Positions 1 through 48,790 of a stretch of 48,790 nt of DNA are shown here, piece by piece. The stretch spans positions 1 to 48,790 of the forward strand of contig CALUTK010000003.1 of the NCBI GenBank assembly GCA_944323675.1, given 5' to 3'. Position 1 is the first letter of the stretch. Each line of letters begins with the position of its first letter. A program made the translations under genes and the position numbers. Source of the stretch: Candidatus Gastranaerophilales bacterium (GTDB lineage Bacteria; Cyanobacteriota; Vampirovibrionia; Gastranaerophilales; Gastranaerophilaceae). The notes under the pieces were generated by a model that was not told the DNA's origin, ran no database searches, and was given only the letters and a program-made list of their open reading frames with translations.

Positions 1-360
1 CAAAAAAAAAAGAAAAAGTGAACATACCTGAAAGAATGTAAACTTACCCCTCACCCGAATTTCTAAGCTCACTAAAGCTCGCTAAGAAATTCCTCCCTCT
101 CCCTCAAGGGGCGAGGGAATATGATTTACATCCCTTGTAAAGGAATTTGGGGTGTAAGCGCCGGAGGGTTTTCTCTTTTACCCCTCACCCGCCCTTCGGG
201 CACCCTCTTCTGTCTTGGATTTACTCCATGCTCACGGAGTGTCGCTTACGAGCTTACGCTCTGCCGGCTCCATCCGTTCGCTATCCGGACTTACTTCGTT
301 CCGTCCGTCCGTAAATCCGCCTCAAGAGGCGAGGGGATATGATTTGCCTTCCTTATAAAT
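1..360. repeat. Non-coding repeat-rich region at the left edge
   Basis: No gene is supported here. The stretch is made of short imperfect inverted repeats: GAATTTCT near 57-64 faces AGAAATTC near 86-93, and GGATTTAC near 219 faces GTAAATCC near 311. A module ending CCGGAGGGTTTTC occurs at about 130-176 and again at 346-391. Related copies lie at 29804-29846 (plus) and 35435-35490 (minus). The apparent reading frames follow the repeat units and have no ribosome-binding site, so I treat them as chance. Confidence 0.7.
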
Positions 361-635
361 GGAGGTGGCGCCAAGCGCCGGAGGGTTTTCATGCGAGCGT
401 GCGGCGTAACCGCGATGGCGAGTGAAGTAGTGAAAAAATTTCTAAGATCCTGAAACAAGTTCAGGATGACAGAAATTTTTTCACACTTCCATTTGATTCC
501 GCGGCGCGCAGCGACGCTGTAAACGATTGTGTTTTTCTCTTTCTTTGGTTCGTTTCTTTCTCTTTTAATCGCAATAAAAGAGAAAGAAATGAACACACAA
601 GAATAGACTAGTGCCTCTTGCACATTAGTCTGTTC
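361..635 (-). repeat. Dispersed composite element, copy 1 (minus orientation)
   Basis: Read on the minus strand, this copy runs from the terminal hairpin (601-635), through the TTTCTTTCTCTTTTA stem-loop, a GC-rich CGTCGCTGCGCGCCGCGG segment, a TCATCCTGAACTTGTTTCAG hairpin and a TCGCCATCGCGGTTACGCCG-like tract, to the CCGGAGGG module. The same order is seen at 35222-35490 and 48546-48790. Its stem-loop has loop TTGCGAT in element orientation. Nothing in it looks coding. It begins 7 nt past the stop codon of the transporter gene. Confidence 0.85.
601..635 (-). terminator. Stop-proximal hairpin, likely terminator of the 643-1959 gene
   Basis: The arms GAATAGACTA and TAGTCTGTTC pair with one mismatch, and an inner GTGC/GCAC pair extends the stem. 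It lies 7 nt past the stop codon and is followed on the minus strand by the moderately T-rich TTGTGTGTTC. The same hairpin, with compensatory changes, recurs at 2001-2035, 35732-35769 and 48546-48580. A terminator role is inferred from position; the U-tract is weak. Confidence 0.5.
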
Positions 636-642
636 CTTTACC

Positions 643-1959
643 TTAGAACAAATACGCCGCGAGTATTGCAAAGATTATGAGCGGAATATTAAAATGTAAA
701 AAGGTAGGAATACAGGTATCTTTAATGTGGTTATGCTGACCATCAGCGTTTAAGCCTGCTGTAGGTCCGAGAGTCGTATCAGATGCGGGAGAACCGGCAT
801 CTCCTAATGCTGCTGCAGAAGATAAAATTACAACGCTCGCAGGTACAGAAAGCCCTAAATGAGCACAGACAGGAATAAACAAAACCGCAAGTATCGGAAT
901 GGTTCCGAAAGAGGTTCCTATTCCCATCGTGATGAATAATCCGATAAAAAGCATTAAGCTTACTGCAAGCAGTCTGCTGTTTTGCATAAAAGGAAGAATT
1001 GCATGAATAAGGGTATCAATTCCGCCGGTTGCCTTCAATACCATTGCAAACCCTGCCGCAACAAGCATTACAAAAGCAACATATCCCATTAATCCAATCC
1101 CTTCATTTATAAGGTTATCCATTTTCCTGTGGCTTACAGCGCCGCCGCCAAACACAATTCCAAGCCCGACAAGTGCGCCAAGCGGCAGTGATTTCGTCAA
1201 AAGCTGGACGATTAATGTTGCGAATGCGCCGATAAGTGTAATATAGTGGTTTTTATTTAATTTTAAAGCCTGCGCGTCCTCTTTTTCAATTTCATTTTCA
1301 ACAGGCTGAATGTCGTTATATTCACGAGGTTTCCTGTATGAAATAAGGATTGCAACCAGAAGTCCCGCAAGCATACCGAGTCCTAAAATCCAGTTTGCTT
1401 TCCATACATCATTTTTTAAAACAGTCATTCCATTGACTGTCATATTTTCCGCAATTAAGCCCTGAAAAATTAATCCAAATCCGGCAGGTATTGCAATATA
1501 AGGAGCCTTCAAACCAAATGCCAGTGAACACGCAACCGCGCGTCTATCAAGTTTAAGCTTATTCATTACATGCAAAAGAGGTGGAATAAGTATAGGTATA
1601 AATGCAATATGAACAGGTATAAGGTTCTGTGAAAGAATTGCAATCCCTGTCAAAATTGCAAGAAGTAAAAACTTTTTGTCCTTAATAACTGTTGAAATCT
1701 TTTTTGCAAGAATTGTCGCTAACCCTGTATGCGTCATTGCCGCGGCAAAGGTTCCGAGAAGTATATAGCTTAATGCAGTTTCCGAATTATCACCCATGCC
1801 AGAGATAAATGTCTGCATAACTTTTTCTACAGGAAGCCCGCCTATTAGTCCTGCCGCAATTGCAGAAATAATTATTGCAAGTAAGACATTAATCCTGCAA
1901 ACACAAAGCACGCATAATAAAATTACCGATACAACTACGGGATTAAATATAATATTCAT
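643..1959 (-). CDS. Na+/H+ antiporter-family transporter (YuiF/NhaC-like)
   Basis: This 438-residue, very hydrophobic protein has about a dozen predicted membrane segments in two similar halves. The first half carries GMGDNSETALSYILLG (55-70) and SQNLIPVHIAFIPILIPP (110-127). The second half carries GIGTSFGTIPILAVLF and GDAGSPASDTTLGPT (about 386-400). These are hallmarks of the YuiF-type branch of the NhaC/IT superfamily, whose members exchange Na+ for H+ or carry amino acids; the substrate cannot be read from sequence. The start is supported by TGATACTAT ending 6 nt before the ATG with no Shine-Dalgarno, which predicts a leaderless mRNA. The gene stands alone, bracketed by two outward-facing copies of a dispersed repeat element. 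Confidence 0.85.
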   Translation of the reverse strand: MNIIFNPVVVSVILLCVLCVCRINVLLAIIISAIAAGLIGGLPVEKVMQTFISGMGDNSETALSYILLGTFAAAMTHTGLATILAKKISTVIKDKKFLLLAILTGIAILSQNLIPVHIAFIPILIPPLLHVMNKLKLDRRAVACSLAFGLKAPYIAIPAGFGLIFQGLIAENMTVNGMTVLKNDVWKANWILGLGMLAGLLVAILISYRKPREYNDIQPVENEIEKEDAQALKLNKNHYITLIGAFATLIVQLLTKSLPLGALVGLGIVFGGGAVSHRKMDNLINEGIGLMGYVAFVMLVAAGFAMVLKATGGIDTLIHAILPFMQNSRLLAVSLMLFIGLFITMGIGTSFGTIPILAVLFIPVCAHLGLSVPASVVILSSAAALGDAGSPASDTTLGPTAGLNADGQHNHIKDTCIPTFLHFNIPLIIFAILAAYLF

Positions 1960-1974
1960 ACAAAAATAGTATCA
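1957..1974 (-). promoter_or_regulatory. Extended -10 giving a leaderless start for the YuiF-like gene
   Basis: On the minus strand TGA-TACTAT (complement of 1966-1974) is followed by six bases and then the ATG. There is no purine-rich ribosome-binding site, so transcription should begin at or next to the A of the start codon. Confidence 0.6.
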
Positions 1975-2000
1975 TGAACAAAATTGAAATTTACTTAATG

Positions 2001-2150
2001 GAATAGACTAATGTGCAAGAGGCACTAGTCTATTCTTGTGTGTTCATTTCTTTCTCTTTTAATCGCAATAAAAGAGAAAGAAACGAACCAAAGAAAGAGA
2101 AAAACGCAATCGTTTTGAGCGTCGCTACGCGCCGCGGAATCAAATGAAAG
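2001..2150 (+). repeat. Dispersed composite element, copy 2, with inverted loop
   Basis: Begins with a perfect-arm hairpin (GAATAGACTA/TAGTCTATTC, 2001-2035). It continues with the TTTCTTTCTCTTTTA stem-loop and the GTCGCTACGCGCCGCGG tract, then diverges near 2150 into GTTGAAGGC-AAA-GCCTTCAAC. The stem arms match copies 1 and 4, but the 7-nt loop is ATCGCAA, the reverse complement of their TTGCGAT. Confidence 0.85.
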
Positions 2151-2525
2151 TAGTTGAAGGCAAAGCCTTCAACCTTTTAAGGTGCGCTTCTTACTCACTC
2201 GTGATTAACGGGACTAGGCTTTGCCTGCTCGTCTTGCTCACGCAAGCCGACACCGCAAAGCCGTCGCCCTCAGCTCGTTCGCGCTATTGTTCTAACGCAC
2301 ACGTACACCATACCTGCCGTAGGCAGGTTGCCGAACGTGCACGAAGTGCAATAGTGAGGCTGAAAGGTTGTAAAAACTTCTGTCCAACATGTCATTCAAG
2401 TTTAACATGACAGTATTACGCATATTTAGTGGAAACTTGTATATTATTGCCCAAACTTTTTTATTGACTAAGCAGTTTTTTCGTTATATCTTTATAAGGC
2501 AGAGAGTTTATTTGGGGAATTTTCT
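2151..2525. other. Non-coding structured intergenic region with a tentative promoter
   Basis: Holds several small perfect hairpins (GTTGAAGGC/GCCTTCAAC at 2153-2173, CCTGCC/GGCAGG near 2313-2327, TGCAC/GTGCA near 2338). The module at 2316-2370 recurs at 35500-35553. A 6-bp TGTCAT/ATGACA hairpin follows near 2389. TTGACT at 2464-2469 with TATCTT 17 bp downstream is a tentative promoter for the MFS gene. The long reading frame over 2144-2410 follows the repeats and is not a gene. Confidence 0.6.
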
Positions 2526-3911
2526 ATGGAAGAAAATAATAATTTAAAAAGATTTACAACAGCACAATTTTTGAACTTTTGCCTCGGTTTTTTCGGGTTA
2601 CAATTCGCGTGGCAGATGAGAATTATTCTCTCAGGCCCTGTAACTGAAGGACTCGGCGCATCGCCTTTTATATACGGGCTTATATGGCTTGCAGGCCCTT
2701 TTACCGGAATGGTTGTTCAGCCGCTTATCGGTGCGCTCAGTGATAAAACTGTCTCACCGTTCGGCAGAAGAAGACCTTATCTTTTAGGCGGAGCCCTGCT
2801 CGCGGCTGTTGCTCTCTGGATTTTCCCAAATTCCGACGGGGTTGCTAACTGGCTTCATAATATTACGGGACTTCATTTACCGGCCTGTACAGCACTTCTT
2901 ATTGCTGCTGCTATGATATGGATTATTGATGCGTGTGTTAACGTTGCGCAGGGTCCTTATAGAGCTTTAATCCCTGATGTTGTTCCTCCTGAACAGCATT
3001 CTCTTGCAAATTCTTATATCAGTCTTGCAATAGGTCTCGGCTCTGTTGTCGCCGCAGGTACTGCTCCTTTTCTTATGTGGGCTTTCGGATACCAGATGTC
3101 TATACCGGCACAATTTGTTATGGCGGCGCTTGCCTTTACTCTCGGTATGATTTGGACCTGTATTACCATTAACGAAAAACAAACTAAAAAAGAAATTATA
3201 AAAGATGTAGCAACTGCAGAAATTAAAGAAGATACATTTCTGGACGCTTTGAAGAATTTCTTCTCCCTTTCTCCGGAAGTTTCTAAAATCTGTACTATGC
3301 AATTCTTTACATGGATTGGTACTATGTGTATGATGATTTTCTTTACCCAGTATTCTGTCCATACAGTTTTTCATGTTCCGGATTTGAGTTCGGTGACAGA
3401 AGAAATTACTGAACAGTACTCTAATGCAACCCTTTTCGGTACAAATTTTTCATCTATATGTTTTGCTATATTCAATCTTGTTTGTTTCCTTGTGGCTATT
3501 CCTATCGGGATTCTGTCTGCAAAATACGGAAATAAAAAGGTTCATATTGTTTCTTTAATAACGATGATTCTTGCCTATTTAGGAATGGCTTTTTGCTGTA
3601 ACCCTAAAATAGTTGCTCTTTTAATGGGGGTTGCCGGTATTGGCTGGGCAAGTATCTGTGCACTTCCGTTTGCAATGCTTTCCCAGTATATTAAAAAAGG
3701 AACCGAGGGTTCCGTAATGGGAATTTTTAATATTTTTATAGCCGGCCCGCAGGTATTTGTATGCACACTTGTTGCCTGGTTTATTTCTAAGTGTATAATT
3801 AAATTAGAGGATAATCTGGTTAATTATCACTGGGAATACGCATTTGTGATTGGTGCTATTTGTCTGGCAATTGCCGCAATTATAACGGGTACGGTTAAAG
3901 AAAAGGAATAG
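2526..3911 (+). CDS. MFS transporter, GPH/SLC45-like (sugar:cation symporter type)
   Basis: This 461-residue membrane protein has roughly 12 predicted segments and a central cytoplasmic loop rich in Lys and Glu around residues 218-240. The N-terminal half has FGLQFAWQMRIILSGPVTEG (23-42) and the loop motif GALSDKTVSPFGRRRP (69-84). These mark the SLC45/glycoside-pentoside-hexuronide type of major facilitator, whose known members carry sucrose, maltose or related glycosides with protons; the substrate is unknown here. The start follows GGGGA by seven bases. Only four bases separate its stop from the radical SAM gene, so the two are probably co-translated and may share a substrate or product. 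Confidence 0.85.
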   Translation: MEENNNLKRFTTAQFLNFCLGFFGLQFAWQMRIILSGPVTEGLGASPFIYGLIWLAGPFTGMVVQPLIGALSDKTVSPFGRRRPYLLGGALLAAVALWIFPNSDGVANWLHNITGLHLPACTALLIAAAMIWIIDACVNVAQGPYRALIPDVVPPEQHSLANSYISLAIGLGSVVAAGTAPFLMWAFGYQMSIPAQFVMAALAFTLGMIWTCITINEKQTKKEIIKDVATAEIKEDTFLDALKNFFSLSPEVSKICTMQFFTWIGTMCMMIFFTQYSVHTVFHVPDLSSVTEEITEQYSNATLFGTNFSSICFAIFNLVCFLVAIPIGILSAKYGNKKVHIVSLITMILAYLGMAFCCNPKIVALLMGVAGIGWASICALPFAMLSQYIKKGTEGSVMGIFNIFIAGPQVFVCTLVAWFISKCIIKLEDNLVNYHWEYAFVIGAICLAIAAIITGTVKEKE

Positions 3912-3915
3912 AAGA

Positions 3916-5325
3916 TTGGCTGAAGTTAAAAAAAAGAAAAAGATTCTTTTAATATACCCTCCTTCTCCTGTTTTAAACAGGGAGGACAGGTGCCAGCAGC
4001 CTACTAAAGAACTTATTGTTATTCCGCCCCTGCCTCCGACTGATTTAATGTATCTTGCAGCAGTTGCCGAAGAAGCAGGATTTGAAGCGAAAATAAGAGA
4101 TTACAGCCAGGGCGGAAATTTTGAAAAAGATTTAAAAGAATTTATGCCTGATTATCTTCTTATAAATGTTGCAACTCCGACATTTAGGACTGATCTGGCA
4201 TCTTTAACTGTTGCTAAAGAAATTTGTCCTGATGTTATAACAATGGCAAAAGGTGCGGCGTTTCTTAATGTTGCGCTGGATGTAATGTATTTCCAGAAAG
4301 ATTTGGATTTGATAATCTATGGTGAAGCTGAAGAAACTCTTAAGGAAATTTTAAAAGGCAGGCGGTATAAATATATTAAAGGTATTTATTATAGAGATGA
4401 CCTGCGTGCAAAATTTACAGGCCCGAGACCGTTTATTCAGGATTTGGATAAACTGCCGTTCCCGGCGCGTCATCTTGTTGATAATAATATTTACAGGCGT
4501 CCTGACAATAATGAGGTTCAGGCTGTTATAAAAGTTTCTAGAGGCTGCCCGTATCATTGTTTTTTCTGTCTGGCAACACCTGTTTCCGGAGCAAAAGTAA
4601 GAAGAAGATCTCCTGAAAATATCCTTGAAGAGATAAAAGAGTGCGTTGAAAAGTACGGGATTACAAATTTCATATTCTGGTCAGATATTTTTAATGCGGA
4701 TAAAGAATGGGTAATGGATTTGTGTGACAAGATTATTGAGAGCGGTCTTGATATAACATGGTCTGCAAATACCAGAGCAGATACTGCTGATGAAGAAATG
4801 GCTTATAAAATGTTTGATGCCGGCTGCAGGTTAGTGAGTATCGGTGTAGAAAGCGGTTCGCAGGAAATTTTAAACAGAATCGGCAAGCGTATTACTCTTG
4901 ACGATGTTCGACTGACTGTCAAAATTTTTAAAAGAGCAGGTATAAGAATTTATAATTATTTTGTAATAGGGCTTCCGTGGGATGATGAGGATACTATTGA
5001 AGATACGATTGATTTTGCGGTGGAACTTGACAGCGATTTTATTAGTTTTTACACTGCTACTCCGCTTCCCGGAACGAAATTCTATGAATACGCAAAAGAG
5101 AATAATCTTATAAATTCTGATACATCTTTTAAAAATGCATATTACTATCCGTCAGTTAACACGCATTATTTGTCTAAAGACAGAATTTTTGAACTTCATA
5201 AAAAAGCAATAAGACGTTTTTATCTTCGCCCGAGGTATATAATAAGAACACTTTTGCGTATACGTTCCATCAGAGAATTTAAGAATTATTTCAAAGCCGG
5301 TTTGAATGTATTATTCAGGAGATAG
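3916..5325 (+). CDS. B12-binding-domain radical SAM protein
   Basis: The 469-residue protein has an N-terminal cobalamin-binding Rossmann domain (about 10-150: LLIYPPSPVL, PPTDLMYLAAVAEEAG) and a radical SAM core with the [4Fe-4S] cysteines C211-x3-C215-x2-C218. The DxHxxG motif of methionine-synthase-type B12 domains is absent (DYS instead), as usual in this class. Such enzymes methylate or rearrange unactivated carbons, commonly in lipid or natural-product pathways; the substrate is unknown. The start is TTG, chosen because AAGGA sits at the right distance and the protein aligns from there. It is translationally coupled to the upstream MFS gene. An AGGAG-TTG start follows two bases after its stop and seems to open a broken third gene. 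Confidence 0.85.
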   Translation: MAEVKKKKKILLIYPPSPVLNREDRCQQPTKELIVIPPLPPTDLMYLAAVAEEAGFEAKIRDYSQGGNFEKDLKEFMPDYLLINVATPTFRTDLASLTVAKEICPDVITMAKGAAFLNVALDVMYFQKDLDLIIYGEAEETLKEILKGRRYKYIKGIYYRDDLRAKFTGPRPFIQDLDKLPFPARHLVDNNIYRRPDNNEVQAVIKVSRGCPYHCFFCLATPVSGAKVRRRSPENILEEIKECVEKYGITNFIFWSDIFNADKEWVMDLCDKIIESGLDITWSANTRADTADEEMAYKMFDAGCRLVSIGVESGSQEILNRIGKRITLDDVRLTVKIFKRAGIRIYNYFVIGLPWDDEDTIEDTIDFAVELDSDFISFYTATPLPGTKFYEYAKENNLINSDTSFKNAYYYPSVNTHYLSKDRIFELHKKAIRRFYLRPRYIIRTLLRIRSIREFKNYFKAGLNVLFRR

Positions 5326-5327
5326 AA

Positions 5328-5459
5328 TTGGCGAATTTACTTTTTGATATATATCCCCTTTTCTGCAAGGTGCTGTCGGTTGGGCATACTTGCCCAACAA
5401 CCTGCCACAGTATCGTAATGGAGTTACAGTCGGCGGTAATGCGATTTCGCATAGCGTGA
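5328..5459 (+). pseudogene. Possible remnant of a third operon gene cut off by a repeat
   Basis: AGGAG at 5317-5321 is followed by a TTG at 5328, copying the AAGGA-TTG start of the preceding gene. The first dozen codons read as ordinary protein (ANLLFDIYPLF). The frame then enters a hairpin repeat (GTTGGGCA-TACT-TGCCCAAC, 5379-5398) related to one at 14208-14229, and stops at 5457-5459. I read it as the start of a gene truncated by a repeat. Chance resemblance to a start is possible. Confidence 0.3.
5379..5398. repeat. Small hairpin repeat, copy 1
   Basis: Perfect 8-bp stem GTTGGGCA/TGCCCAAC with loop TACT. A related hairpin with the same core stem and loop GGTA is at 14208-14229. Confidence 0.7.
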
Positions 5460-5554
5460 AACTAAAATTCGACTTTCGTCTCATTTAGTTTTTCTACGCT
5501 TCCGGAATGACGTATATGTTCTTAACGGGAAAAATGGGATTCATTTTTGCAAAT

Positions 5555-5594
5555 AAAATCGGAGCCCTGATATATCAAGCCTCCGATTTTTGCT
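5555..5594. terminator. Bidirectional intrinsic terminator
   Basis: The 10-bp perfect stem AAAATCGGAG (5555-5564) / CTCCGATTTT (5581-5590) is A-rich on one side and T-rich on the other. It can therefore end transcripts from the plus-strand radical SAM operon and the minus-strand gene ending at 5612. Confidence 0.85.
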
Positions 5595-5611
5595 ATTCTT
5601 AATTTTTTATA

Positions 5612-6295
5612 TTATACGTGTAGGATAAATCCGCCTTTTTCTGCGTTTTCAAGCTTTTCGCCTTCAATTTTTGCGCGCAGATTTTTTATATATTTATACA
5701 CATAATCCCTTGGCAAATCCAATAATGTTGCCAGATCTTTTGCAAATACAACCTGATTTTTGTTTTTTGCAAAGTGATCGAAAACTTTTTGCTCTCTATC
5801 TGTGAGCGCTTTTTTGAAAACAATTCTTACTTCTTCTCTTAATGTATCAGCCGAAGGTTCTGCTTTGACTTTTGCAGTTTTTGGTTTTACAGTTTTGGCG
5901 GCGGCTGTTTTTACTGTTTTCTTAACGGTTTTCTTTTCAGTTTTAGGTTTCACAGTCTTTGCAGCTTTTGTAGTTTTGTGTTCTTTAGAAGGTTTTACCG
6001 GTTCAACATCAGCATCAATTTTAATTTTTGAAATAGAGAAAGGTGAAGGTGCGATTTCCTGTTCTCTTTCATAAGCACGCTGTGCTATTGTGCTGATTCT
6101 TTCACTTTTAGGCTGCATCCAGGTATCTTCTGTTGACATAACAGGTTTTCCCTGAAGAACAATATCAATCAAATCATTAGTCGGCTTAGCTTCTTCAATT
6201 TTTTTACCCAACCTTGCAGCAAATTCTTCTAACGTAATTTTTTCTAATGAGCTTCTCCATTGTTTAATCTCTTCTTTGCTCAAGTATTCAGACAT
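5612..6295 (-). CDS. Orphan DNA-binding protein: Lys/Thr-rich linker plus winged-helix-like C-terminus
   Basis: I do not recognise a named family. The 227 residues fall in three parts. An acidic N-terminal helical region spans 1-90. A low-complexity linker (about 100-145) repeats KTVKPKT, KKTVKKTVKTAAAK and similar blocks, like histone H1 tails. A C-terminal 75 residues resemble a winged helix (LTDREQKVFDHFAKNKN, then FAKDLATLLDLPRDYVYKYIKNLRAKI). The last part suggests DNA recognition and the linker suggests non-specific DNA contact, so a nucleoid-associated or regulatory role is plausible. AAGGAGA precedes the ATG, and TGC-TAGATT at 6341-6349 is a candidate extended -10. It is monocistronic. 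Confidence 0.6.
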   Translation of the reverse strand: MSEYLSKEEIKQWRSSLEKITLEEFAARLGKKIEEAKPTNDLIDIVLQGKPVMSTEDTWMQPKSERISTIAQRAYEREQEIAPSPFSISKIKIDADVEPVKPSKEHKTTKAAKTVKPKTEKKTVKKTVKTAAAKTVKPKTAKVKAEPSADTLREEVRIVFKKALTDREQKVFDHFAKNKNQVVFAKDLATLLDLPRDYVYKYIKNLRAKIEGEKLENAEKGGFILHV

Positions 6296-6340
6296 TAATA
6301 AATCTCCTTAAACTCTGTATTCTTAACCTTCAATACCTTT

Positions 6341-6349
6341 AATCTAGCA
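6341..6349 (-). promoter_or_regulatory. Extended -10 for the winged-helix-like gene
   Basis: On the minus strand TGC-TAGATT lies about 45 nt before the start codon, giving a normal leader with an AAGGAGA site. Confidence 0.45.
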
Positions 6350-6437
6350 CAAACCATGCCGAAAAAATCAAAATGTTTCATAAAGTAAATTTTTATTTTT
6401 TATTGTAACAATTACTTGAAAAATAAGGTTTTCGCGT

Positions 6438-7106
6438 TTATGCAAGAATTCCGGAATCCAATAACTTTTGCACTTCATCGTTCATAATTTTATGGATTTC
6501 CTGAATAGATTTTGTGCCGTCTATGCTTATAAAATTATATATTTCTTTCATTTTGTTATATTGTTCAAGGCATTTGTTCTGGTAGATTTCAAAACTTTTG
6601 TAGAAATCTGTGGAGAAACCTACGTCTCTTCCGCTTTCATAGAAATCTAACCCTGTTGTTCCGATAATACGTTTCAACAGCACATCCACCGGCATATCAA
6701 GATAAAATACTAAATCCGGTTCAGGGGCGTATTCGTAAAGGTTTTTAACCCATTCTATGTCCTGACCTCTGACGACATCACGTGCAAGCGCTGTATAGAA
6801 ATATCTATCCAGAAGCACTATAAACCCTGATTTTAATGCTGGAATAATCTGGTTTTCCAGACGATCTGCAAAGTCTGCCGCATATAATAAACTGTATGTT
6901 GTCGCATTCAACAGGTTACGTTCTTTTGCGTCGTCAATTACGTTTGCGATAAGACGCGACGTTTTCCATTCAGATACCATAACCCCGTAAGATTTATCCT
7001 GAATGGATTTTTTCAATAATTCAAGCTGGGTGGATTTTCCGGAACCGTCTGTTCCTTCTATTACGATTAAAAGTCCTTCGTATCCGTTTTTTGTTTTATG
7101 TTCCAT
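6438..7106 (-). CDS. Thymidylate-kinase-like P-loop kinase, paralogue 1
   Basis: The 222-residue protein has the P-loop EGTDGSGKSTQ (17-27) of the thymidylate kinase family, which phosphorylates dTMP to dTDP with ATP. The DR motif is present as LLDRYFYTALARDVVRG, but the usual Ser and Gln of the DRYxxSxxAYQ substrate loop are replaced (T-A-L-A-R-D-V), and the LID region has LDFYESGRDVGFS. The start codon follows the stop of paralogue 2 by two bases, so the pair is co-translated. The two proteins share this unusual substrate loop, which implies a common divergent ancestor. It could be the cell's dTMP kinase or act on another nucleotide. Confidence is high for the fold and moderate for the substrate. 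Confidence 0.75.
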   Translation of the reverse strand: MEHKTKNGYEGLLIVIEGTDGSGKSTQLELLKKSIQDKSYGVMVSEWKTSRLIANVIDDAKERNLLNATTYSLLYAADFADRLENQIIPALKSGFIVLLDRYFYTALARDVVRGQDIEWVKNLYEYAPEPDLVFYLDMPVDVLLKRIIGTTGLDFYESGRDVGFSTDFYKSFEIYQNKCLEQYNKMKEIYNFISIDGTKSIQEIHKIMNDEVQKLLDSGILA

Positions 7107-7108
7107 CG

Positions 7109-7783
7109 TTACACCTCAATCCCTTTTTCCCGAAGAACTTCTCTCAAGAGTTCTCTTATTTTAACCTGTTTTGAGTGAATTGAATCATTCGCGTCAAGTT
7201 TAATCAAACCGAATTCATCGACCATTTTGTTATATTCATTTATAACCCGGCCCTGAAAAATCATATAGCTTTCATAAGGGTCGCTGCTGAGTTTCAAATC
7301 CATACCCGCTTCATAGAATTTCGGAGTTCTGTTGAAGCAGATTCTTTCTAGTGAGGTTTTTGGATCTATATCAAAATAGATTGCAAGATCCGGTCTGTAT
7401 GCAAAATCATAAACCTTTCGAACCCACTGGGCATCAACTCCTCTTGCAACATCACGTGCAAAAGCCGTATATGCGTATCTATCCGCAAGAACTATAAATC
7501 CTGCCTTCAGGGCCGGCGCGATAACCTGTTTTGCACGGTCGGCAAAATCTACGGCGTGAAGAAGCGAGAATGTTCTTGGCGAGAGCATATTTTTCTTTTT
7601 TGCAAGTTTTGTCGTCTGGCTGATAAGTTCCGAGGAGTTCCATTCAGTAAAAATTACATCCTGTCCCGATGATTTCAGCCAGTCGCGCAAAAGTGCAAGC
7701 TGGGTGGATTTTCCTGATCCGTCTATACCTTCCACACAAACTAAAGTCCCTTTTAAATTATGCTTTTCCGTGAGTCTGCCCAA
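7109..7783 (-). CDS. Thymidylate-kinase-like P-loop kinase, paralogue 2
   Basis: This 224-residue protein is built like its downstream neighbour. It has the P-loop EGIDGSGKSTQ (18-28), a VLADRYAYTAFARDVARG substrate loop, AYRPDLAIYFDIDPKTSLERI, and a LID-like ICFNRTPKFYEAGMDLKLSSDPYESY segment. The pair clearly arose by duplication and still lies head to tail two bases apart. Canonical dTMP kinases have Ser and Gln in the substrate loop where both of these have Thr and Arg-Asp, so specificity may differ. Eleven bases upstream is the exoribonuclease gene, with which it probably forms one transcript. Duplicates may form a heterodimer, since the family normally dimerises; that is conjecture. Confidence 0.75.
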   Translation of the reverse strand: MGRLTEKHNLKGTLVCVEGIDGSGKSTQLALLRDWLKSSGQDVIFTEWNSSELISQTTKLAKKKNMLSPRTFSLLHAVDFADRAKQVIAPALKAGFIVLADRYAYTAFARDVARGVDAQWVRKVYDFAYRPDLAIYFDIDPKTSLERICFNRTPKFYEAGMDLKLSSDPYESYMIFQGRVINEYNKMVDEFGLIKLDANDSIHSKQVKIRELLREVLREKGIEV

Positions 7784-7794
7784 AGTTTTTCTCC

Positions 7795-8631
7795 TTAGTT
7801 ATTTTCAAGCTGTGATACGCTGATTTTTCCGAATTTTGCAGAAAGATTATCTATCAGGTGAATGAAATACAATTCCGGTTCCAAATCTTTCTGGTCTAAG
7901 TCAATAATTGCCCCCCAGTCGCTTCTGCCATGGTGTGCTGCAATCATTTTTGCGATTTCTTTAAAGCCTTCTGTCATACAAATTGAAAACCCGTACTGTG
8001 AATGTGAAATCCATTCTTTGCGGAAGTTTTCGTCATAATCAATTATACCGGATTCAAGATCAACAGTGTATTCAAAAATTTTCCCGATATCGTGGAGTAT
8101 GCAGGCTGCAAGAATATTATCGCGGTTAAATTTATAATCCGATAAATCCATATTCATTTCCGCAAATTTAAGACACTCAAGCGTATGAACCATCAATCCG
8201 CCCACATAATTGTGGTGCATAACCTTTGCGGCAGGCATAATTTTAATCCTTTCTTTATTTTCCATAAAGAACATTGTCAAAAATGAATGCAGCTTTTCAT
8301 TCTTAATCTTATCAAAATATGCGGTAAGTTCTGAATATGTTTTTTCTCGTTCTTCCGGAGAAAGTCCGATTTTTGCTTCTTTTACAAGTTCAACTGCTGA
8401 TACGAGGCAGTTATTGAATTTTTCATTAAATGACGCGGATATAAGACGCAAAAGGTTCCCAGTTCTGAAAACCCTGCTGTCAATTCTATTCAGGGTCTCC
8501 TCCCAGAGAATACAGTTTAATATGGAATCATCCTCTGTATTTTTCAACTGAAGTTTGCCCATTTTGGTTCCGGCTTTTGTGTCGCCTATTGAGAATACTA
8601 CGACTTCGTATATTGCATCTGTATTGAACAT
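7795..8631 (-). CDS. 3'-5' exoribonuclease of the YhaM type (OB fold + HD domain)
   Basis: The 278-residue protein begins with an OB-fold nucleic-acid-binding region (about 1-85: VFSIGDTKAGTKMGKLQLKNTEDDSI). It continues into an HD phosphohydrolase domain with the metal ligands in HHNYVGGLMVHTLECLKF, ILHDIGKIFEY and AAHHGRSDWG. This layout is that of YhaM/Cbf1, a Mn-dependent enzyme that trims RNA, and some DNA, from the 3' end in the cytoplasm. AAGGGA precedes the ATG. It leads a probable transcript with the two nucleotide kinases, a plausible nucleotide-recycling link since it releases nucleoside monophosphates. Confidence 0.85.
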   Translation of the reverse strand: MFNTDAIYEVVVFSIGDTKAGTKMGKLQLKNTEDDSILNCILWEETLNRIDSRVFRTGNLLRLISASFNEKFNNCLVSAVELVKEAKIGLSPEEREKTYSELTAYFDKIKNEKLHSFLTMFFMENKERIKIMPAAKVMHHNYVGGLMVHTLECLKFAEMNMDLSDYKFNRDNILAACILHDIGKIFEYTVDLESGIIDYDENFRKEWISHSQYGFSICMTEGFKEIAKMIAAHHGRSDWGAIIDLDQKDLEPELYFIHLIDNLSAKFGKISVSQLENN

Positions 8632-8774
8632 TCGTTTTCCCTTTTTCTTTTCACATTACCTGTTTTAGGACGCCCTCTCCCGCCAATCACTTCACGCGCC
8701 TTAAATGATACGGCTTATGCCTTTCATCCTCTGTTTGCCGGTTCTGGATGAGGGTTAAAAATAAAACGGGTTAT

Positions 8775-9800
8775 TTAATTTTTACTTTTATCAATAATTT
8801 TGTCTTTATTACCCCAGACAAAAGACGAGCGGATTTCTTCGCCGACTTTTTCTATCAGGTGGTCTGCATTTTCTTTTCTGAGTTCATTGAATTTGTGGCA
8901 GCCTGATTGCATTTCCTGCAAGAATTCATCAGCAAACGCGCCGCTCTGGATATCTGAGAGAATTTGTTTCATCGCTTCACGTGATTGCTCGCCGATTACT
9001 CTAGGCCCTCTTGTCATATCGCCGTATTCTGCAGTATTGGAGATTGAATACCTCATATCAGCCAAGCCCCCCTGATTAATCAAATCCACAAGAAGCTTCA
9101 TCTCATGGAGGACTTCAAAGTACGCCATATAAGGTGAATAACCAGCATCTACAAGAGTTTCAAATCCAGCCTTAATAAGAGCTGAAACTCCGCCGCAAAT
9201 AACAGCCTGTTCTCCGAAAAGGTCTGTTTCGGTTTCTTCTTTGAAGGTTGTTTCAATGATGCCTGCACGTCCTGCACCGATTGCAGAAGCATAAGAGAGC
9301 GCAACATCTTTTGAATCTCCTGAAGGATCCTGATAAACCGCTATTAACGACGGAACCCCTCTGCCTTCAAGATATTCGCTTCTCACAGTGTGCCCCGGTC
9401 CCTTTGGCGCAACCATAATTACGTTAACATCATCAGGTGCAACAATTCTTTTATAATGAATGTTGAACCCGTGTGAAAACATTAAATACTGCCCTTTTCT
9501 CAAATACGGCTTAATTTGTTCTTCATAGACTTTAGCCTGAATTTCGTCAGGGATAAGAATCTGGACAATATCTGCGAATTTTACGGCATCTTCAATCGAC
9601 ATAGTGCGGAAACCGTATTCTGCGGCTTTTTGTTCTGATTCCCCGCCTGCTCTAAGCCCTAAGATAACGTCACAGCCGCTGTCTTTGAGGTTTGTTGACT
9701 GTCCGTACCCTTGGGAGCCGAACCCGATTATTGCGATAGTTTTTGTCTTAATCAAATTTTTATCAATATCTTTATCAAGATATATTTTCAGACTGTCCAT
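8775..9800 (-). CDS. ilvC: Ketol-acid reductoisomerase (class I)
   Basis: Catalyses the second step of valine, leucine and isoleucine synthesis, the NADPH-dependent isomerisation and reduction of acetolactate. From the chosen start the protein is 341 residues, normal for class I enzymes. The N-terminal Rossmann fold has GFGSQG at 26-31 and an NADPH-type loop LRAGGES. The knotted C-terminal domain has [14 protein letters not shown] metal ligands, [11 protein letters not shown] and [15 protein letters not shown] longer reading frame would add 11 residues (to 9833), but AGAAGGG lies seven bases before the internal ATG, so I start at 9800. No other ilv gene is adjacent, and no T-box or attenuator is evident. 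Confidence 0.95.
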
Positions 9801-9939
9801 ATTTAACCCTTCTTTCAAGTTATACTCCGTCACCTGATTCTAACACAAAGAAGAAAAAGGAACAAATTTAAATTTGTTTCTTTTTTGCAGTTTATTAGAC
9901 CCCCTTAAGTCGCAGTGAGAGATTGAGTATCCTTATAAT

Positions 9940-9974
9940 AAAAAAGCCCTGCTAAAATGCGGGCTTTTTATTTC
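9940..9974 (-). terminator. Intrinsic terminator of the small orphan gene
   Basis: The stem AAAAAGCCC/GGGCTTTTT is followed by further T residues on the minus strand. It lies about 60 nt after the stop of the gene at 10031-10249, and also insulates ilvC. Confidence 0.8.
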
Positions 9975-10030
9975 TATTCCTTTTTCCTTATTTTTCCAAC
10001 GAAACTTTCTTCTTTGTTTGACGACAAACC

Positions 10031-10249
10031 TTAGTTATTGCTTAGAACAAGCCTAAATGTCGCAAGATTTTTAATCGACAGCATTGTATGTTTGTTGTGC
10101 TGTTCATCAGCTATATTAAAAATACGAATGATTCTCTGGATTTCTTCCAGATCCTTACGCGAATTAATTTTATAAACGTTTTTTATAGGGTCAGCGACTA
10201 CTGACATCATTGTATTTAATTCTTGTTCTTTCATTTGGCTTATCCTCAT
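10031..10249 (-). CDS. Small orphan protein (67-72 residues)
   Basis: I do not recognise it. The sequence is mostly charged and probably helical (NSRKDLEEIQRIIRIFNIAD) with no membrane segment or signal peptide. Two starts are possible. The outer ATG has AAGGAA almost touching it, while the internal ATG at 10232-10234 (MKEQELN) has GAGGA about eight bases upstream and is the better spaced, giving 67 residues. An intrinsic terminator follows at 9940-9974, supporting a real, separately transcribed gene. Confidence 0.55.
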   Translation of the reverse strand: MRISQMKEQELNTMMSVVADPIKNVYKINSRKDLEEIQRIIRIFNIADEQHNKHTMLSIKNLATFRLVLSNN

Positions 10250-10340
10250 TTCCTTATACTTTAATAAAGGATTTTTTTTCTTAAAAATTGCTTTTTTTAG
10301 AATAAGGTTGTTAATATTTGTTTACATATCCTTAAATTTA

Positions 10341-11111
10341 CTAACCAACCGCTTTTTTTGCCGCTTTCCAGAGTTTGTCGTATTCTTCAAAGGAATAGTC
10401 TGTGAGCGGTTTTGTTGCTAAATCTTCCATTTTTCTGAATCTGGTCATAAATTTTTTGTTAGCTTTTAAAAGCGCCTGTTCTGCGTCAATTTTGTTCCAG
10501 CGGGCAAGATTAACAGTTGCAAAAAGTATGTCTCCGAATTCTTCTTCCATCTGGTCTTTATTTTGTTTTTTTTCAGCCTCTTTAAATTCATTAAATTCCG
10601 AGAAAATACAATCGTAAAGTGATTCTTCGTCAGGCCATTCAAAGCCTGTTTTTACTGCTTTTTTGCTTATTTTCTGGGCGCTCATCAGGGCTGATTGAGC
10701 TTTAGAAATGCCGTCCATAGCGGATTTTCTGTGAGTTTTTTCTTCGGCTTTAAGCTTATCCCAGTTGTCAACAATATCTTTAGTTGAATTAACTTTCACA
10801 TCTCCGAAAACATGCGGATGACGGTGGATAAGTTTCTCCTTGAGACCTTTAGCGACATCTTCAATAGTGAAAGCTCCTTCTTCAGAAGCAATTTGGGAAT
10901 GAAGAACAACCTGAAGCAGTACATCCCCCAGTTCTTCTTTTAAATGGTTCAAATCCCCGTCATCAATGGCGTCGACAGCTTCATATGCTTCTTCAATCAT
11001 ATTCGGGCGGAGAGTTTTATGAGTCTGCTCCCTGTCCCACTGGCAGCCGTCAGGTGCACGGAGTTTTGCTATTACATCAATAAGCTCTTTTAATTCGTTA
11101 ACACATCCCAT
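10341..11111 (-). CDS. mazG: MazG nucleoside triphosphate pyrophosphohydrolase
   Basis: Hydrolyses non-canonical or excess (d)NTPs to monophosphates, protecting DNA and, in E. coli, influencing ppGpp levels. The 256 residues contain two all-helical MazG domains. The first has LRAPDGCQWDREQTHKTL and the metal-binding MIEEAYEAVDAI then KEELGDVLLQVV. The second has EFNEFKEA and EEFGDILFATVNLARW. The ATG lies six bases after TGT-TAAAAT with no Shine-Dalgarno, predicting a leaderless message. It is monocistronic. Confidence 0.93.
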   Translation of the reverse strand: MGCVNELKELIDVIAKLRAPDGCQWDREQTHKTLRPNMIEEAYEAVDAIDDGDLNHLKEELGDVLLQVVLHSQIASEEGAFTIEDVAKGLKEKLIHRHPHVFGDVKVNSTKDIVDNWDKLKAEEKTHRKSAMDGISKAQSALMSAQKISKKAVKTGFEWPDEESLYDCIFSEFNEFKEAEKKQNKDQMEEEFGDILFATVNLARWNKIDAEQALLKANKKFMTRFRKMEDLATKPLTDYSFEEYDKLWKAAKKAVG

Positions 11112-11126
11112 AAACTTATTTTAACA
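11109..11126 (-). promoter_or_regulatory. Extended -10 giving a leaderless start for mazG
   Basis: TGT-TAAAAT (complement of 11118-11126), six bases, then the ATG. No ribosome-binding site precedes the start. Confidence 0.6.
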
Positions 11127-11232
11127 CAAAAATACTAATAACAATATTTTGCTGAAATATTGCAATTCAGGTGTTATTATGTCATGATAAGCTCTATTAA
11201 AGGGACCGCACCTTTATTAATCGGGAGGTTTT

Positions 11233-12834
11233 ATGAAAATAAGTCTGGTCGTACCTGTCCATAATGCATACAAATACGTAAAAAAGGCTTTAATTAGTGT
11301 TCTCAGAAATTTCGATTTTGATAATGGTGAAGTTTTAATAGTGGACGATTTTTCTGATAACAAGACAACTCGGTTACTGGATAAATTCGCGGCAAAATAT
11401 CCTGAAAAATTCCGGCTTATCAGAAATACTGTAAATTTAGGTTTCTTAAAGTCCTGCAACCTGGCTGCGTCCAATGTCGGCGGTGATATTATAGTATTTT
11501 TAAACAGCGACTGCGAAATCCCGAAAGATTTCTCTTCCCGTGTTGCAGCGTGTTTCCGGCATGATGAAAATATAATTGCGGCATCTCCTATTGCATCTCA
11601 GAGTGCAAGTTTTACTCTGAATAATATTTTACCTTTAGAAATTACTAATGCACTTTTGAAAAAACGCAGAATTCCTCAATATCCTGATATTCCGCATGCA
11701 GAAGGCTTTTGCCTTTGCGTGAGGAAAAGTTATGTTGATAAGTACGGTTTGTTTGATACTGTATATGGATTCGGGTATTGCGAGGAAGTAGATTTTTGCT
11801 TTGGCGTAAGAGCAAGAGGCTTACGGTGCGTTTTGATTGATAATTTGTATGTAAAACACGCTAGAAACAAAAGTTTCGGTAAAACTAAAACAGAAGCGCT
11901 TGCTAAGAATAACAAAATACTTTTTGACAAGTGGGGAGATATGGTTCATCAAAAAGAAATAACCAGGTTTGAAAATCCTATGATATCTGTAATCAGGGAT
12001 ACTTTTGGCATATTCAGGACAGGCGTATTTTTCTTATTTAAACTCCGCAGACAAAAAGTCTCTAACCGGATAAAAACATTGAAAAATCTATTTAAAATAA
12101 AAAAATATCAAAACGGGATGTCAAAGAAAGTTGTTTATACAGCTATTGCCGGTAATTCAGACCTTATTCCTATTGTGCCTGATTATGTGAGTAAAGACTG
12201 GGACTATGTCTGTTTTACTGATAATAAAACCCTTTTAAAACTCGGGCAATTCGGCCCATGGAAAATTAAACCGCTGCAATTCAGCCTTCTGGATGATACG
12301 AAAAATGCGCGCTGGCACAAAACTCATCCGGCGGAATTGTTTCCGGAATACACTGAAAGTTTATGGCTTGATGCAAATATTAATATTCTGACTCCTTATA
12401 TATTTGATTTTTTAAAAGATAACGAAAAAGAGCTTCTAGTCCCGAAACACTACTGCCGCCGCTGCGTTTATCAGGAAATTGAAGTCGTGAATGCAAGAGG
12501 AAAAGAAAAAACAAATGTCATAGAAAATATAGAAAACTTTCTGCAGCAGCAAGGAATGCCGCGAAATTTCGGGCTGAATGAAACGAATATAATATATAGA
12601 AAACACACGGCAAATGTAAAAAAGCTTATGGATGACTGGTGGTTTATGATAGAAAATTATTCAAAACGTGATCAGCTTTCGTTTTCTTATGTTTTATGGA
12701 AAAACTCAATTGATATCCGGAGTATAGCGATGCCCAATGCCCGTATAGATTTTAAAGATTTTAAGATGTTTACCCATAACCCTAAAGATACCATTACCGG
12801 CAAAGTTTTAAGTTTTTTATTTCCTTCTAAATAA
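11233..12834 (+). CDS. Two-domain glycosyltransferase: GT2 fused to a DUF616/TOD1-MUCI70-like domain
   Basis: Residues 1-235 form a family 2 glycosyltransferase: SLVVPVHNAYKYVKKAL, a VDD motif at 37-39, and LNSDCEIP near 90 as the DxD-type metal site. A basic connector (about 250-290) leads to a second domain from about 295 (KKVVYTAIAGNSDLIP, DYVCFTDN, ARWHKTHPAELFPEYTESLWLDANINI). This matches the DUF616 glycosyltransferase-like family seen in bacterial polysaccharide loci and plant MUCI70/TOD1 proteins. The enzyme probably adds two sugars, or works on a surface glycan in the cytoplasm, since no membrane segment is evident. GGGAGG precedes the ATG. It stands alone. Confidence 0.8.
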   Translation: MKISLVVPVHNAYKYVKKALISVLRNFDFDNGEVLIVDDFSDNKTTRLLDKFAAKYPEKFRLIRNTVNLGFLKSCNLAASNVGGDIIVFLNSDCEIPKDFSSRVAACFRHDENIIAASPIASQSASFTLNNILPLEITNALLKKRRIPQYPDIPHAEGFCLCVRKSYVDKYGLFDTVYGFGYCEEVDFCFGVRARGLRCVLIDNLYVKHARNKSFGKTKTEALAKNNKILFDKWGDMVHQKEITRFENPMISVIRDTFGIFRTGVFFLFKLRRQKVSNRIKTLKNLFKIKKYQNGMSKKVVYTAIAGNSDLIPIVPDYVSKDWDYVCFTDNKTLLKLGQFGPWKIKPLQFSLLDDTKNARWHKTHPAELFPEYTESLWLDANINILTPYIFDFLKDNEKELLVPKHYCRRCVYQEIEVVNARGKEKTNVIENIENFLQQQGMPRNFGLNETNIIYRKHTANVKKLMDDWWFMIENYSKRDQLSFSYVLWKNSIDIRSIAMPNARIDFKDFKMFTHNPKDTITGKVLSFLFPSK

Positions 12835-12950
12835 AATCTGCAACTAAAGTATAATATTTTTTATAAACAATACTCCAAAAGGTTGATGGCGAATCAGGCT
12901 TATATGATATCCTATAAATGTGAAGAATTTAGGTAGGAAAGGATTACATA

Positions 12951-13475
12951 ATGGCAAATTTATCAATCTCAGCAATTCGTGAGCGTATTTTTAATAATAC
13001 GAAACACGAACAAACAGTGGCTAGAAGTTCAAATCCGTTCGCCGTATCATCATTCAAAGGTAATGTATTAACAGCAGACGTATTTGCACCGGAAAAAGAA
13101 AAAGCCGCACAACCAAGTTTTACTGGTAAGTTAAAAGCAAGTGCTCTTGTTGGTTCTCTTGCAAGTGCAGGTTCTAAAATCTCAGCAGCATTTGAATCAG
13201 TAGGCGCTTTTTGTAACAGAATGAAAGACGGAGTTATCGGCTTCTGGAAAAATCTCGAACAAACTGAAATTTCATTTGATTTTATTTCAAAAGCAGGAGA
13301 AAAAGTTAAGTCAAAACTTGGTTCAGCCATGAATGCTGATGTTGTTGATATGTTTAAAACCAAATGGAATGCTATGCAGGATGAGCACGCAATTCAGGCA
13401 TACATGACACACCCTGTCCGTGGTGAAAACGGTTTGAAAGAAATGTTTGAACAATCCATCGGATTGGTAGCATAG
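12951..13475 (+). CDS. Orphan protein with SSFKGN / PSFTG motifs
   Basis: I do not recognise a family. The 174 residues start with a polar stretch containing NPFAVSSFKGNVLTADVF (25-42) and QPSFTGKLKAS (about 56-66). A small-residue amphipathic helix follows (SALVGSLASAGSKISAAFESVGAFCNRM), then a helical charged C-terminus (DMFKTKWNAMQDEH). There is no signal peptide or clear membrane span. The short SF(K/T)G motif also occurs as SFSG in the 90-residue orphan at 34792-35064. AGGAAAGGA precedes the ATG, and the gene lies ten bases before the next one, so the two form an operon ended by a hairpin at 13892-13916. Confidence 0.6.
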   Translation: MANLSISAIRERIFNNTKHEQTVARSSNPFAVSSFKGNVLTADVFAPEKEKAAQPSFTGKLKASALVGSLASAGSKISAAFESVGAFCNRMKDGVIGFWKNLEQTEISFDFISKAGEKVKSKLGSAMNADVVDMFKTKWNAMQDEHAIQAYMTHPVRGENGLKEMFEQSIGLVA

Positions 13476-13485
13476 GGGGAAGAAA

Positions 13486-13848
13486 ATGGATAGAAGAAAA
13501 GTTAAAAATATTATTGAAGCGCTTTGCCGCCACCAGGATCCTGATTCAATCAATGTCCTGAATGAAGTAGGTACAAATTCTGCAATTGATGAAGTTAGAG
13601 AAATGACTTCCCGTGCACTGGTTAAGAAAAATGTCCACGATTCTCTGGAAGTCGTTATCACAAACAAGGGTAAAGGTATTAACGATTTAAGCACACTTGT
13701 TGCAATGAGCACTATCAATGAACTGCTTGCTCTTGAAGATAAGTCCGAAGCAATCAAAATCCTTGAAGATACTGTAGAAATGCATTCGGATGAGGAAGTA
13801 AGAGATAATGCCCGTTCTGTTAAAGCGTTAATGGCTTTAAGCTGCTAA
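13486..13848 (+). CDS. Small helical HEAT-like protein
   Basis: 120 residues that read as three or four pairs of helices, each near 35 residues: KVKNIIEALCRHQDPDSINVLNEVG, AIDEVREMTSRALVKKNVHDSLEVVI, STINELLALEDKSEAIKILEDTVE, SDEEVRDNARSVKALMAL. The spacing and the Asp/Val-Arg positions suggest HEAT-type repeats, a protein-binding scaffold, but no catalytic residues are seen. GGGGGAAG precedes the ATG. It is the second gene of a two-gene unit with the SFKG orphan, which is its most likely partner (inference). Confidence 0.6.
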   Translation: MDRRKVKNIIEALCRHQDPDSINVLNEVGTNSAIDEVREMTSRALVKKNVHDSLEVVITNKGKGINDLSTLVAMSTINELLALEDKSEAIKILEDTVEMHSDEEVRDNARSVKALMALSC

Positions 13849-13891
13849 TCCTATTTGTTGAAATCACTTTTAATATTATATAAAACCAAAG

Positions 13892-13920
13892 CTCCCGTTA
13901 GTTATATAAACGGGAGTCTT
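13892..13920 (+). terminator. Intrinsic terminator of the two-orphan operon
   Basis: 8-bp perfect stem CTCCCGTT/AACGGGAG with a nine-base loop, about 45 bases after the stop codon. The T-tract after it is short (TCTT). Confidence 0.65.
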
Positions 13921-14026
13921 CGTATATATGAATCATAATCTTGTCTCTCTCCTTGAGGGTGAGGGTTTTGATTAGGGGTAGGATGTTGTTAAACTTGTGC
14001 CCTCTATAAAGAGGCGAACGCGAATC

Positions 14027-14186
14027 CGTCATTGCGAGCGGCAGCGAAGCAATCCAGCCTTTTTATATGTGAATGGTGAGGAGTGAATGGTGAAGGGTTC
14101 AACAATAATTAGTCTCATCACGCTTCACACATCCCTCTTCACATTGCAAAAGCTGGATTCTTTCGGGCTTCGCCCTCAGAATGACG
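14027..14186. repeat. MITE-like element with GTCATT/AATGAC ends
   Basis: About 160 bp with imperfect inverted ends. The left side reads CGTCATTGCGAG...AATCCAGCC and the right side is its near complement (GCTGGATT...AGAATGACG). An inner pair, AGTGAATGGTGAAGG against CCCTCTTCAC, also faces each other. A half copy (GTCATTGCGAGG...GCAATCCGGC) lies at 29759-29800. No transposase is present, so any mobility would need help from elsewhere. The rest of 13921-14325 holds only the hairpin at 14208-14229. Confidence 0.6.
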
Positions 14187-14207
14187 TAACATTTTTCATA
14201 GTGCTTT

Positions 14208-14229
14208 AGTTGGGCAGGTATGCCCAACT
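14208..14229. repeat. Small hairpin repeat, copy 2
   Basis: Perfect 9-bp stem AGTTGGGCA/TGCCCAACT with loop GGTA, related to the hairpin at 5379-5398. It lies downstream of the aminotransferase gene and might end its transcript, although no T-tract is obvious. Confidence 0.65.
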
Positions 14230-14325
14230 GACAATGTCCCTTCGGACACCCTCTCAAAAAGGGATGGTATGCTTTGCACTGCCATTTTATCTTGTTCAGT
14301 AGGGGGGTACTTTTCAGACCTCTTA

Positions 14326-15591
14326 TTAATTAAAGCTAAATCCGTCGGCTTTAAATCTGTCAATGACTTCCTGAAGCTGCTCATCTGAACATACAAAGGA
14401 TAATCTGAAATAGCCTTCGCCGTGGGCGCCGAATGCATTCCCCGGAACCAGAACTACTCCTGATTTTTCAAGAACATCCTGACAGAATTTAAATGCAGAA
14501 TCATATCTCGGCGGAATCGGAAGCCAGAGATAGAAGGTTGTATGCGGAACATTCTTTTCATCAATCGGCCAGCCGAGTTCTTTAAACCCTTTTACCATTA
14601 TTGCCTGTTTTTTAGCGTAATTTTTGTTGCTTTCTTCAATATAATCATCGCCGGCTTTTGAATTTAGAATTTCTGCACAGGCTTTTTGGAGTGCTTTAAA
14701 GATACCGTTATCAATTGTCGATTTCCCTTTGCCGAATCGCTGGATAATTGTGCTGTTTCCGCAAACCCAGCCGAGTCGCCAGCCTGTAATTGCATAAGGT
14801 TTTGAAAAACTGAAAAATTCAACGGCAATATCTTTCGCGCCTTCAAGTTCAAACACACTGAACGGCTTTTCTTTTTCGTCAAAATACAAATCACAGTATG
14901 CGGCGTCAGAAATCAAAAGGATTTCGTGTTTTTTGCAAAAATCTATTACAGATTTAACGTATTCTTTTGTAGTGCTTGCGCCAAGCGGGTTATTCGGGAA
15001 GTTGATAATCATTGCTTTGACGTTTTCCGGTTTAAACCCGTCTTTGATTAAGTTGTTCCAGACTTCTTCCATGTCCGGTTTGTAATCATTTTCTTTCGTA
15101 AGCGGGATTGGGTAAGCGTATCCGCCTGAACATTTGATAAATTGCAGATATGAAGCATACCCGGGATCCGGTACTAAGATTACATCTTTTTCTTTAATTT
15201 CGTGTTTAGGCGTAATTAAGAATCTTACAAGGTTTGCAATACCTTCTTTTGAACCCATAAGCGAGAAAATTTCTTTATCAGGATCCATATCAACACCGAA
15301 GCGGTTTTTCATTCTTTGAGCAACAGCTTTTCTGAAGAATGCTTCTCCTTTCGGGATTGAGTAGAGGTGAATGCCGTCCTCTGTCAGAACTTCTTTTAAC
15401 CGGTCAATCAATTCTTTTGGAGGGGCTGCTGTCGGGGCACCCATGGAAAGCGAAATCGGCGCGCGGTTTCTTGCGATTAAATCAGGTTTAAGTCTTTCTG
15501 TAATTTCTTTGAGTTTGAACATAATATATGTATCCAAAGTCATTACATCTTCATTGAACAATTTTTTTTCTAATTTTTCCATAGTTTCCAT
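14326..15591 (-). CDS. Class I PLP aminotransferase, probably LL-diaminopimelate aminotransferase
   Basis: 421 residues of the fold-type I aminotransferase family. PLP-binding features are visible: NFPNNPLGA (197-205), the Asp of LLISDAAYCDLYFDE (near 229) and the Schiff-base Lys264 in FFSFSKPYAITGWRLGW. The N-terminal extension and the MGAPTAAPPKEL and HLYSIPKGEAFFRKAV segments are close to the DapL/aspartate aminotransferase group that converts tetrahydrodipicolinate to LL-diaminopimelate in lysine and cell-wall synthesis. An aspartate or alanine transaminase cannot be excluded. AAGAGGGA precedes the ATG. No other lysine-pathway gene adjoins it. Confidence 0.75.
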   Translation of the reverse strand: METMEKLEKKLFNEDVMTLDTYIMFKLKEITERLKPDLIARNRAPISLSMGAPTAAPPKELIDRLKEVLTEDGIHLYSIPKGEAFFRKAVAQRMKNRFGVDMDPDKEIFSLMGSKEGIANLVRFLITPKHEIKEKDVILVPDPGYASYLQFIKCSGGYAYPIPLTKENDYKPDMEEVWNNLIKDGFKPENVKAMIINFPNNPLGASTTKEYVKSVIDFCKKHEILLISDAAYCDLYFDEKEKPFSVFELEGAKDIAVEFFSFSKPYAITGWRLGWVCGNSTIIQRFGKGKSTIDNGIFKALQKACAEILNSKAGDDYIEESNKNYAKKQAIMVKGFKELGWPIDEKNVPHTTFYLWLPIPPRYDSAFKFCQDVLEKSGVVLVPGNAFGAHGEGYFRLSFVCSDEQLQEVIDRFKADGFSFN

Positions 15592-15699
15592 AACATCCCT
15601 CTTAATTTCTAACTGCCTGTATTCGCAGGTCTGCTTCCCTCAACGGATAGTCAGGCAATTTTTGCGTGTCTGATTTTAATTCTAGCGCAAATAAAATAA

Positions 15700-16419
15700 T
15701 TAAGCAATCATTTTCATAGGACCCTCGAGAGAGGCTGTTACGAACTGTTTTGTATATTCGTTATCCATTTTGAGCATTTCTTCCGGAGTGCCGGCGAATA
15801 CTATTTTCCCGCCATAGAGCATGATTAGTTTGTTTGCTGTTCTTGTAATGGTGGACATCTGATGGGTTACGACGATTGAGGCGGCATTGGTTTCTTCTTT
15901 TAATCTTACAATGTAGTCTTCAATCAATGTTGATGATATCGGGTCTAAGCCTGCTGTCGGTTCGTCGTAGAGTATGGTTTTCGGCTCCGTAACGATTGCA
16001 CGGGCAAAGCTTACGCGTTTTTGCATGCCGCCTGAAAGTTCTGACGGAAATTTCTTTTCTATCCCTTTTAAACCTACAAGCTCAAGCTTTTGTGCAACGA
16101 TTTCGTGTAAATCTTTTTCTGAATACTTGTTTCTTAATTCTCGGCGTTCTCTCAGTGCAAAAGATATATTATCCTCAACGTTAAGTGAATCAAAAAGCGC
16201 TGAATACTGGAAAACCATTGCGATATCGCCTTCTGATGTGATAATTTCACCGCCGTCTTTTTCAATAAGCCCGCAGATGAGTTTTAGTATGGTGCTTTTG
16301 CCGGAACCGCTGAACCCGACAATCGCGAGGGTTTCACCATCTTCAACTTTAAATGAAACCTCATCTATGACTTTTTTATCATCAAATATTTTAACTAAGT
16401 TTTTAACTTCTATACTCAT
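15700..16419 (-). CDS. mlaF: ABC transporter ATPase, MlaF family
   Basis: 239 residues with Walker A GFSGSGKST, signature LSGGMQKRVSFARAI, Walker B TILYDEPTAGLD and the switch histidine in VTHQMST. The sequence matches the ATPase of the Mla/Mce-type phospholipid transport system, which moves lipids between the inner and outer membranes. The upstream frame could extend to 16455, but AAGGATA lies before the internal ATG at 16417-16419 and the homologous sequence starts there. The permease gene ends 42 bases upstream, so the two are probably one transcript. The substrate-binding MlaD/MCE protein is not next to them. Confidence 0.9.
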   Translation of the reverse strand: MSIEVKNLVKIFDDKKVIDEVSFKVEDGETLAIVGFSGSGKSTILKLICGLIEKDGGEIITSEGDIAMVFQYSALFDSLNVEDNISFALRERRELRNKYSEKDLHEIVAQKLELVGLKGIEKKFPSELSGGMQKRVSFARAIVTEPKTILYDEPTAGLDPISSTLIEDYIVRLKEETNAASIVVTHQMSTITRTANKLIMLYGGKIVFAGTPEEMLKMDNEYTKQFVTASLEGPMKMIA

Positions 16420-16461
16420 AAATTTATCCTTATTGGTTTGCGGCAAATCCCGCATGTATTA

Positions 16462-17271
16462 TTAGAAGAAGAACGCTATTGCAAATATCATATCCCATAT
16501 TACAATAGCGACAAAAGACCACACAACAGCTTTAGTTGTTGCAAGTCCGACTCCTTTTGCGCCGCCTGAAGCTGTGTAGCCGCAGGCGCAGCTTATAAGA
16601 GCTATTGTACCGCCAAAAAATATTGATTTTAAAAGGCAGACGCCCAAATCTTTCATATAAAGCCCAAGCCATGCTGAATCAAAATACGCGCGGTACCCTA
16701 AATCCGTCGTAAGTGTTGTTGTGACAGCGCCTGCCAGCACTCCGGCGATTGATGCAATAACAACAACAACCGGCATCATAAGAATTCCTGATAAAACCCG
16801 CGGGACAAAAAGGTATCTGATAGGATCAACCTTTAATACTTTTAGTGCGTCAATTTGTTCCGTTACCCTCATTGTGGCAAGTTCGGAGGCAATAGAGGAA
16901 CCTATCATGGAAATTATTGCAAACCCTGACATAATTGCCCCTACTTCTCTTACGATAAGCAGTGTCATCATTAAGCCGACAAAATGTCCGCCGCCCTGCT
17001 TTACCATTTCTGAGGCAACCTGTGAGGCTACAATTATTGATGTCATCCCCACAATTGAAAGTGTAATCGGAAGCGACGTCACACCGAAGCGGTTGCATTG
17101 TTCAACAAGTTCTTTAGGTTCAATCTGCCCTGTCACCAAATACCTGAGGGTTTTAAATCCGTCTTTTACAATTTCTCCGAGAGTATCCAGAAAATCATAC
17201 AATTTTCCTGACATGCCCTTAAAAATTTTATATGTAGCGGATTGCCGCAGATATTTGCGTAAGGTACCCAT
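16462..17271 (-). CDS. mlaE: MlaE-type ABC lipid transporter permease
   Basis: 269 residues with five or six predicted membrane segments after an amphipathic N-terminus. Family landmarks include LPITLSIVGMTSIIVASQVASEM, the coupling-helix region VREVGAIMSGFAIISMIGSSIASELATMRVTEQIDALKVLKVDP, and PRVLSGILMMPVV. It is the inner-membrane partner of the ATPase encoded just downstream, together moving phospholipids across the envelope. TATAAT ends six bases before the ATG with no Shine-Dalgarno, so a leaderless mRNA is likely. The promoter lies in the 38-base gap after gatD. Confidence 0.92.
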   Translation of the reverse strand: MGTLRKYLRQSATYKIFKGMSGKLYDFLDTLGEIVKDGFKTLRYLVTGQIEPKELVEQCNRFGVTSLPITLSIVGMTSIIVASQVASEMVKQGGGHFVGLMMTLLIVREVGAIMSGFAIISMIGSSIASELATMRVTEQIDALKVLKVDPIRYLFVPRVLSGILMMPVVVVIASIAGVLAGAVTTTLTTDLGYRAYFDSAWLGLYMKDLGVCLLKSIFFGGTIALISCACGYTASGGAKGVGLATTKAVVWSFVAIVIWDMIFAIAFFF

Positions 17272-17286
17272 TCTTTGATTATACCT
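17269..17286 (-). promoter_or_regulatory. -10 giving a leaderless start for mlaE
   Basis: TATAAT (complement of 17278-17283), then six bases, then the ATG. The base before the hexamer lacks the TGn extension (AGG instead). Confidence 0.55.
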
Positions 17287-17309
17287 GAAATCGTAATTTT
17301 AAGTCAATT

Positions 17310-18044
17310 TTAATAAGGTTTGTTTATTAGAGAATTGTGAGTTGCCATTTCAATTGTGTCATCAAGAAGCTTAAGTTCAATTCGTTCTCCGTAGCGTTTT
17401 TCAAGCGCGAGTTCTATTAAATAATCCGTAAACTGCGGATTTTTAGGTAAAAATGAACCGTGGAGATATGTCCCGAAAACATTTTTATATCTGGCGCCTT
17501 CTGTTTTATCTTCTCCGTTGTTGCCGTTTCCTGTTGTAACTGTAGCAAGCGGCTGAGTATCGCCCTGAAGGTAGGTCAGCCCGCTATGGTTTTCAAAACC
17601 TACAAGAGTATCTGGTGTCAGAAAATCCGTTTTTGCTGTGACATTACCGATAAACCTTGTATCTCCGGCAACCGTATAGGCATCAAGAAGGCTTATTCCT
17701 TTTAATTTTTCTTTGTCGTGAGGCTGGTAATAGTGCCCGAAAAGCTGATAACCGCCGCAAATTCCTAAAAATACCGCCCCTTTATCTCTTTGGCCGTGAA
17801 AGAACCATTTATGCGTGAATAATTCCTCCGCAACTTCCTCCTGCTGCTTATCCTGTCCGCCGCCGATAAAATATATGTCATGCTCTTTTATATCGTCGCC
17901 TGAATGAATCTCAGTAAATTCAACCTCAATTCCGCGCCATTCGCAGCGTTTTTTTAAAGTAATTATGTTGCCGATATCGCCGTAAAGATTTAGCAATTCC
18001 GGATAAAGGTGTGCTATTGATATTTTTAAGTCTCTTTCTTCCAC
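17310..18044 (-). CDS. gatD: CobQ-like glutamine amidotransferase, GatD-type lipid II amidation subunit
   Basis: The protein resembles GatD, which supplies ammonia from glutamine to MurT for amidation of D-Glu in lipid II. From GTG at 18042-18044 it is 244 residues, the usual GatD length. Landmarks are ISIAHLYPELLNLYGDIGNI near the start, the nucleophile Cys96 in FLGICGGYQLFG, and a likely catalytic His194 in FGTYLHGSFLPKNP. A longer frame reaches 18116, but it would cross the divergent tatD promoter. TGA-TATAAT ends seven bases before the GTG, which supports this start and a leaderless message. No murT neighbour is present, so the partner must be elsewhere or the role differs. Confidence 0.8.
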   Translation of the reverse strand: MEERDLKISIAHLYPELLNLYGDIGNIITLKKRCEWRGIEVEFTEIHSGDDIKEHDIYFIGGGQDKQQEEVAEELFTHKWFFHGQRDKGAVFLGICGGYQLFGHYYQPHDKEKLKGISLLDAYTVAGDTRFIGNVTAKTDFLTPDTLVGFENHSGLTYLQGDTQPLATVTTGNGNNGEDKTEGARYKNVFGTYLHGSFLPKNPQFTDYLIELALEKRYGERIELKLLDDTIEMATHNSLINKPY

Positions 18045-18060
18045 AAGTGTGATTATATCA
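18042..18060 (-). promoter_or_regulatory. Extended -10 giving a leaderless GTG start for gatD
   Basis: TGA-TATAAT (complement of 18052-18060), seven bases, then GTG. It is set within a 15-nt palindrome, TGTGAT-TAT-ATCACA (18048-18062), which could be a regulator site. Confidence 0.6.
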
Positions 18061-18073
18061 CAAATTTTCCGTG

Positions 18074-18091
18074 TGGTATAATCATTATATG
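18074..18091 (+). promoter_or_regulatory. Extended -10 giving a leaderless start for tatD
   Basis: TGG-TATAAT (18074-18082), six bases, then the ATG at 18089, with no ribosome-binding site. It is back to back with the gatD promoter. The two -10 boxes are 19 bp apart, so each probably overlaps the other's upstream region. Confidence 0.6.
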
Positions 18092-18859
18092 AGCGAAATA
18101 TATTTAATTGATACACATTCCCACGTTGATATGATTGAGGGGTTTTGTGTTGAGGAAGTCATAAAAAATGCAAAAGAGGCAGGGGTTCAAAAGATTATAG
18201 TACCTTGCGCTTACCCGAAGGATGTCGATAAAATTTTTACCCTTGTGAATAAATACGATGAACTCTACGGGCTTTTAGGGGTTCACCCGTCGGAGGTGAA
18301 AGACTGGGACGACTCTCTTATTGATAAAATAAAAGAGTATGCAAAATCTGAAAAAGTGGTCGGAATCGGTGAAATCGGGCTGGATTACTACTGGGATAAA
18401 TCTTTTAATGACCTGCAGAAAGAGATTTTCATAAAGCAGATTAAACTCGCCAATGAGTTAAACCTGCCTGTCTGCGTGCACGATAGAGAAGCGCATAAAG
18501 ACAGTTTTGATATTTTAAAAGAGTATAATAAGGGTTCAAAAGTTGTAATGCACTGTTTTTCAGGAAGTGTAGAATTTGCCCGTGAATGTATAAAAGAGGG
18601 CTGGTATCTCGCACTCGGCGGTGTTGTAACATTTAAAAACGCAGTTAAGATGAAAGAGGTTGCCGTTGAAATTCCGCTTGACAGGCTTTTATTAGAAACC
18701 GACGCCCCTTACCTTACTCCTGTTCCGTACCGCGGGAAAGAAAATCAACCGGCTTATGTAAAATTTGCGGCAGAAGAAATCGCAAAACTCCGCGGGATCT
18801 CATTTGAAGAAGTTGCCGAGATAACATCGCATAACGCAGAGTCTGTTTACTCTATCTAA
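18089..18859 (+). CDS. tatD: TatD-family metal-dependent DNase
   Basis: The 256-residue TIM-barrel hydrolase has the metal ligands of the TatD family: THSHVD (H10, H12), GIGEIGLDYYW, the His of VCVHDREAH, HCFSG and the C-terminal ETDAPYLTPVPYRGKENQPAYV. Family members are Mg-dependent 3'-5' DNases or RNases linked to DNA repair and, in some bacteria, D-tyrosyl-tRNA deacylation. A longer frame begins at 18071, but the ATG at 18089 matches the family start and sits six bases after an extended -10. The tlyA gene follows 45 bases later with its own promoter-like element. Confidence 0.92.
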   Translation: MSEIYLIDTHSHVDMIEGFCVEEVIKNAKEAGVQKIIVPCAYPKDVDKIFTLVNKYDELYGLLGVHPSEVKDWDDSLIDKIKEYAKSEKVVGIGEIGLDYYWDKSFNDLQKEIFIKQIKLANELNLPVCVHDREAHKDSFDILKEYNKGSKVVMHCFSGSVEFARECIKEGWYLALGGVVTFKNAVKMKEVAVEIPLDRLLLETDAPYLTPVPYRGKENQPAYVKFAAEEIAKLRGISFEEVAEITSHNAESVYSI

Positions 18860-18889
18860 TATTTTAGGCTGGAAAAAATAGCGTTAGTA

Positions 18890-18907
18890 TGATATTTTAG
18901 AAATATG
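18890..18907 (+). promoter_or_regulatory. Extended -10 giving a leaderless start for tlyA
   Basis: TGA-TATTTT (18890-18898), six bases, then the ATG at 18905. No ribosome-binding site is present. The hexamer is weaker than TATAAT. Confidence 0.5.
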
Positions 18908-19717
18908 AAAAAGGAAAGACTGGATAAATATCTTGTAGATTTGGGCTACTTTGAAACTAAAAGCAAGGCGGCATCTGCAATTCTTGCAGGACACGTGAAA
19001 ATTAACGATGAATATATTACAAAGGCTGGATTCCAAATCTCACCGGACAAAGAATATGAGATAATTGTAAAATCAATGCCATTTGTCTCACGCGGCGGGT
19101 TTAAGCTTAAAAAAGCCCTTGATACTTTCCCCGTACAGGTGGAAGGACGGATTTGTTTTGATGCCGGAGCTTCAACCGGCGGGTTTACGGATTGTCTTTT
19201 GCAAAACGGGGCTAAATTTGTTTATGCGGTTGATGTCGGATACGGACAATTAAATTGGAAAATACGTGCTGATAAAAGAGTTAAACCTATAGAACGTACT
19301 AATCTCAAAATATGTTCATTTGAAGATATTTATGCGCAGGAGGAGCCTGTTGCGGATTTACTCGTGAGCGACTTATCTTTTATTTCTCTGACAAAAGTTC
19401 TCTCAAATTTGAAAACGCTTCTTAACCCTGAATTTCATGAAATGATTTGTCTTATAAAGCCGCAGTTTGAGGCAGGAAAAGATAAGGTTGAAAAAGGCGG
19501 AGTTGTCAAAAATAAGAAAACCCACAGAGAAGTTATTGAAAATGTTATCGCTTGCGCCCTGCAGCTGGGGTATTCTATAAAGGGGCTTACATATTCCTCA
19601 ATTAAGGGGCCATCCGGTAATATTGAATACCTCGTCTGGCTGACTACCGAAAAAGACGGTATTGATATTGATATACCTGAAATTATTGATACTGCATTTG
19701 ATGTATTAAATACGTAA
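18905..19717 (+). CDS. tlyA: TlyA-family rRNA 2'-O-methyltransferase (S4 + FtsJ-like)
   Basis: The 270 residues contain an N-terminal S4 RNA-binding domain (ERLDKYLVDLGYFETKSKAASAI, about 1-60) and a Rossmann methyltransferase domain. The latter has the SAM motif CFDAGASTGGFTDCLL (near 86-101), VSDLSFISLT and CLIKPQFEAGKDKVEKGGVV, with the Lys and Asp residues of the K-D-K-E catalytic set. TlyA enzymes methylate cytidines in 16S and 23S rRNA and affect capreomycin sensitivity. They were once called haemolysins, but the fold shows an RNA methyltransferase. It converges on the minus-strand orphan ending at 19735, and the 17-base gap contains no clear terminator. Confidence 0.92.
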   Translation: MKKERLDKYLVDLGYFETKSKAASAILAGHVKINDEYITKAGFQISPDKEYEIIVKSMPFVSRGGFKLKKALDTFPVQVEGRICFDAGASTGGFTDCLLQNGAKFVYAVDVGYGQLNWKIRADKRVKPIERTNLKICSFEDIYAQEEPVADLLVSDLSFISLTKVLSNLKTLLNPEFHEMICLIKPQFEAGKDKVEKGGVVKNKKTHREVIENVIACALQLGYSIKGLTYSSIKGPSGNIEYLVWLTTEKDGIDIDIPEIIDTAFDVLNT

Positions 19718-19734
19718 AAGCTAATTGGAATCGT

Positions 19735-20151
19735 TTATTCCGGTTTTACCTGAGTCAGCGGGGAGGATACGTTTAAATCAATATATTTGAAAGTGTTGGC
19801 TACAATTCCCGGCGCAAAGTAATAATTTCCGTCGGTTGGTGTAATTTTAAGCATACTTTTTTGCGTCCCGAGTTTTACTATGCTTGCCAGAAATTCTTTG
19901 CCTACTGCTTTAAAAAGAATGTACCCCGTCTTTGATTGAAGTTCCAGCACCTCAAAACGGTTTGCATTTATTGCGCCTACAGTAAGGTAGTATAATTTCT
20001 CAGGCGGCAGGTTATATTGTTTTGTGCAGTCCGCAAATTCTACGTTTTGCGGTGTTATAAGGGCACTCAATGTTGATTCTTCAGCTTTTGTATTTGCGCC
20101 GAAGCTTAATATACAAATTATCAGTATTAAAATATATTTTATTCTTTCCAT
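19735..20151 (-). CDS. Secreted orphan protein
   Basis: I do not recognise it. The 138 residues begin with a typical signal peptide (KYILILIICILSFGANTKAE, cleavage probably after the Ala of TKA). A mature part of about 115 residues has alternating hydrophobic strands (KLYYLTVGAINANRFEVLELQSK, GYILFKAVGKEFLASIVKL), suggesting a small beta-rich domain. Its start overlaps the end of polA by 13 bases, so it is translationally coupled to polA, an unusual partner for a secreted protein. No catalytic motif is seen. Confidence 0.65.
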   Translation of the reverse strand: MERIKYILILIICILSFGANTKAEESTLSALITPQNVEFADCTKQYNLPPEKLYYLTVGAINANRFEVLELQSKTGYILFKAVGKEFLASIVKLGTQKSMLKITPTDGNYYFAPGIVANTFKYIDLNVSSPLTQVKPE

Positions 20152-22997
20152 GTATCACCTGTATTTATGTCAACCACAAGAGGAACCTCTAAAGGCTGAT
20201 TTAGTTCCATTGATTCACGTATTAAATTCTTTACGGTTTCTAATTCATTTTTATCAACTTCTACCACAAGTTCATCGTGAACCTGCATTATCATTTGAGA
20301 TTTTAATTTGTGTTCTTTTAATTTTTTCGCAAAATCTATCATTGCTATTTTGATTAAGTCAGCGGCAGTTCCCTGCATAGGCTGATTTATTGCGGCGCGT
20401 TTTGCAAATTCTCTTATCATAGTATTTGAACTGTGCAGTTCCTCTTTCAGATATCTTTTTCTTCCGAAAATGGTTTCTACAAATCCTACCTCTTCTGCCT
20501 GTAATACTGTTGCTTCCATATATGCTTTTATTCTCGGGTATGTTGCAAAATACTTATTGATAAAATTTTCTGCTTCCTGATTAGATATATTTAAGTTTTT
20601 AGCAAGACCGTATTTTGTTTGACCGTATATAATGCCGAAATTTACAGCCTTTGCTTTATATCTCATCTCTTTAGTAACTTTTTCAATAGGCACTTCAAAG
20701 ACTTTTGAGGCTGTCAGGGTATGAACATCAATCCCGGAATTAAACGCCTCTATAAGATGTTTATCTTTTGATATGTGCGCGAGAAGCCGTAGTTCAATCT
20801 GAGAATAGTCTGCCGATAAAATTACGGATTTTTCCTTATCTGCAGGAACAAATGCCGCACGGATTTTACTTCCTTCTTCTGTTCGAACCGGAATATTTTG
20901 TAAATTAGGGTTTGAAGAAGAAAGTCTGCCTGTTGCTGTGATGGTCTGATTGTAGGTTGTGTGAATCCTTCCGTCTTTATCTATAAGCATTTGCAGTGCA
21001 TCTGTGTAGGTTGATTTTAATTTTGTATATCTTCTGTATTCTAAGATTAATCGCGCAATTTCATACTCGGCTGCCAGCTCTTCCAGAATTTCCGCACTGG
21101 TTGAATAATGACCTTTTATTCTTTTTTTCTTGCTTTTTAGCCCCAATTTCTCAAACAGAATCTCTCCTACCTGCCGCGGAGAATTTATATTAAATCCGCA
21201 GTCTGCTTCATCATATATTTTCTTTTCGATTTTGCGTAAATGAGTATCCATATTATCAGATAATTTCCCGAGGTAGACTGTATCAACGGATACACCTGTA
21301 TATTCCATTTCAGATAAAACTTTTGCTATTGGTACTTCTATTTCATAAAGCACTTTAAGTTCATCATTATCAAGATTTTTTAACCAAAATTTTGTAAGTT
21401 CTATAATGGTTGCAGTTTCATCCGCTGTGTGTGAAAGTACATTATTTATGTCAGCATCTTCAATCGATATTCTTTTCTTTTTATTTTTTTCATACGGTGC
21501 AAATTCACATATCGCATGGTCAAGATGCTCCATACTCTGTATGTCCAATTCATGTTTTCTTGAAGGATTTTTAATATAACTTGCAAGCTGTACATCGAAA
21601 ATGACCCCTTCAATTAGAATTCCGTGTGTTTTTAATATGTTATACTGAGGTTTTGAATCGTACGTTAATTTTTTTATTTCAGGATTTTCAAAAACCGGTT
21701 TTAATATTTTTAATACATCCGCAGTATTTAGCTGATTTACAATCGTCGAATGCTTAAGCGGAATATAGTAAATTTCACTTGAAGAATCCTTTTCGGTAGT
21801 CAAATGACCTTCTTTTATTGTCAAACCTCTATTTATTCCGAAAGTAATTCCTGTTATGGAACTTTCAATTACGCTGTGAATCTGAGCTTTTATGTCGAAT
21901 GTTATTACTGTTTGTTTCTCAAGTTCTTTCACGAGATTGTCAAAATCAACGTTATCAGTGATAAGTTTCTTTGAATAATTCAATTCGGTTTGATTGATTT
22001 CTGATTGCACTGCCTGTGAGAAAATTCCAAGCTGTAACTGCCCGTTTGGTGCGGCCGTTGATGTGGTAGAAATTTCATTTTGCGGTAAAACAGCTTCTTT
22101 ATTAAATGAGGTTAAAATATCATTAATATTTTTTATGTAGCTGTAAAACTGCATGTGTTTGAGAAATTCCGTAACTTTTTTTATATCAGGAAGTTCTACA
22201 ACTGCATTATCAAAATCAAAATTGATATCCAGATTTCTTATAATTGTTGCAAGATACTGGCTTAAACGTGCATCTTCCACGCCTGCGCAGAGTTTTTCTT
22301 TTAATGCTTTTTCCGGAATTTCTTCGCGGTGTTCCAGAACTTCATCAAGAGTATAGTATCTTGAGAGAAGTTTTTGAGCCATTTTTTCACCGATTCCCCT
22401 GACTCCGGGGATGCAATCGGAGGCATCGCCTCTGAGCGCTTTATATGCGATTACCTGATCCGGATAAACCCCTATTTTATCGTGGATTGTATTCCAGTTG
22501 TATTCAATCAATTCCCCTTTTGAAGGCAGTATAACTTTTACACAGCCAGATTTATCCACAAGCTGAAATGCGTCCTGATCCCCTGTCAGTATAAGTACTT
22601 TATGCCCGAGTTCACACGCTTTTTTAGAAATAGTTCCGATGACATCATCCGCTTCAAACCCTTCTTTTGTATAAATAGGAATGCTGAATGCTTTTAATCC
22701 TTCATATATCAATCCCATCTGAATACGCATATTATCAGGCATAGCTTCCCTGTTGCTTTTGTATTCAGGATATTTTTCTGTTCTGAAAGTTTGATGGCTG
22801 ACATCAAATGCTACAGCAATGGCATCCGCTTTTAGATTAGGGTTTTTTAAAAGGTCAAATATGGCTTTGAAAAATCCATATACAGCCCACGTGGGTGTGC
22901 CTTCTGTCGTTTTCATGTTTGTTCTTTCCAGTGCAAAATATTGTCTAAAAGCCAATGCGTGACCATCTATTAATATTAAAGTTTTTTCATTTCCCAT
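20139..22997 (-). CDS. polA: DNA polymerase I
   Basis: 952 residues with three regions. The N-terminal 5'-3' nuclease (about 1-290) is intact, with GFEADDVIGTI and LTGDQDAFQLV plus a helix-hairpin-helix (GVRGIGEKMAQKLL). The C-terminal polymerase has motif A LSADYSQIELRLLAHIS, motif B RYKAKAVNFGIIYG and motif C MQVHDELVVEV. The middle 3'-5' exonuclease domain looks inactive: the Exo I DxE site reads FDIKAQ, and the Exo III YxxxD region reads HTADETA. The enzyme fills gaps and removes primers. AGGA precedes the ATG. The secreted orphan is coupled downstream. Confidence 0.95.
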   Translation of the reverse strand: MGNEKTLILIDGHALAFRQYFALERTNMKTTEGTPTWAVYGFFKAIFDLLKNPNLKADAIAVAFDVSHQTFRTEKYPEYKSNREAMPDNMRIQMGLIYEGLKAFSIPIYTKEGFEADDVIGTISKKACELGHKVLILTGDQDAFQLVDKSGCVKVILPSKGELIEYNWNTIHDKIGVYPDQVIAYKALRGDASDCIPGVRGIGEKMAQKLLSRYYTLDEVLEHREEIPEKALKEKLCAGVEDARLSQYLATIIRNLDINFDFDNAVVELPDIKKVTEFLKHMQFYSYIKNINDILTSFNKEAVLPQNEISTTSTAAPNGQLQLGIFSQAVQSEINQTELNYSKKLITDNVDFDNLVKELEKQTVITFDIKAQIHSVIESSITGITFGINRGLTIKEGHLTTEKDSSSEIYYIPLKHSTIVNQLNTADVLKILKPVFENPEIKKLTYDSKPQYNILKTHGILIEGVIFDVQLASYIKNPSRKHELDIQSMEHLDHAICEFAPYEKNKKKRISIEDADINNVLSHTADETATIIELTKFWLKNLDNDELKVLYEIEVPIAKVLSEMEYTGVSVDTVYLGKLSDNMDTHLRKIEKKIYDEADCGFNINSPRQVGEILFEKLGLKSKKKRIKGHYSTSAEILEELAAEYEIARLILEYRRYTKLKSTYTDALQMLIDKDGRIHTTYNQTITATGRLSSSNPNLQNIPVRTEEGSKIRAAFVPADKEKSVILSADYSQIELRLLAHISKDKHLIEAFNSGIDVHTLTASKVFEVPIEKVTKEMRYKAKAVNFGIIYGQTKYGLAKNLNISNQEAENFINKYFATYPRIKAYMEATVLQAEEVGFVETIFGRKRYLKEELHSSNTMIREFAKRAAINQPMQGTAADLIKIAMIDFAKKLKEHKLKSQMIMQVHDELVVEVDKNELETVKNLIRESMELNQPLEVPLVVDINTGDTWKE

Positions 22998-23030
22998 ATT
23001 TAGTCCTGATATTTTGCGGATAAAAACGTT

Positions 23031-24338
23031 TTAGGCTGTAATTTCTTTTGTGCTGTCATTTTTAGTCGGCAGCTGAATCAACTCCCCCGTATTTCTGTTT
23101 TTGACCATATCAGCCGTTATTACAACCTTTCCGTTATTTTCTTTTGAAGGAACATCGTACATTACATCCAGCATAATTTCTTCAACAATGGCTCTTAATG
23201 CTCTTGCTCCGGTGTTGCGTTTCAATGCTTCCTGCGCAATTAAATCAATAGCTTCCGGCTCAAATTCCAAATCAACGCCATCCATTTCAAGTAAGCATTT
23301 ATACTGTTTTAATACAGCATTTTTAGGTTCTGTTAAAATCATTTTTAATGTTTTTTCGTTCAGCGGATCAAGAACTGCGTAGGTCGGAATACGACCGATG
23401 AATTCCGGAATAAGTCCGAATTTGAGTAAATCATCCGGCTGCAATTTTTTCAATAATTTAGCAGCGTTAGCTTCTTTTTCTGCCTGTGAGAGAGGTGCCT
23501 TTGCCCCGAATCCAACAGAACTGCCGACCTGAGCACGTCTTTCAATAATTTTTTCCAACCCTACAAACGCGCCGCCTACAATAAACAGGATATTTGAGGT
23601 ATCAACTTCAATAAATTCCTGATGCGGGTGTTTTCTGCCGCCCTGCGGAGGTACATGTGCAACCGTTCCTTCTATCATTTTCAATAATGCCTGCTGGACG
23701 CCTTCACCTGATACATCACGTGTAATTGATGTGTTTTCAGATTTTCTTGAAATCTTATCAATTTCGTCGATGTAAATAATTCCGCGCTCAGCCTTTGATG
23801 AATCGAAATCAGCATTTTGATATAAACGAAGAAGAATGTTTTCAACATCGTCTCCGACATAGCCGGCTTCGGTCAGGGTTGTTGCATCAGCAACTGCAAA
23901 CGGTACATCAAGCATTTTCGCTAACGTCTGTGCCAGAAGAGTTTTACCTGAACCGGTAGGCCCGACCAGAAGAATATTTGATTTTTGAATTTCAACATTG
24001 TTTTTGAGGTCTGCAGATTTGTTGTGTTTTAATCTTTTATAGTGATTATAAACAGCAACAGCAAGAACTTTTTTAGCATCATCCTGACCGATTATGTACT
24101 GGTCAAGATAAGCTTTGATTTCATGCGGTTTTGGAATCGGTTTTTCAGCATTGATTTCATCGGATTTTTCTCCGTCTTTTTCTTTGTTTTCAAAAAATTC
24201 TTCATCCAGAATTTCATTACAAAGTTCAACGCATTCGTCGCATATGTAGACATCAGGCCCTGCTATAAGTTTTTTTACCTGATCCTGCGATTTTCCGCAA
24301 AACGAACATTTTAATCTGCTGTCATCATGTTTTGGCAT
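23031..24338 (-). CDS. clpX: ATP-dependent Clp protease unfoldase ClpX
   Basis: The 435-residue AAA+ unfoldase has an N-terminal zinc-binding domain (C11, C14, C33, C36), Walker A GPTGSGKT, pore loop GYVGDD, Walker [10 protein letters not shown] and a C-terminal sensor 2 region ([18 protein letters not shown]). It delivers unfolded substrates to ClpP, encoded upstream. The frame can be extended by 18 codons to a GTG at 24392, but those codons ([17 protein letters not shown]) lie partly inside a tandem repeat and are not family-like, so I start at the ATG of [10 protein letters not shown]. The ribosome-binding site is weak (AAGAAGAAA). Confidence 0.95.
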
Positions 24339-24360
24339 TTTCTTCTTTTTACCCTTTCCC

Positions 24361-24720
24361 ACGACTATTGTTACTTTTAACAGTTCCAGCACTCGTGGTG
24401 TATTTGTATTATGTTTTCAATTACCTTGAGTCTTTCCACTCGCAGTGGCTCTAACCCTTTCCCACGACTATTGTTACTTTTAACAGTTCCAGCACTCGTG
24501 GTGTATTTGTATTATATTTTCAATTACCTTGAGTCTTTCCACTCGCAGTGGTTCTAACCCTTTCCCACAACATTGGTGTCCTTTAACGGTTCCAGCGCTC
24601 GTGGTGTATTTGTATTATGTTTTCAATTACCTTGGGTCTTTCCACTCGCAGTGCCTCTAACCCTTTCCCGCAATACCCTTCTCCTTTTAACAGTTCAAGT
24701 GTATTTCGAGGTTTATTGTA
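24361..24720 (-). repeat. Tandem 103-bp repeat between clpP and clpX (about 3.5 copies)
   Basis: Three complete units of exactly 103 bp occupy 24361-24463, 24464-24566 and 24567-24669, followed by about 50 bp of a degraded fourth unit. Units 1 and 2 differ at two positions; unit 3 is more diverged. Each contains CCACT-GCG-AGTGG, a short perfect hairpin, and a CACGAGTGCTGG segment. It fills most of the 443-base clpP-clpX gap and ends about 22 bases before the clpX ATG. No gene lies in it; the plus-strand frame over 24573-24857 is an artefact of the units. Confidence 0.9.
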
Positions 24721-24781
24721 TCACATTATTAAGCTTTTCGAACTCACCTACACGCAGTAATTTTTCTATTTCCTGCGATTC

Positions 24782-25372
24782 TTACTTAATTCCGTCACGG
24801 GTTACGATTTTATCAATCATACCGTATTCAAGTGCTTCCGATGGCGTCATAATGTAATCTCTATCAGTATCTTTTTCAATCTTTTTGATAGACTGACCGG
24901 TATTAGAAGCCAGGATTTCATTTAAAGATTTTTTGATTCTGATAATTTCTGCTGCCTGAATTTCAATATCAGTAGCCTGACCCTGAGCGCCGCCGAGAGG
25001 CTGGTGGATGAGTACTCTTGAATGAGGCAGAGCCAATCTCTTGCCCTTTGCTCCGGAAGAAAGGAGAAATGCACCCATAGAAGCGGCCTGTCCTAAGCAA
25101 ATTGTTGAAACATCCGCTCTTATGTGCTGCATTGTATCATAGATTGCAAAACCTGCAGTAACACTGCCGCCCGGGCTGTTGATATATAACATGATATCTT
25201 TTTCCGGGTTTTCGCTGTCCAGCAATAACATCTGAGCTACAACCAGGTTCGCTACCATATCATCTATCGGTGTCCCCAAAAAGATGATTCTTTCTCTCAA
25301 TAATCTTGAGAAAATATCAAAGGAACGTTCGCCTCTGCTGGATTGTTCAATTACTACAGGTACAAAACTCAT
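24782..25372 (-). CDS. clpP: ATP-dependent Clp protease proteolytic subunit
   Basis: 196 residues with the complete serine-protease triad at the usual numbers: Ser98 in [11 protein letters not shown], His123 in [10 protein letters not shown] and Asp172 in DTDRDYIM. The N-terminal axial loop ([22 protein letters not shown]) is typical. ClpP forms a double heptamer and degrades substrates fed by ClpX. AAGGGA precedes the ATG. The order tig-clpP-clpX matches many bacteria, but here the tandem repeat separates clpP from clpX. Confidence 0.97.
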
Positions 25373-25411
25373 GATTTAATTTCCCTTTCTTATTTCATTA
25401 TAATTTTTGTC

Positions 25412-26728
25412 TTATTTGTTTTCTACTTCTTCTTTTGGTTCAACATATTCAATTTTATTGTTGTCCATCAAGAATTGTTTTACCTTATCGTTCATTGCCT
25501 GCTGGGATAATGAACTTAATATTTCAGGATTTTTGCTGATTTGCTTAATAATATCCTGCTGGGAAAGACCGTATGCTGCGCCTAACTGATTAAATTTCTG
25601 CGCAATATCTTCCTGAGCAAGTGTAATTTTTTCTTCTTTTGCAATTTTATCTATTACGAGAGAATTTTTAATTCTGCTTTTAGCATCTTCGTGAATAGTT
25701 TTCATAATTTCATCTTCGCTCTGGGTTTTCAGAAGCATTTCCCAGCTTACACCCTGTGCCGCAAGTCTGTTTTTGTATTCAGCAAGAAGGGATTGAGCTT
25801 CTCTTTCAATCATTCTTTCTGAGATATCTACGCTTGCGCCGTCTATTGCTTTTTTGAATACGGCATTTTCCGCATTTATCTTTTTAGCGTTTTCTCTTGT
25901 TTGTTCAAGGTGTTTTTGAATGTCTTCTTTCATCGCATCAAGAGTTTCAAACCCTACTTTTTGAGCAAATTCATCGTTTATTTCAGGCAGAATTCTTTCT
26001 CTGATTTCGTTGATTTTTATTTTAAAAGTTGCTTTTTGACCTTTTAATTTTTCATCGTGGTAATCTTCAGGGAAGGTTACTTCAATGTCAAACTCTTCGC
26101 CGGAGTCTTTACCGACAAGCTGTTCTGCAAAGCCCGGGATAAAGTTTGAATTACCGAGGTCTAATCTATAACCTTTAGCTTCTCCGCCTTTGATTTTTTC
26201 GCCGTTTGAATATCCGTCAAAATCAATATTTACTATATCTGTTGCGGTTGTTTTTCTGTCAGTGATTAATTTTTCTTCTGCAAATCTTGATTTAAGGTTT
26301 TCTACAGCTTTATCGTAAGCGTCTGCTCTTTCCGGAACATCATCTGCTTCGATTGTGAGATTTTTATATTCGCCGAGTGTTACTTCCGGTCTTGTTTCTG
26401 CACTTACTGTCACTGTTAAATCTTTTCCGAGTTCAAAGTCGTAAGATGTAACATAAGGCTGGGTAATTAAATCAAGTTTATTTTCAGCAACTGCTTCATT
26501 TACAGCTTTCGGCATTAAACCTTCGATTGCTTCCTGTTTAATTCTTTCAACTCCGACTCTTGCTTCTACCATACTCCTCGGGGCTTTTCCTGTTCTGAAG
26601 CCGTCAATTGTGATATGCTGAGAAATTCTCTTTACTGCTGAATTATAAGCATTTGCAGCTTCTATTGCAGGAATTGTAATATTTAATTTAACTAAATTCT
26701 CTTTTTCATTTTCAACTGTAACTTTCAT
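25412..26728 (-). CDS. tig: Trigger factor (ribosome-associated chaperone and PPIase)
   Basis: 438 residues in three domains. The N-terminal ribosome-binding domain includes GFRTGKAPRSMVEARVG, equivalent to the GFRxGKxP signature. The FKBP-like PPIase domain lies around 150-240 (SNFIPGFAEQLVGKDSGEEFDIEVTFPEDYH). A helical C-terminal chaperone domain ends in EYVEPKEEVENK. It binds nascent chains at the ribosome exit. The gene leads the tig-clpP-clpX cluster. AAGGGA precedes the ATG, and TATAAT boxes lie at 26756-26761 and 26779-26784 on the minus strand. Confidence 0.96.
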   Translation of the reverse strand: MKVTVENEKENLVKLNITIPAIEAANAYNSAVKRISQHITIDGFRTGKAPRSMVEARVGVERIKQEAIEGLMPKAVNEAVAENKLDLITQPYVTSYDFELGKDLTVTVSAETRPEVTLGEYKNLTIEADDVPERADAYDKAVENLKSRFAEEKLITDRKTTATDIVNIDFDGYSNGEKIKGGEAKGYRLDLGNSNFIPGFAEQLVGKDSGEEFDIEVTFPEDYHDEKLKGQKATFKIKINEIRERILPEINDEFAQKVGFETLDAMKEDIQKHLEQTRENAKKINAENAVFKKAIDGASVDISERMIEREAQSLLAEYKNRLAAQGVSWEMLLKTQSEDEIMKTIHEDAKSRIKNSLVIDKIAKEEKITLAQEDIAQKFNQLGAAYGLSQQDIIKQISKNPEILSSLSQQAMNDKVKQFLMDNNKIEYVEPKEEVENK

Positions 26729-26755
26729 TGTTTTTCCCTTATCAATTTTCCTATA

Positions 26756-26807
26756 ATTATATACATGTATCTGCCCCGATTATACCGCAAAAAGTTTTTT
26801 TCGCAAG
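26756..26807 (-). promoter_or_regulatory. Candidate promoters of the tig-clpP cluster
   Basis: Two minus-strand TATAAT boxes (complements of 26756-26761 and 26779-26784). The upstream box has TTGCGA about 16 bp before it as a possible -35. The leader would carry an AAGGGA site before the tig ATG. Confidence 0.5.
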
Positions 26808-26863
26808 TACGCCAAAGAGATGAGAATTTTGTTTCGGGTGTTTTTGCAAAGAAATTTAGTTTA

Positions 26864-26882
26864 TGTTATATAAAAGGTCATG
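26864..26882 (+). promoter_or_regulatory. Extended -10 just before the DUF374 gene
   Basis: TGT-TATATA (26864-26872), seven bases (AAAAGGTC region), then the ATG at 26880. It is probably leaderless, but AAAGG could also act as a short ribosome-binding site, so this case is less clear than the others. Confidence 0.4.
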
Positions 26883-27566
26883 GTTAGATTAGCAAGCAGA
26901 GATAATTTAAAATTTTTAAAAAAGGTAATAGTCGGATATATGCAGGTGCAGAAGCATTTGACGAACATTATTGAATTCGGCAACCCTTATATAAAACCTT
27001 GTATTTATGCAATGTGGCATTCAGACCAGTTTTGTATATACGGTGTTCAAAACAGATCAGAAGTAAACTTTCTTATTAGCACCTCTAACGACGGCGACAT
27101 GGTTGCTGCCGGATGCGAATCTTTAGGTTTTAAGACAATAAGAGGCTCGTATAAAAGCCGCGGCGCAGTCGAGGCTACAATGCAGATGCTTGAAAGATTA
27201 AAAGAGGGCGAGTGTGTTGCGATTACTGTTGACGGCCCGCGGGGACCTCTGCATTCAATAAAAAACGGAGCCATAAAACTTGCGCAGAAATCTGGTGCCC
27301 CTATTATCCCGATGGTTTGGTATTCTAAGGATAAAATGTTTTTTACACTTCCTTCCTGGGACAAAATGACAGCGCCTATTGGTTATGCTGAAATTGTGAA
27401 TCTGTACGGCGAACCGATTTATGTTCCGGAAGAACTTGACGACGAAAAACTTAAAGAAATTAAAAATCAAATAAAAGAATCTCTGGAAGCTTTGCAGAAA
27501 AAAGCTCCCGAAGTGTACAGGGAGGCGAAGAAAAATAAATTATGGAAGAAGAAGAAAAAGTCTTAA
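26880..27566 (+). CDS. DUF374 lysophospholipid acyltransferase-like protein
   Basis: 228 residues of the LPLAT superfamily, DUF374 branch. Landmarks are the His of YAMWHSDQFCIYG, LISTSNDGDMVAAGCESLGFKTIRGSYKSRGAVEATMQML, VAITVDGPRGPLHSIKNGAIKLAQKSGAPIIPM and a basic C-terminus (KKNKLWKKKKKS). Family members are thought to acylate lipid A precursors or other lipids at the inner membrane; the acceptor is not predictable. It overlaps the amidase gene by 25 bases in another frame. A lipid role next to an amidase and a cell-wall peptidase fits an envelope operon. Confidence 0.8.
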   Translation: MVRLASRDNLKFLKKVIVGYMQVQKHLTNIIEFGNPYIKPCIYAMWHSDQFCIYGVQNRSEVNFLISTSNDGDMVAAGCESLGFKTIRGSYKSRGAVEATMQMLERLKEGECVAITVDGPRGPLHSIKNGAIKLAQKSGAPIIPMVWYSKDKMFFTLPSWDKMTAPIGYAEIVNLYGEPIYVPEELDDEKLKEIKNQIKESLEALQKKAPEVYREAKKNKLWKKKKKS

Positions 27567-28369
27567 ATGTTGCGGCTTTACAGATGCAGTCTGTTATAGG
27601 CGACAGATTTGCTAATTATGAAAAGGTTGAGAAAATTCTTGCACGCGATTTAGATAAAGGAACGGATCTTCTGGTATTGCCGGAAGTCTGGACTGTCGGC
27701 TGGTCTTGTGAAGATTTCCCTGCCGCGGCTGAAAATATTGAAAATTCCGATACAATAAATTTTCTTTCTGAAATTGCCAAAAAATATAACGTGAATATTT
27801 TAGGCGGAAGTTTTATACAAAAAATTGAGGGGCAGAAAAGTTTAAACACATGTCCTGTTATAAATCGCCGCGGAGCACTTGTTGCGACTTATTCAAAAAA
27901 TCATCTGTATTCATATTGCGGATGTACGGAAGGTGATTATATTCAGCCGGGGAAATCTCCTGTTATGGTAAATATAGAAGGGATAAATATAGGTCTTACC
28001 ATATGTTACGACATCAGATTCCCGGAAATTTTCCGAGCATACAGAAAAGCCGGCGCGGATTTGCTTGTAAATATGGCGGCATGGGGTTCTAAAAAGCCTG
28101 TCCCGTGGGAATATCTTACCGGCGCTAGGGCTGTTGAAAATCAGTGTTATATGATTGCGCTCACTCAGTCCGGTCAAATTAAAGGTGATGAGTATAATAT
28201 AGGGCATTCCAGAATTTTTGATTTCTGCGGAGAAACTATCGCAGAAATTAAAGACCAGAGAGAAGGTATTATGTCTTGTAAAATTAATTTTGCGCCTATG
28301 TATGAATATCGAAAAATTTGTACTATACTAAAAGACATCAGGGAAAATTATGAGGTAATATCCGTATGA
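27542..28369 (+). CDS. Nitrilase-superfamily amidohydrolase (omega-amidase/NIT2-like)
   Basis: The 275-residue protein has the Glu-Lys-Cys catalytic triad: Glu48 in LLVLPEVWTVG, Lys119 in YSKNHLY and Cys155 in GLTICYDIRFPE. These are the landmarks of the carbon-nitrogen hydrolase family. The closest functional type appears to be the NIT2/omega-amidase or carbamoylase class, which removes amide groups from small acids in the cytosol; the substrate is uncertain. It overlaps the preceding gene by 25 bases, and its TGA overlaps the ATG of the peptidase gene, so all three are translationally coupled. Confidence 0.85.
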   Translation: MEEEEKVLNVAALQMQSVIGDRFANYEKVEKILARDLDKGTDLLVLPEVWTVGWSCEDFPAAAENIENSDTINFLSEIAKKYNVNILGGSFIQKIEGQKSLNTCPVINRRGALVATYSKNHLYSYCGCTEGDYIQPGKSPVMVNIEGINIGLTICYDIRFPEIFRAYRKAGADLLVNMAAWGSKKPVPWEYLTGARAVENQCYMIALTQSGQIKGDEYNIGHSRIFDFCGETIAEIKDQREGIMSCKINFAPMYEYRKICTILKDIRENYEVISV

Positions 28370-29727
28370 AAAAATTTTTGTGTGTCTTAAGCCTTTTTAT
28401 CTTCGGAAATTTCTTTTTGACTGCTTGTGCCGTTGATGATATTAAAACAGTTCTTGCGGAATCAAGTATAAAAAAAGATACAATTTCAATTTCTATAAAA
28501 GATACCGAAACCGGAAAAACTGTTTATGAATTGAATGAACACAGACTTGTCAGTCCTGCTTCAACGCAGAAGATTGTGACACTGGCGGCGTCATTATGGA
28601 CTCTCGGCCCTGATTATAATTTTACAACAGATCTGTATAAAGATACTAATAATAATCTATATTTAAAACTAGGGGCTGATCCGTATTTAAGAGAAAAAGA
28701 TTTGAAAAAACTTATGGATGACGCTAAGAATAAAAAAATTCTAACTCCGAAAAATATTTATATAGATGATTATATTGTTGATGGTGTTACCTGGGGCGAA
28801 GGATGGCAGTGGGATGATGATTTGAATTATCTTATGCCGAAGTTTGGAGCTTATAACCTTGACGGTAATCTTTTGTATATAATCGTAGCTCCGACAGAAG
28901 ATGGCTCACCTGCAAATGTTTATCCGAAATTCTTTTATCCGGTTACATTTATGAACCTTGCCGTAACAGATTCCAAACAGGAAAACGGTGTGGCTTTTGA
29001 AAGAAATAATTCTATTTCTCCTGATATTTTGACAGTGAGAGGTCATGTTTCGGAAATAAAACCGTATCCGATACCTGTTCCAAATATAAAAAGATACTTC
29101 CGCCTGCGGCTTGAAGATGCAATTTCTAACGCTAAAATAGAGTACTACGGAACAATTTCACAGAAAAAACTTCCTTCTGAAAACATTTATATTGTTTCAT
29201 CCGTAAAACACCCGATAAAATTAGCGGTTGCGGATATTTTGAAAAACAGCAATAATATGGCTGCTGAATCTGTCTTTAAGATTGCCGGCGGGAAATATGT
29301 TAAGAATACAGGTTCTGTTGAAGCTGCCGTCAAAATGTTTGAAGCTTTCTGCAAAAAATTGGATGTAAAAGCTGATAATATTAAAATTGTCGACGGCAGC
29401 GGAGTTTCTAAAAACAATCTGATGAGTGCCGATTTTATGACAGATTTCCTTGTTGCACTGTCGAAGGTTCCGGGGTTTGAAATTTATAAAAATGTTCTTC
29501 CGACATCAGGTGAGGGCACACTTGAAAACAGAATGTTATATTTTAAGGATAATCTGAGGGCAAAAACAGGAACACTTTCCGATATAAGTGCAATAACAGG
29601 TTTTATAACGTCAAAGTCGGGTAAAACTTATGCATTTGATATTATGATAAATGATGCAAAATCATCTCCTGCAGATAAGAAAATGCTTGAAGAATATATT
29701 TTGAGAGCGGTATATAATTATTACTAA
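28366..29727 (+). CDS. dacB: PBP4-type D-Ala-D-Ala carboxypeptidase/endopeptidase, lipoprotein
   Basis: 453 residues of the S13 peptidase family, which trims or cuts peptidoglycan cross-links in the periplasm. The three active-site motifs are SxxK (S66-TQ-K69 in SPASTQKI), SxN in LKNSNNMAAES and KTG in LRAKTGTLSD. The N-terminus has a hydrophobic signal ending LTAC, a lipobox with Cys21, so it is likely a lipoprotein rather than a free periplasmic enzyme as in E. coli. The start overlaps the stop of the amidase gene (ATGA). It closes the three-gene operon. Confidence 0.9.
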   Translation: MKKFLCVLSLFIFGNFFLTACAVDDIKTVLAESSIKKDTISISIKDTETGKTVYELNEHRLVSPASTQKIVTLAASLWTLGPDYNFTTDLYKDTNNNLYLKLGADPYLREKDLKKLMDDAKNKKILTPKNIYIDDYIVDGVTWGEGWQWDDDLNYLMPKFGAYNLDGNLLYIIVAPTEDGSPANVYPKFFYPVTFMNLAVTDSKQENGVAFERNNSISPDILTVRGHVSEIKPYPIPVPNIKRYFRLRLEDAISNAKIEYYGTISQKKLPSENIYIVSSVKHPIKLAVADILKNSNNMAAESVFKIAGGKYVKNTGSVEAAVKMFEAFCKKLDVKADNIKIVDGSGVSKNNLMSADFMTDFLVALSKVPGFEIYKNVLPTSGEGTLENRMLYFKDNLRAKTGTLSDISAITGFITSKSGKTYAFDIMINDAKSSPADKKMLEEYILRAVYNYY

Positions 29728-29960
29728 CAAGCGGTGTGCGGATGGCATTGCGCAATTTGTCATTGCGAGGAGAGAAACGACGAAGCAATCCGGCTTTTTG
29801 CCTCCCTTGTAAGGGCGGCGGTGCGCTAGTGCCGGTGGGTTTTCTCTAAAACTCCTTCTCACTTCACTTAATTTTTGCCCCCTCACCCTAACCCTCAGCA
29901 CAAGGCATAAAGGGTCGTAAGACTCGTTGCCTGATTGAATTTGTGTTTTCCTCAAAAAAA
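29728..29960. repeat. Repeat fragments between converging genes
   Basis: Holds a half copy of the GTCATTGCGAG...AATCCGGC element (29759-29800) and a degraded CCGGTGGGTTTTC module (29804-29846). Low-complexity pyrimidine sequence (CCCTCACCCTAACCCT) follows. No gene is supported. Confidence 0.65.
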
Positions 29961-29962
29961 GA

Positions 29963-29997
29963 AAAAGAGTTGAAATATGTTTTTTCAACTCTTTTCT
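29963..29997. terminator. Bidirectional intrinsic terminator
   Basis: AAAAGAGTTGAAA pairs perfectly with TTTCAACTCTTTT around a short loop, with A and T tracts on both sides. It lies between the converging dacB and membrane-orphan genes. Confidence 0.85.
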
Positions 29998-29999
29998 AC

Positions 30000-30824
30000 C
30001 TATTTTTTATGCTGGGGTGACGGATTAAAGAAGATAATCCCCATCGCTGTCAGTGTTGATAGTAATAGTGCGCCGTTTAAGGCGGCTCGGGTTCTCGCTT
30101 TAGGTAGAAATTTTGATACTGTTTTGTAAGCTTTTTTAAGTTCAAAGCGGTTGACAATTTCAAAGAGTTTGTTTGCAGAAACAGTGCGTTTTGCAGCATA
30201 TGCTTTTTTAAGATTTTCAAAAGATTGTTTCACCTCAACTCCTCTGTTCGGAAGAAGTTTCAGGTTTTTAACGCGTTGTCTGTAGGCTTCTCTGACAACT
30301 TTTTTATAGTCTTCTATCGGTTCTTTGAGGTTTGCAGTTGCAACTTGTAATTGTTTTTTCATTTTTGAAAAATATTCGTGCATAAATTTGTTATCTAAAT
30401 CTTCAAGTAAAAGCTCTCTCGCAAGGGTGTAGTATTTTCGGATAAGTATAATGTTATTGTCTTCAGCTACTTTGTGTAAAAATTGTTTTTTATTAATGAG
30501 ATTTTGTTTAAGAGTTTCGTCAATAGGGACTGCTTTGAATTTTTTATACCATTCTTTTGCCGCAGTTTTAACTTTTTCCTGTTCAGGTCTGCCGGATGCT
30601 AAAAATTCTTTTGATGCTTTTTTAATAGTATCAAGTGCTTTTATTTCATCCGCATTCATCTTTTTTTTCGGAAACAGTTTTGAGAATGTGTCATTATCAA
30701 GAGTCAGTAATTTTTTTAAAGAATACTGCCCCGGTGCGGCAGCATAACCTACGCACATGCCTATAGCCGCGCCTGTGGCAATTTTTGCGGCAGCAGGATG
30801 TATGGTGAGGGATGATTCTTTCAT
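30000..30824 (-). CDS. Orphan membrane-associated helical protein
   Basis: I do not recognise it. The 274 residues have a Gly/Ala-rich hydrophobic N-terminus (AAAKIATGAAIGMCVGYAAA, about 11-30) and a second hydrophobic segment near the C-terminus (ALNGALLLSTLTAMGIIFF). Between them is a long, highly basic helical region (YKKVVREAYRQRVKNLKLL, KLFEIVNRFELKKAYKTVSKFL). This looks like a helical rod anchored at both ends. AGGAGG is well placed before the ATG. A 16-bp perfect palindrome at 30858-30873 lies about 35 bases upstream, as an operator would. Confidence 0.55.
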   Translation of the reverse strand: MKESSLTIHPAAAKIATGAAIGMCVGYAAAPGQYSLKKLLTLDNDTFSKLFPKKKMNADEIKALDTIKKASKEFLASGRPEQEKVKTAAKEWYKKFKAVPIDETLKQNLINKKQFLHKVAEDNNIILIRKYYTLARELLLEDLDNKFMHEYFSKMKKQLQVATANLKEPIEDYKKVVREAYRQRVKNLKLLPNRGVEVKQSFENLKKAYAAKRTVSANKLFEIVNRFELKKAYKTVSKFLPKARTRAALNGALLLSTLTAMGIIFFNPSPQHKK

Positions 30825-30857
30825 ATCAGCCTCCTGAATTAATGTAAACTCCTAATA

Positions 30858-30873
30858 AACCTGTATACAGGTT
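30858..30873. promoter_or_regulatory. Perfect 16-bp palindrome, candidate operator
   Basis: AACCTGTATACAGGTT is fully self-complementary. It sits in the divergent gap between the membrane orphan (start 30824) and the GT2 gene (start 30980), near a possible -10 of the former (TTATGA). The bound regulator is unknown. Confidence 0.55.
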
Positions 30874-30951
30874 AACTCATAATAAAAATTTTTGTGGCTT
30901 TTTTGGAAAGAAATTTACATGTTGTTACAATTATGCGAACTCTTTTTTGCG

Positions 30952-30960
30952 TGTTATACT
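30952..30960 (+). promoter_or_regulatory. Extended -10 of the GT2 gene
   Basis: TGT-TATACT, followed 19 bases later by the ATG at 30980. AAGGAGA sits between, so this is an ordinary leadered promoter. Confidence 0.6.
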
Positions 30961-30979
30961 TAATTTTAAGGAGAATATT

Positions 30980-31828
30980 ATGGATCCGAAGTTTACGATT
31001 ATTACAACTACCAAAAATATTATTGATAAAGATCAGACCGATGACTTTTATCTGCAGGTGAATTTGCTTGATAAACAAACATATCCGGAGATTGAGCATC
31101 TTGTTATTGACGGTGCCTCAACGGATGAAACTGATGTGCTGTTAAAAGAATATAAATCCAAGGGTTATATAAATTTTTTCTCTGAAAGAGATACCAGTAA
31201 AGTTCAGGCTTATAATAAAGGGATTATGCGTGCAAAAGGAAAATATATCTGCTTTTTGAGTGTAGATGACTTTTTCCATGATATAACAGCAATACAGGAT
31301 ATTGTAAATCTTATGGAAGCTAATAATGCGGATTTTACGTTTGCTCCGGCATATTGCAGGCATCCGGAAGGATTTGTATTCCTTTTTCAGCCTGCAATGT
31401 ATAATGCTTTTCAGGTAATGCCATGCGCAAGACAGGCAATGGTATTTAAAAGATCCGTTCTTGAAAAAGAAAATTATTTTGACGAAAAATTTAAAATTTT
31501 GTCTGAATACGACATGATTATCCGTCTTATGATGAAAAAATATAATGGAATCTTTTTTGATGGTAATTATACGACATATAAATTAGGAGAAAGAGCATTA
31601 GAAAATCCTGATAAGGCTATGCAGGAATGTAAATCAATATTTTATAAAAATTATAAAAACCTTGTTCGGCTTGATGATCAGATTCTTGATTATATGGCAG
31701 AATATTCGGAATTCCCGCGGGAATTGCTGGAAAAACTCGCCGGATGTTTCCCTCCGGAGGATAAAGAACTTTTCTTTGAACGCTGTGAGGAAATGCATAA
31801 ATTAAGAGTTGAAAGCAGGCGAGGGTAG
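30980..31828 (+). CDS. Family 2 glycosyltransferase
   Basis: From the ATG preceded by AAGGAGA the protein is 282 residues; a longer frame from 30947 lacks a ribosome-binding site and overlaps the promoter. GT2 landmarks are PKFTIITTTKN, LVIDGASTDETDVLL, YNKGIMRAKGKYICFLSVDD (the DD metal site) and FKILSEYDMIIRLMMK. It would transfer a sugar from a nucleotide donor to a surface-glycan or lipid acceptor. It precedes an oxidoreductase and a phosphatidyltransferase on the same strand, separated by about 76 bases from the first, so a shared glycolipid role is possible. Confidence 0.85.
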   Translation: MDPKFTIITTTKNIIDKDQTDDFYLQVNLLDKQTYPEIEHLVIDGASTDETDVLLKEYKSKGYINFFSERDTSKVQAYNKGIMRAKGKYICFLSVDDFFHDITAIQDIVNLMEANNADFTFAPAYCRHPEGFVFLFQPAMYNAFQVMPCARQAMVFKRSVLEKENYFDEKFKILSEYDMIIRLMMKKYNGIFFDGNYTTYKLGERALENPDKAMQECKSIFYKNYKNLVRLDDQILDYMAEYSEFPRELLEKLAGCFPPEDKELFFERCEEMHKLRVESRRG

Positions 31829-31904
31829 ACTTAAAGCATTTACAAAATCATTTGAGTAACGTATGATAGTTATATAGTTAGTAGAATAAAGGTTAGGGAT
31901 AGAA

Positions 31905-32906
31905 ATGAAACATCAAAAGATAGCAGTTATCGGCTGTGGAGTATGGGGAAGAAATATTGTCAGAAATTTTTATAACCTGAATGTTCTTGATATAGTTTGC
32001 GATCTTGATGAAAGTAATTTGGAAAAAGTCAAAGAGCAGTATCCGGGTGTAAAAACAACTAAAGATTTTAACGAAATAATTAATAATCCTGAAATTACGG
32101 CTGTTGCCGTTGTTACCCCGAGCCATACTCATTATAAGGTTGTTAAAGCAATGCTGGAGGCAGGTAAAAATGTTTATGTTGAAAAACCTATTTCAACAGT
32201 TGCTCAGGAAGCAAAAGATTTAACAGAACTTGCACACCAAAAAGGGCTTGTCCTAATGGTTGGTCACCTGCTTCTTTATCATCCGGCTGTTAATAGATTA
32301 AAAATGCTTATAGAAGAAGGAACACTGGGTGATATCGTTTATGCACAAAGCGACAGATTAAACGTAAACTTTTTCAAAAATGACAGAAGTGTTATGTGGG
32401 ATTTAGCGCCGCATGATGTTTCTATGATGAGTTATGTTACAGGTAAAGATCCGGTAAGAGTAATATCTGCCGTCGGGTGTTCTTCAGAACAGAATGATAT
32501 TATGGATATCACTCATATTACAATTGAGTTTGAAGACGGCATGGTCGGACAGATTTCTGACAGCTGGATTACCCCGAAAAAACATGTTCAGCTTCTTGTA
32601 AGAGGTACTAAGGCAACAGCTATCCTTGATGATACCGTTCAGGAAAATAAGCTGGTAATTTACGATAATTATAAGAAAGATACGCAGCAAAATATCAGTC
32701 TTGATTATCTTGAAATTGAACCGCTGAAACTTGAGTGCCAGCATTTTATAAGCTGTTGTGAAACCGGTAAAAAAGCCCGTTCTGACGGTGATAACGGATT
32801 TATGGTTACGACAATTCTGGAGCAGGCTGAAAAAATTATGCTCGGTGACAGAAGAAAAAAACTTGATGAAGTAAACTTTGCACTGTCAAGAACCAAGAAA
32901 AAGTAA
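31905..32906 (+). CDS. Gfo/Idh/MocA-family NAD(P)-dependent sugar oxidoreductase
   Basis: 333 residues with an N-terminal Rossmann fold (GCGVWG at 10-15), VTPSHTHY (about 70-77), the EKP signature at 93-95 (VYVEKPIS) and DLAPHDVSMMSYVTG in the C-terminal domain. The overall type recalls WbpB/WlbA enzymes that oxidise the 3-position of UDP-GlcNAc-derived sugars, or inositol dehydrogenases; sequence alone does not decide. GTTAGGGATAG precedes the ATG. Its stop is 21 bases before the CDP-alcohol phosphatidyltransferase gene, so the two are probably one transcript and may make a polar headgroup together. Confidence 0.82.
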   Translation: MKHQKIAVIGCGVWGRNIVRNFYNLNVLDIVCDLDESNLEKVKEQYPGVKTTKDFNEIINNPEITAVAVVTPSHTHYKVVKAMLEAGKNVYVEKPISTVAQEAKDLTELAHQKGLVLMVGHLLLYHPAVNRLKMLIEEGTLGDIVYAQSDRLNVNFFKNDRSVMWDLAPHDVSMMSYVTGKDPVRVISAVGCSSEQNDIMDITHITIEFEDGMVGQISDSWITPKKHVQLLVRGTKATAILDDTVQENKLVIYDNYKKDTQQNISLDYLEIEPLKLECQHFISCCETGKKARSDGDNGFMVTTILEQAEKIMLGDRRKKLDEVNFALSRTKKK

Positions 32907-32927
32907 AAGAGAGGTTAAGTTTTTAAA

Positions 32928-33542
32928 ATGGATATAAAGAATAATACGGCAAATATTGTATCAATAAGCAGAATTTTTGTGGCATTTATTGCTATATGGC
33001 TGTTATTCGGGCAAAGCTATATTGCTTATACAATATCGCTTATTTTAACAATTATTGCGTTTATAATGGACGGAGTGGACGGTTATATTGCAAGAAAATA
33101 TAATCAGGCATCCGAACTTGGTTCGGTACTGGATATTATGGGTGATAGAATCGTTGAAGCTTCTTATTGGATTGTATTTGCTGTTACCGGAATGCTGCCG
33201 GTCTGGTTCCCGATTGTGTGCGTAACCAGAGCATTTACAACCGACAGCATAAGAAGTGTTGCTCTTTCTAAAGGTATGACAGCATTTGGTGAAAAATCCA
33301 TGCAGACAACTTCGTGGGGTAAATTCATCTGCGCTTCCAAATTTATGAGAATCAGTTATGCTGTTGCGAAAGTTGCAGCATTTGTTCTGCTTATCGGTTC
33401 TCTGGTTCCTCCGTATATTGAAACAAGAAGAGTTATTTATTTTATCGGGGTAATATTTGCATATATTGCAATTATCTTCTGTGTTGTGAGGGCTGTTCCT
33501 GTCGTTCTTGAAAGCGGAAAACTATTTGAGAAAAAGGATTAA
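32928..33542 (+). CDS. CDP-alcohol phosphatidyltransferase family protein
   Basis: 204 residues, membrane-embedded, with about six predicted helices. The catalytic signature is complete: D48-x2-D51-G52-x2-A55-R56-x8-G65-x3-D69-x3-D73. Enzymes of this class join a CDP-activated lipid to an alcohol such as glycerol-3-phosphate, serine or inositol, or join a CDP-alcohol to a lipid. PgsA is one possibility. The neighbouring oxidoreductase raises the option of a less common headgroup such as an inositol or sugar alcohol. The trmL start follows the stop by two bases. Confidence 0.82.
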   Translation: MDIKNNTANIVSISRIFVAFIAIWLLFGQSYIAYTISLILTIIAFIMDGVDGYIARKYNQASELGSVLDIMGDRIVEASYWIVFAVTGMLPVWFPIVCVTRAFTTDSIRSVALSKGMTAFGEKSMQTTSWGKFICASKFMRISYAVAKVAAFVLLIGSLVPPYIETRRVIYFIGVIFAYIAIIFCVVRAVPVVLESGKLFEKKD

Positions 33543-33544
33543 CA

Positions 33545-33994
33545 ATGGCGAAACTTAATATTGTGCTTTATGAACCTGAAATTCCTCAGAATACAGGGAA
33601 TATTGCAAGACTCTGCGCCTGTACTGGAGCCTCATTATATCTTGTCGGAAAATTAGGCTTTTCTCTTTCCAGCAAATATACAAAACGTGCAGGGTTAGAC
33701 TACTGGGACAGTGTAGATTTGCATAAAATTGAATCAATGGACGAATTGCTTGAAGCGAACAAGGGTGCTAATTTTTATTATCTGACAACAAAAACGACGC
33801 GTTTATACTCGGATGTAAAATTTCAGGATGGAGATTTTATTGTATTCGGTCCTGAGACAAGAGGGCTGCCTGATGTTTATGTGAAGGATAAAAATGCTTT
33901 AACAATTCCTATGAAAGAAGGACAGAGAAGTTTAAATTTATCAAATTCGGTTGCGATAGTAGCATATGAGGTGATAAGGCAAAATGGACTTTAA
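33545..33994 (+). CDS. trmL: tRNA (cytidine/uridine-34 2'-O)-methyltransferase TrmL
   Basis: 149 residues, the short stand-alone SPOUT methyltransferase that modifies the wobble base of certain leucine tRNAs. Motifs are NIVLYEPEIPQNTGNIARLCA (4-24), KRAGLDYWDSVDL, FGPETRGLP and the knot segment RSLNLSNSVAIVAYEV. It overlaps the next gene by 11 bases. Its place in a lipid or sugar operon is probably a matter of transcription rather than function. Confidence 0.93.
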   Translation: MAKLNIVLYEPEIPQNTGNIARLCACTGASLYLVGKLGFSLSSKYTKRAGLDYWDSVDLHKIESMDELLEANKGANFYYLTTKTTRLYSDVKFQDGDFIVFGPETRGLPDVYVKDKNALTIPMKEGQRSLNLSNSVAIVAYEVIRQNGL

Positions 33995-34787
33995 AATGCC
34001 GGAAAGAGCGGAAGATTCCCATAAAGGAACTTTCGGGAGAGTTTTAAATATATCGGGTTCTGATTATATGCCGGGAGCGGCAATTTTATCGTCTCTGGCG
34101 GCATTAAAAATTGGCTGCGGGTATGTGTTTTTGTGTTCTGCGGAACGTGTAATAAATGCGGCGGCCGCACAGACTCAAAATATTGTCTTTGCACCTTTAA
34201 ACGATTTAGAAAATCAATTAGAAAGTGCGGATGTACTTTTAATCGGCTGCGGGCTTTCATTATCAGGAGAAGCAGAAGAAATTTTTGAAAGAACCTTTTC
34301 CACAACGCGGCAGATTCCGACGGTAATAGATGCGGACGGATTGAATCTTCTCTCCAGAATGCAGTATACAAAATTGCCGCAGAATGTTATATTAACTCCG
34401 CACCCGAAGGAAGCCGCGCGACTTCTTTCAGTAGGACTTAATGAAATTTTGGATAATATGGAAGCTTCTGCAAAAGAAATTTCAAAAAAGTATAAATGTA
34501 TAACTGTTTTAAAGTCGCACAGAACTCTAGTTTGTTCAAAAAACGGAGAAATTTACACTAATACTACCGGCAACAGTTCAATGGCAAAAGCAGGAAGCGG
34601 AGATGTGCTGGCTGGCATGATAGCAGGGCTTCTTGCGCAGAATTGTGAGCCTTATTATGCGGCAAAATTGGGCGTCTATTTACACGGATTGGCAGGTGAT
34701 CTGGCAAAAAATGACCTGACCGAATACGGAGTTATGGCTCACGATCTGGTCAGGTACATTTCTGATTCTATAAAAGCAATATTATAG
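33984..34787 (+). CDS. nnrD: ADP/ATP-dependent NAD(P)H-hydrate dehydratase
   Basis: 267 residues of the ribokinase-like YjeF C-terminal family, which repairs the damaged cofactor NAD(P)HX. Landmarks are KGTFGRVLNISGSDYMPGAAILSSLAALKIGCGYV, VILTPHPKEAARLL, VLKSHRTLV and NSSMAKAGSGDVLAGMIAGLLAQ. Only the dehydratase domain is present; the NAD(P)HX epimerase half (YjeF N-terminal domain) is not fused, so an epimerase should be elsewhere. Its start overlaps trmL by 11 bases. It ends four bases from the converging orphan with no terminator between them. Confidence 0.9.
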   Translation: MDFKMPERAEDSHKGTFGRVLNISGSDYMPGAAILSSLAALKIGCGYVFLCSAERVINAAAAQTQNIVFAPLNDLENQLESADVLLIGCGLSLSGEAEEIFERTFSTTRQIPTVIDADGLNLLSRMQYTKLPQNVILTPHPKEAARLLSVGLNEILDNMEASAKEISKKYKCITVLKSHRTLVCSKNGEIYTNTTGNSSMAKAGSGDVLAGMIAGLLAQNCEPYYAAKLGVYLHGLAGDLAKNDLTEYGVMAHDLVRYISDSIKAIL

Positions 34788-34791
34788 ATGA

Positions 34792-35064
34792 TTAACCGAA
34801 AAAGTCTATATGTTTTGCTGAGTTTTCGCTAATTTGTGTATCTTTCGGAACAATTGGTGCAAACGGGCTTGTATAAAGTGATTTCTCACTTATAGCTATA
34901 GTGTTTGCTTTTTTTGCATTATTCATTAATTCTTGAGCTTTTGCAATTTCAGCTTCTGAATATACTTTGCTTGCTCCAACATATTCATGCAATTTGCTGG
35001 AAATTTTTTCAACCGGCTTGGTTAACATTGTTTCTCTGCCGCTAAATGATACGTTGCTAATCAT
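34792..35064 (-). CDS. Small orphan protein with N-terminal SFSG motif
   Basis: From the ATG preceded by AAGGAGA (start at 35064; a longer frame to 35106 would add 14 residues without a site) the product is 90 residues. It opens with MISNVSFSGRETML, then a helical polar stretch (SEAEIAKAQELMNNAKKANT) and an unstructured tail. I do not recognise it. The SFSG sequence near the N-terminus parallels SSFKG and PSFTG in the orphan at 12951-13475, so a short lineage-specific tag is possible. No membrane span or signal peptide is present. Confidence 0.55.
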   Translation of the reverse strand: MISNVSFSGRETMLTKPVEKISSKLHEYVGASKVYSEAEIAKAQELMNNAKKANTIAISEKSLYTSPFAPIVPKDTQISENSAKHIDFFG

Positions 35065-35221
35065 TTTTTCTCCTTTTAAATTTGTTTGTTCGTTTCGGGG
35101 TAACATTATTTGGTTATATCTTATTTATAACTCATAAAAAATAATAATTGCTAAAAGTATATCCTAACGTTTACAAATGTTAATAATAAATGGTGCTAAG
35201 GTATTTTCTTTATAAATTATT

Positions 35222-35499
35222 ATTGCTATATGTTCATTTCTTTCTCTTTTATTGCGTATTAAAAGAGAAAGAAATGAACCAAAGAAAGAGAAAAACGCAA
35301 TCGTTTACAGCGACGCTACGCGCCGCGGGATCAAATGGAAGTAGTGAAAAAAATTCTGTCATCCTGAACTTGTTTCAGGATCTTAGAAATTTTTTCACTA
35401 CTTCACTCGCTATCGCGGCTACGCCGCACGCTCGCATGAAAACCCTCCGGCGCTTACGCACCACCTCCCTTATAAGGGAGGTGAGGGAAATTTAGAATT
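35222..35499 (+). repeat. Dispersed composite element, copy 3
   Basis: The stem arms here are a perfect 20 bp (GTTCATTTCTTTCTCTTTTA and its complement) around TTGCGTAT. The GC-rich tract, the TCATCCTGAACTTGTTTCAG hairpin, the CGCGGCTACGCCGCACGCTCGC tract and the CCTCCGGCGC module follow, ending at a perfect 22-bp palindrome centred on TTATAA (35462-35483). The module at 35500-35553 that follows also occurs at 2316-2370. Confidence 0.9.
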
Positions 35500-35550
35500 G
35501 CCGTAGGCAGGTTGCCGAACGTGCACGAAGTGTAATAGTGAGGCTGAAAG

Positions 35551-35769
35551 GTTAAATGCGTTAGCATTTAACGGCATCCATTCGGTCTTGCGCTGCGAAG
35601 CAGCGCTATTTTATAGCGTGTTTCTTTTTCTTGGCTGACATTCTTTTTAAGCTTGCTTGCCCGTTTAACGGCGGCAAGCTTAAAAAGAATGTCAGTGCAG
35701 GGTATGGGGCTGCACAAGCCCCATATAATAAGAATAGCCTAGTGCAGCATCTTGCGTACTAGGCTGTTC
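35551..35769. repeat. Array of consecutive perfect hairpins
   Basis: Six hairpins lie in 220 bp: GTTAAATGC/GCATTTAAC (35551-35572), GCGCTGC/GCAGCGC (35590-35606), CGCTAT/ATAGCG (35604-35618, sharing bases with the previous one), a 22-bp perfect stem (35635-35656 with 35674-35695), TATGGGGCT/AGCCCCATA (35703-35725), and GAATAGCCTAGT/ACTAGGCTGTTC (35732-35769, one mismatch). No gene is present. The last hairpin lies three bases after the anmK stop codon. Confidence 0.85.
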
Positions 35770-35771
35770 CA

Positions 35772-36902
35772 TTAAATGTTTGTAATTTTGCCGAGAATAA
35801 CTCTTTTTTTTGCGCCGGTGCATTCCGGAAGGTTATTAGGAATGCCGTAATATGTGCAGTAACCTAAAAGTGCAAATGCCATAACTTCTTTAAAGTTGTT
35901 TGAAATCCCGTAGTCTTCATGCGTTTTTATATTAATATGTTTTGGCAGATAGTGCCGCAGGAACTTCATAAGCGCAGGATTATACGCTCCGCCTCCGCCA
36001 ACAATAACCTCTTCAAGTTCAAGCTTCGGATAGATAAATCTTTCGTAAGACTGAGCAATGGTTTTTGCCGTAAGTGCCGTAACCGTCGCCACAATGTCTT
36101 CAGGTTCTTTCGGTGCAAACCTCAGAGCCGTATCAATATACATAGGTGAAAAATATTCTCTCCCTGTAGTTTTTGGCGGATTTTTGAAGTAATAATCGTC
36201 CTGCAGCAAACAGTCCATCCAGCTTTCGCAAATTTTTCCGGAATTTGCGGTTTCTCCGTCCATATCAAAGGTTCTGCCAAATAGTTTCATCATGCAGTAA
36301 TCTATGATTACATTTCCGGGGCCTGTATCAAATCCGTAGGTTTTATGTGAATTTGAAATTACAGTTACATTAGAAATGCCGCCGATGTTTTGGATTGCAA
36401 CATTCTTTTTCAACTTTTTAAACCATTTTTCATCAGCAAAACAAACTAAAGGCGCCCCTTCTCCGCCGTTCGCAATATCAGCTTCCCTGAAATTGGATAT
36501 AACATTACAGCCTGTTTCTGCCGCAATAACAGAACTTTCTCCTATTTGGAGTGTGCTTCTTAATTGAATGCCGTCTAATTTTTCTTTTTTAGGTGAATGG
36601 AAAATTGTTTGTCCGTGGCTTGCAATAAAATCCGGTTTTCCGTGTTCTGATATTAAAACGTTACAAGCATCAGCAAAACATTTGCCGACAGCAAAATTCA
36701 TCTGGCAGACATCTTTTACGGTTGCCTCACCGGAAAAGAGTCTGAAAATTTTTGCTCTTATATGATCAGGATATTGAAAGTTTATACCCTGAACAAGTTT
36801 GCAGGTCATATCAGGTTCGACTATGCATAAACCTGCATCAATGCTGTCACACGATGTCCCTGACATTAAGGCTATAATCTTTTTGCTTTTTAATTCGTCC
36901 AT
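35772..36902 (-). CDS. anmK: Anhydro-N-acetylmuramic acid kinase
   Basis: Phosphorylates and opens anhydroMurNAc released from the cell wall, feeding MurNAc-6-phosphate back into amino-sugar metabolism. The 376 residues begin with ALMSGTSCDSIDAGL (11-25), the family signature, with ASHGQTIFHSP, GGISNVTVI, GFDTGPGNVIIDY and VVGGGGAYN further on. Length is normal. There is no clear Shine-Dalgarno before the ATG; TAAAAT lies nine bases upstream, so a very short leader is possible. No murQ is adjacent. A repeat hairpin lies just after the stop. Confidence 0.93.
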   Translation of the reverse strand: MDELKSKKIIALMSGTSCDSIDAGLCIVEPDMTCKLVQGINFQYPDHIRAKIFRLFSGEATVKDVCQMNFAVGKCFADACNVLISEHGKPDFIASHGQTIFHSPKKEKLDGIQLRSTLQIGESSVIAAETGCNVISNFREADIANGGEGAPLVCFADEKWFKKLKKNVAIQNIGGISNVTVISNSHKTYGFDTGPGNVIIDYCMMKLFGRTFDMDGETANSGKICESWMDCLLQDDYYFKNPPKTTGREYFSPMYIDTALRFAPKEPEDIVATVTALTAKTIAQSYERFIYPKLELEEVIVGGGGAYNPALMKFLRHYLPKHINIKTHEDYGISNNFKEVMAFALLGYCTYYGIPNNLPECTGAKKRVILGKITNI

Positions 36903-37521
36903 GTTAATAAAATTTTATGATAAATTCCAGATTATAGCAACCGCGTTACAAATATTACAACTTAATCCCCAAATACTCCTCAAATTTTGAAAAATTTTTA
37001 AAAAATATCCCTAATCACCTAAAAAATAAAATCCCTAATCTTGTTTTAAAACACCTCAAATAACATTCTCTCTTTTTTTTATTTATTTCCTTAAATTGTC
37101 TAAGGACTTTTTGCCATCACCTCTTTTTCTTCAACTGTCCTCAACTACTCTCTCCCTCCCCCGGGCGGGTAGCCTTATTATTATCCTGTCGGGTAATTCC
37201 CTCTGACATTTTTTAATGTAAAACTAAGTTAATTATTTGACAAGTAAAAAATTTTTAATTAATTTTTACAATTGACCATGCCCCCCTTTGCCGTAAGAAA
37301 AAATTCGTGTTCTTAAATCTTAATGAACTTTTTTTAATGAAATTAGGTAAAGATTTGAGTGATTTTTTCTTGACATTATGCAGTCAGCGTATTCATATTT
37401 CATATAATTGTAAAGTGCTGAAAAATATTGGTATCACGATATTTTTAGCATGCTCCCATTACAAATTGGTATTTTGAAATCTTTTATTATAAAATAATAA
37501 AAAATGGTAAGGGCTTTTTGT
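36903..37521. other. Long AT-rich intergenic region without a gene
   Basis: 619 bases between divergent genes. Reading from left there are A/T-rich runs, two CCCTAATC copies, and a pyrimidine-rich stretch around 37075-37160 ending in CCCCCGGGCGGG. Two TTGACA sites follow (37237-37242 and 37373-37378). After the second, TCATAT lies 17 bp downstream. I see no reading frame with a start site. It could hold a small RNA or promoters for the regulator pair. Confidence 0.5.
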
Positions 37522-38463
37522 ATGAAAGAGTTTATGAAAAATAAAACAGTGACATATAACCTGATGTCATTTACAGGTTTTAAATCGCTTGTTGTTTTTT
37601 CTCTGCTGCTGGAAGCCCCGCGTTCTTATGATGAGATTAATCAGTATTTTAAAGAACATGAATTTATTAAAGAGACTGTTTCAGTTGATACTTTGAGAGT
37701 GTATTTAACCTCTTTGCGCATGGTCGGCTGCGAAATCGTCAGAACAAAAAAATCAGAAGGCGGAAAATATAAAATAATTTCGCACCCGTTTCAGTTGAAA
37801 ATTTCTGAAGAGCAAATAAAAAGTCTTGTTAAAATTTATAAAACGTTATCAAAAAATATTGAATTATATGAGTTAATTATTCTCGAAAAATTTTTAAGAA
37901 AAATCTGCTCTATTATAAATAATCCTGATTTAACTATGGCGATGGATAAAATGTCTGTTTTTAAAGGGGTAGATCTCCAACTTGCTGAAGATTTAATCCG
38001 TCACAGCAATAATAAAGATCAGATAACCTTTTTATATAATTCTCCGAAATCCGGGGATAAAGAAATTGAGATAGTCACAGATAAAGTAGCTTTCAATAAT
38101 AACAAATTGTATCTTTACGGAACAAGTCTGGAATATAATCAATACGGCTATTTCCCTGTTTCGAGAATTAAATCTGTATTAAGTGTGCAGATGTTTAAGG
38201 CTGATATAAGTAATATCAAAACTATAACTGTCGGATATGAATTGAGTATAAATCCGAACGAAATTAAGCTGGAGAATGAAGAGAAACTTGTTGATATAAA
38301 TAACGGAAAACTTTTGATAGAAAGTACTACGTCAAATCCGTTTATTATAAAGCAGCGGGTTCTGTCATTTGGAGCGGCGTGTAAAGTCCTCTATCCGGAA
38401 AGTTTCCGTAATGAAATAATAGATACATTAAAAAAGATGCGTGAGGGGTATTTAGATGGCTAG
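37522..38463 (+). CDS. WYL-domain transcriptional regulator, first of a tandem pair
   Basis: From the ATG at 37522 (TAAGGG seven bases before it; an upstream ATG at 37504 would add six residues) the protein is 313 residues. An N-terminal winged helix-turn-helix (SLLLEAPRSYDEINQYFKEHEFI, then VSVDTLRVYLTSLRMVGCEI) leads to a helical linker and a WYL domain (DQITFLYNSPKSGDKEIEIVTDKVAFNNNKLYLYGTSLEYNQYGYFPVSRIKSVLSV). A C-terminal extension like WCX follows. The build equals PafB/PafC, ssDNA-responsive regulators of DNA-damage genes. It overlaps its partner by eight bases, as expected for a heterodimer. The target genes are unknown. Confidence 0.75.
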   Translation: MKEFMKNKTVTYNLMSFTGFKSLVVFSLLLEAPRSYDEINQYFKEHEFIKETVSVDTLRVYLTSLRMVGCEIVRTKKSEGGKYKIISHPFQLKISEEQIKSLVKIYKTLSKNIELYELIILEKFLRKICSIINNPDLTMAMDKMSVFKGVDLQLAEDLIRHSNNKDQITFLYNSPKSGDKEIEIVTDKVAFNNNKLYLYGTSLEYNQYGYFPVSRIKSVLSVQMFKADISNIKTITVGYELSINPNEIKLENEEKLVDINNGKLLIESTTSNPFIIKQRVLSFGAACKVLYPESFRNEIIDTLKKMREGYLDG

Positions 38464-39376
38464 ATTAAGTGAAAAATACAATGACTCATGCATAAAAATA
38501 TTTACATTATTAAAGCTTTTGCTTGAAGATAAAGCTGATTACGCATCAGTTATGAATGTTTTTGCAGAAGAAGCTGATAAAAATAATTCTGTAGTGCCGG
38601 TTATTCTGAATAAATATCTGAACACACTAAAGATATTTGGAGTGAAAGTTCAGAAGGTAAAAAATAAATACCATTTATTGAATATGCCGTTTAATCTGGA
38701 TTTGACAGCGGGTGATGTGAAGGCTGTAGGAATTTTGAAATCCGCAGGCGAAATGCTTGTTGCAGATAAAGACAGGGCAGCGCTTCTGGAATTCATAAAA
38801 TCTATAGAGATAAGGTATGGAGAATATGCAAAATCTGTATCAGAATCTTTAGGGTCTGATATGCATTTTGACTTGAGTTTTTATTTTTCAAAGTTCAGGG
38901 ATCAGATACTTGAGTGTGAAAAGCTTTGTGCGGAAAAGAAAAAACTTGAGGTTTTGTATATAGCGGACGGAAAAGAAATTACGATAATCTGTTCGCCTAA
39001 GGAAGTTAAATATCAAAATAGAAAGGTATGTTTTAGCGTATATAACCAGTTAAGCCGGCAGATTTTTGATATTCCGATAGATAATATAAAAAGTATAAAG
39101 CAGTTGCCGACAATATCCAGCGTAAAAGAATCAGGCGTATCTATTGTATATAAATTAAAGGGCAGGCTTGCAAATTCATATAAATTGAAAGATTGGGAAT
39201 ATTCTACAGGTTACGACAGAGACGGCAATTTAATAGTAGTAAATTCTAACGAAGATGCCGATATTCTAATGTCGCGTTTAATGAGATATGCCGAAAACTG
39301 TGAAGTCCTGACACCGAAATTTATGCGTGAGAGAATGTTTGTAAATATTGATAAGATTTTAGAGAATTATCAATAG
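38456..39376 (+). CDS. WYL-domain transcriptional regulator, second of a tandem pair
   Basis: 306 residues, similar in build to the upstream gene but strongly diverged: a N-terminal helical DNA-binding-like part (CIKIFTLLKLLLEDKADYASVMNVFAEEADKNNSVVP, LNTLKIFGVKVQKVKNKYHLL) and a WYL domain (KKLEVLYIADGKEITIICSPKEVKYQNRKVCFSVYNQLSRQIFDIPIDNIKSIKQL). A C-terminal region has YRLK-type strands and ENCEVLTPKFMRERM, echoing AACKVLYPESFRNEI of its partner. The eight-base overlap implies coupled translation and a stoichiometric complex. No effector or cofactor is evident. Confidence 0.75.
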   Translation: MARLSEKYNDSCIKIFTLLKLLLEDKADYASVMNVFAEEADKNNSVVPVILNKYLNTLKIFGVKVQKVKNKYHLLNMPFNLDLTAGDVKAVGILKSAGEMLVADKDRAALLEFIKSIEIRYGEYAKSVSESLGSDMHFDLSFYFSKFRDQILECEKLCAEKKKLEVLYIADGKEITIICSPKEVKYQNRKVCFSVYNQLSRQIFDIPIDNIKSIKQLPTISSVKESGVSIVYKLKGRLANSYKLKDWEYSTGYDRDGNLIVVNSNEDADILMSRLMRYAENCEVLTPKFMRERMFVNIDKILENYQ

Positions 39377-39405
39377 ATTTTAGATTTCAATAACCATGAA
39401 ACAGT

Positions 39406-39421
39406 CAGGCAAATTTGCCTG
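39406..39421. terminator. Palindrome between converging genes
   Basis: CAGGCAAATTTGCCTG is perfectly self-complementary and is followed by TTAAAA. As a transcript it could form only a small-loop hairpin, so termination is uncertain. Confidence 0.4.
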
Positions 39422-39517
39422 TTAAAATAGATAATATTGAGTAAATAAATCCTGCACGAAATTTTATATGTTAAGGGTATGTATTTTCCCACGTGACACA
39501 AAATTATTTACTTATCC

Positions 39518-40231
39518 TTATTTTACCGCGGCGGCTGTTTCTTTTTCTATATAACTTTCCGGTACAGGTGCGCAGTTTTCGTAGTTTGCAAGTTTTGATA
39601 TTTGTTCGCACCACTGGTAAATTATTACATCTTCCGGAAGTTTATAAGAGATAGGTTTTCCTATGTGGAGTTTTACGTTTCTTCTTGTGAATGGTTTTAA
39701 TTTCGGATATCCGTCCCAACCGTCGATTGCGACCGGAATTATATCTGCTTTTGCATTTTTTGCGATTACGACGAATCCTTTTTTTATCCCTTCAAGTTTT
39801 CCGTAAGGGCGGGTTCCCCCTTGAGGGAATACACCAAGTGACCAGCTTGTTGATAAAATATCACGTACAGTTTTAAAAGTTGCGATTTCAGGTTTTGAAC
39901 GGTCTACGGCAAATGCACCGAGTCGTTTAACAAGCCAGGATAACTTTTCACCTTTTTCAAAGAGTTCTTTTTTGGCCATATAAGCGATAGGTCTGTTACA
40001 CGCCATTGTTACCATCGGCGGATCAAAAATAGAAACGTGATTTGCTGTATATATAAACTTGCCGCTTTTAGCTTTTGTCGGAAGGTTTTCTCTTCCGGTA
40101 ATTTCGTAGTTGTAAAATATTTTCATGAACGGAACAACCACGGTGTACAAAAATCCGTAGTAAAACATAGTTCTGAAAATATTGTATTCAGAAGGGTATC
40201 TTCTGTTATAATTCCGTTCTTTTTTACTCAT
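39518..40231 (-). CDS. PlsC-type 1-acylglycerol-3-phosphate acyltransferase, paralogue 1
   Basis: 237 residues of the LPLAT family, which adds the second acyl chain to make phosphatidic acid at the inner membrane. The catalytic HxxxxD is H65-VSIF-D70 in TANHVSIFDPPMV. The glycerol-phosphate-binding motif, usually FPEGTR, is FPQGGTRP (135-142) with Glu replaced by Gln and an extra Gly. An N-terminal hydrophobic segment (MFYYGFLYTVVVPFMKIFY) anchors it. Its start overlaps paralogue 2 by eight bases, giving coupled translation. Confidence 0.85.
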   Translation of the reverse strand: MSKKERNYNRRYPSEYNIFRTMFYYGFLYTVVVPFMKIFYNYEITGRENLPTKAKSGKFIYTANHVSIFDPPMVTMACNRPIAYMAKKELFEKGEKLSWLVKRLGAFAVDRSKPEIATFKTVRDILSTSWSLGVFPQGGTRPYGKLEGIKKGFVVIAKNAKADIIPVAIDGWDGYPKLKPFTRRNVKLHIGKPISYKLPEDVIIYQWCEQISKLANYENCAPVPESYIEKETAAAVK

Positions 40232-40922
40232 TCTTAACTCCTAAACTTTTTTGAACATCTTCTGTTTCGGCAGGTGTATCAATAACTGTGAACCCTGTCA
40301 ATTCCTGAATTTGTTCCGACCATTCTTTAACAACACCTTCAATATCATTACTGTAAGGTATAGGTTTTCCTATTTTGACTATAATTTTTCCTGTAAAAGG
40401 CCATCTTTTGACTTCATTTGTACCGATAATCCCTACAGGCAGGACTGCACATTTAGTAATTTTAGCAAGACCTGCAAAACCTTTATTGATGCCCTTAATT
40501 TCCCCCGGAATACCGCGTGTACCCTGAGGAAAAATTCCGAAAACCCATTTGCTTTTTTTAATTTCCATAACGGTTTTAATTGTAGAAGGACCTAAACTTT
40601 CTCTATTGACTGCGAATGCTCCGAGCCAGTCTATCCACCAGCGAAGAATTGGAATATCGAACAATTCTTTTTTTGCCATATAAGCAATATGCCGCGGAAA
40701 TATTGAAACCAGAAGCGGCGGATCAAGGGTAGACAGATGATTTGGGCAAACTATGTATTCATTATCTTTCGGAACATTTTCAAGCCCGTGTACTTCCAGT
40801 CTGTAGACGAGTTTAAATCTTATCATATAGCCGATTTTACAGACCATATCCTGAAAAATTCCGCGCCAGAAATTATACTGGGAGGATGTCCGTTTTGTGT
40901 ATTCTTTTTTCTTTTTTGTCAT
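40224..40922 (-). CDS. PlsC-type 1-acylglycerol-3-phosphate acyltransferase, paralogue 2
   Basis: 232 residues with H62-LSTL-D67 as the catalytic HxxxxD, and FPQGTRGIPG (131-140) for the phosphate-binding motif, again with Gln where the family has Glu. The two paralogues share the order of blocks (PRHIAYMAKKELFD, WLGAFAVNRE) and probably arose by duplication. Different acyl chain or acceptor preferences would explain keeping both. AGAGGGA is placed before the ATG, and TATAAT at 40944-40949 drives this strand from a symmetric palindromic promoter. Confidence 0.85.
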   Translation of the reverse strand: MTKKKKEYTKRTSSQYNFWRGIFQDMVCKIGYMIRFKLVYRLEVHGLENVPKDNEYIVCPNHLSTLDPPLLVSIFPRHIAYMAKKELFDIPILRWWIDWLGAFAVNRESLGPSTIKTVMEIKKSKWVFGIFPQGTRGIPGEIKGINKGFAGLAKITKCAVLPVGIIGTNEVKRWPFTGKIIVKIGKPIPYSNDIEGVVKEWSEQIQELTGFTVIDTPAETEDVQKSLGVKNE

Positions 40923-40943
40923 ATTAGTTTATCCCTCTTTAAT

Positions 40944-40973
40944 ATTATACAATAAAAATTTTTATTGTATAAT
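40944..40973. promoter_or_regulatory. Perfect 30-bp palindrome with two divergent TATAAT boxes
   Basis: Bases 40944-40958 (ATTATACAATAAAAA) are followed by their exact reverse complement at 40959-40973. Each arm ends in a TATAAT that points outward, one for the acyltransferase pair on the minus strand and one for the phosphohexomutase on the plus strand. The two genes should thus be expressed from equivalent promoters. Confidence 0.8.
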
Positions 40974-41000
40974 TAGTAAAGAAAATAAGGAGAAAGACTA

Positions 41001-43268
41001 ATGACAATCCCCAAAACTTCAAAGAATAAACTGGAAAATGAATTATTTAAAAGTGTATATGAAAAGACCCCTGATTATGTAAAAGAACTTAATCTGATGG
41101 ATTTTTCAAATGATGGCGAGTTTAGTTTTATATTAAAAAAAGAACATCTTGAAGCATATGATGAAAAGAAAAATCCGGAAGGTTTAAATTTAAAAGAATG
41201 GTTTGCAAATTATGCAAAGGAAGCAAAAGTTTCAACAGCAGGCATAAGAGGTCCGCAGAATATTCTCTATCCGCAGGATACGAGATTCCCGATTAATCTT
41301 GTCGGAATAGTTCTTGCAACATTAGCAAAATCGCTTGTTGCAAAAGAAAAATATAAAGGAAAAGAAATAGTAAAAGTTGCAGGACGTGAAGTGAGATATA
41401 ATTCAGATTTGTTTCTGGATGCGATTGCACGTATTCAGGCTGCAAACGGAATAAAAACTCTGGTTCCGGTTGATAGAAAAACTATTCCTATCTGGCTTGC
41501 GTCATTTTTAGCGTTTAAATTAGATTTGCTCGGCGGTGAATATATTACATCAAGCCATGGTATTTCCGTTAAAAATGCAACAAAGGATTTGAATTCTCAG
41601 GGCAGCCAGTATTTGCCGGAAGAATCTCTTGAATTTGTTGATAAAATTCAGGAAATTTTTAATGAAACAGAGAAAAAAGGTTCTTACGAAATCAAGATTG
41701 CGGCAAAAGATAACCCGTTGATTGATGAAAAAGTTATGTCAAAGTTTAACGACGGGGTGGATTTGTATGTTGAATATATTCAGTCCGGTGTCGCTAAAAA
41801 AATTAACCTTGATTTAATTAAAAATTTCAAAAATAAAATTGTTATAGAAAACGTCGGAGGTTCCGCTTACAGAACTCTTTCGAGGGTTTTGAAAAAGTTG
41901 AATATCTCTGATAAATTTGATTGGTTTAATATAGAAGAAGACCCGTTTTTCCATTCTATCGGAAAGTATGATATTACGCCGAAGGGTGAACATGCTTTTT
42001 ATGATTATTCAGTTGATGCAACGGTTGTTGCAAAACGTTTGAACGGAGAAAAATTCTTCCCTGTTATTGAAACTCTTCATTACGAAGAAAAATTGAAAGA
42101 TTATCCGGTCGGAACGGTTGTTTTGATAACAGACCCTGACCATGACAGATTGACAATAACCCAGACCGAAAAATCTTCCCGTATTCCGTATCTGGAAGCG
42201 AACGGTATTGATTATGTTAAACTTAATAATGATACGGTGCTGACAGTATTTACCGCTAATCAGGCGTTTTTAATCCTTATGGATTTCTGGGCAAAACAAT
42301 TGAAAGCAGAAGGTTTGTGGAATAAACATCCGCGGTTTATGATTAAAACTACAGCCTCTGCAAGTTCTTGGGATGAATGGGCTAAGAAAAACGATGTGAA
42401 AGTTGTTAATGTTCCTGTAGGCTTTAAAGAAATTGCAAACATAATGAAAAAAGTAGAATTGCAATTGAAAAATTCACCGGATAAAGATGTTGTAGTGGAT
42501 GACGTATTCGGGAATTCAATCAATCTCGGCAAGAATCCGCGTCTTTTATTCGGCGGGGAAGAATCCGGCGGAATGATTATGGGGACTGAAGATTTGATTG
42601 AATCTTTAGCCGGACGCAGGGCTGTTGCGATGAGAGAAAAAAGCGCTACAGAAGCAATAATCGTTGCCTCTGCGCTTGTTGCAAAACTCGGCAAGAAACC
42701 TCTTTCTGATTGCTTGAAAGAAATCTTTGACGATAACGATATTGTGGGGCGTTATGACACCCGTGTTGATATTGCTTACTACAATGAATCCGAGCCTGAT
42801 ATCGAAAAACTAAAACTTGCTAAAATAGAAGGCGAGAAAAAACGTACTAAAAACGATTTATTCTATCTTTCAATGGCAATGGCTGTGAAAGAAGGTTTAA
42901 TGACAATAGAAGATGTCAGAGAAGTTCTTAATGATTCATTCAAGAGTTTAATTTTTGATAATCTTGAAGAAATTAAATTTGTCGGAGACGGAACATATAT
43001 GAAATTTGCGCATAAGTATATTGAAATAAGACCTTCCGGAACTGATGCAAAAACAAAAGCCTATGGCGGCGGTTCTAATAAGGAAATGATTGAAACTTAC
43101 GCAAACGTTATGGGCAACTACTCCGGCGACCGAACAGAATGGCATAAGAAATTTATAACAGAGGATTTCTACAATAAAACAAAAGAGGAGGCAATGAAGT
43201 ATTACCTTGCTTTTGTAGATAAAGATGCGAATAATGAACCTTTTGAGATTCCTGAATATAATTTCTAA
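41001..43268 (+). CDS. Large alpha-D-phosphohexomutase (phosphoglucomutase/phosphomannomutase superfamily)
   Basis: 755 residues, clearly longer than the 450-580 of typical members. Four superfamily motifs are present. The active-site serine region is ITSSHGIS (S185-H186), replacing the usual TASHNP. The metal loop is DPDHDR (D378, D380, D382). The sugar loop is FGGEESGGM and the phosphate loop RPSGTDAKTKAYGG near the C-terminus. It would interconvert hexose 1- and 6-phosphates for glycan or central metabolism. AAGGAGA precedes the ATG, and the promoter is the 30-bp palindrome. The extra length lies in the N-terminal 100 residues and in the C-terminal part, where I see no separate domain. Confidence 0.85.
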   Translation: MTIPKTSKNKLENELFKSVYEKTPDYVKELNLMDFSNDGEFSFILKKEHLEAYDEKKNPEGLNLKEWFANYAKEAKVSTAGIRGPQNILYPQDTRFPINLVGIVLATLAKSLVAKEKYKGKEIVKVAGREVRYNSDLFLDAIARIQAANGIKTLVPVDRKTIPIWLASFLAFKLDLLGGEYITSSHGISVKNATKDLNSQGSQYLPEESLEFVDKIQEIFNETEKKGSYEIKIAAKDNPLIDEKVMSKFNDGVDLYVEYIQSGVAKKINLDLIKNFKNKIVIENVGGSAYRTLSRVLKKLNISDKFDWFNIEEDPFFHSIGKYDITPKGEHAFYDYSVDATVVAKRLNGEKFFPVIETLHYEEKLKDYPVGTVVLITDPDHDRLTITQTEKSSRIPYLEANGIDYVKLNNDTVLTVFTANQAFLILMDFWAKQLKAEGLWNKHPRFMIKTTASASSWDEWAKKNDVKVVNVPVGFKEIANIMKKVELQLKNSPDKDVVVDDVFGNSINLGKNPRLLFGGEESGGMIMGTEDLIESLAGRRAVAMREKSATEAIIVASALVAKLGKKPLSDCLKEIFDDNDIVGRYDTRVDIAYYNESEPDIEKLKLAKIEGEKKRTKNDLFYLSMAMAVKEGLMTIEDVREVLNDSFKSLIFDNLEEIKFVGDGTYMKFAHKYIEIRPSGTDAKTKAYGGGSNKEMIETYANVMGNYSGDRTEWHKKFITEDFYNKTKEEAMKYYLAFVDKDANNEPFEIPEYNF

Positions 43269-43349
43269 TGCTGCTTAGTCAAAAATTTAGAGAGTAGTTA
43301 TTCCCATTTTAAACTTACTTCTCAGTTTATAATAAAACCTTGGAATGTC

Positions 43350-43370
43350 ACCCTGAACTTGTTTCAGGGT
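43350..43370. repeat. Hairpin related to the dispersed-element core
   Basis: ACCCTGAA-ACTTGTT-like stem-loop (CCCTGAACTTGTTTCAGGG), a G/C variant of the TCCTGAACTTGTTTCAGGA hairpin found in copies 1, 3 and 4 of the dispersed element. It may end the phosphohexomutase transcript. Confidence 0.65.
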
Positions 43371-43482
43371 CTCGTTCTTTGAAAGGCGTACAATAATTAT
43401 ATGCAAAATAGTTGTATTTATTTTCTCAACACGCTTCCGCACATGCTCTCGCTATAGTTTCGAAAACAAATACAACTATTTG

Positions 43483-45126
43483 TTAATTCTTCCCGTGTTT
43501 TTTGCGGGCTTTTTCTGAGAAGGCTGTTTTTGCAAATTCTATTGCGTCCATTTCAGAATAAAAAATATGATCTTGTCCGATTTCCTGAATAATCTTATAT
43601 TCTAAAAGCTGATTATAAATATTTTTATTTTTTAATACAAGAACAAGATGTATGTGCTGGGATTTTAACCTTAATACAATATCTTCAAAAGCGAAGAGTG
43701 CCGAGATATCAAGTATATCATCAAAGTCACAGTTAAGGATTAAATATCTTGTTCCTAAAAGTTCATCAAACTGTGAGATTAGCTGGGTTGCCGAGCCGAA
43801 GAAGAATTGTCCGTCAATATGGACAAAACGTATTTTCATTTTGTAATCGCGTTCGACTTCTTTTTCAAGCTGCATAATATCCTGATCATAAATTTCTGTG
43901 TGGATAAGTTTTGCCTTATCAGCAGCTTTTTTTGCATATAAAAGTGCGGCAAGAGTAATTCCGGCTCCGACTGCTGCTATAAGGTTATAAAATACTGTAA
44001 GCAAAAATACTACGATAAGCACCCACTTATCCTCTTGTGAGGCAAGTTTTAATACTTTTAAAAGTTTAAAATCAATTATATCGTAGCCGATTTTGATAAG
44101 AATTCCGGCAAGTACACACAGCGGAATTTCAGCCACAAAACCTGAAAATTTAAAAAGCAAAACAAGTAAAACTAGGGGGCAGACTAATGCGGCGATTTTA
44201 GTGGAAGCCCCGCTTTTCAATGCTGCAACTGTTCTCATTGTGGCAGCCGCACCTGAAAGAGAGCCTGTCATTGCACAGATAATATTTCCGAAACCCTGAG
44301 AGGCAAGAAGTGTGCGCGGTGAAATTTGAGTTTTTGTCAATGAATTACACACAAGTCCTGTCAAAAGAGTTTCAGATGATAAAATAATTGCAAGAGTCAG
44401 ACCGTAATGTAGATACGTAATTATATCGTGCAAATTAGTTTCCGGAAGCCTGAACGCCGGAAGTGCGATTGAAACTTCTGAAATTTTCGGAATATTCAGC
44501 CCCATTTTAATGGATATAATTGTACAAATGATTAGCGCAAGAATTTGCGACGGGAGGTATTTATTTAACCGTTTCGGAATCCCAAAAACTATTAAAAGTG
44601 TAAGTAGTCCGAGAAGTGCAGCCTGAATATTCATTGTGTGAAGCGATGTTATAATATGTTCAATGCTTTCGATTGTATTGGAAAAAGGTTTAAGACCCAA
44701 AAGCGGGTTTAACTGCATAATTATGATAATCGTTCCGACACCGTTCATAAAACCTGAAATCACTGGATACGGAACATATTTGACAATATCCGTAAGTTTA
44801 GTGAGAGATAAAATCATTTGAATTATGCCCGCCATAAGCATAATCATTAATACAGAGTTAATATCTTTATTTAAAGCATGCATAATAGATGCTATAACAA
44901 TTGCGGAAGGTCCTGTTATTCCTGAAATCATCGGAACTTTTGTTCCTAAGAGTCCTGCAACAAGACATAAGATAATGGCGCCCCATACACCGGCACTTGC
45001 GCCGAATCCTGTTGCAACACCGAAAGCAAGAGCCTGCGGCAGTGCTATTATTGCAGCATTAATCCCTCCAAAAATATCCCCCGTTAAGATATTAAATCTT
45101 AACTTTATTGTGTTTGTATTTATCAT
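43483..45126 (-). CDS. SulP/SLC26-family anion transporter with STAS domain
   Basis: 547 residues. The first 400 form the membrane transport core (IFGGINAAIIALPQALAFGVATGFGASAGVWGAII, GLLGTKVPMISGITGPSAIVIA, GLVCNSLTKTQI). The last 110 or so form a cytoplasmic STAS domain (IRFVHIDGQFFFGSATQLISQFDELL, LILNCDFDDILDISALFAFEDIV). Members carry sulfate, bicarbonate or dicarboxylates; the substrate is not fixed by sequence. TGA-TAAAAT ends seven bases before the ATG with no Shine-Dalgarno, so a leaderless start is likely. It is divergent from metF with a 45-base gap. Confidence 0.9.
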   Translation of the reverse strand: MINTNTIKLRFNILTGDIFGGINAAIIALPQALAFGVATGFGASAGVWGAIILCLVAGLLGTKVPMISGITGPSAIVIASIMHALNKDINSVLMIMLMAGIIQMILSLTKLTDIVKYVPYPVISGFMNGVGTIIIIMQLNPLLGLKPFSNTIESIEHIITSLHTMNIQAALLGLLTLLIVFGIPKRLNKYLPSQILALIICTIISIKMGLNIPKISEVSIALPAFRLPETNLHDIITYLHYGLTLAIILSSETLLTGLVCNSLTKTQISPRTLLASQGFGNIICAMTGSLSGAAATMRTVAALKSGASTKIAALVCPLVLLVLLFKFSGFVAEIPLCVLAGILIKIGYDIIDFKLLKVLKLASQEDKWVLIVVFLLTVFYNLIAAVGAGITLAALLYAKKAADKAKLIHTEIYDQDIMQLEKEVERDYKMKIRFVHIDGQFFFGSATQLISQFDELLGTRYLILNCDFDDILDISALFAFEDIVLRLKSQHIHLVLVLKNKNIYNQLLEYKIIQEIGQDHIFYSEMDAIEFAKTAFSEKARKKHGKN

Positions 45127-45142
45127 GGCTTCTATTTTATCA
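45124..45142 (-). promoter_or_regulatory. Extended -10 giving a leaderless start for the SulP gene
   Basis: TGA-TAAAAT (complement of 45134-45142), seven bases, then the ATG. It is back to back with the metF promoter. Confidence 0.55.
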
Positions 45143-45156
45143 TAAATTCTTTTTCA

Positions 45157-45174
45157 TGTTATAATCACCGTATG
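45157..45174 (+). promoter_or_regulatory. Extended -10 giving a leaderless start for metF
   Basis: TGT-TATAAT (45157-45165), six bases, then the ATG at 45172. No ribosome-binding site is present. This is the clearest of the leaderless cases. Confidence 0.65.
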
Positions 45175-46044
45175 AGACTGAGCGAAATTTACGAGGATAA
45201 ATCATCAGGCGGGTTCCCGAAAATTTCATTTGAAGTGTTTCCGCCAAAAGGCGGCGAGGAACAGTATCCTGCGCTTTATGAGGAATTGAATATCCTTAAA
45301 AAATATAATCCTGCGCTTGTCTCTCTCACCTGGGGCGCAGGCGGGAAAAATAATAATTCAATGGAACTTGTCCGTGCTCTGAGACAGGATTTAAAGCTTG
45401 ATGTAATGGCGCATTTCACCTGTATATGCAACAGCCGTGAAAGGGTTGAAAAACATATTAAAGAAATTGAATCTTTCGGCATACAAAATGTTCTTGCGCT
45501 ACGCGGGGATGAGCCTCAGGATATTGATGTCTGCCATACGGATTTCAGATACGCTAATGACCTTGTTGAATTTATAAAATCAAAAACTGATTTGTCGGTA
45601 GGGGTTGCTGGATATCCGGAGGGGCATATTGAGGCAGAGAGTTTAGAGACGGATATTGAGAACCTTAAGCGGAAACTCAATTCAGGCGGTGAGACTGTTT
45701 TTACACAATTGTTTTTTGATAATGAAAAATATTTTTCATATGTTGAACTTGTTCGTAAAAAAGGGATTGAAGTTCCTGTTATCCCTGGGATTATGCCGGT
45801 AATAAGCTATAAGCAGGTAGAAAAAATGACATCTGTTGCAAAAATTTCAGTACCTGAAAAGTTGCGCGAGAATCTTGAAAAATATAAAAATAATCCTGAC
45901 GATATGAAAAAATTCGGAATTGAATATGCAACTGTTCAGTGCGAAGAATTGATAAAATCAGGTGTGTGCGGTCTGCATTTCTATACGTTGAATAAGTCCT
46001 ATTCAACCTCAAAAATACTTGATAATATTTTGACTAAAGTTTAG
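45172..46044 (+). CDS. metF: 5,10-methylenetetrahydrofolate reductase
   Basis: 290 residues of the FAD-dependent TIM-barrel family that makes 5-methyl-THF for methionine synthesis. Landmarks are ISFEVFPPKGGEEQ, VSLTWGAGG, MAHFTCICNSRERVEKHI, NVLALRGDEPQD, the GVAGYPEGH loop (147-155), FTQLFFDNEKYF and VPVIPGIMPVISY. Length and order are normal. The promoter six bases upstream predicts a leaderless mRNA. The deoC gene follows 13 bases after the stop with GAAAGGA before its ATG, so it is probably on the same transcript. Confidence 0.95.
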   Translation: MRLSEIYEDKSSGGFPKISFEVFPPKGGEEQYPALYEELNILKKYNPALVSLTWGAGGKNNNSMELVRALRQDLKLDVMAHFTCICNSRERVEKHIKEIESFGIQNVLALRGDEPQDIDVCHTDFRYANDLVEFIKSKTDLSVGVAGYPEGHIEAESLETDIENLKRKLNSGGETVFTQLFFDNEKYFSYVELVRKKGIEVPVIPGIMPVISYKQVEKMTSVAKISVPEKLRENLEKYKNNPDDMKKFGIEYATVQCEELIKSGVCGLHFYTLNKSYSTSKILDNILTKV

Positions 46045-46057
46045 TGAAAGGATTGTT

Positions 46058-46708
46058 ATGGAAAATTTAAATAAATATATTGAACATACATTATTAAAAC
46101 AGGATGCAGCAAAAGAAGATTTTGAAAAACTTTTTGCAGAGGCAAGGGAACATAACTTTTTAGGTGTCTGTGTAAATCCTGCTTATGTAAAATTAGCAAA
46201 AGAAGCTCTTGCCGGATCTGATGTAAAAGTTGTGACGGTTATCGGTTTTCCTCTCGGCGCCAATAAGAGTGAAGTGAAAGCTTTTGAAGCTTCCTGTGCA
46301 GTGGCTGACGGTGCTGATGAAGTTGATATGGTTTTAAATGTTTCAGCGCTGAAAGATAAAAATTATGAATACGTGAGAGAGGATATCAAAGCCGTTAAAA
46401 TCGCATCAAAAGATGCGCCGTTAAAAGTTATTCTGGAAACGGATTTATTGACAAAAGAAGAAATTAAAAAAGCTTGCGAAATCTGTATAGAAGCGCATGC
46501 AGATTTTGTTAAAACTTCAACCGGTTTTGTAAAAAATGGAGTCGGCGCAAAAGTTGAAGATGTTAAATTAATGTATGAAACAGTTAATCCACACGGATTG
46601 AAAGTGAAAGCGTCAGGCGGGATAAGAGATAAAGAAAGCGCTATAAAATTGATTGAAGCAGGGGCCGCGCGTCTTGGAACCTCTTCGGGTGTGAAAATCG
46701 TTTCGTAA
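46058..46708 (+). CDS. deoC: Deoxyribose-phosphate aldolase
   Basis: 216 residues, class I aldolase that splits 2-deoxyribose-5-phosphate into glyceraldehyde-3-phosphate and acetaldehyde. The Schiff-base Lys152 is in DFVKTSTGF, and the proton-relay Asp90 (ADEVDMVLNV) and Lys184 (LKVKASGGIR) are in place. It lies 13 bases after metF and is probably cotranscribed. Metabolic linkage to metF is not obvious. Confidence 0.95.
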   Translation: MENLNKYIEHTLLKQDAAKEDFEKLFAEAREHNFLGVCVNPAYVKLAKEALAGSDVKVVTVIGFPLGANKSEVKAFEASCAVADGADEVDMVLNVSALKDKNYEYVREDIKAVKIASKDAPLKVILETDLLTKEEIKKACEICIEAHADFVKTSTGFVKNGVGAKVEDVKLMYETVNPHGLKVKASGGIRDKESAIKLIEAGAARLGTSSGVKIVS

Positions 46709-46774
46709 TCATTATAATATTATTAAAAAGTCAGCCCCGAAAGCGGGATAATCAGATTAAAAGGATAGAAAAGG

Positions 46775-47872
46775 ATGGGTGATGAAGATAAGCAATACGA
46801 CGCCACCCCGAGAAAATTGGAGCAGGCGCGAAAAGAAGGTCAGGTCGTAAAATCAAAAGATTTTTCGACGGCTGTTTCTTTGCTTATTTTGTTCTGCGCA
46901 ATTTTTGGACTTGCTCCTTTTATCTGGGATCAGATTGCCCAGCTTTTTACGCTTTTGTATGAGCAGATACCAAACGCGCACCTTGATAGTATCGGGATGA
47001 TGTATATTTTTACAATTACTGTAAAAACTGCTGTTTTAATTATTGGCCCTATTCTTTTTCTCGCGTGGTTTGTGGCAATAATGGCTGATTTTGTTCAGGT
47101 CGGGCCTCTCGTTGCAATTGCACCTCTAATGCCTAAACTTGATAAACTTAACCCGACAAAATATTTTAAAAACATAATGTCAATAAAGACCCTTTTTGAA
47201 TTATTTAAGAATATTTTAAAGGTAGTAATCTTAGGTTATATCGGTTATATGGTCTATATGGAGCATATTGAGAACATTTTAATGCTTGCTGCAATTGATA
47301 ATAACTTTGCTGTTATGATAGAGTTCGGCAAATTAGTTACGGATTTTATCTTTAAAGCGTGTATTGCCTTCCTTGTAATCTCTGCGGCAGACTACGGTGT
47401 TACAAAGTGGAAGTTTTTGAAAGATCAAAAGATGTCTTTTAAAGAAATCAAAGACGAATATAAAAACACAGAAGGCGATCCGAACGTTAAAGCAGCACTC
47501 CGCCAGCGCCGTATGCAGATGCTTCAGCGCGGCATGATGGATGCCGTACCTGACGCTGATTTCGTTGTCACAAATCCTATCCACGTTGCTTGTGCCTTAA
47601 AATATAAGGCGGAGGAGATGGAATCACCTATGCTTATTGCAAAAGGAACGGAACTTATTGCAAAGAAAATTATCGGAATAGCGCGCGACCATGGTGTTCC
47701 TGTTATTGAAAATCCTCCGGTCGCGCGTGCGCTTTTTAAAATGGTTGATTTAAACCAGCAGATTCCGCCGGAATTATACAAGGCTGTCGCGGAAATCTTA
47801 CTGTTTGTTTACAACTTGAAAAAAAATAAAAATCAAGGTAGAATAAATCAAGAGCCTAAAAAGAATAAATAA
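46775..47872 (+). CDS. flhB: FlhB-type flagellar/type III export switch protein
   Basis: 365 residues. The N-terminus (YDATPRKLEQARKEGQVVKSKDFSTAV) is that of FlhB, followed by four membrane segments and a cytoplasmic domain. The autocleavage motif, NPTH in most proteins, is N267-P268-I269-H270 in FVVTNPIHVACALKY. The Asn-Pro bond is kept and the Thr is Ile. The protein sits at the export gate and switches substrate class after cleaving itself. AAAAGGA precedes the ATG. The fliA-like gene starts two bases after its stop. No other flagellar gene is in view on this side; more may lie to the right. Confidence 0.9.
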   Translation: MGDEDKQYDATPRKLEQARKEGQVVKSKDFSTAVSLLILFCAIFGLAPFIWDQIAQLFTLLYEQIPNAHLDSIGMMYIFTITVKTAVLIIGPILFLAWFVAIMADFVQVGPLVAIAPLMPKLDKLNPTKYFKNIMSIKTLFELFKNILKVVILGYIGYMVYMEHIENILMLAAIDNNFAVMIEFGKLVTDFIFKACIAFLVISAADYGVTKWKFLKDQKMSFKEIKDEYKNTEGDPNVKAALRQRRMQMLQRGMMDAVPDADFVVTNPIHVACALKYKAEEMESPMLIAKGTELIAKKIIGIARDHGVPVIENPPVARALFKMVDLNQQIPPELYKAVAEILLFVYNLKKNKNQGRINQEPKKNK

Positions 47873-47874
47873 TC

Positions 47875-48534
47875 ATGATTATGCAGGATAAAAATAAGTT
47901 AAAAGAATACATTGATATAGTACAAAAGGTTGCAAGGGTGGAGCACAGACGTATTCCTTCTCACATGGTTGAATACGAAGAACTGCTTTCTATCGGGATT
48001 ATCGCAATACAGGCTCTTATTAAAAACAAATCAGAAGAACAACTGGCTCGATATAATTCTGCATATATAGCAACGGCCGTCCGATGGGCTATCAGAAACG
48101 AATTAAGAATAAGGTATAAATGGTATTCTCTCAAACATAAAGCCGAAGAGGAAACTGATGATGAGTACGAAAATAACGAAGAAGGCCAGAAGGCAAAAGT
48201 CAGAGAAGCAATTTATGAAACTGTTCTTTCAATAGACGGTCTTTCGGAAGCCGCAAGTGATAATGATTCTCCGTTTGACTTTTTAAAGGATAACCATGCC
48301 ACCCCTGATGAGAACGCGGAAATCTCTGAAATGGGAAGAATGATTAGAGAAGCGATTTCAAAACTCCCGCCAAAAGACAGAACAGTTGTTGAATATCGTT
48401 TTTATAGAAACATGCAGGTAAAAGATATAGCGCGTCAGGTTGGACTGTCTTCTTCAAGAGTTACGCGTATTGTGCAGGCTGCACTCGGAAATATAAGAGA
48501 GTATTTAAATTCCCGAGAACAATACGGGTATTAG
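47875..48534 (+). CDS. fliA: FliA-type (sigma-28) alternative sigma factor
   Basis: 219 residues of the sigma-70 family, group 3. Region 2 is IPSHMVEYEELLSIGIIAIQALI and YIATAVRWAIRNELR. Region 4 is AISKLPPKDRTVVEYRFYRNMQVKDIARQVGLSSSRVTRIVQAAL, with the recognition helix at its end. A variable acidic stretch (EEETDDEYENNEEGQ) replaces most of region 3. It would direct RNA polymerase to late flagellar or envelope genes. The ATG follows flhB by two bases and has a second ATG two codons later; which is used is unclear. A repeat hairpin at 48546-48580 follows the stop. Confidence 0.85.
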   Translation: MIMQDKNKLKEYIDIVQKVARVEHRRIPSHMVEYEELLSIGIIAIQALIKNKSEEQLARYNSAYIATAVRWAIRNELRIRYKWYSLKHKAEEETDDEYENNEEGQKAKVREAIYETVLSIDGLSEAASDNDSPFDFLKDNHATPDENAEISEMGRMIREAISKLPPKDRTVVEYRFYRNMQVKDIARQVGLSSSRVTRIVQAALGNIREYLNSREQYGY

Positions 48535-48545
48535 AATTCATAAGG

Positions 48546-48580
48546 GAATAAAATAGTGCGCAAAAGTCACTAGTTTATTC
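48546..48580 (+). terminator. Stop-proximal hairpin, likely terminator of flhB-fliA
   Basis: GAATAAAATAGTG pairs with CACTAGTTTATTC (one mismatch), starting 11 bases after the stop and followed by TTGTATGTTC. It is the fourth copy of the hairpin seen at 601-635, 2001-2035 and 35732-35769, with changed base pairs in the stem. Confidence 0.5.
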
Positions 48581-48790
48581 TTGTATGTTCATTTCTTTCT
48601 CTTTTATTGCGATTAAAAGAGAAAGAAACGAACCAAAGAAAGAGAAAAACGCAATCGTTTACAGCGTCGCTGCGCGCCGCGGAATCAAATGGAAGTGTGA
48701 AAAAATTTCTGTCATCCTGAACTTGTTTCAGGATCTTAGAAATTTTTTCACTACTTCACTCGCTATCGCGGCTACGCCGCACGCTCGCAT
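48581..48790 (+). repeat. Dispersed composite element, copy 4 (runs off the window)
   Basis: Same order as copy 3: the TTTCTTTCTCTTTTA stem-loop with loop TTGCGAT, the GTCGCTGCGCGCCGCGG tract, the TCATCCTGAACTTGTTTCAG hairpin and the CGCGGCTACGCCGCACGCTCGC tract. The sequence ends before the module boundary, so its right end is not known. Confidence 0.9.

Follow-up and report, generated by a model that had tools for sequence, protein, structure and literature searches.

What are the closely spaced hairpins that lie next to anmK in a genome of Candidatus Gastranaerophilales (Melainabacteria), and what keeps their stems so regular? The question arises from a window of 48,790 nucleotides, which is the whole stretch of DNA analysed here, and in which an earlier note had described six consecutive perfect hairpins at 35551-35769 as a possible structured RNA, a repeat cluster or a strong barrier at the end of anmK. 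The source organism is close to the MAG CALVBD01 and to Ca. Scatousia. Our analysis identifies the array as one copy of a composite palindromic element of the Gastranaerophilales, dispersed, non-coding and MITE-like or foldback-like, which probably evolves by hairpin template switching.

The five perfect stems of 9, 7, 6, 22 and 9 bp that had been described are all present, and the second and third exclude each other because both use 35604-35606. Only the sixth hairpin (35732-35743 with 35758-35769) is not perfect, as 11 of its 12 positions are paired. The 22-bp stem, which had been singled out as exceptional, is the longest perfect stem (loop 3-20) of the whole window. Three perfect stems of at least 9 bp were observed in the 219 bp first described, whereas 200 dinucleotide shuffles contained 0.015 on average. 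These hairpins constitute the right half of a larger unit that extends left to 35229 (window 35229-35774), for which the minimum free energy is -261 kcal/mol versus -152 +/- 7 kcal/mol in shuffles (z = -15), so that chance does not explain the stems. The features of this unit are listed below; no strand is assigned to them.

35229-35774: whole repeat copy with a class B-like right end and no recognisable left terminal repeat, homologous to L020, L022, L026 and others from 35229 on
35232-35279: left-end hairpin with a 20-bp perfect stem (35232-35251/35260-35279), which covaries between copies
35283-35299: left strand of the backbone stem, AAAGAAAGAGAAAAACG, pairing with 35616-35632 according to fold and covariation
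35339-35403: left variable side hairpin with the GTCATCCTGAAC..GTTTCAGGATC module; other copies have TTGAAGGC-N3-GCCTTCAA here
35462-35483: central 11-bp palindrome
35514-35545: conserved asymmetric core, the basis for defining orientation
35551-35572: right variable side hairpin (GTTAAATGC..GCATTTAAC), the first hairpin of the earlier note, with a 9-bp stem (35551-35559/35564-35572)
35590-35618: second and third hairpins of the earlier note, mutually exclusive, with stems of 7 bp (35590-35596/35600-35606) and 6 bp (35604-35609/35613-35618)
35616-35632: right strand of the backbone stem, GCGTGTTTCTTTTTCTT
35635-35695: right-end hairpin with the 22-bp perfect stem (35635-35656/35674-35695), its right arm a reverse-complement copy of the sibling left arm
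35703-35725: tail hairpin with a 9-bp stem (35703-35711/35717-35725)
35732-35769: terminal (T2) hairpin, a class B end
35772-35774: anmK stop codon, which the class B right end abuts

The suggestion of a repeat cluster proved to be right: what lies beside anmK is a single copy of a composite repeat with a dispersed distribution. When it was sought elsewhere in the genome and in relatives, as had been proposed, a 241-bp query gave 36 matches at no fewer than 18 places in the organism's own 1.8-Mb genome, and copies were found in related species of the same genus and of one further genus. Separate modules occur in 107 of the 286 genomes of the order, representing 21 of 50 genera. The copies are non-coding, 390-1160 bp long and intergenic at the sites examined. 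No match to the element was obtained in the phage records searched, and no published description of it was found in the literature searched, which does not prove that none exists. Four copies lie within the window, the one beside anmK and the following:

1-657, minus strand: second copy, cut by the contig end
1974-2397, plus strand: third copy, left part only
48539-48790, plus strand: fourth copy, left part with the T2 left end CATAAGGGAATA, cut by the contig end

Both contig ends, which are also the window ends, are thus located inside element copies, suggesting that the assembly probably breaks at this repeat.

The order of modules is common to the copies: a left-end hairpin is followed by the backbone strand AAAGAAAGAGAAAAACGC, by a first variable side hairpin and by a stretch with many small hairpins; then come the core CCGAACGTGCACGAAG, another variable side hairpin and the opposite strand of the backbone (GCGTGTTTCTTTTTCTT), and a right-end hairpin and a tail hairpin close the series. 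This shared interior is enclosed by one of two kinds of terminal inverted repeats, namely class A ends, CATAA..TTATCGGAA plus its complement, or class B ends, which are T2 hairpins (CATAAGGGAATAG..CTATTCCCTTATG). The side hairpins on the left are matched by counterparts on the other side, several copies match their own reverse complement (66-69% over ~346 bp), and whole copies fold as a single large hairpin bearing side hairpins. The outer modules also occur alone, as is evident from a solo class A end (L231) and from a solo T2 hairpin of ~55 bp in G005 (L241, with ends CATAAGGGAATAG..CTATTTCCTTATG), the orthologous site of which in G011 (L122) has a full element.

The side hairpin at 35345-35398 contains a GTCATCCTGAACTTGTTTCAGGATC module that recurs, also in reverse-complemented form, both in further copies and in certain intergenic regions elsewhere. 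In addition, other intergenic hairpins, of the GTTCAGGAT type, are present at sites without the element (L207, L208 and L237), and further palindromic repeat families therefore seem to exist in the group.

Occupancy of orthologous sites differs between species. Between anmK and the neighbouring gene the whole unit is absent in the more distant relatives L039-L042, L044 and L046, and a related but rearranged unit is found at the same junctions in L037, whose AnmK is 97% identical. The simplest reading of these alignments would be that the element was already inserted when the window species and L037 diverged, and was rearranged later. As the orthologous loci of the more distant relatives are devoid of the element and copies are found beside many unrelated genes, a barrier as proposed for the end of anmK would not be specific to that gene. 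Nor was a decay of the stems without compensation seen in relatives, which had been named, together with a missing transcript, as a refutation; either the stems of different copies show compensation or the element is missing as a whole.

The loops of conserved stems are found in both orientations. In detail, the ratios of forward to reverse-complemented loops are 11:8 for AAA/TTT (in TTGAAGGC-AAA/TTT-GCCTTCAA), 9:3 for AGA/TCT, 14:3 for GAA/TTC, 16:3 for ATA/TAT and 19:2 for GTCA/TGAC, where copies and not independent events are counted. Hardly any intermediate loops exist, and such a one-step reversal is the product expected of template switching between hairpin arms (PMC8794818, PMC8604942). 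Published work attributes to template switching the homogenisation of inverted-repeat arms together with the inversion of their spacers (PMC8604942), and the formation of perfect stems along with inverted loops (PMC8794818). Sibling copies carry the left arm CTGACATTCTTTTTAAGCTTGCTTGCCGCCGTTAAACGGG and a mostly different right arm, and the 36-nt right arm plus loop of the window copy is the reverse complement of this sibling left arm except for one 4-nt unit. The right arm of the window copy is found in no other copy, so the 22-bp stem is private to it and is best read as the result of a private arm-copying event.

Whole elements are reversed as well. Eight sites have both flanks matched in at least two species, and at five of them the orientation is opposite between species (L027 versus L125 and L141; L029 versus L134 and L137; L030 and L123 versus L152; L117 versus L135; L130 versus L143), while at three it is not. 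These data come from MAG assemblies, for which assembly error at repeats is a caveat, and several separately assembled genomes agree. The flanks are conserved up to the terminal repeats, and after inversion two pairs of copies are colinear over their full length (99.8% for L027/L125, 95.9% for L130/L143). At rpsI-hydE, two species share 99.8% identity in the element and 93-97% in its flanks, a pattern that points to recent homogenisation or transfer more than to simple descent. Because the interior is here more similar than the flanks, inversion in place is indistinguishable from an exchange for a different copy.

Just outside the terminal repeats, TATAAT-like words are present (e.g. L027:797-830), in the first 25 bp of 29 out of 53 flanks compared to 15 out of 53 for the next 25 bp; the AT content is also higher there. 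Judging from these motifs, the element ends may sit in promoter regions.

The array could be an ordinary IS-derived MITE that is mobilised in trans by a transposase, in which case the hairpin features would be by-products. Terminal inverted repeats around a short non-coding body are indeed found, and the small size, the missing coding capacity, the intergenic position and the AT-rich flanks agree with this. However, direct target-site duplications were seen neither next to the listed class A copies nor at the empty rpsI-hydE sites, a search limited to Y1_Tnp revealed no such transposase in the genome, and in the other-genus copies examined the paired ends enclose no frame of transposase size. 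Since a target duplication was looked for and not found, the element is regarded as MITE-like in plan and not filed as a MITE, and we consider mobilisation as an ordinary IS derivative rather unlikely. Bacterial MITEs (PMC10969869) are likewise short, non-coding and intergenic, with terminal inverted repeats and a very stable predicted fold, but for the element described here neither a target-site duplication nor a parental IS was found, its interior consists of nested covarying hairpins, and whole copies exist in both orientations at one site.

Compared by published descriptions, the pneumococcal BOX and the Neisseria NIME (PMC3049150, PMC3898611) are also modular, dispersed, intergenic and stem-loop forming with variable internal modules; they typically measure less than 200 bp per element, whereas the present element measures 390-1160 bp, is palindromic overall and has dif-like or T2 ends. 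REP/BIME repeats with RAYT transposase are palindromic intergenic repeats too, but the element is much longer, and membership in this class was rejected as no Y1_Tnp protein was found in the genome (~95% complete). An autonomous transposase-bearing parent was sought in 20 stretches with module matches in relatives and none was found. Integron attC sites were discarded as well: GTTAAAT/ATTTAAC resemble core sites but their order is wrong, and only XerC/XerD-like recombinases were above the cut-off.

The class A ends raise the question of whether the host XerC/XerD might recombine them as inverted dif-like sites, thereby flipping and perhaps moving the element, an activity that could operate alongside template switching in the small hairpins. 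The class A consensus, TCTTCCGATAA-CATATW-TTATGT, resembles pdif sites such as GCTTCGTATAA-GGTGTA-TTATGTTAATT (PMC13141974), 18 of 25 copies have the same 6-bp spacer at either end, and of full tyrosine recombinases only two were found in the genome, both XerC/XerD-like. The lack of any visible target duplication and the differing orientation between species are in line with such a role. On the other hand, class B ends, which like the window copy do not show the dif-like core, are also inverted (L030/L152, L117/L135), conservation is poor in the outer portion of the XerD-like arm, and the dif site of the genome itself was not identified, as a loose pattern gave no clear single site. Xer dependence is unlikely in our view. 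In Acinetobacter plasmids, inversion between pdif sites has been shown (PMC13141974). The Acinetobacter modules resemble the class A copies in that segments found inverted are flanked by dif-like sites of inverse orientation, commonly with the same 6-bp spacer; those modules have been described on plasmids and carry genes (PMC13141974), whereas our element is non-coding, lies on chromosomal contigs and lacks the site in class B copies. It is improbable that the copies represent a novel class of nested palindromic elements, chromosomal and non-coding, which would exploit the host XerC/XerD via inverted dif-like ends, flip in place and so maybe switch neighbouring promoters, with hairpins renewed by template switching at every scale.

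A conserved structured RNA, regulatory or abundant and non-coding, with stems kept by selection on the transcript, would account for the extreme folding energy and for the compensatory changes, which affect both sides of 7 out of 17 pairs in the right-end hairpin (n = 19) and appear as double changes in 22 out of 111 pairs of whole copies (n = 16). The plus strand also folds slightly better, with 640 G-U pairs versus 542, and the long-range backbone stem includes G-U pairs, so that some constraint at the RNA level may be present. But the right-end hairpin shows neither one-sided changes nor G-U intermediates, both strands fold about equally (mean difference 4.5 kcal/mol), the orientation relative to flanking genes varies between species, modules come and go, and an Rfam search gave sub-threshold hits only and no family at the gathering threshold, all of which makes the structured RNA that had been proposed as the cause of the stems very improbable.

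Taken together, the lack of G-U intermediates in the right-end hairpin, the nearly equal folding of both strands, the two-way orientation of loops and of whole elements, and the copied arm argue for evolution at the DNA level and not for selection on RNA. For template switching in hairpin DNA, we envisage that the element would fold while single-stranded, most simply at the replication fork, and that DNA synthesis would then switch template between the hairpin arms. One arm could be recopied from the other, which would keep stems perfect and could have made the 22-bp stem of the window copy; alternatively, the segment between the arms would be inverted, at any size between a 3-nt loop and an entire element. 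The element would spread by some activity, possibly that of the host XerC/XerD on dif-like ends, and a benefit for the host would not be needed. An extension to all scales is opposed by the fact that the cited spacer inversions comprise a few bases and whole elements ~460-800 bp; large inversions may therefore need another mechanism, either site-specific recombination or replacement by a copy of opposite orientation. Template-switch footprints in hairpins (PMC8794818, PMC8604942) share arm homogenisation, compensatory multi-base changes and loop inversion with our element, but they were described at small scale in RNA genes and yeast coding genes, whereas here a multicopy element is concerned, possibly up to its whole size. 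The unusual feature is that stem homogenisation, loop inversion and whole-element inversion occur together.

The presence of compensated stems is usually taken to indicate a functional RNA, and the element is therefore a warning for covariation-based RNA discovery. Should its dif-like ends be in use, it would extend the Xer-exploiting elements of gut bacteria by a non-coding kind. As a multicopy element, it provides a natural record of hairpin DNA perfecting and inverting itself.
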